A stretch of 34,385 nt of DNA. It comes from Siminovitchia fordii DSM 16014 = CIP 108821 (GTDB lineage Bacteria > Bacillota > Bacilli > Bacillales > Bacillaceae_C). The notes under the pieces are model-generated. The model saw only the letters and a list, made by a program, of their open reading frames with translations, made no database searches and was not told the DNA's origin. Of the stretch, positions 1 through 34,385 are shown piece after piece; position 1 is the stretch's first letter, and each line of letters opens with the position of its first letter. The stretch spans positions 1 through 34,385 of the forward strand of contig NZ_KB894700.1 of the NCBI RefSeq assembly GCF_000374565.1. Direction: 5' to 3'. Position numbers and translations under genes: made by a program.

Positions 1-120
1 TACTCTTCAAATTTGTAGAAATACTCTTCACTTTCCAGAATTACTCTTCGGTTTCCAGAATTACTCTCCACTTTTCAGAAATACTCTTCACTTTCGAAAA
101 TCACTCTCCGCTTTTCGGAC
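1..120 (+). repeat. TACTCTTC tandem array, left fragment
   Basis: Six units of a short tandem repeat with the core TACTCTTC (some TCACTCTC) begin at about 1, 22, 42, 62, 82 and 102, so the spacing is 20-21 bp. Between cores lie variable CT-rich spacers such as ACTTTCCAGAAT. It is the same family and orientation as the large array at 7225-7853. The array is cut by the window start, so its full length is unknown. It is not coding: the period is not a multiple of three. Confidence 0.9.
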
Positions 121-141
121 GCTAGTCGCAATTTCCGCCAC

Positions 142-1494
142 TCACTTCTTCAAAAGCTTCCCCAGAACTTCCCTCTCAACGTTCCTTAGAGCAACTGCAA
201 ATTTTCTGACCAGCTCATCCACTTCTTCCTTTGTAATGGTGAGTGGAGGTGCCAAGATTATCGCATCACCGGTGAGCCCATCTTCTCCCGCATTTGCCGG
301 ATAGACGAGAAGTCCTTCTTCAAAATTGGCCTCAACAATTTTATTGACAATGTCCAACCCACGATCAAAAGTTTTTTTAGTCAACTTATTCTCTACAAAT
401 TCAACGCCTACAAATAAGCCTTTTCCGCGGACGTCACCGATGATTTCACTTTCCTCTGCCAATTCGCGAATTTTTCCTTTCAAATAAGCTCCGTTCACCG
501 CAGAGTTTTCAACAAGGTTATGCTTCTCGATATAATTCAATACAGCCAGAGATGTTGCGGCAGATTGCGGGTTGGCGCTGAATGTATGTCCACTCATGAC
601 AATTTTGGATCCGTTCAGGATTGGCTCCATTACTTTATCGCTGACAACCGCTGCTGCAATTGGTGTATAGCCGGCGCTCATTCCTTTTCCTGTCGCCATG
701 ATGTCGGGTATCACATTAAAGTGCTCCATGCCGAACATTTTTCCGGTTCTGCCCACCCCGGTCATGACTTCATCAGCAATGAATAAAATTTCATACCGAT
801 CGCAAACGTCTTTCATTTTCAGGAAGTATTCATCTGAAGGAGTCAATGCTCCTCCTGCTGCACCGATCATCGGCTCTGCAATGAATGCAGCGATATGATC
901 TTTCCCGACTCTCAAAATCTCTTTCTCCAATTGTTGCGCATAAAAATCATCACATTCCGTTATCGTTCTATGGCCGGCATCCCTGTAATAATAGGGGGCC
1001 GATATAGACGGATAGCTTTCTAGCATCAGTTCAAATCTTTCCCGCCGCTGGATATGCCCCGACATGGATAAAGCCCCCATTGTAATTCCGTGGTAGCTCA
1101 TCCACCTGGATATGATTTTACTTTTTGTTTTCATACCTTTCTCCTGCCAGTATTGGATGGCTATTTTCATAGCTGTTTCTGTTGCTTCAGAACCGCTATT
1201 CACAAAAAAAGACCAGTTTAAATTCCCTGGAGCGATCTCACTGATTTTTTTTGCCAATTGTTCAGCAGCCTCAGTTGTAAACTGTGAGCGGTAAACGAAG
1301 GACACTTTCTTAGATTGCTCTGCCATTGCATCAATGATTTCTTGTACACCGTGTCCAATACTGGCTGTCACGGCTCCGGAAGAACCGTCAATATATTGTT
1401 TTCCTTGGCTGTCATATAAATAGATTCCTTCACCATGTGTGATGGCTGGGTAATGATGATCCAAAACGGGTTTAATGAGATATGTTCTTGTCAT
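142..1494 (-). CDS. Class III PLP-dependent aminotransferase
   Basis: A 450-residue fold-type I aminotransferase of the acetylornithine/omega-amino-acid class, probably transferring an amino group from an omega-amino acid or diamine to a keto acid in the cytosol. Visible marks are the cofactor-phosphate loop NSGSEA near residue 100, the ADEV motif with the pyridine-binding Asp at about 241, and the Schiff-base lysine at about 270 in MATGKGMSAGYTP. I place the start at the ATG ending at 1494: GAGGTG lies six bases upstream, whereas the longer GTG start at 1503 would lie inside that ribosome binding site. It diverges from a PucR-type regulator, which probably controls it. Substrate is undetermined; GABA, beta-alanine or putrescine-like compounds fit the neighbouring ureohydrolases. 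Confidence 0.88.
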   Translation of the reverse strand: MTRTYLIKPVLDHHYPAITHGEGIYLYDSQGKQYIDGSSGAVTASIGHGVQEIIDAMAEQSKKVSFVYRSQFTTEAAEQLAKKISEIAPGNLNWSFFVNSGSEATETAMKIAIQYWQEKGMKTKSKIISRWMSYHGITMGALSMSGHIQRRERFELMLESYPSISAPYYYRDAGHRTITECDDFYAQQLEKEILRVGKDHIAAFIAEPMIGAAGGALTPSDEYFLKMKDVCDRYEILFIADEVMTGVGRTGKMFGMEHFNVIPDIMATGKGMSAGYTPIAAAVVSDKVMEPILNGSKIVMSGHTFSANPQSAATSLAVLNYIEKHNLVENSAVNGAYLKGKIRELAEESEIIGDVRGKGLFVGVEFVENKLTKKTFDRGLDIVNKIVEANFEEGLLVYPANAGEDGLTGDAIILAPPLTITKEEVDELVRKFAVALRNVEREVLGKLLKK

Positions 1495-1640
1495 GATATC
1501 CACCTCAAGTTTAGTAAGCGTTTATTCCACAAAAATGATAATATGTTTATAAGAAAAGTATAGCCGACGCAAAGATGCGGTTCTATTCGACCAAAATGCA
1601 AAAAACTATAGCATTCATTGTACTTTGTGTATAAGAGGGG
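1495..1640. promoter_or_regulatory. Divergent control region, aminotransferase / PucR regulator
   Basis: This 146-bp intergenic region must carry both divergent promoters. A TATACT hexamer on the minus strand (about 1557-1562) is a possible -10 for the aminotransferase, but no good -35 is seen at 17 bp. A short dyad (CCGACGC ... GATGCGG, about 1564-1580) is a candidate regulator site. No confident operator can be assigned. Confidence 0.35.
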
Positions 1641-3296
1641 TTGTTTACAATAGCGATCAGCATTCAAAAAGCACTTCAATTGCCAGTTATGCAAAAAACA
1701 AAATTGGCAGCAGGACATAAGGGAATTGAAAACAATATAAAATGGGTCACCATTGTTGAAGTTTTGGAAGACATCGGCCGGCTGCAGCCAGGAGAATTTT
1801 TGATTACGACAGGATTTGGAATATCTGAAAACGAGGAACAGCTTGAGGTATTTCATAAGTTGCTAAGGTCTAAACTTCTGTCGGGAATCGCCATCTATAC
1901 GAGCTTTTATATGAAAGAAATTCCAGCCAGTTTTATTGAGCTGGCCAACGAAAATGATCTGCCGTTGATTGAAATTCCAACTGACATCAATTTTTCGGAA
2001 ATCACAAAAGCCATGCTCGAACAGATTGTCAATAACCAAATGCATCTGCTGGAACAGGCCGAACATATCCACCGCGAATTAACAAACCTCATATTAAACG
2101 ACCAAAGTTTAACTGAAGTAACCAAGCGGCTATCACAATTGACAAGTTCACACATTGTCATCTTTAACGAATTTTACGATACGATTTACACAAACGAAGA
2201 CGAAGGAATGATGTTCAATCAAACCTCTTTCTCTATGAATGGTAATAAAATTGATATCTCCAAATATCTAATATCAAGCCTAAAAAGAGAATCCAAAGTG
2301 AACTTTACGTTTGAGAAACACATTTCCACCGTTTATCCGATCATTGCAAAGCAATCGTGTTACGGTTGGATTGTCATGACAAAACAGGAGTCATCATGGC
2401 AAGAGCTGGACGACATCGCAATCGAGCAGGCCGCTCCCATCTATGCAATGGAATTTTTAAAAAAGCAGGCGATTGAAGAGACCCAGTTGCGGATCCAGAG
2501 TAATTTTCTCGAGGACATTTTCAACAAGAATTATATAAATGATAGAGTCATCATTGACCATGGATTAAAACTTGATTATGACCTTACTTTAAATCAGTCC
2601 GTTTTTCACCTGGCTTTCAAACATCCTGAAGATATAGATGCGAATTTGATTGACAGGCTGTACCATTTGACCGATCAGATTCTTGGTCAAAAAAAGAAGC
2701 AGCATTTGATTCAAACAAAACTAAATTCCATCATCTTTTTGACGAATGCCACAGGAGAAAACAAGGAGGAAAAGTATAAACATACGATCAACCTTGCTAG
2801 GGATTTATTGAAAAATTGGACGTACTATTTTCCAAAGGTGGATTTGATCATAGGAATCGGAAAAGATTACGATCAAGTAAATGATTTGGGTAAAAGTGCC
2901 CGAGAGGCGCATTATGCGGTTAAATTAAATGGTCTGATCAGCAAAAATATAAATATTGTCCATTATGAAGATTTAGGAATGTACGATCTTCTGCTGGAAA
3001 TGGAACGCTCAGGGATTGACTTGACATCCATTTATGAGCAGCATATCAGCGGCCTTCTAAGTGATAAGGACAAAGATATTGATTTGATTGAAACGCTGGA
3101 CAGTTATTTTAAAAATAACCAAAGCATCCAAAAAGCGGCGCAAGAATTGTATATTCATAGACATACATTGAGATACAGGCTGAATCAGATTGAAATCAGG
3201 ACGGGGCTGGACATCAAATCCACGGAGGACCTGCTAAAGCTGCAGCTTGGTGTCATGGCGTATAAGTTAGTGCATCTATTGAAAAAAGAGCCGTGA
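1641..3296 (+). CDS. PucR-family transcriptional regulator
   Basis: A ~550-residue cytosolic regulator of the PucR/CdaR class. The N-terminal ~130 residues match the PucR sensory domain (IQKALQLPVM, then GEFLITTGFGI). A middle region at ~300-430 resembles the degenerate GGDEF-like domain. The C-terminus (about 485-545) is the PucR-type helix-turn-helix with the hallmark HRHTLRYRLNQIE. Such proteins usually activate nitrogen-compound catabolism genes in response to a pathway metabolite. Divergence from the aminotransferase gene makes that the likely target. The start is uncertain: the TTG at 1641 directly abuts the ribosome binding site AGAGGGG (1634-1640), so a non-standard in-frame ATA (1650) or ATC (1656) would be better spaced. 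Confidence 0.88.
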   Translation: MFTIAISIQKALQLPVMQKTKLAAGHKGIENNIKWVTIVEVLEDIGRLQPGEFLITTGFGISENEEQLEVFHKLLRSKLLSGIAIYTSFYMKEIPASFIELANENDLPLIEIPTDINFSEITKAMLEQIVNNQMHLLEQAEHIHRELTNLILNDQSLTEVTKRLSQLTSSHIVIFNEFYDTIYTNEDEGMMFNQTSFSMNGNKIDISKYLISSLKRESKVNFTFEKHISTVYPIIAKQSCYGWIVMTKQESSWQELDDIAIEQAAPIYAMEFLKKQAIEETQLRIQSNFLEDIFNKNYINDRVIIDHGLKLDYDLTLNQSVFHLAFKHPEDIDANLIDRLYHLTDQILGQKKKQHLIQTKLNSIIFLTNATGENKEEKYKHTINLARDLLKNWTYYFPKVDLIIGIGKDYDQVNDLGKSAREAHYAVKLNGLISKNINIVHYEDLGMYDLLLEMERSGIDLTSIYEQHISGLLSDKDKDIDLIETLDSYFKNNQSIQKAAQELYIHRHTLRYRLNQIEIRTGLDIKSTEDLLKLQLGVMAYKLVHLLKKEP

Positions 3297-3306
3297 TGGC
3301 TCTTTT
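3284..3306. terminator. Bidirectional terminator overlapping the regulator stop
   Basis: A perfect nine-base-pair hairpin (AAAAGAGCC, loop GTGAT, GGCTCTTTT) lies between the convergent PucR gene and ABC importer operon. The loop contains the regulator's TGA stop codon. A-tracts and T-tracts flank both arms, so it can work in both directions. Confidence 0.8.
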
Positions 3307-3313
3307 CCCGTTC

Positions 3314-4096
3314 TTACTTTGAAATGTCTTCTCCAAAGTACTTCTCGCTGATTTCACCGTATTTTCCATTCTCTTTAAGCGTTTCTAAAGCTTTATTTAC
3401 ATCTTCCAACAGTTTTTCATCTTCTTTTCTGATAGCTATTCCCATTTGATCAAGATAAATTGGTTCACCGACTTTTTTGATTTTCAAATCGTTTTCTTTG
3501 ATTGCATACATTCCGACAAGCTGGTCAGTAATGACAGCATCTAAACGGCCTTTTACCATCAAATCTTGCAGTGCAGTCACGTCACTGTCATAAGTTTTTA
3601 CATCGTCGGTATATTCTTTTGCATTTTCTTCAAACGTGCTGGATACAACGACGCCGATTCTTTTATCTTTCAAGTCATCAACACTTTTAATAGAGTTATT
3701 GTCTTCACTCACGAAGACTTGCGCACCTGATTCATAGTAAGGCTCAGTAAAATTGACTTCCTTCAATCTTTCATCAGTAATCGCCATGCTTCCTATAATC
3801 GCATGGAACTTATCCGCTTGCAACGCAGCGATGATCGTTTGCCAAGGGTTCGTGACAGGCTTGGGTTCCATTCCGAGTTCTTCCGCAATGGCTGTTCCAA
3901 TCTCTACATCGAAACCGACAAGTTTATTATTGTCAGAGTAGTTGAATGGCGGATACAGGCCACTTGATGCAAAAACAAACTCCCCTCCTTTTTTCTCCCC
4001 GCTGGCTGCTGTTTCTTTTTCCTTTGACCCACATGCAGCTAAAAAACTCACCAACATCAAACTCATCACTAAAACATAAACTGACTTTTTCAACAT
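3314..4096 (-). CDS. Amino-acid ABC transporter substrate-binding lipoprotein
   Basis: A 260-residue family 3 solute-binding protein. The signal peptide ends in the lipobox LAAC with the lipidated Cys at residue 22, so it should be anchored outside the membrane. The mature part shows the family pattern: YPPFNY, then GFDVEIGTAIAEELG, then the TDERLKEVNFTEPYY segment whose Arg binds the ligand carboxylate. It delivers a polar amino acid or related compound to the permease and ATPase encoded just upstream. The start follows an AGGGGGGG ribosome binding site. It is last in a three-gene minus-strand operon and ends at a shared terminator. Ligand cannot be told from sequence. Confidence 0.93.
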   Translation of the reverse strand: MLKKSVYVLVMSLMLVSFLAACGSKEKETAASGEKKGGEFVFASSGLYPPFNYSDNNKLVGFDVEIGTAIAEELGMEPKPVTNPWQTIIAALQADKFHAIIGSMAITDERLKEVNFTEPYYESGAQVFVSEDNNSIKSVDDLKDKRIGVVVSSTFEENAKEYTDDVKTYDSDVTALQDLMVKGRLDAVITDQLVGMYAIKENDLKIKKVGEPIYLDQMGIAIRKEDEKLLEDVNKALETLKENGKYGEISEKYFGEDISK

Positions 4097-4112
4097 GATT
4101 CCCCCCCTGTTT

Positions 4113-4835
4113 TTATAAAACTTTTCCTAAAAACTGTCTGGCTTTCTCACTTTGAGGATTTGTAAAAAATTGCTCAGGAGTACTTTCTTCGGCGATGACT
4201 CCGTTATCCAGAAATACAATTCGATCAGCCACCTCCCGTGCAAATCCCATTTCATGAGTTACAACTACCATCGTCATACCTTCCTGGGCAAGTTCCTTCA
4301 TAACATTCAATACTTCCCCAACCAATTCTGGATCCAGCGCAGAAGTAGGCTCATCAAATAATAAAGCGCGAGGATTCATCGCCAATGAGCGGGCAATCGC
4401 CACTCTTTGCTTCTGCCCCCCGGACAGCTTTTCTGGATACACGTGAGCCTTGTCGGCCAGCCCGACTTTTTCCAGCAGCTCCATCCCTTGCTGAATCGCT
4501 TCTTCCCTTTCCAACTTCCGGACAATAATCGGTGCTTCGATGATGTTTTCAATCACTGTTTTATGAGGAAACAAATTGAAATGCTGAAACACCATGCCAA
4601 TATCCTCTCTAACCTTGTTCAGCTTTATATGTACAGGGTCGACTTTCGTATCCTCAAACCAAATTTCCCCTTCGTCCTTTACTTCCAAATAATTTAAGCA
4701 TCGAAGAAGAGTGCTTTTTCCCGACCCGCTCGCCCCAAGAATGACAACAACTTCCTTACTCTTAACCTCTAAATCTATCCCCTTTAGGACATGCAAATCC
4801 TTAAAATATTTATGTAAATTTTTTACTTTTATCAT
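4113..4835 (-). CDS. Amino-acid ABC transporter ATP-binding protein
   Basis: A 240-residue GlnQ/HisP-type ATPase that powers the importer. Visible are Walker [13 protein letters not shown]-loop region [12 protein letters not shown], signature LSGGQKQR, Walker [13 protein letters not shown] and the H-loop in [10 protein letters not shown] start it at the ATG ending at 4835, which gives the standard [11 protein letters not shown] beginning and has GGGAGAG six bases upstream; the longer frame to 4898 runs inside the permease gene. Only one base separates the permease stop from this start, so the two are translationally coupled. It precedes the binding-protein gene by 16 bases. Confidence 0.95.
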
Positions 4836-4836
4836 T

Positions 4837-5493
4837 TTATACTCTCCCTGTGTCCAGCCTTTTTTCAATTTTGTTCGTAATAAGTGTGAAAATGACAATT
4901 AGAACCAAGTAATAAATCCCTGCAATCGTATAAAATTCCAATTGTCTGAAGGTCGCGGCTGCCTGACTCATAGAAAGGTTGAATATCTCTGTGATTCCGA
5001 TGAATGCGACAAGAGATGAGTCTTTCAACCCGATAATGAACTGGTTGCCAAGGGCAGGAATGGAACGCTTGAACGCCTGTGGGAAAATAATCCTTCTCAT
5101 AGCCTGCTTTTTTGTCATGCCCAATGATTCAGCGGCTTCCATTTGCCCTTTATCAATTGATTGGATGGCTCCCCTGAAAATTTCCGCAATATACGCCCCG
5201 CTGTGAATAGCAAGCGCAATGGCCCCCGCCCAAAATGCGGACAACACAACAATCTGCGTTATTCCGAAATACAGCCACATGATTTGAACGATCAGCGGTG
5301 TCCCGCGGATAACCCCTATATAAAGATTTGCAATCCAGGAAAGGATCTTCTTATTGGACAGTTTCATCAATGCCACGAACAACCCGATGATGCTCGCCAT
5401 GATCAGTGAAACAATCGTGATTTGCAGAGTAACCAAAGCGGCGTTCATAAAACCGCTGAAAGTCGAAATTAAACTATCCATAAATTGTCCCAT
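4837..5493 (-). CDS. Amino-acid ABC transporter permease
   Basis: A 218-residue HisM/GlnP-type inner-membrane permease, first gene of the importer operon. It has about five membrane segments and the conserved cytoplasmic EAA loop ([20 protein letters not shown], ~residues 140-160) that docks on the ATPase. The ATG follows AAAGGGTG. Length and motif order are normal for a polar amino-acid uptake permease, which probably works as a homodimer because only one permease gene is present. Confidence 0.94.
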
Positions 5494-5731
5494 TAGTACA
5501 ACACCCTTTGCTTTTTTTCAAGACTTCAGAAAGCCCTTACACTAGAATCTATCAACTTAAGCCTAGAACATATTTATATATTAACAATAAGATGACAGCG
5601 ATTTCATTATCCAATTCATTATAATGTCGGAAGTCTTTTTATACGTGTTGTATAAATGGGATGGATGTAGATGGAAATTGGAAGAAACTTGGAATCATTT
5701 TTGGGATCTGTGAAAGTAACTGTGATGAGTT
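5494..5731. other. Intergenic region upstream of the ABC importer operon
   Basis: About 240 AT-rich bases with no convincing ORF. They should hold the operon promoter (reading leftwards). A TATAAT occurs on the minus strand near 5621-5626, but no matching -35 was found, so I do not call a promoter. The right edge runs into the tandem array. Confidence 0.4.
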
Positions 5732-6027
5732 AAGAGTATTTCCTTGATTCTGAAGAGTATCTGGGAAAAAGGGAAGAGTATTTCCTTGGATCTGGAGAGT
5801 ATCTGGGAAAAGGGAAGAGTATTTCCTTGGATCTGGAGAGTATCTTAGAAAAGGGAAGAGTATTCCTTGATTCTGAAGAGTATCTGGGAAAAGGGAAGAG
5901 TATTTCCTTGATTCTGAAGAGTAATTTCTTAAAACTTAAGAGTATTTCCGAAAACTGAAGAGTACTTGAACAAAGTTAAGAGATTCCCAACAACACCGAA
6001 GAGATTTTTCCAATAGTCGGGAGGATT
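5732..6027 (-). repeat. TACTCTTC tandem array, inverted orientation
   Basis: On the plus strand this reads as repeated GAAGAGTAT, i.e. the reverse complement of the core in the arrays at 1-120 and 7225-7853. GAGTA starts at 5734, 5755, 5776, 5797, 5817, 5838, 5858, 5878, 5898 and 5919, spacing 20-21. Two spacers alternate, TTCCTTGGATCTG and CTGGGAAAAGG, giving a ~41-bp dimer unit. After about 5930 the units decay. It lies just upstream of the NERD-domain gene and is inverted relative to the array downstream of it. Confidence 0.9.
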
Positions 6028-6150
6028 CCAAGCGAAAGTTATTCTAGAAAGATCCCTTCTAAAGTCCAAAGTAGGTCAAAACCCCGTAAAATAGAGGATT
6101 TTACCGAAATTCGTCGAATTGTTTCATTATAAATCAAATGAGGTGGTTCA

Positions 6151-7128
6151 ATGATTAAAAAGTTCAGGAAAGTCCCTTTAATAATACTAATAATGGAAGC
6201 ACTATTAAGAAGAATTCATCCAAACCATCCGAGTAAGGCCCAGATTGAGGAGGAATTAAGATTTAGGAAGGCAGGTTACCGCGGGGAGTTGTCCCTTGAC
6301 TACCATATGTCACAGTTGCCTCAAAACGAACATTTTATCCTCCATGACCTCCGGCTCCCCCTCTGGAATAATACTTTTTTCCAAATAGACTCTCTCCTAT
6401 TATCGAGACGTTATTTTACAAATTACGAAGTGAAAAACCATTCCGGTACATTGACATTCGAGGAGCAACAGATGCTCCAAACGTATGAAGGACGAACCGA
6501 ATCTTATCCCAATCCTATTACTCAGGCGGAGAACCAGCAATACCATTTGGAAAATTTGATCAGTAAAAATCTTGATATTGTTCTTCCCGGCACCTCGTTT
6601 GTGGTTGTCACGAACCCTTCATCCATTGTCAAATTCGATCCCCAATATGAGCAAATCGCCAGTCAAAAAGTAATACGCGTAGGTGCTATTCGTCAAAATT
6701 CCGAGTTGTTTTGGAAAAAACATCAAGAGCACCTCATATCTTACACTGACCTTCAAAAGATTTCCCAGCTCTTAATAAAACTTGATACTCCTTTAAAACC
6801 CGATATTTTACAAGAGTTTCGAGTCGATAAATGTGATATTCACCCAGGAGTATATTGTGATAAATGCAAGTGCCTGTCCATGCTAAGGGGGTATGGCACT
6901 TGGAAATGCAAAAGATGTGGCTTTACAGATAAAATGGCACACGTTCAGGCTTTGAATGATTACCTTCTATTGATTGGAAATACCATTACAAATTCACAAC
7001 TCCGCTTTTTTCTACAAATCAACTCCATTACTGTTGCCACCCAGCTGTTAGGATCACTGAATTTGTCCTTTGAAGGAACCTTTAAAGATAGAAAATATCA
7101 TTTATCATTAGAAGCGTTAAAAAAGTAG
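6151..7128 (+). CDS. NERD-domain (nuclease-related) protein with zinc ribbon
   Basis: A 325-residue protein. Residues ~45-150 match the NERD domain: FQID (Asp ~80) followed by YEVKNHSG (Glu ~93, Lys ~95), a pattern like the D...ExK centre of restriction-type nucleases. Residues 236-256 form a CxxC...CxxC zinc ribbon (YCDKCK and WKCKRCG). The short hydrophobic N-terminus (PLIILIMEALL) may be a weak membrane contact. The ATG has AGGTGG upstream. NERD proteins are thought to act on nucleic acids, but most are uncharacterised. It stands alone, flanked on both sides by inverted copies of the same tandem array. Nuclease activity is inferred only. Confidence 0.85.
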   Translation: MIKKFRKVPLIILIMEALLRRIHPNHPSKAQIEEELRFRKAGYRGELSLDYHMSQLPQNEHFILHDLRLPLWNNTFFQIDSLLLSRRYFTNYEVKNHSGTLTFEEQQMLQTYEGRTESYPNPITQAENQQYHLENLISKNLDIVLPGTSFVVVTNPSSIVKFDPQYEQIASQKVIRVGAIRQNSELFWKKHQEHLISYTDLQKISQLLIKLDTPLKPDILQEFRVDKCDIHPGVYCDKCKCLSMLRGYGTWKCKRCGFTDKMAHVQALNDYLLLIGNTITNSQLRFFLQINSITVATQLLGSLNLSFEGTFKDRKYHLSLEALKK

Positions 7129-7224
7129 GTTTAATAAAAACGAAATGGCAACACGGACGCGAGGTAACACTTTGAAAAAGAGGACAACATTCGTCGAAAT
7201 CGAGAAAAATCTACAAACGAGGGA

Positions 7225-7853
7225 TACTCTTAAGATTTTTGAAAATACTCTTCGCTTTCCAGAATTACTCTTCGAATTTAGGAGAATACTCTTCGCTTTC
7301 CAGGAATACTCTTCAAATTTAGGGAAATACTCTTCTCTTTCGAGGGTTACTCTTCGAATTTAGGAGAATACTCTTCGCTTTCCAGAATTACTCTTCAAAT
7401 TTAGAGAAATACCCTTCTCTTTCGAGGGTTACTCTTCGAATTTAGGAGAAGGCTCTTCGCTTTCCAGAAATACTCTTCGAATTTAGGAGAAGGCTCTTCG
7501 CTTTCCAGAAATACTCTTCGAATTTAGGAGAATACTCTTCGCTTTCCAGAATTACTCTTCGAATTCAGGAGAAGGCTCTTCGCTTTCCAGAATTACTCTT
7601 CAAATTTAGGAGAATACTCTTCGCTTTCATGAAATACTCTTGAGATTTTGGATATACTCTTCTCTCTCCAGAGATACTCTTCGAATTTAGGAGAATACTC
7701 TTCGCTTTCCAGAATTACTCTTCGAATTTAGGAGAATACTCTTCGCTTTCCAGAAATACTCTTCAAATTTAGGGAAATACCCTTCTCTTTCGAGGGTTAC
7801 TCTTCGAATTTAGGAGAATACTCTTCGCTTTCCAGGAATACTCTCGGCTTTGA
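7225..7853 (+). repeat. TACTCTTC tandem array, ~30 units
   Basis: A long, regular array: TACTCTTC starts at 7225, 7246, 7266, 7287, 7307, 7328, 7348, 7369, 7389, 7410, 7430 and so on, alternating 21 and 20 bp. The dimer is a 21-bp unit with spacer GAATTTAGGAGAA plus a 20-bp unit with spacer GCTTTCCAGAA. Some cores are GGCTCTTC or TACCCTTC. The period (41 bp) is not a multiple of three, so the ORFs running through it are accidental. The plus strand is pyrimidine-rich in each core. No inverted CRISPR-type repeat or unique spacers are present. Confidence 0.92.
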
Positions 7854-7858
7854 AAAAA

Positions 7859-8068
7859 TTAATAAAGAGATACTTCTGTAAAAACCGAGCCACCAGGTTC
7901 TGCTCTCCTATTTTCCGGTGTAATTTGTACTGCTGTCTTTAAGGGGGGATTAGAACAGATACATACTCTTGTATTCGGAGAAAAAGTGAAGAAAATACCT
8001 ACAGGCCTTTTATGACCAGAGCCTGATTCAATCTCAGGAACACTTGCGAGACCGTCCTCATCATTCAA
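7859..8068 (-). CDS. Unrecognised 69-residue ORF, doubtful
   Basis: An open frame beginning with TTG and lacking a clear ribosome binding site. The product has a plausible composition (PVGIFFTF, TPENRRAEPGGSVF) but I recognise no family. It could be the tail of a decayed gene next to the array. The rest of 7854-8272 shows nothing else I can support. Confidence 0.25.
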   Translation of the reverse strand: MNDEDGLASVPEIESGSGHKRPVGIFFTFSPNTRVCICSNPPLKTAVQITPENRRAEPGGSVFTEVSLY

Positions 8069-8272
8069 ATGTATTACTTTCTATCGTAGACTTCCTCAAT
8101 TTTTCCTATATCTGCTCATATCTTCTTCATCTAGTTGAGCCCATGACCTCCCGCTAATGCCTATAAATCAGCGGTAATATTAGATCCGAGCGACCGCTCA
8201 ACTCACGCAAACTGTATTAATTTTATGAATCGCAAAGTCACAAACCCGTAAGCAACACATCCTGATTAGGTA

Positions 8273-8725
8273 TTATTCTTTCCGGAGTTCTTCACTTGGT
8301 AAAATGACGCGCCTGGCCACAGGTGAGTCCAATATAATAGATGTCCTGGTATTGCCGTAAGGGACTAGCCTTTCAATCAACTGCGTTAATTCATCCATTC
8401 CATTAAATGCTGCTTTTATATAGTAATGTACATGTCCTGTCGCCTTGTGACATTCAAGGACATCGGGTTCGTGCGCAATCATTTGCTCGAACTCGGTAAG
8501 AGATATCCGTATTTCACTTAATTCAATCATGACCAATAACTTTCTTCCAACTGCTGAAGGTGAAACCTGGGCATAAAACCCTTCAATGATGCCTCTTTCT
8601 TGAAGCCGCTTTAGTCGTTCTGCCACACTTGGACGGCTGAGGGCCAACTTTTTTGACATTTCGCTGATTGACATCCTACCGTCTGATTGCAGTAACCTGA
8701 TTAAATTAATATCCACTTGATCCAA
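8273..8725 (-). CDS. Lrp/AsnC-family transcriptional regulator
   Basis: A 150-residue regulator with the usual two-part layout. Residues 1-55 form the helix-turn-helix (LLQSDGRMSISEMSKKLALS, then RPSVAERLKRLQERGII). Residues ~65-140 form the ligand-binding RAM domain that oligomerises and senses amino acids. It starts with TTG, with GGGAG ten bases upstream. It diverges from the transporter and ureohydrolase genes at 9016-11109, so it probably regulates them and itself in response to an amino acid or product of that pathway. Confidence 0.9.
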   Translation of the reverse strand: MDQVDINLIRLLQSDGRMSISEMSKKLALSRPSVAERLKRLQERGIIEGFYAQVSPSAVGRKLLVMIELSEIRISLTEFEQMIAHEPDVLECHKATGHVHYYIKAAFNGMDELTQLIERLVPYGNTRTSIILDSPVARRVILPSEELRKE

Positions 8726-8949
8726 CTTTCACGCACTCCCTTCAGAATGAACGATATTCGAAGTAAATTTATTCAAAACAAAATTATATAACGCCAAACA
8801 ACTTCACTTTGGTATATAAATCAACATTAAATTATTCTATTATTATATTCAAGAATTCATTGTTTGAAAAATATAAATTGAGAACTGAAAGACTTAGAGT
8901 TGAAGTATTGTCAAAAAAGGTAAATAAGGCTTGTCCTTGTTTGGTTTTG

Positions 8950-8965
8950 CTTTCCAACCGGAAAG
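8950..8965. promoter_or_regulatory. Inverted repeat in the Lrp / transporter intergenic region
   Basis: CTTTCC-AACC-GGAAAG is a perfect six-base inverted repeat about 50 bases upstream of the transporter start, in the 290-bp divergent region. A weak TTGATT ... TAATAT promoter (15-bp spacing, ~8970-8996) follows it. The repeat is a candidate operator for the adjacent Lrp-type regulator. Confidence 0.35.
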
Positions 8966-9015
8966 TAAATTGATTCACGAATAATTTTCATAATATTCCA
9001 GGAAGAGAGGTTATC

Positions 9016-10080
9016 ATGAACAATACATTTAAAATCATTGTCCTGGCAGGGGCCTTTGTTTCATTTATTCTGGGGGCAGGTACAGCGACAGGGCAAGAAA
9101 TACTGCAATTTTTTGTATCACATGGCTACTATGGTATTGGTGCTATAGTAATTGCAGCCGTTTTGCATATGTGGTTTGGTGCATATGCAATGGATGTAGG
9201 TCTCCGCTTGAAAGCGGAGGACTCAAAAGCTGTTTTCATCTATTTTTGCGGTAAATATCTTGGTACATTCTTCTATTGGTTCTCACAACTTTTCATCCTA
9301 GTTGTTTTTGTCGTCATGATTTCCGGAGCAGGTGCAACTGTTTCAGAATACTTTGGTACTGGAATTATAACTGGCAGAGCGATCATGGCCATCCTGGTAT
9401 TAATCACTGCCTTATTACGGCTAGAAACCATTATTAAAATATTGGGAATAGCTGGACCTATTATAGTCATTTTTGCAGTCATCGTAGGAGCTGGCAGCTT
9501 TGATCCGGCAGGTTTTTCACAAGCAGACGAAATGATAAGGGAGCTTAATCTTTCAACTGCAACCAAATACTGGTGGCAATCAGGATTTGTCTACTCTTCC
9601 TTTGTTTTACTCGTGGCATTGCCATTCCTGGCCAATCTGGGCAAGGATGAAGTCAGGAGAAAAAATGTGATCATTGGTGGAAATTTGGGCGGATTGATCA
9701 TGCTAATAGGGGTCTTTGCCATCTATATGGGCATCCTGTCCAACATTGACAAACTCCATACAAAAGATATACCGACTTTATTTCTTGCAGATCAAATCAG
9801 TCCTGCTTTGGCACTTTTCTTTTCTATTATCTTACTCATTGCTATTTATACAACCGCAGTGGGTATGCTATGGACTGTTTCAATTCAATTCTCAAAAGGC
9901 AGCAAGCTGAAATATAGAATCATCACAATCACCTTAACAATCGTTGGCTTTTTCAGCGGATTATTCCCTTTCGCCAAAATAATAGATTTGGTGTACCCCA
10001 TTGTTGGATACATCGGTTTAATACTAATGGTGGGAATGCTCTATCGTCAATTTATTAATAAAGGAAAAATTGGAAATTAA
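9016..10080 (+). CDS. YkvI-like integral membrane transporter
   Basis: A 354-residue, very hydrophobic protein with roughly ten membrane segments, resembling the YkvI group of the APC-type transporter superfamily. The first segment carries FILGAGTATGQEILQFF; a break in TM1 of this kind is typical of the fold. The ATG follows AGGAAGAGAGG. It is cotranscribed with a ureohydrolase 51 bases downstream, which suggests it imports that enzyme's substrate, perhaps agmatine or another guanidino compound. The substrate link is inference from gene order only. Confidence 0.8.
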   Translation: MNNTFKIIVLAGAFVSFILGAGTATGQEILQFFVSHGYYGIGAIVIAAVLHMWFGAYAMDVGLRLKAEDSKAVFIYFCGKYLGTFFYWFSQLFILVVFVVMISGAGATVSEYFGTGIITGRAIMAILVLITALLRLETIIKILGIAGPIIVIFAVIVGAGSFDPAGFSQADEMIRELNLSTATKYWWQSGFVYSSFVLLVALPFLANLGKDEVRRKNVIIGGNLGGLIMLIGVFAIYMGILSNIDKLHTKDIPTLFLADQISPALALFFSIILLIAIYTTAVGMLWTVSIQFSKGSKLKYRIITITLTIVGFFSGLFPFAKIIDLVYPIVGYIGLILMVGMLYRQFINKGKIGN

Positions 10081-10131
10081 GCTTATGATAAGCTAAAGAT
10101 TAACAAAAATATAACAAAATGAGGGACATAT

Positions 10132-11109
10132 ATGAGTAAGTATGCAAAAAAACCAGATTACACAAGAGTAAAACTCGACATGCCTTTTACAGGGATTACC
10201 TCTTTTAGAAAGTATCCAATTTGTACAAATCTAGATGAATTAGATGCCGACTTTGCAATTATCGGTGTTCCCAATGACATGACGACAGCATGGCGTTCAG
10301 GAGCCCGTATGGGCCCGAGATCCATACGGGAGCAGTCTTCCCTATATGCATTTGGTTCGGGATATGATCATGAAAAAGATATTGTCTACAATAATGACGG
10401 CTGGAAAATTGTTGATTGCGGGGACGTCTCCATTATTAATGGAGATGTGGAACAAAGTCATGAAAATGCAGAAGAAGCCATCAGAAAAATCATATCAAAA
10501 GGAGCCATCCCCATTGTCATAGGAGGGGACCACTCCGTTACCAATCCGGTTGCATTTGCTTTGGAAGAACGAAAAGAAAAAATTAATGTCGTTCAAATTG
10601 ATGCTCATTTGGACTGGCTAAAAGACGCTTCGGGCCAACGCTTTACATTGAGCAATCCAATGCGCAGAATGTCAGAAATGGAACACATCAATAAAATGGC
10701 ACAGCTTGGTATTAGAGGAGTCGGAAGCAGCCAAAAAGAAGACTTTGATGATGCACGTGCCTATGGAAGCACTATTTTATCTCCGAAACAAATAAGGAAA
10801 ATCGGAATTGAGGAAGCATTAAAAGATATGCCGGAAGGTGAAAAATACTACGTTACCATCGATATTGACGGGTTGGACGCCTCCATTGCTCCCGGAGCCG
10901 GCTCACCTTCACCAGGCGGGTTCTATTACGATGAGGTTAGTGAGATTTTAGAGGTTGTGGCGAAGAAAGGAGAAGTGATCGGCTTTGATCTGGTTGAAGT
11001 AAATCCATTATACGATCCAACCGGTGTTACTTCTCAAATCGCAGCAAGATTGATCATCGATTTTATCAACTTCATCATTAGAGAAAAACAACTTCATTCG
11101 GCGAAATAA
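10132..11109 (+). CDS. Ureohydrolase (agmatinase/guanidinobutyrase family), copy A
   Basis: A 325-residue arginase-fold hydrolase that should use two metal ions to cleave a guanidino compound into urea and an amine. Metal ligands are visible: GGDHS (His134), DAHLD (Asp157, His159, Asp161) and DIDGLD (Asp244, Asp246), followed by GAGSPSPGG. In typical agmatinases the DAHxD motif is followed by a HG(T)xF element; here it reads FTLSNPMRRMSEM, with no His. That makes the substrate uncertain. GAGGGACAT precedes the ATG. It is the second gene of an operon with a YkvI-like transporter and ends at a strong terminator. Confidence 0.88.
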   Translation: MSKYAKKPDYTRVKLDMPFTGITSFRKYPICTNLDELDADFAIIGVPNDMTTAWRSGARMGPRSIREQSSLYAFGSGYDHEKDIVYNNDGWKIVDCGDVSIINGDVEQSHENAEEAIRKIISKGAIPIVIGGDHSVTNPVAFALEERKEKINVVQIDAHLDWLKDASGQRFTLSNPMRRMSEMEHINKMAQLGIRGVGSSQKEDFDDARAYGSTILSPKQIRKIGIEEALKDMPEGEKYYVTIDIDGLDASIAPGAGSPSPGGFYYDEVSEILEVVAKKGEVIGFDLVEVNPLYDPTGVTSQIAARLIIDFINFIIREKQLHSAK

Positions 11110-11116
11110 TTCTTTT

Positions 11117-11148
11117 AAAGAGAAGTCTATTTTGGACTTCTCTTTTTG
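11117..11148 (+). terminator. Terminator after ureohydrolase A
   Basis: An 11-bp perfect stem, AAAGAGAAGTC / GACTTCTCTTT, with a seven-base loop and a following T-tract, starts eight bases after the stop codon. It is a standard factor-independent terminator. Confidence 0.9.
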
Positions 11149-11339
11149 TTGTACTTTAACAATTATTCAGTAACATATTGTCTAAAAAATGCTTAGAGCC
11201 TGCATTGAAACTCCTGTGTTTCGCAAAGGAAATGAGGCCTTCTTTCGCTTTTATTGGAGATATCTACGATCATAAAGCTGGACATCAATGAAGAGGATTG
11301 GTGCCCGTGTTTCCCACTTTTCACTAAATATGGGCATTT

Positions 11340-11555
11340 TTATTCGGGATTGGTTTCCGTATTTCGATGTGTCCCAACAAAAAGTCTCGGTTGCTCGTCC
11401 TTGTAACGACAGCGTTCTACCAGTATATAGCTGTCCGGCAGTCTAAATCCTGCACCCCCTCCTACTGATGGTCAAGTTTCAACTCCCCAACTCCAGCATC
11501 TTGTATTTCAATCAACGCTTGCCTAATGATCTGTACCTTAGATATCAATATGGTT
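11340..11555 (-). pseudogene. Coding-like debris, frameshifted, family unknown
   Basis: Read leftwards, two adjacent frames look protein-like: first QIIRQALIEIQDAGVGELKL up to a TAG, then after a shift in a G-run (about 11452-11464) GFRLPDSYILVE and KDEQPRLFVGTHRN up to a TAA at 11340. No start or ribosome binding site is evident. I read this as the remains of one gene broken by a frameshift, but the family is not recognised. The rest of 11160-11770 holds no supportable gene. Confidence 0.3.
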
Positions 11556-11772
11556 AAATGCGCCTTGTTTACATCCATCATATTTTTAAAAGGAATGCTC
11601 CATTTCGTTCCCAATCGCAGGTTCAAATAAACAACGAATGCTTTTTCCAGGCAACTTTATCTCCTGCTGAAAAAAATGCAATCATTTGGTTATATGGATG
11701 TTCGAACAATTATACTATAGAAGAGTCTCTTAGACTTTGTAATCAAATGCGCCTTGGCGTATTTGCGCCCAG

Positions 11773-11930
11773 AATTTATCGAGCTCTGCTCGATAAATTT
11801 CCTCTTAAAATCTGTGGCATCCGCCGGAGGCTTTGACTTTATTCAGCCGGGGTTTGAACTCCTACTGAATGGAATACCAATATGCATTCATCTCACCACT
11901 TGCAGAAGTGGGAGACTTCTGCTGAATCAA
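11773..11930 (+). repeat. Structured ~140-bp interspersed repeat, copy 1
   Basis: The segment begins with a perfect 12-bp hairpin (AATTTATCGAGC, loop TCT, GCTCGATAAATT; 11773-11799) and ends with another (GCAGAAGT-GGGAG-ACTTCTGC; 11902-11922). Between them lies a block shared with 13991-14130: GTGGCATCCGCCGGAGG, TTTATTCAGCCGG.GTTTGAAC and ACTGAATGGAATACCAA. Its folded, non-coding, multi-copy nature suggests the end of a mobile element, perhaps the structured right end of an IS200/IS605-type transposon, but no transposase is present here. This origin is inference. Confidence 0.6.
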
Positions 11931-12055
11931 GTAAAAATGATCATTGCTAAAGCTTTACCATCCGTTGCAACGAACACTGCTATTCTAGCACTCAACCGCA
12001 AATAAGATGTATCGCTACCTCTATTAAGGACTACTTAACCTTACTTTACTATCCC

Positions 12056-12274
12056 TTAATTTAACTTTTCATTTATTTTCTCTCCTTCCGAAAAAAATAA
12101 TGATACTGGTACGTCCAGTACAGCAGCAATCAATTCTAACTCAACTGTCGTTATGGGGCGCCTCCCTCTTTCTTTCATACTGTATGCCTGTACAGTAATT
12201 CCAAGAGTATTAGCCATCACGGTTTGTTTTACATTTTTAGATCTCCTTATCTCTCTAATTCTCTCATGTAACAA
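12056..12274 (-). CDS. Small Xre-family DNA-binding protein
   Basis: A 72-residue protein that is nearly all one Cro/C1-type helix-turn-helix: RIREIRRSKNVKQTVMANTL, then GITVQAYSMKERGRRPITTV, then LELIAAVLDVPVSLFF. It starts with TTG, preceded by GGTGGTGATC. It diverges from the broken Xre copy at 12398. A decayed relative of this gene lies at ~15960-16060 beside the intact larger Xre gene, so this is the surviving partner of one copy of a duplicated divergent pair. It probably represses the divergent promoter. Confidence 0.8.
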   Translation of the reverse strand: MLHERIREIRRSKNVKQTVMANTLGITVQAYSMKERGRRPITTVELELIAAVLDVPVSLFFSEGEKINEKLN

Positions 12275-12397
12275 GAAAAGATCACCACCGTCATTAAACG
12301 AAAAGTTTAATATATAGCTTTATTTCATATACAAAAAGGACCTTTTTGTTTTTAGCATAACGTTTATTTTACAAAATACAATATGAAGCGGTGAGGT

Positions 12398-12747
12398 ATG
12401 ATGAGTTTAGGATCTCGTTTAAAAAAAGGAAAGAAGAAACTGGTCACGGTTATATGTAGCTGAAAAGATAGGAATAACCAACGCTGTTTTTCCCAACTAC
12501 AAACGGGACTATCGTGATCCTGACACTGAAACCTTAAAAAACTAGCTTTACTATAAGAAGTGAAAACAGATTATTTACTTGGCATTACCGATAACCCCAT
12601 AGCCTATAAAAAATAGGGGACATTTCCAGTCATGACTAAGGACCCTGAGCTTGAACGGTGGCACAAGAAAATATCGATATCTGATGAAGTGAATGTTCAT
12701 AAACGGAGGCAAATGTGGGAGATTAATTAAAGTAAGGGAACCGATGA
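12398..12747 (+). pseudogene. Broken Xre regulator, duplicate of the gene at 16192
   Basis: This stretch aligns along its length with the intact regulator at 16192-16551, sharing long identical runs such as GTAGCTGAAAA, GGAATAACCAACGCTGT and GATCCTGACAC. It has lost bases early (AAAAAAAGGAAAG where the intact copy has an extra AGAA) and again at AAAAAACTAGC (missing GC), so the frame is broken at least twice. The ATG pair and GGTGAGGT ribosome binding site remain. It sits opposite the intact small Xre gene at 12056-12274. Confidence 0.85.
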
Positions 12748-12751
12748 ATAA

Positions 12752-12820
12752 CCGATTTTACCAAAATCGGCAACAATAAAGTCCTTACGGTTGGGGGACA
12801 GGCAGGTTCCTGCCCCAATC
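12752..12820. repeat. Two hairpins downstream of the broken Xre gene
   Basis: CCGATTTT-ACC-AAAATCGG (12752-12770) is a perfect hairpin. It is followed by a longer G/C-rich one, TTGGGG ... CCCCAA (12791-12818), that encloses GGCAGG-TT-CCTGCC. Neither has a convincing T-tract. They may end transcription of the deacetylase gene coming from the right, or be small dispersed palindromes like those scattered in Bacillus genomes. Confidence 0.5.
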
Positions 12821-12906
12821 CAATTGTAAAGGATTCCCCCTTTAATCTTTTAACTCCACAGCTGTCCGTTTCCGATTTCGTCATTCTCTTTGCAATTTTT
12901 GTCCCA

Positions 12907-13803
12907 TCAACCGCTTCTCAATGAACGTTCTCTAGCATATCTATTTTGGCTTTCATCAGTTCTCTCAAAAACATTATAAATATTTCCTAATGTAGTAAAC
13001 CATGCGCCATTAGACGCCATATATTGAATAAAACGTTCTAATTCTTTTATAAAATGTGCCCGACCGCTTGTTTGGGGGTGTAATGTTAAGATAAAGCAAG
13101 CACCGTCAAGCTTACACGCATAATCGTAAGTTGACTTCCACCTTTCAAACACTTCATGAACACATCTTAATCCACCTTCTCCTTGATCGCCTACAAACTC
13201 TTGTGTAGGAAAATCATCCAAATACCATGACACTGGTATTTCTAATATTTTACTAGAAGGGCCATATACATTCCCTTTATCTGCATTTACCTTAACTGGA
13301 CGAATCCAATATGGGTAAAAATCATTTCCCATTAAACTGCTATCATAGTTAAATCCATATTCCTCTAATATACTGAGTGTATTCTCACTAAAATCCCATG
13401 CAGGGGAACGATAGCCACTAGGTGTAACACCGATTTTTTGTAGTGCCTCCAAGCCTTTTTCCATAACAATCTTTTCTTCATCATAAGATAATTCCGTTAC
13501 ATTCTCATGAGCGTATCCATGATGGCAAATCTCGTGGCCTTTAGCAACTACCTCTTTACAAATATCGATATATGTATCGATCGTATGGCCAGGAATGCAC
13601 CAAGACGTTTGTATATCGTACTTTTCAAATAATCTGAGCAACCTAGGAGCCCCTACTGCCGCTCCAAACTCCCCCCTTGACATATAGGCAGGAGAAAAAA
13701 GCTTATAGGTTCCCAACCAAACAGAGGCCGCATCAAAATCACATCCAATATTAACTGCTACACGCTTTCCTTCGGGCAACCTTAATGTACCTGAACTCTG
13801 CAC
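12907..13803 (-). CDS. Polysaccharide-deacetylase-fold hydrolase (PuuE/HpPgdA-like)
   Basis: A 298-residue carbohydrate-esterase-4 fold protein. The metal site is visible as CDFDA (Asp22, Asp24) and HGYAH (His95, His99), with RSPAWDFS and SLMGNDFYPYW as family landmarks. The pattern resembles the intracellular branch of this fold (allantoinase PuuE, HpPgdA and cyclic-imide hydrolases) more than wall deacetylases, and no signal peptide or membrane anchor is present. With an MFS transporter upstream on the same strand and other amide-bond hydrolases around, a small cyclic amide or imide is a likelier substrate than peptidoglycan. Start is GTG with GGGAGG seven bases before it. Confidence 0.82.
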   Translation of the reverse strand: MQSSGTLRLPEGKRVAVNIGCDFDAASVWLGTYKLFSPAYMSRGEFGAAVGAPRLLRLFEKYDIQTSWCIPGHTIDTYIDICKEVVAKGHEICHHGYAHENVTELSYDEEKIVMEKGLEALQKIGVTPSGYRSPAWDFSENTLSILEEYGFNYDSSLMGNDFYPYWIRPVKVNADKGNVYGPSSKILEIPVSWYLDDFPTQEFVGDQGEGGLRCVHEVFERWKSTYDYACKLDGACFILTLHPQTSGRAHFIKELERFIQYMASNGAWFTTLGNIYNVFERTDESQNRYARERSLRSG

Positions 13804-14369
13804 GAAACATCCTCCCTCAAATGTTTTTGGCTTTCTTTCTGCTGAATTTTACCTTCATGCCAATACAAACACCCAAAATAAATTACCTGTCCTTCCTTTC
13901 AAGATTCTTAATCCCTGTATGGCCAGCATTACACAAAAGCAATTTAGACATATGTATCCAATTGTTTTACTTTTTACGGTTATCAACTCCGCTCGATACA
14001 TTTCCTTTGAAAACCTGTGGCATCCGCCGGAGGATTTAACTTTATTCAGCCGGTGTTTGAACCCCCACTGAATGGAATACCAAAATGCAGCCATCTCACC
14101 TCTTACAGAAGTGAGAGGGAATTGAGTAAGTAACTATATAAGTATTTGAATTGGAAAAAATTATGCCCAATTACCTACTAAGAAATTCGAACTGACATCG
14201 GGGTGCGGATGGTAAAAACGTTTACAAAAAAAATGATTCCTCAAATCAATACGGCAGCCCCTTTTTGGAACTGAGCAAGTTAAAGCCTCCAATTTTCCTA
14301 AAAAGAGGCGCCTTTATGGATGACAGCACTCTCATAAATTCCCCCAACAGAATGCTTAAAAGTTTCCTC
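13804..14369. other. Gap between deacetylase-like gene and MFS gene
   Basis: About 570 bases without a credible gene. The centre holds the second copy of the structured repeat (13991-14130). AGGCGCCT near 14308-14315 is a small palindrome followed on the minus strand by CTTTTT, a weak terminator candidate for the MFS gene. The ORFs crossing the region have no ribosome binding sites and run through the repeat. Confidence 0.5.
13991..14130 (+). repeat. Structured ~140-bp interspersed repeat, copy 2
   Basis: This shares with 11788-11930 the blocks GCTCGATA, TGTGGCATCCGCCGGAGG, TTTATTCAGCCGG and ACTGAATGGAATACCAA, and CATCTCACC...CAGAAGTG. The left hairpin is only half preserved, and the right hairpin (CAGAAGTGAGAGG) has lost its partner arm, so this copy is more decayed. 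The pair brackets 12056-13803 in direct orientation. Confidence 0.6.
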
Positions 14370-15773
14370 TTACAATCCGCTAATGTTTTTTGAATGCTCT
14401 GGTGCACTTGTAGGATCACCCGCGATTTTTGTAAGCTCTAGACCAGTAGTCCTCATCCCTCCAATGAGAATGATTAGACCCGAACCTAAAACAATTGCAG
14501 CCAATACATATAAGGTGCCTATTCCGCCTATCACGTTTAATAAAGCCACTGTCAGGAAAGGAGCGATGATTCCACCTATTTGACCTCCTCCCTCGGTGAT
14601 AGCTACCCCGGTTGTTCTAACACGCGTCGGGAATATTTCTGCCATATATACATAGCCGGCCGAATTCGCGGCAATCATCATTGAGCACATAAAAGCACCC
14701 AAAATAACCAAGAAGTTACTTGAAACATTTGTCATAAGACACAGCGAACCCGCAAATACAACTGTCACAAAGAACATAAAATACTTTCTTTCTACTTTAT
14801 CTATTAAAATTAAAGCGATAAGAGCACCAACTGGGGTACCCAAATAACCTAAGGCTGTAAAAAGAAGTCCAGAGGAGGCAGTATTTCCAGATTCAATTAA
14901 TATCGTTGGTGCATAACTTAAATAGGCGTAAGTGGTGATGAGCCAAACTAGCCAAAATGCCAACGTAATAACGGTTCGTTTCAAATATGGAGGTGAAAAT
15001 AAAGTTTTGGTTACACTTCCACTACTTTCCTCTTCTGGCGGAACCACAGGGACAGGCGGCAATTCTTTGCCCGTTTTCAGTCTGACTCTTCTTTCCATGT
15101 CTGTTACTAACCTCTCTGCTTCCTCTGGCTTTCCATTTATGACTAACCACCTTGCCGATTCTGGAAGAAAACGTGCTCTCATAAATATCAAAACAATGGC
15201 AACTAGGGCTCCAAGACCAAAAATGATTCGCCATCCATTTTCTAAATTAATCAACGCAAGTGAAATAAAGGGCGTAATGGTTAAACCGGCAGCTCCCCAA
15301 AAATACATCAACTGAAGATATTTCCCTCTACTTTTTGATGGAGAAAATTCCGTGATGATCGTGGATGCTATTGCTATTTCGGCACCTGTTCCAACTCCTG
15401 TTATGAACCGGAATATAGCCAGAGACCATAAATCCCAGGCAAATGCTGAAAGAAACCCACCTATAGCTACAATTAATACGGTATATAAAAGGGCTTTCCT
15501 ACGCCCGACACGATCTGCAACCAATGATAACAGGTAGTCCCCAATCACATATCCAATTAAATACAAAGTAACTGGATAAGCAGCCTCTGTTGCAGTTAAA
15601 TGAAACACTTCCGTTAGTTTTGGTAAAGTAAAACCTATCACACTGATATCAAAATATACGAAAAAATATGATAACCCTATGATTAAAAAAGTAAGATTAC
15701 TAAAGCCTAATGTAGGTAATCTATCGATCCTTGCATTCAAATCAGCAATCTTTTGGCCATGAACAGCACCCAT
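14370..15773 (-). CDS. MFS transporter, sugar/aromatic-acid porter type
   Basis: A 467-residue major facilitator with about 12 membrane segments. Between TM2 and TM3 it carries the family motif ADRVGRRKALL, and FRFITGVGTGAEIAIASTII follows in TM4-5. The second half has EIFPTRVRTTGVAITEGGGQ. A long N-terminal cytoplasmic stretch (IADLNARIDRLPTLG) is typical of the AAHS/SP-like importers of organic acids. GGGGGAAAGGG precedes the ATG. On the same strand as the deacetylase-fold hydrolase, so it may bring in that enzyme's substrate, though 566 bases and a repeat now separate them. Confidence 0.88.
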   Translation of the reverse strand: MGAVHGQKIADLNARIDRLPTLGFSNLTFLIIGLSYFFVYFDISVIGFTLPKLTEVFHLTATEAAYPVTLYLIGYVIGDYLLSLVADRVGRRKALLYTVLIVAIGGFLSAFAWDLWSLAIFRFITGVGTGAEIAIASTIITEFSPSKSRGKYLQLMYFWGAAGLTITPFISLALINLENGWRIIFGLGALVAIVLIFMRARFLPESARWLVINGKPEEAERLVTDMERRVRLKTGKELPPVPVVPPEEESSGSVTKTLFSPPYLKRTVITLAFWLVWLITTYAYLSYAPTILIESGNTASSGLLFTALGYLGTPVGALIALILIDKVERKYFMFFVTVVFAGSLCLMTNVSSNFLVILGAFMCSMMIAANSAGYVYMAEIFPTRVRTTGVAITEGGGQIGGIIAPFLTVALLNVIGGIGTLYVLAAIVLGSGLIILIGGMRTTGLELTKIAGDPTSAPEHSKNISGL

Positions 15774-15959
15774 TCCCTTTCCCCCTTATTGAAATCATTT
15801 TTGTTTGTTAATAGTAAAAAAATCATTCCTGATTACGTCTATCCAAACCCAGGCTCTGAATTTTTTAACTTTACGTTTATTTTATTTTCAAAAAAATAGA
15901 CATCTGCAAAGAGCAACTCAAATTCAGTAATGGTGATGAACCTCCCAGATGTCTTGGTA

Positions 15960-16060
15960 TATTTAATATTCCACAATAAACCAGGGCTTATTTTACATTT
16001 TTAGACCTTCTTACCTTTTAAATTTTCCAGATACTATCACCGCCTTTAAATAAACGTAAA
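15960..16060 (-). pseudogene. Remnant of a small Xre gene
   Basis: The run TTATTTTACATTTTTAGA followed by CTTCTTACC, AATTTTCCAGA and ATCACCGCC parallels 12230-12295, the 5' half of the intact small Xre gene and its ribosome binding site. Stops and small deletions remove the reading frame. It diverges from the intact Xre gene at 16192, mirroring locus 12056-12747. Nothing else supportable is seen in 15774-16191. Confidence 0.65.
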
Positions 16061-16145
16061 GTTTAAATCGATACCTCAATTATATATACATAAAGTTGAA
16101 TGTCAAGTTATTAATAAACTTTTGGTTTAATTTATTTAACATAGC

Positions 16146-16174
16146 GTTTATTTGATGTAAACTATCTGTATAAT
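16146..16174 (+). promoter_or_regulatory. Promoter and operator-like palindrome of Xre gene
   Basis: A consensus TATAAT -10 lies at 16169-16174, 18 bases before the ATG. Just upstream is the inverted repeat GTTTA-TTTGATG-TAAAC (16146-16162), where a -35 would be, so binding there should block transcription. Related GTTTATTT and AAAGTTTA motifs recur around 12300-12370 and 16050-16140, consistent with sites for the duplicated Xre regulators. Confidence 0.5.
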
Positions 16175-16191
16175 GTATGAAACGGTGATAT

Positions 16192-16551
16192 ATGATGAGT
16201 TTGGGTTCTCGCTTAAAAAAAGAAAGAGAAAGAAGAAACTGGTCGCAGATCTATGTAGCTGAAAAAATCGGAATAACCAACGCTGTCCTGTCAAACTACG
16301 AACGGAATTATCGAGATCCTGACACCGAAACCTTAAAAAAGCTAGCTTTATTATATGAAGTGAAAACTGATTATCTACTAGGCATTACAGATAACCCTAC
16401 AGCCGCTGAAAAAGGCAATGAGTTCCCTACAATCATTAAGGACCCCGAACTTGAAAGGTGGCATAAGGAATTACCTAATTGTAATGAAGAGGATTTGCGG
16501 AAACTGAGGCAAGTATGGGAAATTATCAAAGGAAATGGGGATAACGAATAG
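16192..16551 (+). CDS. Xre-family transcriptional regulator
   Basis: A 119-residue phage-repressor-like regulator. Residues ~5-65 form the helix-turn-helix (LGSRLKKERERRNWSQIYVA, then EKIGITNAVLSNYERNYRDP), and the C-terminal ~50 residues (PELERWHKELP, LRKLRQVWEII) resemble the short tails of Bacillus SinR/immunity-repressor-like proteins. Two ATGs in tandem (16192, 16195) follow CGGTGATAT. It is the intact copy of the pseudogene at 12398-12747. Likely self-regulated through the palindrome overlapping its promoter. What it controls besides itself is not evident. Confidence 0.85.
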   Translation: MMSLGSRLKKERERRNWSQIYVAEKIGITNAVLSNYERNYRDPDTETLKKLALLYEVKTDYLLGITDNPTAAEKGNEFPTIIKDPELERWHKELPNCNEEDLRKLRQVWEIIKGNGDNE

Positions 16552-16785
16552 CCGATAAAATATAGATAACACAAACACGGGATAACTTAATTTAAGTTGT
16601 TAAATTTTCCTCATCTGATCCCTCCAAAAATGTTCATCCTTCTTTTTTTATATTTCCTAAACACACTTTTGAATTACCAGATAAATAGCGAACTTTGGTG
16701 AAAAGAGTCATTATTCTCATGAAGCAAAAGTCTTGGCAAATCAAAAACTAGTGACACAAGATTTAATTGCGAATTGAAAAACTAA

Positions 16786-16882
16786 GCTTGGTCAGACTGA
16801 GCCTATTTTTATTTACGTCTATTTTCCGTTAAAAAACTTCCTAGCCCCCTGGATATCCCCCCTAACTCCGGGGGCTTTTTTC
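16786..16882 (+). terminator. Two terminator-like hairpins in an empty region
   Basis: GCTTGGT / ACTGAGC (16786-16802, with wobble pairs) followed by TATTTTTATTT is a weak candidate. AGCCCCC (16843-16849) pairs with GGGGGCT (16870-16876) and is followed by TTTTTTCT, a good plus-strand terminator. No gene ends just before it: the nearest is Xre at 16551. A small untranslated RNA between ~16600 and 16882 is therefore possible, but no promoter was identified. Confidence 0.55.
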
Positions 16883-16934
16883 TATTTCTTATGTTATGAG
16901 TGATTTCATACCGTACTTGCAACGACCGATCCTA

Positions 16935-17123
16935 TCAATTTAATGTTGGTCCAACACGAATAAAGTTAGCGGCTTCGATTTCGTCGATGGAGACCAACTC
17001 GCTAACAGGTTGTTTTACTCGCGTAGCAATGACAGCAAAAGCAGTAGCCGTGTTAAGTGAAAGTCTTACAGTTAGTGCTAGAGTTTCCTCAAACCCTTGA
17101 TTTACAGCTTCCTCCGAACTCAT
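16935..17123 (-). CDS. Unrecognised 62-residue ORF, possible small gene
   Basis: An ATG frame preceded by GTAGGGCTATCAT. The product (GFEETLALTVRLSLNTATAF, then VSELVSIDEIEAANFIRVGP) has a balanced, soluble, helix-friendly composition and an acidic N-terminus, but I recognise no family. It stands opposite the regulator gene at 17217. It may be a real small protein or chance. Confidence 0.3.
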   Translation of the reverse strand: MSSEEAVNQGFEETLALTVRLSLNTATAFAVIATRVKQPVSELVSIDEIEAANFIRVGPTLN

Positions 17124-17216
17124 ATGATAGCCCTACATAGCCCAGTTTTTTTTACGTATCTAGTCATTCCATTAATGATATTATAGAAAAAATAATATAA
17201 CTGGGAGGAGTTTTTA

Positions 17217-18638
17217 TTGGATATTTCCGAAATCAATAACCCTGATTTGCATCAATATATAGAAGCCTTGAAAAATGAAAATGAGGACTTAAAGAAAGCC
17301 TTTGAATGCTCTTACGATGGTATTTGGATCTGCGATGCAAAGGGAGTGACCATCAGCATAAACAAAGCGATTGAAAGGATCACCGGATTAAAAAAAGAAG
17401 ATGTGACAGGAAAAAATATGATAGACCTAGTAGAAAAAGGGATTTTTGATCAAAGTGCCACCTTAAAAGCACTGGAAGAGAAAAATACGGTTACCATCAT
17501 GCAAAAGGTCATTAGTGGAATTTCAACCATCGTAACAGCTAATCCTATTTTTGATCAGAACGGCAATATAAAAAAAGTGATTTCAAATGTAAGGGATATC
17601 ACGGAATTAATTCAACTAAGAGAACAGTTGCAGAGGCTGGAAGAGGAAAAAAATAAATATCAGTCAGAGCTAAACAGTTTGCTCCACCACATTGAAGAGG
17701 TAAATGATATTGTCCTTAAGTCTCCAAATATGAAAAAAGTAATTGAAAAAGTGATGCAGGTTGCCAAATATGACACTACTGTAGTACTGCTTGGAGAGTC
17801 CGGAACAGGAAAAGAAGTCATGGCTCAATTGATTCATGATTCAAGCTCGAGAAAAGAGAAAGGTGAGTTTATCCGTGTAAATTGCAGTGCAATTCCAGCA
17901 GAATTACTTGAATCAGAAATGTTCGGTTATGAAGCAGGTGCCTTTACAGGTGCAAAAAAATCTGGAAAACCAGGCCTAATTGAACTGGCTCATCATGGCA
18001 CATTATTTTTAGATGAAATTGGGGAATTGCCCCTAAATATTCAAGCCAAATTTTTAAGAGCCATTCAAGAAAAAGAGATTATGAGACTTGGCGGTGTAAC
18101 ACCCATCAAGGTGAATTTTAGAATTATCGCAGCTACAAACCGAAACCTCAATGACATGGTTGCCAACGGGGAATTCAGAGAAGATCTATTTTATCGGTTA
18201 AATGTAGTTCCGGTAACGATCCCGCCTTTAAGAACCCGAAAAGATGATATACCTAAGCTAATTGAAAGCTTCACCAATACGTTTAATAAATACTACGATA
18301 CGAAAAAAAGATTCTCTCCCGAAGCAATACGCATTCTAATCGATTATCCTTGGCCGGGAAATGTCAGAGAGCTTAAAAACATTGTGGAAAGAATGTTTGT
18401 GACAACTTCCTCGGATACAATCTACCAACAGGATTTGCCGAATTTTTTATTACGTCATGTAAAACCTGAAGTGTCATATAAGAACGGCTCCTTAAAAGAA
18501 CAATTGGCCCAATATGAGAGAGAGCTATTACAAAACACCTTAAGAGTAAGTGCCACTACTTACGAAGCTGCGGCTTTGTTGGGGGTTGACCAATCAACAG
18601 TTGTAAGAAAGATGAAGAAATACCATTTATCAATGTAA
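17217..18638 (+). CDS. Sigma-54-dependent transcriptional activator with PAS domain
   Basis: A 473-residue enhancer-binding protein. Residues ~25-130 form a PAS sensor (FECSYDGIWICD ... VRDITE), ~131-165 a coiled coil, and ~170-390 the AAA+ domain: Walker A GESGTGKE (193-200), the sigma-54 contact loop GAFTGA (241-246), Walker B GTLFLDEIGE and the arginine-finger region FREDLFYRLNVVP. The C-terminus (~448-473) is a helix-turn-helix (AALLGVDQSTVVRKMKKY). The start is TTG with GGGAGGAG six bases before. A -24/-12 promoter lies 157 bases after its stop, so its target is almost certainly the transporter-nitrilase operon downstream. The PAS domain presumably senses the substrate. Confidence 0.95.
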   Translation: MDISEINNPDLHQYIEALKNENEDLKKAFECSYDGIWICDAKGVTISINKAIERITGLKKEDVTGKNMIDLVEKGIFDQSATLKALEEKNTVTIMQKVISGISTIVTANPIFDQNGNIKKVISNVRDITELIQLREQLQRLEEEKNKYQSELNSLLHHIEEVNDIVLKSPNMKKVIEKVMQVAKYDTTVVLLGESGTGKEVMAQLIHDSSSRKEKGEFIRVNCSAIPAELLESEMFGYEAGAFTGAKKSGKPGLIELAHHGTLFLDEIGELPLNIQAKFLRAIQEKEIMRLGGVTPIKVNFRIIAATNRNLNDMVANGEFREDLFYRLNVVPVTIPPLRTRKDDIPKLIESFTNTFNKYYDTKKRFSPEAIRILIDYPWPGNVRELKNIVERMFVTTSSDTIYQQDLPNFLLRHVKPEVSYKNGSLKEQLAQYERELLQNTLRVSATTYEAAALLGVDQSTVVRKMKKYHLSM

Positions 18639-18652
18639 TGTCGCACAATCTC

Positions 18653-18755
18653 GATGCATCTTTACATCCAATGCAATAATGCATCTTTCTTCATCTAATA
18701 AAATTACCATTGAATTTTAGTTTGTTTTTTGAATTTTTAATGTAAAACTGCATCG
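18653..18755 (+). promoter_or_regulatory. Candidate enhancer sites for the sigma-54 activator
   Basis: The motif TGCATC occurs three times between activator gene and promoter: palindromic GATGCATC (18653-18660), ATGCATCTTTC (18679-18689) and TGCATCG (18749-18755). They lie 40-145 bases upstream of the -24 element, the usual zone for activator binding sites. Binding is inferred. Confidence 0.45.
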
Positions 18756-18794
18756 ACAGGTTCCGAGAAAAGTCAAAGAAAACAGCTTTTTTCT

Positions 18795-18811
18795 TTGGCA
18801 TGATACTTGCT
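18795..18811 (+). promoter_or_regulatory. Sigma-54 (-24/-12) promoter
   Basis: TTGGCATGATACTTGCT matches the sigma-54 consensus: GG at 18797-18798 and GC at 18809-18810 with exactly ten bases between them. It stands 29 bases before the first ATG of the symporter operon and directly downstream of a gene for a sigma-54 activator. Confidence 0.9.
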
Positions 18812-18840
18812 TTTTATATAAGGCAACTGGAGGTGAAAAA

Positions 18841-19095
18841 ATGAGACATTCTTTTACTGTGATGATGGTACTTTGGTTCATATTGGTTAATGCTTCTCAG
18901 TTTATCCCGGTATTAAACAGGGTAGAGCCCTCTGCTTTTGGCATACCGTTTAACTTACTATGGATATGGTCATTGAACCTTCTGATCTCGGTCTATTTAG
19001 TATACTGCGCGATAAAAGTTTGGAAAACCTACGACATTGATGTCGAAAAAGCTCAAGAAGAAGCTATTAACCAGGGATTGGAGGTCAAAAGATAA
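18841..19095 (+). CDS. DUF3311 small membrane protein
   Basis: An 84-residue protein with two membrane segments (about 5-22 and 38-62) and the DUF3311 signature, NRVEPSAFGIPFNLLWIW. Proteins of this family are regularly encoded just before sodium:solute symporters and are thought to be accessory subunits. Here its TAA overlaps the symporter ATG by one base (TAATG), so the two are translationally coupled. The ATG follows CTGGAGGTG. First gene of the sigma-54-controlled operon. Confidence 0.9.
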   Translation: MRHSFTVMMVLWFILVNASQFIPVLNRVEPSAFGIPFNLLWIWSLNLLISVYLVYCAIKVWKTYDIDVEKAQEEAINQGLEVKR

Positions 19096-20630
19096 TGAGT
19101 CTACCCACAATGGTCTTTGTGTTTTTAGGCATTTCTATGGTTGTATACTTATTTATTTGTTATTTGGGTTATAGAGCGACAAATCAATCCTCTATGGATG
19201 ACTTTTATTTAGGCGGAAGAGATTTAGGACCGATTGTTCTGTTTCTAACTATTGGCGCTTCCTGGTTCAGTATGTGGTTTTTGCTTGGAGCTCCAGGTTC
19301 CTTCTTCCTTCACGGTGTCGGCTTTAATTCCTTTTTCATCTTAAACATTGTGCTTGGTGTATTTATGTTTGTGTTCGGACGAAGAATGTGGGCACTGGCA
19401 AAAATATATAATTATGTGACCCCCAGCGACATGTTGGAGCATTACTACAACAGCAGATTTACTCGGCTCATTTCAAGTGTGATCGGAATTTATTTATTAT
19501 TTCCTTATATAGGCATTCAACTATTAGGTGCTGGCGTCGCATTCGAATTAATCGGAAGTTCCTTTTGGCTTGGCGTAGGAAGTATGCTTGTCTTAGTAAC
19601 GCTCTATAGTTTAGTCGGCGGGATGAAAGCGGTTGCCTGGACAGATGCCGTACAGGGAGTATTCTACATGTTGCTCACCTGGGGACTCGCCTTTTGGATG
19701 CTCAGCAAGGGAGTCACAGGCATCGGATCTTTGGGGAACTTATTTTCAACGGTCAACGACAGCTACCCGGATTTCCTTAAATACCCTGGTTCATCCGGAT
19801 ATTTTACTCCTTTAAACTGGTTTGCTTATATTGCCATTTATGTAACAGCGGGAATTGGCCTTCCGCATTTATGGACACGTTATTACATGGCCAAAAATAT
19901 GAGTGCATTTAAAGTCGTCCCGCTTGGACATGTGTTGTTTGCAAGTTGGGGCTTTATACCAATTCTCATCGTCGGTATACTCGGAAAGTTGTTCCTACCG
20001 GACATTGAAGTAGTCGATCAAATTTTCCCGGCCATTGTCTTGGAATATTCTCCTGTGCTTGCCGTTGTATTGATCACGGCAGCTTTTGCAGCAGCGATGT
20101 CGACTGTTGATTCACAATTGATGGCGATGGGAACCATATTCACAAAAGATATTTGGGAAGTATTCATTAAGAAAGAAAATAGTGAAAAGACCCTTGTATG
20201 GGTTGGCCGAATCTCCATGGTGATTTTAATGGCCATCTCCGTTGTCTGGACACTCTATGCTGAAGGATCCATTGTAGCTTTATCCATGATTGCCTTTACC
20301 TGCGGCTCCCTCTTATTTATGCCTCTCTTTGGTGTACTTTTTTACCCCAAAGCAGGAAAATATGCGGCAAATATCAGTTTAATCGCAGGCTTCTTAACAC
20401 TTTTATTCACCACGTATATAGTCCGTGATCCCGGAGGCATTTATGGCGGCGGATATGCGTTATTAATACAGGTACTTCTATTTTTCATCATCGCCCAGAT
20501 AGAGAAAAACCACCTGAAAGAAAGAACCATCGCCTATCACAGCATTACTAGAAAATGTATAAATGGTGAGTTTCAACCATCAAACGAAAAAGATTATCAC
20601 AACACAAAGAACGTAGCAGAATCTCAATAG
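19095..20630 (+). CDS. Sodium:solute symporter (SSS family)
   Basis: A 511-residue transporter with about 13 membrane segments, using a sodium gradient to import a small organic solute. Family marks include DDFYLGGRDLG after TM1, YSLVGGMKAVAWTDAVQG in the middle and AAFAAAMSTVDSQLMAMGTI near TM8-9, where the sodium site lies. It is coupled to the DUF3311 gene before it and followed after nine bases by a nitrilase gene. It therefore probably imports a nitrile- or amide-type compound that the nitrilase then hydrolyses. Confidence 0.92.
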   Translation: MSLPTMVFVFLGISMVVYLFICYLGYRATNQSSMDDFYLGGRDLGPIVLFLTIGASWFSMWFLLGAPGSFFLHGVGFNSFFILNIVLGVFMFVFGRRMWALAKIYNYVTPSDMLEHYYNSRFTRLISSVIGIYLLFPYIGIQLLGAGVAFELIGSSFWLGVGSMLVLVTLYSLVGGMKAVAWTDAVQGVFYMLLTWGLAFWMLSKGVTGIGSLGNLFSTVNDSYPDFLKYPGSSGYFTPLNWFAYIAIYVTAGIGLPHLWTRYYMAKNMSAFKVVPLGHVLFASWGFIPILIVGILGKLFLPDIEVVDQIFPAIVLEYSPVLAVVLITAAFAAAMSTVDSQLMAMGTIFTKDIWEVFIKKENSEKTLVWVGRISMVILMAISVVWTLYAEGSIVALSMIAFTCGSLLFMPLFGVLFYPKAGKYAANISLIAGFLTLLFTTYIVRDPGGIYGGGYALLIQVLLFFIIAQIEKNHLKERTIAYHSITRKCINGEFQPSNEKDYHNTKNVAESQ

Positions 20631-20639
20631 GAGTGATTA

Positions 20640-21656
20640 ATGATGTACAATCAAAAAGAAAAAGTCAAAGTAGCCGCCGTAAACGCTTCACCTTATGTTT
20701 TTGACCTGGATAAAACCGTAGATAAATGTCTATCCATTATCGAGGAGGCAGCCGGTAATGGAGCTAGATTGGTAGTATTTCCTGAAACGTTCCTTCCTAT
20801 GTATCCTTGGTGGCTATGGATGTCCGTAGACAATAAAAAGAGACTCGAGCTTTTCAAGAAGCTATATTATGAATCTGTAGAAGTTGCAGAGGAACCGTTT
20901 CAAAAGATTTGCAGAAAAGCAAAAGAAAAAGAGGTTTATATCGTAATAGGAATTAACGAAAGAGAGCGCGGAACCTTATATAATACACAAGTCTTTATCA
21001 ATGACCAAGGCGATATCATCGGAAAAAGGAGAAAACTTGTTCCTACAAGTGAAGAAAGAACGGTTTGGGGACGAGGAAATGGAAGTGACTTATTCGTATT
21101 GGATACCCCTTTCGGAAAAATGGGCGGGTTGATCTGTTACGAAAATTCAATGACCCTTTCACGTTACGCCCTCTACTCAATGGGAGAACAAATTCATATC
21201 GCAAACTGGCCGGGATCAAACTATAAGAGCCAACCTAGAGATCGAACAAAAACCATTGAAACCGTGTCCAAATTCGTTGCATTCGAAGGGCAAGTATTTG
21301 TTATTGCCTCCTCCTCCTGCATAGGACAAGAAGAACTGGACTTCTATACAACATTGGATCCTTCTATCAAGGATAGTTTTGATCTGGGTGGAGGCATGTC
21401 AGGGATTATTTCTCCATACGGGGAATATGTCTCCCCTCCTGTCATAAATGAAGAAGGCATTGCCTACGGTGAAATTGATCTGGACCAAATTTTAGATGCC
21501 AAACACATGATTGATTGCACTGGCCATTATGCCCGGCCTGATGTAACAAAGCTCGTATTGAATAAGGAGAAATATTCTGCCTTAAATATAAATGAGCAGC
21601 CTGCCATCATGAAGCTGTCAATTGAGGACGAGGAGCAAGTAATTGAAGTAGAATAA
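20640..21656 (+). CDS. Nitrilase-family hydrolase
   Basis: A 338-residue member of the carbon-nitrogen hydrolase superfamily, nitrilase branch. The catalytic triad is visible: Glu49 in FPETF, Lys132 in RRKLVPT and Cys166 in GGLICYENSM. The CYEN context and the PMYPWWLW insertion after the Glu resemble true nitrilases, which convert nitriles to acids and ammonia, rather than amidases. It likely forms cytosolic spirals or oligomers. Two ATGs in tandem (20640, 20643) follow GGAGTG; the second is better spaced. Third gene of the sigma-54 operon. Substrate unknown. Confidence 0.9.
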   Translation: MMYNQKEKVKVAAVNASPYVFDLDKTVDKCLSIIEEAAGNGARLVVFPETFLPMYPWWLWMSVDNKKRLELFKKLYYESVEVAEEPFQKICRKAKEKEVYIVIGINERERGTLYNTQVFINDQGDIIGKRRKLVPTSEERTVWGRGNGSDLFVLDTPFGKMGGLICYENSMTLSRYALYSMGEQIHIANWPGSNYKSQPRDRTKTIETVSKFVAFEGQVFVIASSSCIGQEELDFYTTLDPSIKDSFDLGGGMSGIISPYGEYVSPPVINEEGIAYGEIDLDQILDAKHMIDCTGHYARPDVTKLVLNKEKYSALNINEQPAIMKLSIEDEEQVIEVE

Positions 21657-21692
21657 TCCGATAGAATTGATTGATCAGCTATAACGTACCAA

Positions 21693-21727
21693 ATCAACGT
21701 CCGAAATCCTTGATTCCGGGCGTTGAT
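21693..21727 (+). terminator. Hairpin after the nitrilase gene
   Basis: ATCAACGtCCGaAATC pairs with GATTcCGGgCGTTGAT around a three-base loop, 36 bases after the nitrilase stop. Only a short T-run follows, so termination may be partial and some sigma-54 transcripts could continue into the amidohydrolase gene. Confidence 0.6.
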
Positions 21728-21824
21728 GTTTAAATCTGCCAATCCTAAAGTCTTAATGGAAAAGTTAATCAGAATCTCTAATAACCTCCATCACCCAAAA
21801 TAATAACTGAATCTTCCAAAACAA

Positions 21825-21853
21825 TTGAAAGTTCCAATCTAAAGGTCCATAAT
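21825..21853 (+). promoter_or_regulatory. Sigma-A promoter of the amidohydrolase gene
   Basis: TTGAAA (21825-21830) and CATAAT (21848-21853) are separated by exactly 17 bases and lie 35 bases before the amidohydrolase ATG. This suggests that the gene can be expressed independently of the sigma-54 operon. Confidence 0.65.
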
Positions 21854-21887
21854 TTTATTAATACCAATTTAGAAATGGGGTTATTCG

Positions 21888-23555
21888 ATGATTCAGGCTG
21901 ATTTAGTTATTTACAATGCAAATGTTTTGACGCTTGATGAACAAAACACTCGTGCAGGCTCTCTCGCCTCTTACCAGGGAAAAATAACGGGAATTTGGCC
22001 TGATGAACGCCCACCCGACGATGAGATCATTAAATCAGACAACTTCAAAGAGATAGATCTGAATGGAGCGACTCTTATACCAGGATTTATTGACACCCAT
22101 AACCATATTTTAATGTACGGACAGCAAAAGCATCAGGTGGATTGCCGGTCTCCTTTCAACAAAAATATAAAGGACATTCAGCAAAGGCTTACTGAAGCGG
22201 CTCAACAGAAAAATGAATATGAATGGATTATCGGCTATGGATATGATGACTCCCTTTTGGAGGAGATGCGGCATCCGACAAAAAAGGATTTGGATGCAAT
22301 CAATACAAAACACCCTATTTTCATTCGTCATATCTCCGGCCATTTGGCAGTGACCAACTCTTCCGGTTTGCAGATGGCAGGCATCACCAAAGACACTCCC
22401 CAACCGGAAGGCGGGCACATCGAAAAAGACAGTCTGGGAGAGCCGACAGGCGTTTTATTTGAGCCTGGAGCAATGAATCTCGTATCTGGACACATCCCTC
22501 TACCGGACAGAGGAGAACTGATACAAATCCTTAAGGAAGCCAATAATGACTACTTAGCTGAAGGCATCACTACAAACACAGACGCCGGCATCGGACTGTT
22601 TAATGGAGAAGAAGAGTTAGATATTTATCTTCAGGCAATCAAAGAAAATCCCCGCTCCATGAAAATGCGGCTGATGATCTTGAATGAGTTGTTAATCGAT
22701 AATGGCCCGTTCCAATCTTACACTGCCACTGAACTGGACGACGAGATACAGGAAAAAACAAATGGAAAAGCAAAGCTGGACAGCGCTAAAATTTTTCAGG
22801 ATGGTTCCATTCAAGGCCTGACAGGGGCACTGCGCAAACCCTATCACTGCGATGATCAACTGTATGGAGAGTTAATATATTCACAGGAAACCATCAACCA
22901 TTTTGCGCTCGACTTTCATAATAGAGGGTTCCGGGTTGCCACTCATGGCAACGGAGACCGGGCGATTGGGTCCATCATTGAGGCTTACGAGCATGCCATA
23001 AAAAATGGCGGGGAACGGGATCACAGGCATCGGATTGAGCATGTACAAACTGCAACCGAAGAAGATTTGAAAAAAATGAGCGAATTGGATATTGCCGCGT
23101 CTTTCTTCATTAATCATGTTTACTATTGGGGCGACCGGCACAGAAATATTTTTCTTGGCCCTGATCGGGCAAAACGTCTCAACCCACTGAAAGAAGCCGA
23201 TAATTTAAACATTCTTTATACCTTGCACTCCGATTGTCCGATTACGCCTATCTCACCACTCTTCTCTGTTTGGGCGGCAGTAAACAGGGTTACAAGCAAT
23301 GGCAATGTACTTGGAGCTGAGCAAAAGATTGATGTGGAAACTGCTTTAAAAACAATGACCATCTATGGAGCAAAATTAAATTTCGAAGAAAATGAAAAGG
23401 GTACAATCGAGGTCGGCAAAGCAGCTGATTTTGCCATTTTAGAAGAAGATCCGACACGTATCAATCCCATGAAAATAAAAGATATACATGTATTAGCAAC
23501 CTATATTGACGGCGAGCTCGTTTTTGAAAAGGAAAGCCTGAAAGTAAACGAATGA
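21888..23555 (+). CDS. Amidohydrolase (YtcJ-like, Amidohydro_3)
   Basis: A 555-residue metal-dependent amidohydrolase. Visible are the first metal motif DTHNH (about 69-73), KIFQDGSIQG, RVATHGNGDRAIG, the HRIEH motif and a late HSDCPITP. After it comes the usual C-terminal beta-sandwich segment GTIEVGKAADFAILEEDP. Members cleave amide, carbamate or related C-N bonds in the cytosol; substrates of this subgroup are mostly unknown. GGGG precedes the ATG. It follows the nitrilase on the same strand and could act on the same or a related compound, but it has its own promoter. Confidence 0.9.
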   Translation: MIQADLVIYNANVLTLDEQNTRAGSLASYQGKITGIWPDERPPDDEIIKSDNFKEIDLNGATLIPGFIDTHNHILMYGQQKHQVDCRSPFNKNIKDIQQRLTEAAQQKNEYEWIIGYGYDDSLLEEMRHPTKKDLDAINTKHPIFIRHISGHLAVTNSSGLQMAGITKDTPQPEGGHIEKDSLGEPTGVLFEPGAMNLVSGHIPLPDRGELIQILKEANNDYLAEGITTNTDAGIGLFNGEEELDIYLQAIKENPRSMKMRLMILNELLIDNGPFQSYTATELDDEIQEKTNGKAKLDSAKIFQDGSIQGLTGALRKPYHCDDQLYGELIYSQETINHFALDFHNRGFRVATHGNGDRAIGSIIEAYEHAIKNGGERDHRHRIEHVQTATEEDLKKMSELDIAASFFINHVYYWGDRHRNIFLGPDRAKRLNPLKEADNLNILYTLHSDCPITPISPLFSVWAAVNRVTSNGNVLGAEQKIDVETALKTMTIYGAKLNFEENEKGTIEVGKAADFAILEEDPTRINPMKIKDIHVLATYIDGELVFEKESLKVNE

Positions 23556-23588
23556 ACGGCCTCTATTTGTGAAGGTACTTAGAAATAC

Positions 23589-23625
23589 AATAACTACCTA
23601 TCAAATTTACTGGTAGGTAGTTATT
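23589..23625. terminator. Hairpin after the amidohydrolase gene
   Basis: A perfect 12-bp stem, AATAACTACCTA / TAGGTAGTTATT, with a 13-base loop lies 33 bases after the stop codon. No strong T-tract follows, so its role as a terminator is probable rather than clear. It also sits downstream of the convergent lipoprotein remnant. Confidence 0.55.
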
Positions 23626-23676
23626 AAAGTTCTAAAAATTATTTACTTCTTCTTAGAATGGTCAACCAGACCCCGC

Positions 23677-24020
23677 TTATATTCCCGTTACATTATCGAT
23701 CGGTGTAGACTTTCCATTAATATGAATATCTATTGCCTTATGTACAGGGTCTAACGTTAATTTATAAACATGCTGTTCCAGTACCTCCCCCTGCTGATTC
23801 GTTTCATCCAACTTTACGATTAATGTGTCTCCATGCGTTTCAAGGTCGGTTGTGACTGTTCCTTTTGACTGAAAAACGATATAAGAAATATCCTCGCCTT
23901 CACTGATTAGTTGAAGTATGGATTCCTCATCAATTACCTCTTGTACTTTATTAGGAACAACCTCTATTTCACTAATACTTAACGTTGATGCATTGCATGC
24001 TGTTAAAATAATCTCTTCAA
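23677..24020 (-). pseudogene. Lipoprotein gene missing its signal-peptide core
   Basis: From LTAC (lipobox-like; Cys codon at 23995-23997) a good coding frame runs to TAA at 23677: SISEIEVVPNKVQEVID, IVFQSKGTVTTDLETHGDTL, HVYKLTLDPVHKAIDIHI. It looks like a small secreted lipoprotein of Bacillus type. The likely TTG start (24018-24020, after GGGGAG) reads Met-Lys-Arg-Leu-Phe then stops, in a different frame from LTAC. Between these two only a few bases remain where ~30-45 bases of hydrophobic signal should be. I therefore read it as a deletion derivative. Family not named; 24021-24225 shows nothing else. Confidence 0.6.
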
Positions 24021-24225
24021 TCCATTTCTCCCCTTCAACTGCCTTTTATCAACCACCGAATACTGAAATATTATTTCTTTTATTATATAGAGAAATATAA
24101 AGACTGTATGCAAACACACCTTTTAAACGAAAATAAACAAACGAAAAGCTTAAAAATACCAATAAAAAAGCCCATAGAGAAAAAACACTCACTTTCTCTA
24201 CAAGCTAACCATAATAACAACTTCA

Positions 24226-25017
24226 TTATTCAGCAAGTATGCCGTACATATCGTTTCTTCGGTTTGCAGTGTAACTCATCTTTGGATCAAGTTCTTGCTT
24301 AATTGGTAATGTAACTGTTTGGACTTGTTCTTTATCTTTTAACGAAAGTAGAATTTCTCCTGTCGCATCAATCACCATACTATCTCCACAGAAATCAAGC
24401 TCTCCTTCTTTTCCTAATCGATTACAAATAATGACTGGGATTTCGTTTTCCATTGCACGGCATCGTGAAAATAAATGATGATGGAGTTCATAAGGATGCA
24501 TATTTGCGTTTACAATCACAATGAAGTCTGCTCTCATTAGTTTAAGTGCACGTGCAATTTCAGGAAACTCCACATCAAAGCAAATCATCATGCCAATTGA
24601 CCCGAGTGGAGTATCGATTACTTCAAATCTTGATCCGGGTTGGAAATAATTCTTTTCACTATCAAACAGATGAACTTTTCGATAGACTCCCAACACTTCC
24701 CCCTGCGAATCAATCAGCGCTGATGAAATGTAATAGTTGCCGTCTTGCCCATCTTCAGGAAAGCTAATAACCAAATAAATTTCATGGTCTTTACATAAAT
24801 TGCGTACCTTTGTCATGTATGGGCCATCAATCGTTTCAGCCAGCGTATTTACATTTTCTCCAACCGAGTAACCGGTGAGAAATAATTCCGGAAAAGCGAC
24901 TAATTGAGCTTGCTCATTCTTTGCTTTCACTATCGCTTCTTGTATACGCTCCAGATTACTTTGTTTATCACCCAATTTTGGTATTAGTTGAGCGACAGAT
25001 ACTTTGATTTCGTTCAC
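24226..25017 (-). CDS. Carbon-nitrogen hydrolase (amidase-type)
   Basis: A 263-residue member of the nitrilase superfamily. The triad is Glu44 (AFPELF), Lys114 (VYRKVHLF) and Cys146 (MMICFDVEFPE). The CFDVEFPE context matches aliphatic/omega-amidases and ureidopropionase-like enzymes rather than nitrilases, so hydrolysis of a small amide or carbamoyl compound is expected. I place the start at GTG 25017, with AGGAGAG six bases before it, giving the standard NEIKVSVAQ beginning; the longer frame to 25059 has no ribosome binding site. It lies downstream of ureohydrolase B on the same strand, with a terminator between. It might deamidate a product of that pathway. Confidence 0.9.
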   Translation of the reverse strand: MNEIKVSVAQLIPKLGDKQSNLERIQEAIVKAKNEQAQLVAFPELFLTGYSVGENVNTLAETIDGPYMTKVRNLCKDHEIYLVISFPEDGQDGNYYISSALIDSQGEVLGVYRKVHLFDSEKNYFQPGSRFEVIDTPLGSIGMMICFDVEFPEIARALKLMRADFIVIVNANMHPYELHHHLFSRCRAMENEIPVIICNRLGKEGELDFCGDSMVIDATGEILLSLKDKEQVQTVTLPIKQELDPKMSYTANRRNDMYGILAE

Positions 25018-25106
25018 AAATATCTCTCCTAAACGGGCGTTTTTAGTAAGTTCTTTCAATTAGTTAATGTTTCTTTCAAAAACTTCGGTAAACAGCAACA
25101 AACGAT

Positions 25107-25130
25107 AAGCCCCTTAGTGGCAAGGGGCTT
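25107..25130 (-). terminator. Terminator after ureohydrolase B
   Basis: AAGCCCCTT-AGTGGC-AAGGGGCTT is a perfect nine-base-pair hairpin about 60 bases past the ureohydrolase stop. T-rich sequence follows on both strands (ATCGTTTG leftwards, TCATTTT rightwards). It separates the NCS1-ureohydrolase operon from the carbon-nitrogen hydrolase gene. Confidence 0.75.
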
Positions 25131-25189
25131 TCATTTTCCGCAGTTTCAACAAAATAACTTCAGTGGTTATATTCAGAACCTTATAGTTG

Positions 25190-26155
25190 CTATTTGTTAA
25201 GGTATTTTGCACGGGATGCGAGCATATCTACAAGGAAACGTGTAGCCGTAATTGCTGTAATATCTGATTGGTCATATGGTGGCGCGATCTCTACAACATC
25301 AAATCCAACAAGATCTACTTGTCCCAGCAATTCGATTGCTTGTATCATTTCCCTAACCATAATTCCACCGGGAGTCGGGGCACATGTACCAGGTGTTTGG
25401 GATGCTTCCAATGAATCCATATCAAAGGAAATATATACACCATCCGTACCATCAGAAGCAATTTTAATAGCTTCTTCAACTACTTCTTGTATACCTTTTT
25501 TATAAATATCTCTCATTGTATATAGGGAAATTCCCTTTTCTTTCACATACTCAAGTTCAGCTTTAGGATTCATTGGTCCACCCGCACCAATGATGACGGC
25601 ATTTTTAGGATCAAAACAATCCAGCTCCATTGTTCTAGGTACAGGACAGCAATGGTTCCATGGATCTCCGCCTACATCTTCGGCAGTATCCAAATGAGAG
25701 TCGAAAAGAATGAAACCATATTTTTTAGTTGGATCAAATTGGTTCAATGCTCTTGTTGAAGTAACTGTAATAACATGATCCCCACCAACAAGAATTGGCA
25801 GCGCTCCACCTTTTAAGATCTCTAATACATTCTCTCCACCACGTTCAATCGTGCCGAAAGCGTCGCCAATTTTTACGTCTACATCCCCACAGTCGCGAAT
25901 ATTATATGTTTCCATAATATTTACATCATAATCAAAATGATAAGGGATGGTCATCGATGAGACGTCACGAATTTTTCTTGGTCCCATGGAAGAACCTGTA
26001 CGGGTAATGGTTGTACCATCAAATGGAACTCCAAGTATGGCTGCTTTTACTCCTTCTTCCTTTATCTTATTTTGATCTGGCTCCATAACAGGGCTATTTA
26101 AAAATGTTGCAGGTCCTTTATGTAAAACTGAGCTCCAAGTATCATTTGATTTCAT
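25190..26155 (-). CDS. Ureohydrolase (agmatinase-like), copy B
   Basis: A 321-residue arginase-fold hydrolase. Metal ligands are GGDHV (His127), DSHLD (Asp152, His154, Asp156) and FDMDSLE (Asp245, Asp247). Three usually conserved spots differ: DAHxD is DSHLD, the following HG motif is HCC (WNHCCPVPR), and the DxDxxD acid is Glu (SLE), with a Cys in GTCAPTPGG. The substrate may therefore not be agmatine; other guanidino compounds or guanidine itself are possible. GGAGGGG precedes the ATG. Its start overlaps the end of the NCS1 permease gene by 14 bases, so permease and enzyme are translationally coupled. Confidence 0.87.
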   Translation of the reverse strand: MKSNDTWSSVLHKGPATFLNSPVMEPDQNKIKEEGVKAAILGVPFDGTTITRTGSSMGPRKIRDVSSMTIPYHFDYDVNIMETYNIRDCGDVDVKIGDAFGTIERGGENVLEILKGGALPILVGGDHVITVTSTRALNQFDPTKKYGFILFDSHLDTAEDVGGDPWNHCCPVPRTMELDCFDPKNAVIIGAGGPMNPKAELEYVKEKGISLYTMRDIYKKGIQEVVEEAIKIASDGTDGVYISFDMDSLEASQTPGTCAPTPGGIMVREMIQAIELLGQVDLVGFDVVEIAPPYDQSDITAITATRFLVDMLASRAKYLNK

Positions 26156-27551
26156 TTAATACCCCTCCAAGATTTTTTTTGGAATAACGATAATCTCCAA
26201 AACTATATTTTTTTAGAAATAATTTCGTCAATCCATAATAAACAAGTGCTGAGACGATTATTGCAGGTAATGTAGCTCCAAGAGCATTAAACAAAGTTAT
26301 CCCAAAAGAACTAGTAATAAATGTAAACCCTGTCATCCAACCGCCCAGGAATAGCCAAACAATCATACCAACGATTTGTGAAAAAATAGCAATAGGATTA
26401 AATCCCTTAAAATACTTATAAGGTCCTTCTTTGTCAAAGCAAGCTTTTACATTAATTTTTTGTTTTCTTAATAAGAAATAATCAATTAATATAATTGCCC
26501 AATATGGTCCTGCTAACATAGCTCCAAAAATCAAAATAAAATCAAAAGCTTCGCGCAGTGAACCGATGAAGATAAATGGCAATGCTGGTAATGCGATTAA
26601 AACGGTAACAAATCTAAAATTTAAATTTGGAAATACAGTCAATAGAGACATAGCTCCAGAATATATTAATATAGTAATCGTTGTAATCGTACCAGCAATA
26701 ATACAGATAAATGCCATAACGCTTAAATTAAGTTCAAGCATCCATAGTGTTGGATCTACTTCACCTGTCAATATTGTAGCCATTCCACCCACAATTCCAA
26801 GCAACATCCCTGCTAAAGCTAAACCAATATATGTTCCCCAAACACCACCCCTTTCAGTTTTAGCCATACGGTTCCAAGAACCTATATATTGCAGCCACAC
26901 AACTGCGTATGCAAATATGGCTTCGAATGCAAATATCCAACTTGTCTCTCGCGTTGCTTTAAAGCTTAACAGCGCTGCAAGATTCTCAGCACTTAACAGT
27001 TTTATTAACATATAAATGCTAAAAGCTAGCATAATAGGTACGGTTATATTTGATAGTTTAAAGCCTATTTTTGGATCAATAAGTAATAGAATTATAGGAA
27101 TTATAATTCCACCTACGATTGCATAAGCATAATACTCTCCTGCAAAACCGCTGGAACCCGTTAAAATAGTAACAGACAATTCTCCAGCTGATCCCATCAG
27201 AGACGATAAAATTCCTGTCCATCCAATGGTAATAGCTAGAATTAGAAAGACACCGAATACTGAACCATAATATCCAAACGCCGGTCTATGAGAGACGATT
27301 TCATCGATACCATATTTAACATTTTTTTGCGCTGACCATGCACAAATAGTATATGCAGCTAAATTTCCGACAATAGTCATGATCACCGCTGGGATGAATC
27401 CTAATGATTCTGAATAAGTACTCCCTAATACAAATGAAGCTAATATAATATTTCCCCCTGCATATAGCCAAAACATTGTTATTGGTCCAGCATGTCTAGC
27501 TTTTGATGGAATAGGAAAAACGCTGCTAGAGTAATCCGCTCTATCTTTAAT
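26142..27551 (-). CDS. NCS1-family permease with a likely ATT start
   Basis: A membrane permease of the nucleobase-cation-symport-1 family (about 12 segments), importing a nitrogen compound for ureohydrolase B. The first standard start codon (ATG at 27476) would begin inside TM1 (MFWLYAGGNIILASFVLG) and drop the conserved cytoplasmic N-terminus. In frame upstream lies DYSSSVFPIPSKARHAGP, which matches the usual NCS1 lead-in (acidic-aromatic, Pro, then Arg before TM1). No ATG, GTG or TTG exists there; an ATT at 27551 sits six bases after GGGAGGAG. With that start the protein has 469 residues, normal for the family. The start is inferred from homology pattern and spacing. Confidence 0.82.
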   Translation of the reverse strand: MKDRADYSSSVFPIPSKARHAGPITMFWLYAGGNIILASFVLGSTYSESLGFIPAVIMTIVGNLAAYTICAWSAQKNVKYGIDEIVSHRPAFGYYGSVFGVFLILAITIGWTGILSSLMGSAGELSVTILTGSSGFAGEYYAYAIVGGIIIPIILLLIDPKIGFKLSNITVPIMLAFSIYMLIKLLSAENLAALLSFKATRETSWIFAFEAIFAYAVVWLQYIGSWNRMAKTERGGVWGTYIGLALAGMLLGIVGGMATILTGEVDPTLWMLELNLSVMAFICIIAGTITTITILIYSGAMSLLTVFPNLNFRFVTVLIALPALPFIFIGSLREAFDFILIFGAMLAGPYWAIILIDYFLLRKQKINVKACFDKEGPYKYFKGFNPIAIFSQIVGMIVWLFLGGWMTGFTFITSSFGITLFNALGATLPAIIVSALVYYGLTKLFLKKYSFGDYRYSKKNLGGVLNEIK

Positions 27552-27581
27552 CTTGTTCTCCTCCCTTGCTTTATTTATTTT

Positions 27582-27738
27582 TTAATAAACGATGTAATAC
27601 CAGATAGAAAATACAAAAAGTGGCAGTATGCCGATTCCAACAAGTAACCAATGATCAACTTTTCTTATATCGTTTACTACATCATCTTCATCATTTCCCC
27701 ATTCATTAGCGTCTAGAAGTTTTTTTAATAGCAGCCAT
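27582..27738 (-). pseudogene. Frameshifted small membrane protein ahead of the NCS1 gene
   Basis: An ATG at 27738 follows GGGGGAGG with ideal spacing but reads only ten codons before TAA. If one A of the seven-A run (27720-27726 as T on the plus strand) is skipped, it reads on as KLLDANEWGNDEDDVVNDIR, KVDHWLLVGIGILPLFVF and SIWYYIVY, to a TAA 30 bases before the permease start. The product would have ~51 residues: an acidic head and one membrane segment. It resembles the small partners found beside secondary transporters. The extra A may be a mutation, a sequencing error, or a site of slippage. Confidence 0.65.
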
Positions 27739-27908
27739 ATATGCCTCCCCCTTACCTAAATAATCTGAATTTTAATTTTAAACAGATTGTATACGTAATT
27801 TTAAGCATTCCTACTAAATGATAGCCCTTTCTTTTTATGTAGAAAAAAATTAAAAGTTACATAAAATCTTCCTCCTTTAACTCTATTTTCAACGTTGTTA
27901 TTCTTGTA

Positions 27909-27948
27909 ATCTATTTTAGCTAACTTATATTAGTTAGCTAAAATAGAT
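27909..27948. promoter_or_regulatory. 40-bp perfect palindrome, probable TetR operator 1
   Basis: Two 17-base arms (ATCTATTTTAGCTAACT and its complement) flank the centre TATATT. The core CTAACT-N6-AGTTAG (27920-27937) is repeated at 27993-28010. It lies downstream of the -10 of the leftward promoter, where a bound repressor would block transcription of the NCS1 operon. Confidence 0.8.
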
Positions 27949-27963
27949 AATGTTGTATGATAG

Positions 27964-27992
27964 AGTATAGCATGATGATTTTTAGTTGTAAA
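27964..27992 (-). promoter_or_regulatory. Sigma-A promoter of the NCS1-ureohydrolase operon
   Basis: On the minus strand TTTACA (27992-27987) and TATACT (27969-27964) are separated by exactly 17 bases. The promoter is bracketed by two copies of the CTAACT-N6-AGTTAG palindrome, one abutting the -35 and one after the -10. This architecture suggests tight repression by the divergent TetR regulator. Confidence 0.75.
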
Positions 27993-28010
27993 CTAACTAT
28001 TATTAGTTAG
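27993..28010. promoter_or_regulatory. Probable TetR operator 2
   Basis: CTAACT-ATTATT-AGTTAG has the same half-sites and six-base spacer as the core of the palindrome at 27909-27948. It abuts the -35 of the leftward promoter. A looser version, CCTAA-TGTTTG-TTAGG (28148-28163), lies just ahead of the TetR gene itself and may serve autoregulation. Confidence 0.75.
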
Positions 28011-28206
28011 TTATATTGCAAATAAATAATAGATGGAATGACTAATGAACTATGACATCCGATTATATTAGGCTTTTGCATGAGAAAAGTATACCAATGT
28101 CATTTAAAAAAGAAAAGATTTAATTTTAATTCTTTTATATTTTTATACCTAATGTTTGTTAGGCAGGGCAATATTATTTATAATAAATGAAGAGGAGGAT
28201 CAATTG

Positions 28207-28788
28207 ATGAGCCAAACAGTTAACAAAATAAAGAAAACAGCATTATTTTACATTTCTAAATATGGTTATGAAGGGACTACTCTTAAGGATATCGCTCAAA
28301 AAGTAGGTATTAAAACACCTTCCATTTATTCTCACTTCAATTCTAAGGAGCAACTTTTCCTTAGTATTATAAAAGATTTAAAATTAAAAGAACGCGAATC
28401 ATTAATGAAACTAGTTTTAGCACTTAGGAAAAAACCGATTGATGAAGTCATTAAAGCTTTTTTTTATTTTTACACAGATTCAAATAATATTGCTTCTTGG
28501 CAGATTATTTTAAAGCAAATATTAATGCATCCTCCGGCCTCCCTACTTCAAACTTTAAGAAAGGACTTTGAAGAATTAGAAAAAGAAATTTCAATTCAAT
28601 TGTCCGAGTTTTTCCAGATTGGAAGAGAAGAAGGGTGGATTAAAAATGAGGATACAGAACAACTGATTTCACTTTTTTTCACTCTCATTGACGGCTTATT
28701 AGTTGAACAAAATCTATATGACAGTGAAAAATATGAACAAAGAAGAGAAGAAGTTTGGAATTTATACCGAGATTTTATTTCTCAATAA
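28207..28788 (+). CDS. TetR/AcrR-family transcriptional regulator
   Basis: A 193-residue repressor. Residues ~8-55 form the TetR DNA-binding domain (ALFYISKYGYEGTTLKDIAQ, then KVGIKTPSIYSHFNSKEQLF); the rest is the helical ligand-binding and dimer domain, which varies between members. I start it at ATG 28207, eight bases after GGAGG, rather than at the longer frame from 28156. It diverges from the NCS1-ureohydrolase operon, and two matching palindromes lie between them, so it is their likely repressor. The inducer is probably the transported compound. Confidence 0.9.
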   Translation: MSQTVNKIKKTALFYISKYGYEGTTLKDIAQKVGIKTPSIYSHFNSKEQLFLSIIKDLKLKERESLMKLVLALRKKPIDEVIKAFFYFYTDSNNIASWQIILKQILMHPPASLLQTLRKDFEELEKEISIQLSEFFQIGREEGWIKNEDTEQLISLFFTLIDGLLVEQNLYDSEKYEQRREEVWNLYRDFISQ

Positions 28789-28849
28789 TTTTTATATAAG
28801 AACGATTTAAAGAGATTTTTTACATTAATATTTTTTTATCAAGAAATAA

Positions 28850-28875
28850 GCCTCTCCATCTTTTTTGGGAGAGGC
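28850..28875. terminator. Convergent terminator between TetR and symporter operon
   Basis: GCCTCTCC (28850-28857) pairs perfectly with GGAGAGGC (28868-28875). Leftwards it is followed by TTATTTCTTG and rightwards by CCTATTT. It closes both the TetR gene and the convergent symporter operon. Confidence 0.75.
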
Positions 28876-28927
28876 CCTATTTAATTTCCTTTTTAAACGT
28901 TTTAAGGAAGAGCTTCCAACTGACTCA

Positions 28928-29119
28928 TTAATACTTCCAACTAAGGAAAAGATCCATCTTTTTTCTATCATATGTTAACTGAAGGTCTTCACTTACCCCA
29001 AGTGTTTCCGCTGTTGATTTAGAGATTTCTATCATGACACCCGATTCATTGATGACCGCAAACTTTTTGGAGTGAAAGTTGCCAATGTAACTTGAGGAGA
29101 GAGAGATTACATCACTCAC
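28928..29119 (-). CDS. Unrecognised 63-residue protein after the symporter
   Basis: A GTG frame starting ten bases after the symporter stop. The product (SLSSSYIGNFHSKKFAVINE, SGVMIEISKSTAETLGVSED, LQLTYDRKKMDLFLSWKY) is soluble and looks like a compact beta-rich domain reminiscent of small AbrB-like or ligand-binding folds, but I cannot name a family. The ribosome binding site is weak (AGAG), which suggests translational coupling to the symporter. Last gene of its operon, ending at a terminator. Confidence 0.6.
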   Translation of the reverse strand: MSDVISLSSSYIGNFHSKKFAVINESGVMIEISKSTAETLGVSEDLQLTYDRKKMDLFLSWKY

Positions 29120-29129
29120 TGCTCTATGA

Positions 29130-30590
29130 TTATTTTGCTGACGAAGTTACATCGGCAGGTACATTTACAGCCGGATCCTCCATATCTTTCATGGAAAAAT
29201 AATATGCGGTAACATCTTCATCGTTGGAATGCTTTGTTAACAGGCTTATTACAGCCAAAACTACAAAAGATACAACTAAGCCCGGAACAATCTCATGCAA
29301 ACCGAAAGGCCTGCCTGCGAAATTCCAAGCAAAAGCAAATAGTAAAGAAATAATAATACTGGCTTGTACACCCGTTTTAGTCGCACGTTTCCAAAACATT
29401 GCTGCCATGACGGGCATGACCAAGGAAACGGCTGTTAAGGAAAGTGCATAAGTGTAGATCACAATGATATTTTTAATAAACAAAGCTACTCCAAGCCCGA
29501 TAAAAGCCATTACTGCTACCGAAATCCTTGAAATATTCAATACTTGTTTATCAGTCGCATTGGGTGCCACCCATTTTCGGTAGATATCATTCGATATATT
29601 GGTAGCTCCACTCAGCAAAAACGAAGTGGCACCCGTAAGCACTGCTGCAAACAATGAAATCATAAACAACCCGCCTATAGCAGGGTGAGCCACCAAAGTC
29701 ATAAATTGTGTGTAAACAAGGTCTTCCGGAGTACCAGCCGGCAATACCAGCTTGGCCATAATTCCAATCGGTATTGCAAATAAACCTATTAGCCCACAAA
29801 CGATATATCCTACTGTGACAGCGCGCACAGCAATTTTTTCCGTCTTTGCAGCAGAAAAACGCTGCCAGGTTGTTTGCCAAACAAGATAAAATGGACCAAA
29901 AATAACCATGTAATTAAACAACTCTGTTTTGTTAAGAGAAAAAAAGCTTAAAAATTCAGAAGGTGTTTCTTGAATAAAAGTATCCATACCGCCCACGTAA
30001 TTTAATCCCATAAAGAATAAAACAATTACACCAAGCAAGATCAAAATCGACTGGACAGCATCAGTCCAAGCAACACTCGGAAGACCTCCCATCAATGTAA
30101 ACAGGACGCATACGATAAATCCGAATAACATGGCCCATGTTAAAGGCATCCCTACAATAGTAGTAAGAATCGATCCCATCCCTACTATCTGCATACCGAA
30201 GGTCGGAGTCATATACAACAAGCTAATAACAAGAGCAGGTATCAGTCCTGTTGCTTTTCCAAATCTGCGTACAAATAAATCGGGGATTGTATAGAGCTTT
30301 AATTTTCGTATTGTTTTTCCAAGAACAAGCGCCAAAATAATGGAGACAAAAACATATGGGATATTTCCTGTAAAGTAGGACATCCCCATTGTAAAACCTT
30401 TACCGGCTGCCCCAATAACAGCTGCGGCCCCTAATGCAGTCGCTATAATGCTTCCCGCAATAGGAAAAAAACCCAGACTGAAATCAGCCATGACATAATC
30501 ATCCGCAGACTTGATTTTCCTGGAGTAATAAACACTAACCGCTGTAATTCCTACAATAAATGCTACTAACCATACAATCCACCAATTCAT
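29130..30590 (-). CDS. Sodium:solute symporter (SSS family), second copy
   Basis: A 486-residue symporter with about 13 membrane segments. Family marks are KSADDYVMADFSLG after TM1, LMGGLPSVAWTDAVQSILIL in the middle and LFAAVLTGATSFLLSGATNI near the sodium-binding segment. It is clearly different from the symporter at 19095, so not a recent duplicate. GGAGTGAGGT precedes the ATG. A 16-codon ORF ends exactly at its start, and a 63-residue gene follows it. No enzyme is cotranscribed, so the substrate is open. Confidence 0.92.
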   Translation of the reverse strand: MNWWIVWLVAFIVGITAVSVYYSRKIKSADDYVMADFSLGFFPIAGSIIATALGAAAVIGAAGKGFTMGMSYFTGNIPYVFVSIILALVLGKTIRKLKLYTIPDLFVRRFGKATGLIPALVISLLYMTPTFGMQIVGMGSILTTIVGMPLTWAMLFGFIVCVLFTLMGGLPSVAWTDAVQSILILLGVIVLFFMGLNYVGGMDTFIQETPSEFLSFFSLNKTELFNYMVIFGPFYLVWQTTWQRFSAAKTEKIAVRAVTVGYIVCGLIGLFAIPIGIMAKLVLPAGTPEDLVYTQFMTLVAHPAIGGLFMISLFAAVLTGATSFLLSGATNISNDIYRKWVAPNATDKQVLNISRISVAVMAFIGLGVALFIKNIIVIYTYALSLTAVSLVMPVMAAMFWKRATKTGVQASIIISLLFAFAWNFAGRPFGLHEIVPGLVVSFVVLAVISLLTKHSNDEDVTAYYFSMKDMEDPAVNVPADVTSSAK

Positions 30591-30641
30591 TTACCTCACT
30601 CCAATTGTTAAAAATTTATTGGCCATGCGGATTTTAATCAT
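30591..30641 (-). CDS. 16-codon ORF abutting the symporter start
   Basis: ATG ATT AAA ATC CGC begins four bases after AAAGGGGG and ends with TAA directly followed, with no gap, by the symporter ATG. The peptide reads MIKIRMANKFLTIGVR. It could be a leader peptide that couples translation, or the last trace of a small partner protein like the DUF3311 gene at 18841. Too short to be certain. Confidence 0.35.
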   Translation of the reverse strand: MIKIRMANKFLTIGVR

Positions 30642-30682
30642 CAGACCCCCTTTCTTGGAAGTTTGATATAATTTTGTATTAA

Positions 30683-30715
30683 ATTCTATTTTCTTTTGTT
30701 TGATTAGTCAATCAA
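30683..30715 (-). promoter_or_regulatory. Sigma-A promoter with overlapping palindrome, symporter operon
   Basis: On the minus strand TTGACT (30711-30706) and TAGAAT (30688-30683) are separated by exactly 17 bases. The -35 lies inside a perfect palindrome, TTGATT-AGTC-AATCAA (30700-30715), a likely repressor site. No regulator gene adjoins, so the controlling protein is unknown. The rest of 30716-30959 holds no gene I can support. Confidence 0.7.
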
Positions 30716-30959
30716 TTCCGTTAAATCTGATAATAAAAATATACAATCCATTATATTGTTTCTTTAAATAACTCTAATATCAGTTATAAATAGATAGACT
30801 AAGCATCTCGTGAATGGAGGGAGTAATGTTCGATTATGGATCATAGCAAACACTGCAAGAGTTTCTACATATGGCTATCAAAATTTTCTTACAGATGGTA
30901 ATGTTTAATTAGATTCATCATTTCAAATGAAAAGCCACTATGAATCGGGGGTATTCACT

Positions 30960-31484
30960 TTGAAACGGATATTTTTCTTGATTGCGGTTTCTGCAAGTGT
31001 ATTGCTTCTTGCTGGTTATGGAGGTTTCCAATACTTAATAAACAAACAGGAGAAAGAAAACATCGAGGTGAAGGAAAAAGCAAAGGCTGTAGGTGTTACA
31101 GAAGAAGAATTTATTGAACAAACGCAACAAATTGAAGGAATAAGCTACAAGGTTGATCTTGATGAAAACTCTACTCAAGAAGAAGTGATTGATGTGATGC
31201 ACAAAATGACGCATCAGAAGGTGAGAGCCGAGCAGAAATGGGGAGCGATTCCAATGATCCCTGAAACGATTCACGACGTTTACGAAATCGTTTCTACAAG
31301 CAATTTTGACAGAAAAGAGGACCTCCTTGACATCCTCGAAAGATGGAAAAATGAGGACTTCTCGAAAGCTGATAAAGATCACAACTATATTTGGACCTAC
31401 CAAGGCGGTACAGTCGGCAAGGCATTTGGAGTTATGTCTCAGAGTGAGGAAGCAGTATTTATCAAAAATAATTTTAAAAACTAA
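30960..31484 (+). CDS. DUF6241-type membrane-anchored protein
   Basis: A 174-residue protein starting at TTG 30960, eight bases after GGGGG. Residues ~3-22 form one membrane segment or uncleaved signal (RIFFLIAVSASVLLLAGYGG). A short charged stretch then leads into an exterior domain (DENSTQEEVIDVMHKMTHQK, then FDRKEDLLDILERWKNEDFS) that resembles the DUF6241 family of Bacillus proteins of unknown role. It stands alone. Function not assignable. Confidence 0.75.
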   Translation: MKRIFFLIAVSASVLLLAGYGGFQYLINKQEKENIEVKEKAKAVGVTEEEFIEQTQQIEGISYKVDLDENSTQEEVIDVMHKMTHQKVRAEQKWGAIPMIPETIHDVYEIVSTSNFDRKEDLLDILERWKNEDFSKADKDHNYIWTYQGGTVGKAFGVMSQSEEAVFIKNNFKN

Positions 31485-31676
31485 AATGCTTTTGAATTAA
31501 CATCATAAATATGGTAACTGCTATAAACAAAAAACAGCAGTCCTCCTTTGAGGGCAGCGCCTTTTTATACTAAAACCGTTGATTTATAGGCTTCCTTCCT
31601 GGAGCATGAACAGCTCATGGTATCCTTCTGCTGCCAAAGATATCACACACAGATAAAGAGAGGGGCTGACCAAAAG

Positions 31677-33395
31677 TTGGTACGCCAATTTTTTTCTTAC
31701 TATAAACCACACCGAAGGTTATTTATTGTAGACTTTACCAGTGCGGTCATCGTTGCCATTCTCGAATTGGCCTTTCCAATTGCAGTGCAAAGGTTTATTG
31801 ACCAACTGCTTCCAACCGGGAACTGGTCCATGATTGTTACAGTCAGTTTTTTACTATTATTAGTCTACCTATTAAGTACCTTTTTGCACTATATCGTAGG
31901 GTATCTGGGACATAAATTAGGCATTAATATCGAAACGGATATGCGTCAAGAGCTTTTTTATCATGTTCAAAAGCAGTCCTTTCGATTTTTTGATAATACA
32001 AAGACTGGCAATATCATGAGCCGGATCAGTAATGACCTCTTTGAAATTGGGGAACTTGCTCACCATGGTCCGGAAGATTTTTTCATTGCCATTATGACTT
32101 TTGTAGGTACTTTTTTTATCATGTTTTCAATCAACATGAAACTCGCCTTGGTCACTATTTTCATTGTACCGTTCCTTGTTTGGGTCATCACCTTTTGCAA
32201 TGTTCGCATGAACAGAGCTTGGGGACAGATGTATACGAAGATAGCCGATATCAATGCACGTGTTGAAGACAGTGTTTCCGGCGCCAGAGTGGTACAATCA
32301 TTCACAAATGAACAATTTGAGCAAGAGCGCTTTGACAAGAACAACAAGAATTTCCGCAAGGCAAAATTGGCTGCCTATAAAGTGATGGCCTTTACCACAT
32401 CCAACATTTATATGATGACACGATTTGTGACTCTTGTCGTGTTGGTATTTGGTGCCTGGCTGACTTTCCAAAAAGAGTTATCGTATGGCGAATTAGTCAG
32501 TTTTGTTTTGTATGTCAATGTACTGATGAAACCTGTCGATAAAATCAGTGCCCTAATGGAGCTTTATCCTCGTGGAATGGCGGGGTTCAAACGATTCCTC
32601 GATTTGATCGCCCAACAGCCGGACATTCAGGATAAAAAGAATGCTATCGTTGCTCCTGCTTTTCATGGAAATATAAGGTTTGATGATGTCCACTTTCAAT
32701 ACGATCCGCAGCAGCCTGTGCTGCAAGGGATCGACTTGTCCATTAAAGCAGGTGAGACCGTTGCCTTTGTAGGACCTTCAGGCGCTGGAAAATCGACAAT
32801 TTGTTCACTGATCCCCCGTTTTTATGATGTAAATCATGGGAAGATAACAATTGATCACTTGGATATACGAGATGTAACAAAACATTCTCTTCGATCACAA
32901 ATCGGGATTGTCCAACAAGATGTATTTCTATTTGCGGGAACCATTCGAGAAAATATTGCCTATGGGAACTTAAACGCAACCGAAGAAGAAATTCATGAAG
33001 CAGCAAGACGAGCCCACCTGGAATCATTTATTCATACATTACCGCAAAAGTATGATACTGAAGTTGGAGAAAGGGGATTGAAACTGTCCGGAGGCCAGAA
33101 GCAACGAATCGCCATCGCCCGGACATTTTTAAAAAATCCGCCTATCTTGATTTTAGACGAAGCGACTTCCGCCCTTGATACAGAATCAGAAAAAATCATT
33201 CAGAGCGCGTTAAATGAACTAGCTCAAAACCGAACAACATTGATTATAGCTCACCGTTTGGCTACCATCCGCAATGCGGACAGAATTATCGTTGTCACCG
33301 AAGACGGGATTGCCGAACAAGGAAGCTATGAAGAACTGCTCCGGCTTGATGGCATATTTGCCAAGCTTCATCATATTCAATATGAGCGTGTGTAA
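31677..33395 (+). CDS. ABC transporter, fused permease/ATPase (YwjA-like exporter)
   Basis: A 572-residue half-transporter working as a homodimer. The N-terminal ~310 residues hold six membrane helices (exporter type 1), with the coupling segment FFDNTKTGNIMSRISNDLFE. The C-terminal ATPase has Walker A GPSGAGKSTICSL, signature [12 protein letters not shown], Walker B ILILDEATSALD and the H-loop IIAHRLATI. It most resembles Bacillus YwjA-like lipid or drug exporters. I prefer the TTG at 31677 (LVRQFFSYYKPHR) over the upstream frame from 31617, whose first 20 residues look random; GAGAGGGG lies 11 bases ahead. It ends at a strong terminator. Confidence 0.92.
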   Translation: MVRQFFSYYKPHRRLFIVDFTSAVIVAILELAFPIAVQRFIDQLLPTGNWSMIVTVSFLLLLVYLLSTFLHYIVGYLGHKLGINIETDMRQELFYHVQKQSFRFFDNTKTGNIMSRISNDLFEIGELAHHGPEDFFIAIMTFVGTFFIMFSINMKLALVTIFIVPFLVWVITFCNVRMNRAWGQMYTKIADINARVEDSVSGARVVQSFTNEQFEQERFDKNNKNFRKAKLAAYKVMAFTTSNIYMMTRFVTLVVLVFGAWLTFQKELSYGELVSFVLYVNVLMKPVDKISALMELYPRGMAGFKRFLDLIAQQPDIQDKKNAIVAPAFHGNIRFDDVHFQYDPQQPVLQGIDLSIKAGETVAFVGPSGAGKSTICSLIPRFYDVNHGKITIDHLDIRDVTKHSLRSQIGIVQQDVFLFAGTIRENIAYGNLNATEEEIHEAARRAHLESFIHTLPQKYDTEVGERGLKLSGGQKQRIAIARTFLKNPPILILDEATSALDTESEKIIQSALNELAQNRTTLIIAHRLATIRNADRIIVVTEDGIAEQGSYEELLRLDGIFAKLHHIQYERV

Positions 33396-33432
33396 AAATA
33401 TTTTTTTATATGTGTGTTTATAGAACTGAAGA

Positions 33433-33474
33433 GGCCGACGAGAAAATCTGTGGGAAACGATTCTCTCGTCGGCC
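33433..33474 (+). terminator. Terminator after the ABC exporter
   Basis: GGCCGACGAGA pairs perfectly with TCTCGTCGGCC (11 bp) around a 20-base loop, followed by ATTTTAAA. It lies 38 bases past the stop codon. Confidence 0.85.
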
Positions 33475-33544
33475 ATTTTAAATTAGGAGACGGGGGCCGA
33501 GATTTTCTCTTAACTTCGAAGTTGGTGTGGGATTAGTGACCGGT

Positions 33545-34385
33545 ATTGGTGGAAAATGCATATGTTGGGCATCTATCTTCAACATTGGTAACCGCTTTTT
33601 AACGAAATCTCTGATAACGGGGATCTTTCTTCTACATTAGTGACCGATTTTAACCGAAATCACTCATAACGGGCATCTATCTTCAACATTGGTGACCGGT
33701 TTTTAGCGAAATCTCTCATAACGGGCATCTTTCTTCAACATTTGTGACCGTTTTTTAGCGAAACCACTCATAACGGGTACCTTTCTTCTACATTAGTGAC
33801 CGTTTTTAACCGAAATCTCTCATAACGGGCATCTTGCTCCACTATTAGTGACCGCTTTTTACCAAAATCTCTCGTAACGGGAACCTTTCTCCAACATTGG
33901 TGACCGTTTTTTAGCGAAATCACTCATAACGGAAACTTTTCTCCATCATTAGTGACCGCTTTTTCCCAAAATCTCTCGTAACGGGCACCTTTCTTCTACA
34001 TTAGTGACCGTTTTTACTTAAAACCACTCGTAACGGGCATCTATCTTCAACATTGGTGACCGCTTTTTCTCAAAATCTCTCGTAACGGGCACCTTTCTTC
34101 TGCATTGGTAACCGCTTTTTAACGAAATCTCTCATAACGGGCATCTATCTTCAACATTGGTGACCGATTTTAACCGAAATCTCTCGTAACGGGAACCTTC
34201 CCCCACCATTGGTGACCGCTTTTTACCGAAATCTCTCGTAACGGGCATCTTGCTCCACTATTAGTGACCGCTTTTTACCAAAATCTCTCGTAACGGGAAC
34301 CTTTCTCCAACATTGGTGACCGCTTTTTACCAAAATCTCTCGTAACGGGCACCTCCCCGTTTTTTCTCGAAACCTCTCTTAACGG
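33545..34385 (+). repeat. 52-bp tandem array, at least 15 units, cut by window end
   Basis: T(G/A)ACCG starts at 33589, 33641, 33693, 33745, 33797, 33849, 33901, 33953, 34005, 34057, 34109, 34161, 34213, 34265 and 34317: every step is exactly 52 bases although the bases themselves vary. Each unit has two related halves 26 bases apart, GTGACCG then GTAACGG, separated by CTTTTTACCGAAATCTCTC and GCATCTTTCTTCAACATTG. Unit and half-unit lengths are not multiples of three and stops occur in all units, so it is not coding. A degenerate unit precedes it at ~33545. Confidence 0.93.

Follow-up and report, generated by a model that had tools for sequence, protein, structure and literature searches.

Directional, helically phased 52-bp arrays in Bacillales: putative protein-binding sites oriented with respect to replication

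Rows of a 52-bp unit with a fixed internal direction recur between the genes of some Bacillales. Read from their sequences, they are well supported as directional, helically phased, putative protein-binding arrays under selection for spacing. The best reading, which we place at an even chance, is that they would serve as binding sites for a protein, possibly a NERD protein, that acts at replication forks. The parts of this reading differ in strength: that a protein binds the arrays is highly likely, that the action takes place at the replication fork is rather likely, and that the NERD protein is the binder falls a little short of even. A motif pair kept at exact spacing across an order, with a direction that follows replication and not transcription, would imply a conserved protein complex that meets the replisome. 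No description of such arrays was found in the open-access full-text literature, where most subscription journals are missing, and the arrays look like an apparently undescribed system of spore-forming Bacillales.

The array at the studied locus

The window, meaning here the whole stretch of 34,385 nucleotides of Siminovitchia fordii that was analysed, ends inside one of these arrays (Table 1). TRF places the array at 33567-34351, with a period of 52, 15.1 copies, 82% matches and 0% indels. The first-pass annotation had recognised a tandem array with an invariant 52-bp step, which is confirmed by T-arms and G-arms alike; the array is real, while its true start lies about 57 bp before the position 33589 given there. 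The gene to the right of the array, outside the window, encodes a periplasmic binding protein and is in convergent orientation. A coding repeat was rejected, as there are 12-21 stops per frame and no open frame. It has no Rfam match, and its folding as single-stranded DNA gives a z of -1.4.

Table 1. Coordinates of the array and its surroundings in the window
Feature	Position	Strand	Remarks
52-bp directional array	33532..34385	+	G-arm to T-arm on the + strand, which is towards the inferred origin; interrupted at 34385 by a scaffold gap; from TRF and motif positions
16 T-arms (ATTNGTRACCG, 11 bp)	33532..34322	+	Starts 33532, 33584 ... 34312; every step exactly 52
15 G-arms (CGGGNAYCTTT-like, 11 bp)	33566..34304	+	Starts 33566 ... 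34294; every step exactly 52
Decayed last unit	34346..34385	+	About 15 bp deleted, including the T-arm; counted by eye
Terminator-like hairpin	33431..33480	+	Between the upstream gene and the array; read by eye
ABC exporter gene, 592 aa	31617..33395	+	Left neighbour of the array, 3' end towards the array

The end of the window is a 100-N scaffold gap (C16:34386-34485) inside the array. The 85 bases preceding this gap recur identically following it, and the array continues to about C16:34680; the copies counted in the window are therefore a lower bound. Arrays at or near contig ends or by a scaffold gap were also seen in G404 (C15, C101, C109 and C112), G120 (C5) and G015 (C65), besides C16 of the studied genome (G000). 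Such arrays may thus break assemblies, and their copy numbers may be underestimated; they would explain some assembly breaks, as in the studied contig.

Searches of plasmids and phages with the window array returned no match, nor did a search of plasmids with a second array (L179). The GGTNACC palindrome pattern matched 60 viral stretches, each with a single site and none with rows, and a phage or plasmid origin was rejected on these grounds.

Unit design and spacing

In the studied genome, the unit consists of a G-arm (CGGGNACnnWW), 7 bp, a T-arm (WWnGTNACCG) and 23 bp. Over 55 array consensi, it reads CGG[GT]NAC-nn-WW, 7 bp, WW-nn-GTN[AC]CCG, then 23 bp. Both arms are versions of a single half-site, the second inverted relative to the first. 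Their core centres are separated by 20 and 32 bp, or about 2 and 3 turns, which allows all half-sites to lie on one helical face. In 879 of 1165 units the arms are heterotypic, one being of the CGGT type and the other of the CGGG type, while 191 units are homotypic and 95 are of other kinds; these unlike arms give the unit a direction. Super-repeats of 104, 156 and 260 bp occur within arrays.

Spacing is kept far more strictly than sequence. The gap between the arms is 7 bp in 597 cases, 6 in 14 and 8 in none, with 0 or 1 case at each of the other lengths from 2 to 14; across the linker, the arm-to-arm distance is 25 in 761 cases, 24 in 35 and 26 in 39, the other lengths from 15 to 35 having 2-17 each. 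The core-to-core distance in 36 arrays is 52 in 535 of 550 cases, 51 in 11, 53 in two, and 41 and 43 in one each. Neighbouring units, however, diverge by 14% overall (7.5% at motif positions and 16.6% in linkers). Information content over the 55 arrays amounts to 0.49-2.0 bits at 21 of the 22 arm positions and 0.26 at the remaining one, to 0.06-0.29 bits at the gap positions, and to less than 0.3 bits at 15 of the 23 linker positions. Because the linkers are unrelated and yet the 52-bp step and the 7-bp arm gap are kept, selection on spacing is supported. Such selection had been proposed in the first-pass annotation, which placed a GTAACGG half-motif at +26 on the opposite side of the helix; this geometry was wrong, the motif being the inverted half-site at the distances given above, and the direction of the units, their orientation relative to replication and the adjacent NERD genes had been missed. 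The cooperative protein-binding or chromosome-architecture role suggested there is putative.

Two column pairs of the arms vary jointly over the 55 arrays. Columns 4/26 anti-covary: standard pairs number 9, where shuffling gives 24.3, and none of the 1000 shuffles fell below the observed value. Columns 8/22 covary positively, with 39 of 55 pairs against 26.4 in shuffles and 0 of 1000 as high. We read the latter as both half-sites changing together by genus (a "dialect"); a hairpin would also give it.

Occurrence in the genome and in the order

The studied genome holds at least 18 arrays of one design, with about 236 units, whose linkers are unrelated and which have the two 11-bp motifs in common. 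A motif-to-motif search of this genome with spacings of 37-67 left open returned 61 pairs, 60 at 52 and one at 51, and 0 matches for a control pattern; together with the at least 18 like arrays, this is far beyond chance.

A two-unit sequence model matched 13 of 34 genomes of the family. Applied with stricter filters to 397 genomes of the order, it matched 31, which belong to nine families and 14 of 136 genera, and left 366 unmatched. This model was built on 52-bp units and its matches favour 52, the open-spacing searches (37-67) being less biased. A second such search, across the order, matched 37 of the 397 genomes. Among the matches listed, the spacing is mostly 52 (read by hand), with rows at 51 (G297, G052), 53 (G201 and part of G221) and 41 (G226), and the matches also include single ones and protein-coding-like repeats. 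TRF on the fetched loci gave 58 rows with a period of 51-53, 53 of them at 52; three rows (L024 920, L056 10004 and L186), which did not belong to this family or scored low, were left out of the consensus and 55 were kept. The longest array has about 119 copies and the shortest about 2. Freely varying unit lengths, which the first-pass annotation had named as evidence against its proposal, were not seen, other arrays having units of 51-53 bp.

Three observations concern rows of related or similar period. A TTGGTAACC row at G226:C1:4598054-4598472 has a 41-bp step (10 of the 15 matches listed), which is four turns and not five. At L056:10004-10509 (G012), about 1.2 kb from a normal array, a period-52 row of 9.8 copies with 94% matches has no GTNACC arms. 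The array edges at L114 and L116 (G031) share a further repeat of similar length, CTCATGTCCC...GGGACATGA (by eye), which suggests nested or older rows.

Genomic setting and turnover

The arrays are intergenic and mostly face the 3' ends of genes. Sixteen of 36 lie between convergent genes, 19 between tandem genes and 1 between divergent genes (15, 19 and 2 with an earlier script), against 35, 139 and 67 of the other gaps of at least 80 bp in the same loci (p about 1e-5).

Two other species of the genus have orthologous arrays, one between purF- and purM-like genes and one between MreB-like and flotillin-like genes (names assigned from Pfam hits), in which the arms and the step are kept and the linkers have diverged. 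Movement is therefore not frequent. At the window site, the ABC exporter is 98% identical in S. terrae, 96% in 'Bacillus norwichensis' and 93% in S. fortis (best segments); S. terrae and S. fortis have no array there and B. norwichensis has a decayed look-alike only (by eye), and the two-unit model found no match in 31 loci of relatives of the window site. Absence or decay at this site in close relatives, together with the 366 of 397 genomes left unmatched, indicates that the arrays are not essential.

Orientation relative to replication

Read from G-arm to T-arm, the arrays point towards the replication origin. Examination of 99 arrays in 20 genomes gave 87 towards the origin, 5 against and 7 ambiguous, i.e., 87 of 92 directional arrays (p about 2e-20 if the arrays were independent, which the orthologous ones among them are not). 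Counted by genome, 17 are towards, one is against (G061) and two are tied or ambiguous (G110, G201; p 1.4e-4). The pooled count avoids double counting of G017, and the arrays at 2430 and 2562 kb in G145 and at 2844 kb in G309, the homotypic 468-kb array of G145, and relatives' arrays beyond those listed were left out of it.

Four single-contig genomes account for 48 arrays, of which 42 point towards the origin, 2 away and 4 are ambiguous (including the 3840-kb array of G017), with the switch near the middle; three of these genomes begin with an ORF recognised by eye as DnaA, and the start of the fourth is masked. In the drafts, GC skew is only a proxy of fork direction. Together with G017, they provided 36 arrays, and of the 33 that are directional, 32 run against the skew of the flanking sequence. 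All 18 arrays of the studied genome run against local GC skew, and the window array does so with 33:0 votes at a skew of -0.107. When the test was repeated on a further set with the hypothesis noted beforehand, 17 of 19 directional arrays (20 in all) agreed; this set covered eight families other than that of the studied genome, one family already used (f47) being represented by one array of another genus. The five arrays against the polarity are at 1321 kb in G145, at 1278 kb in G017 (borderline), and at L116 in G031, L324 in G110 (skew near zero) and L326 in G061 (weak votes).

Of the 28 directional arrays that lie between convergent genes, 23 point towards the origin (p 0.0009, naive ORF gene calls), as do all three directional arrays between head-on tandem genes in the single-contig set, where some neighbours are short ORFs. 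Transcription thus does not explain the orientation. A purely compositional cause was rejected by reasoning: on the G-arm-first strand, which is C-rich, skew would be expected to yield T and C at columns 4/26 rather than G and A.

Association with NERD genes

A NERD-family profile, run on 1282 ORFs of loci that had been chosen around arrays, detected seven genes. Six of them, from five genomes and two families, each end 6-214 bp before the first core of a 52-bp array (at L289, the regular row begins about 300 bp beyond the gene), and all six are head-on by GC skew. Four of the six adjacent arrays are directional and read from G-arm to T-arm in the sense of the gene; those at L303 and L258 are homotypic and have no clear direction. 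The chance of six adjacencies in six is about 1e-5, with 196 ORFs as nearest neighbours; this is a rough figure, as the lead was picked after the fact, four of the six genes and the window gene had gone into the profile, and the adjacency at L258 and L303 was recognised later. G212, from a third family, has a broken NERD ORF in front of an array, at a locus fetched before the NERD lead was known. Of the roughly 100 arrays, few lie next to a NERD gene.

A NERD domain was recognised in five of the array-adjacent proteins; most have two CxxC pairs (by eye), and the tail is basic. Their NCBIfam matches (a MADS kinase and PglW) score far under the cut-off and fall on the NERD part, and their PADLOC matches are weak. 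Relatives were represented by one weak match, in an archaeon, among plasmids and by none in the phages and viral contigs searched.

The seventh gene is the window's own (6151-7128, + strand), flanked by rows of another type than the 52-bp one. It encodes a NERD-domain protein of 325 aa with about 25% identity over 220-240 residues to two array-adjacent NERD proteins. The rows, at 1-107, 5732-5964 and 7244-7844, carry TACTCTTC every 20/21 bp, a 41-bp double step with about two helical turns per site, and hold 35 of the window's 36 exact copies, where 0.94 would be expected by chance. Those at 5.7 and 7.2 kb lie in opposite orientation on either side of the gene, whose product is possibly the partner of the TACTCTTC rows. 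Further 20-bp rows, with a ACTCNCRTATAAA-like core (by eye), lie at L022:14920-15767, L028:1-95 (at a contig start) and L108:14144-14430; one has 42.8 copies.

Proposed mechanism and alternatives

Altogether, these findings lead to a model in which each 52-bp unit would be a composite one-way binding site, made of two unlike half-sites, G-arm and T-arm, that are inverted and 7 bp apart. With a repeat every five helical turns, bound proteins could be aligned along one face of the helix and in contact with their neighbours. The row would be held by a sequence-specific protein. The leading candidate for it is a NERD-domain protein (nuclease-related, CxxC zinc-ribbon-like) encoded, in several genomes, by a gene that ends immediately in front of an array. 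Since the arrays share a direction relative to replication irrespective of the orientation of flanking genes, the complex would most likely act on, or be amplified by, the passing replication fork. Both a domesticated polar barrier and a self-spreading gene-plus-repeat system fit the data.

As a self-spreading system, the arrays would resemble RAYT/REP with a NERD nuclease in place of the transposase, the array being cut or copied when the fork exposes one strand, which would fix its orientation and multiply its units. We consider this a tentative possibility. The fixed order of NERD gene and array, copy numbers from about 2 to about 119 with super-repeats, fast turnover between close relatives, and the intergenic, mostly 3'-facing location are all consistent with it, whereas rigid helical spacing across unrelated linkers would be unnecessary for spreading, some arrays occupy orthologous sites in different species, and the viral and plasmid searches returned, for relatives of the NERD protein, nothing beyond the archaeal match.

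Alternatively, the arrays could form a polar replication-fork trap, with multi-copy Ter-like barriers that pass forks travelling from origin to terminus and stop returning ones. RTP is the fork-trap protein of Bacillus, and the arrays would then be a convergent replacement of RTP-Ter in Bacillales that lack it. This is an unlikely reading, to which several findings nevertheless lend themselves, namely consistent array orientation on both replichores and a 29-bp bipartite site with unlike inverted arms. PMC13220808 and PMC10331603 describe a likewise bipartite ter in B. subtilis, whose A and B sites are unlike and inverted. Of the 48 arrays in single-contig genomes, 0 lie in the first 10% of the replichore and 5 in the first 25%; their relative distance from the origin nevertheless runs from 0.11 to 0.99 of the way to the terminus (mean 0.57), not clearly different from uniform (KS p 0.067).

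The distribution of RTP is similarly two-sided. PF02334 (RTP) is over the cut-off in 117 of the 397 genomes of the order, all among the 366 others and none among the 31 array-positive ones (Fisher p 2e-5, kinship ignored), and it has no match in the studied genome. In the family of the studied genome, RTP is over the cut-off in 7 of 16 sampled genomes, all seven being without array matches, and among the families with strong RTP matches only f1 also has arrays, in different genomes. The exclusion, however, follows mostly families, and so represents few independent events; it is a hint and not proof of replacement. Moreover, five of the 31 array-positive genomes (G116, G120, G122, G199 and G309) have sub-threshold matches to the RTP profile; G100, which is not among the 31, combines six open-spacing motif pattern matches with a weak RTP match just over the cut-off (29.3 bits), and some genomes have neither RTP nor arrays. 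The more specific proposal that the NERD zinc-ribbon protein fills the phased one-way arrays and forms polar nucleoprotein fork barriers, which would make it a third fork trap, of independent origin, in lineages that lack RTP, is quite unlikely.

It is improbable that the arrays are neutral satellites, i.e., rows made by slippage whose 52-bp period is merely inherited and has no function. In favour of this reading, units are homogenised within arrays, and the relatives of the window locus offer one decayed look-alike and two empty sites. Arms and spacing, on the other hand, persist over nine families while the linkers diverge between arrays, 87 of 92 arrays point one way, and compositional skew would, by the reasoning given above, favour the opposite bases at columns 4/26. 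Palindromic repeats of the REP/BIME/REPIN type mobilised by a RAYT transposase are very improbable: inverted pairs in extragenic tandem rows 3' of genes are shared with them, whereas a fixed GTAG/CGTC tag is missing, the arms avoid pairing at columns 4/26, and the Y1 transposase matches amount to one copy with seven stops, the best of the three, and two partial ones, with no 52-bp row in the fetched stretches around them. Transcribed hairpins (terminators or mRNA stabilisers) hardly come into consideration, as the inverted arms, the location 3' of genes and the covariation of columns 8/22 are countered by the systematic mismatch with anti-covariation at columns 4/26, the lack of an Rfam match in the window, the folding z of -1.4 and the separate terminator-like hairpin that precedes the array; an RNA element was likewise rejected for the anti-covarying arms at columns 4/26 and the missing Rfam match.

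Under the reading of phased binding sites that would act at forks, the arrays would offer a first handle on fork management in Bacillales without RTP; otherwise they may represent a new gene-plus-repeat element. They are also a natural set of phased, oriented, putative protein arrays on which collisions between forks and proteins could be tested.

Comparison with known systems

The RTP-Ter site of B. subtilis is similar, being a bipartite inverted repeat of about 30 bp that is imperfect and whose halves are unlike, as in the heterotypic majority of units here. Like RTP-Ter and Tus-ter sites, the arrays take opposite orientations on the two replichores and, as in Tus-ter of E. coli, they are spread across a large part of the chromosome. 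In contrast to RTP-Ter, whose sites are single, they form tandem rows with between about 2 and 119 units; they are not confined to the terminus, and their arrest of forks is putative. The arrays were not assigned to RTP-Ter, as the studied genome has no RTP gene, the sites do not cluster around the terminus, and the Ter core (consensus, up to 3 mismatches) has 0 matches in the window.

With BIME-2/REP/REPIN and their RAYT (the REPtron), the arrays share inverted half-units, extragenic tandem rows 3' of genes that are homogenised within rows, and a nuclease-like gene linked to some rows. They differ in their exact helical step, their orientation relative to replication, arms mismatched at a fixed place, and the NERD domain of the linked gene. 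REP/REPIN carry a GTAG or CGTC tag at one end, according to PMC3733652. Among 646 units, read on either strand, GTAG occurs in 78 and CGTC in 33, and the consensus has no fixed tetranucleotide. PF01797 (Y1 transposase) has three matches at two places in the studied genome, none full-length and intact, one of the partial matches lying within a 137-aa open frame. With no tag, no pairing at columns 4/26 and no intact RAYT flanked by rows, membership of the REP/BIME/REPIN group was rejected.

AIMS/KOPS resemble the arrays in an orientation tied to the direction of replication. As to a rise towards the terminus of the AIMS/KOPS kind, the mean relative distance of 0.57 and the empty tenth next to the origin stand beside a distribution not clearly different from uniform. 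They are dispersed octamers, whereas a 52-bp unit is found here in rows at some 8-18 loci per closely examined genome; the polar octamers of E. coli have at least 96 copies each in the set of PMC5993296. Phased rows of short protein sites are also formed by plasmid iterons, parS/ParR and omega-protein repeat arrays. The arrays described here, whose role as protein sites is putative, share this phasing and are distinguished by their many chromosomal loci, their inverted unlike half-sites and their 52-bp step, and neither plasmids nor phages gave a match to the array of the window.
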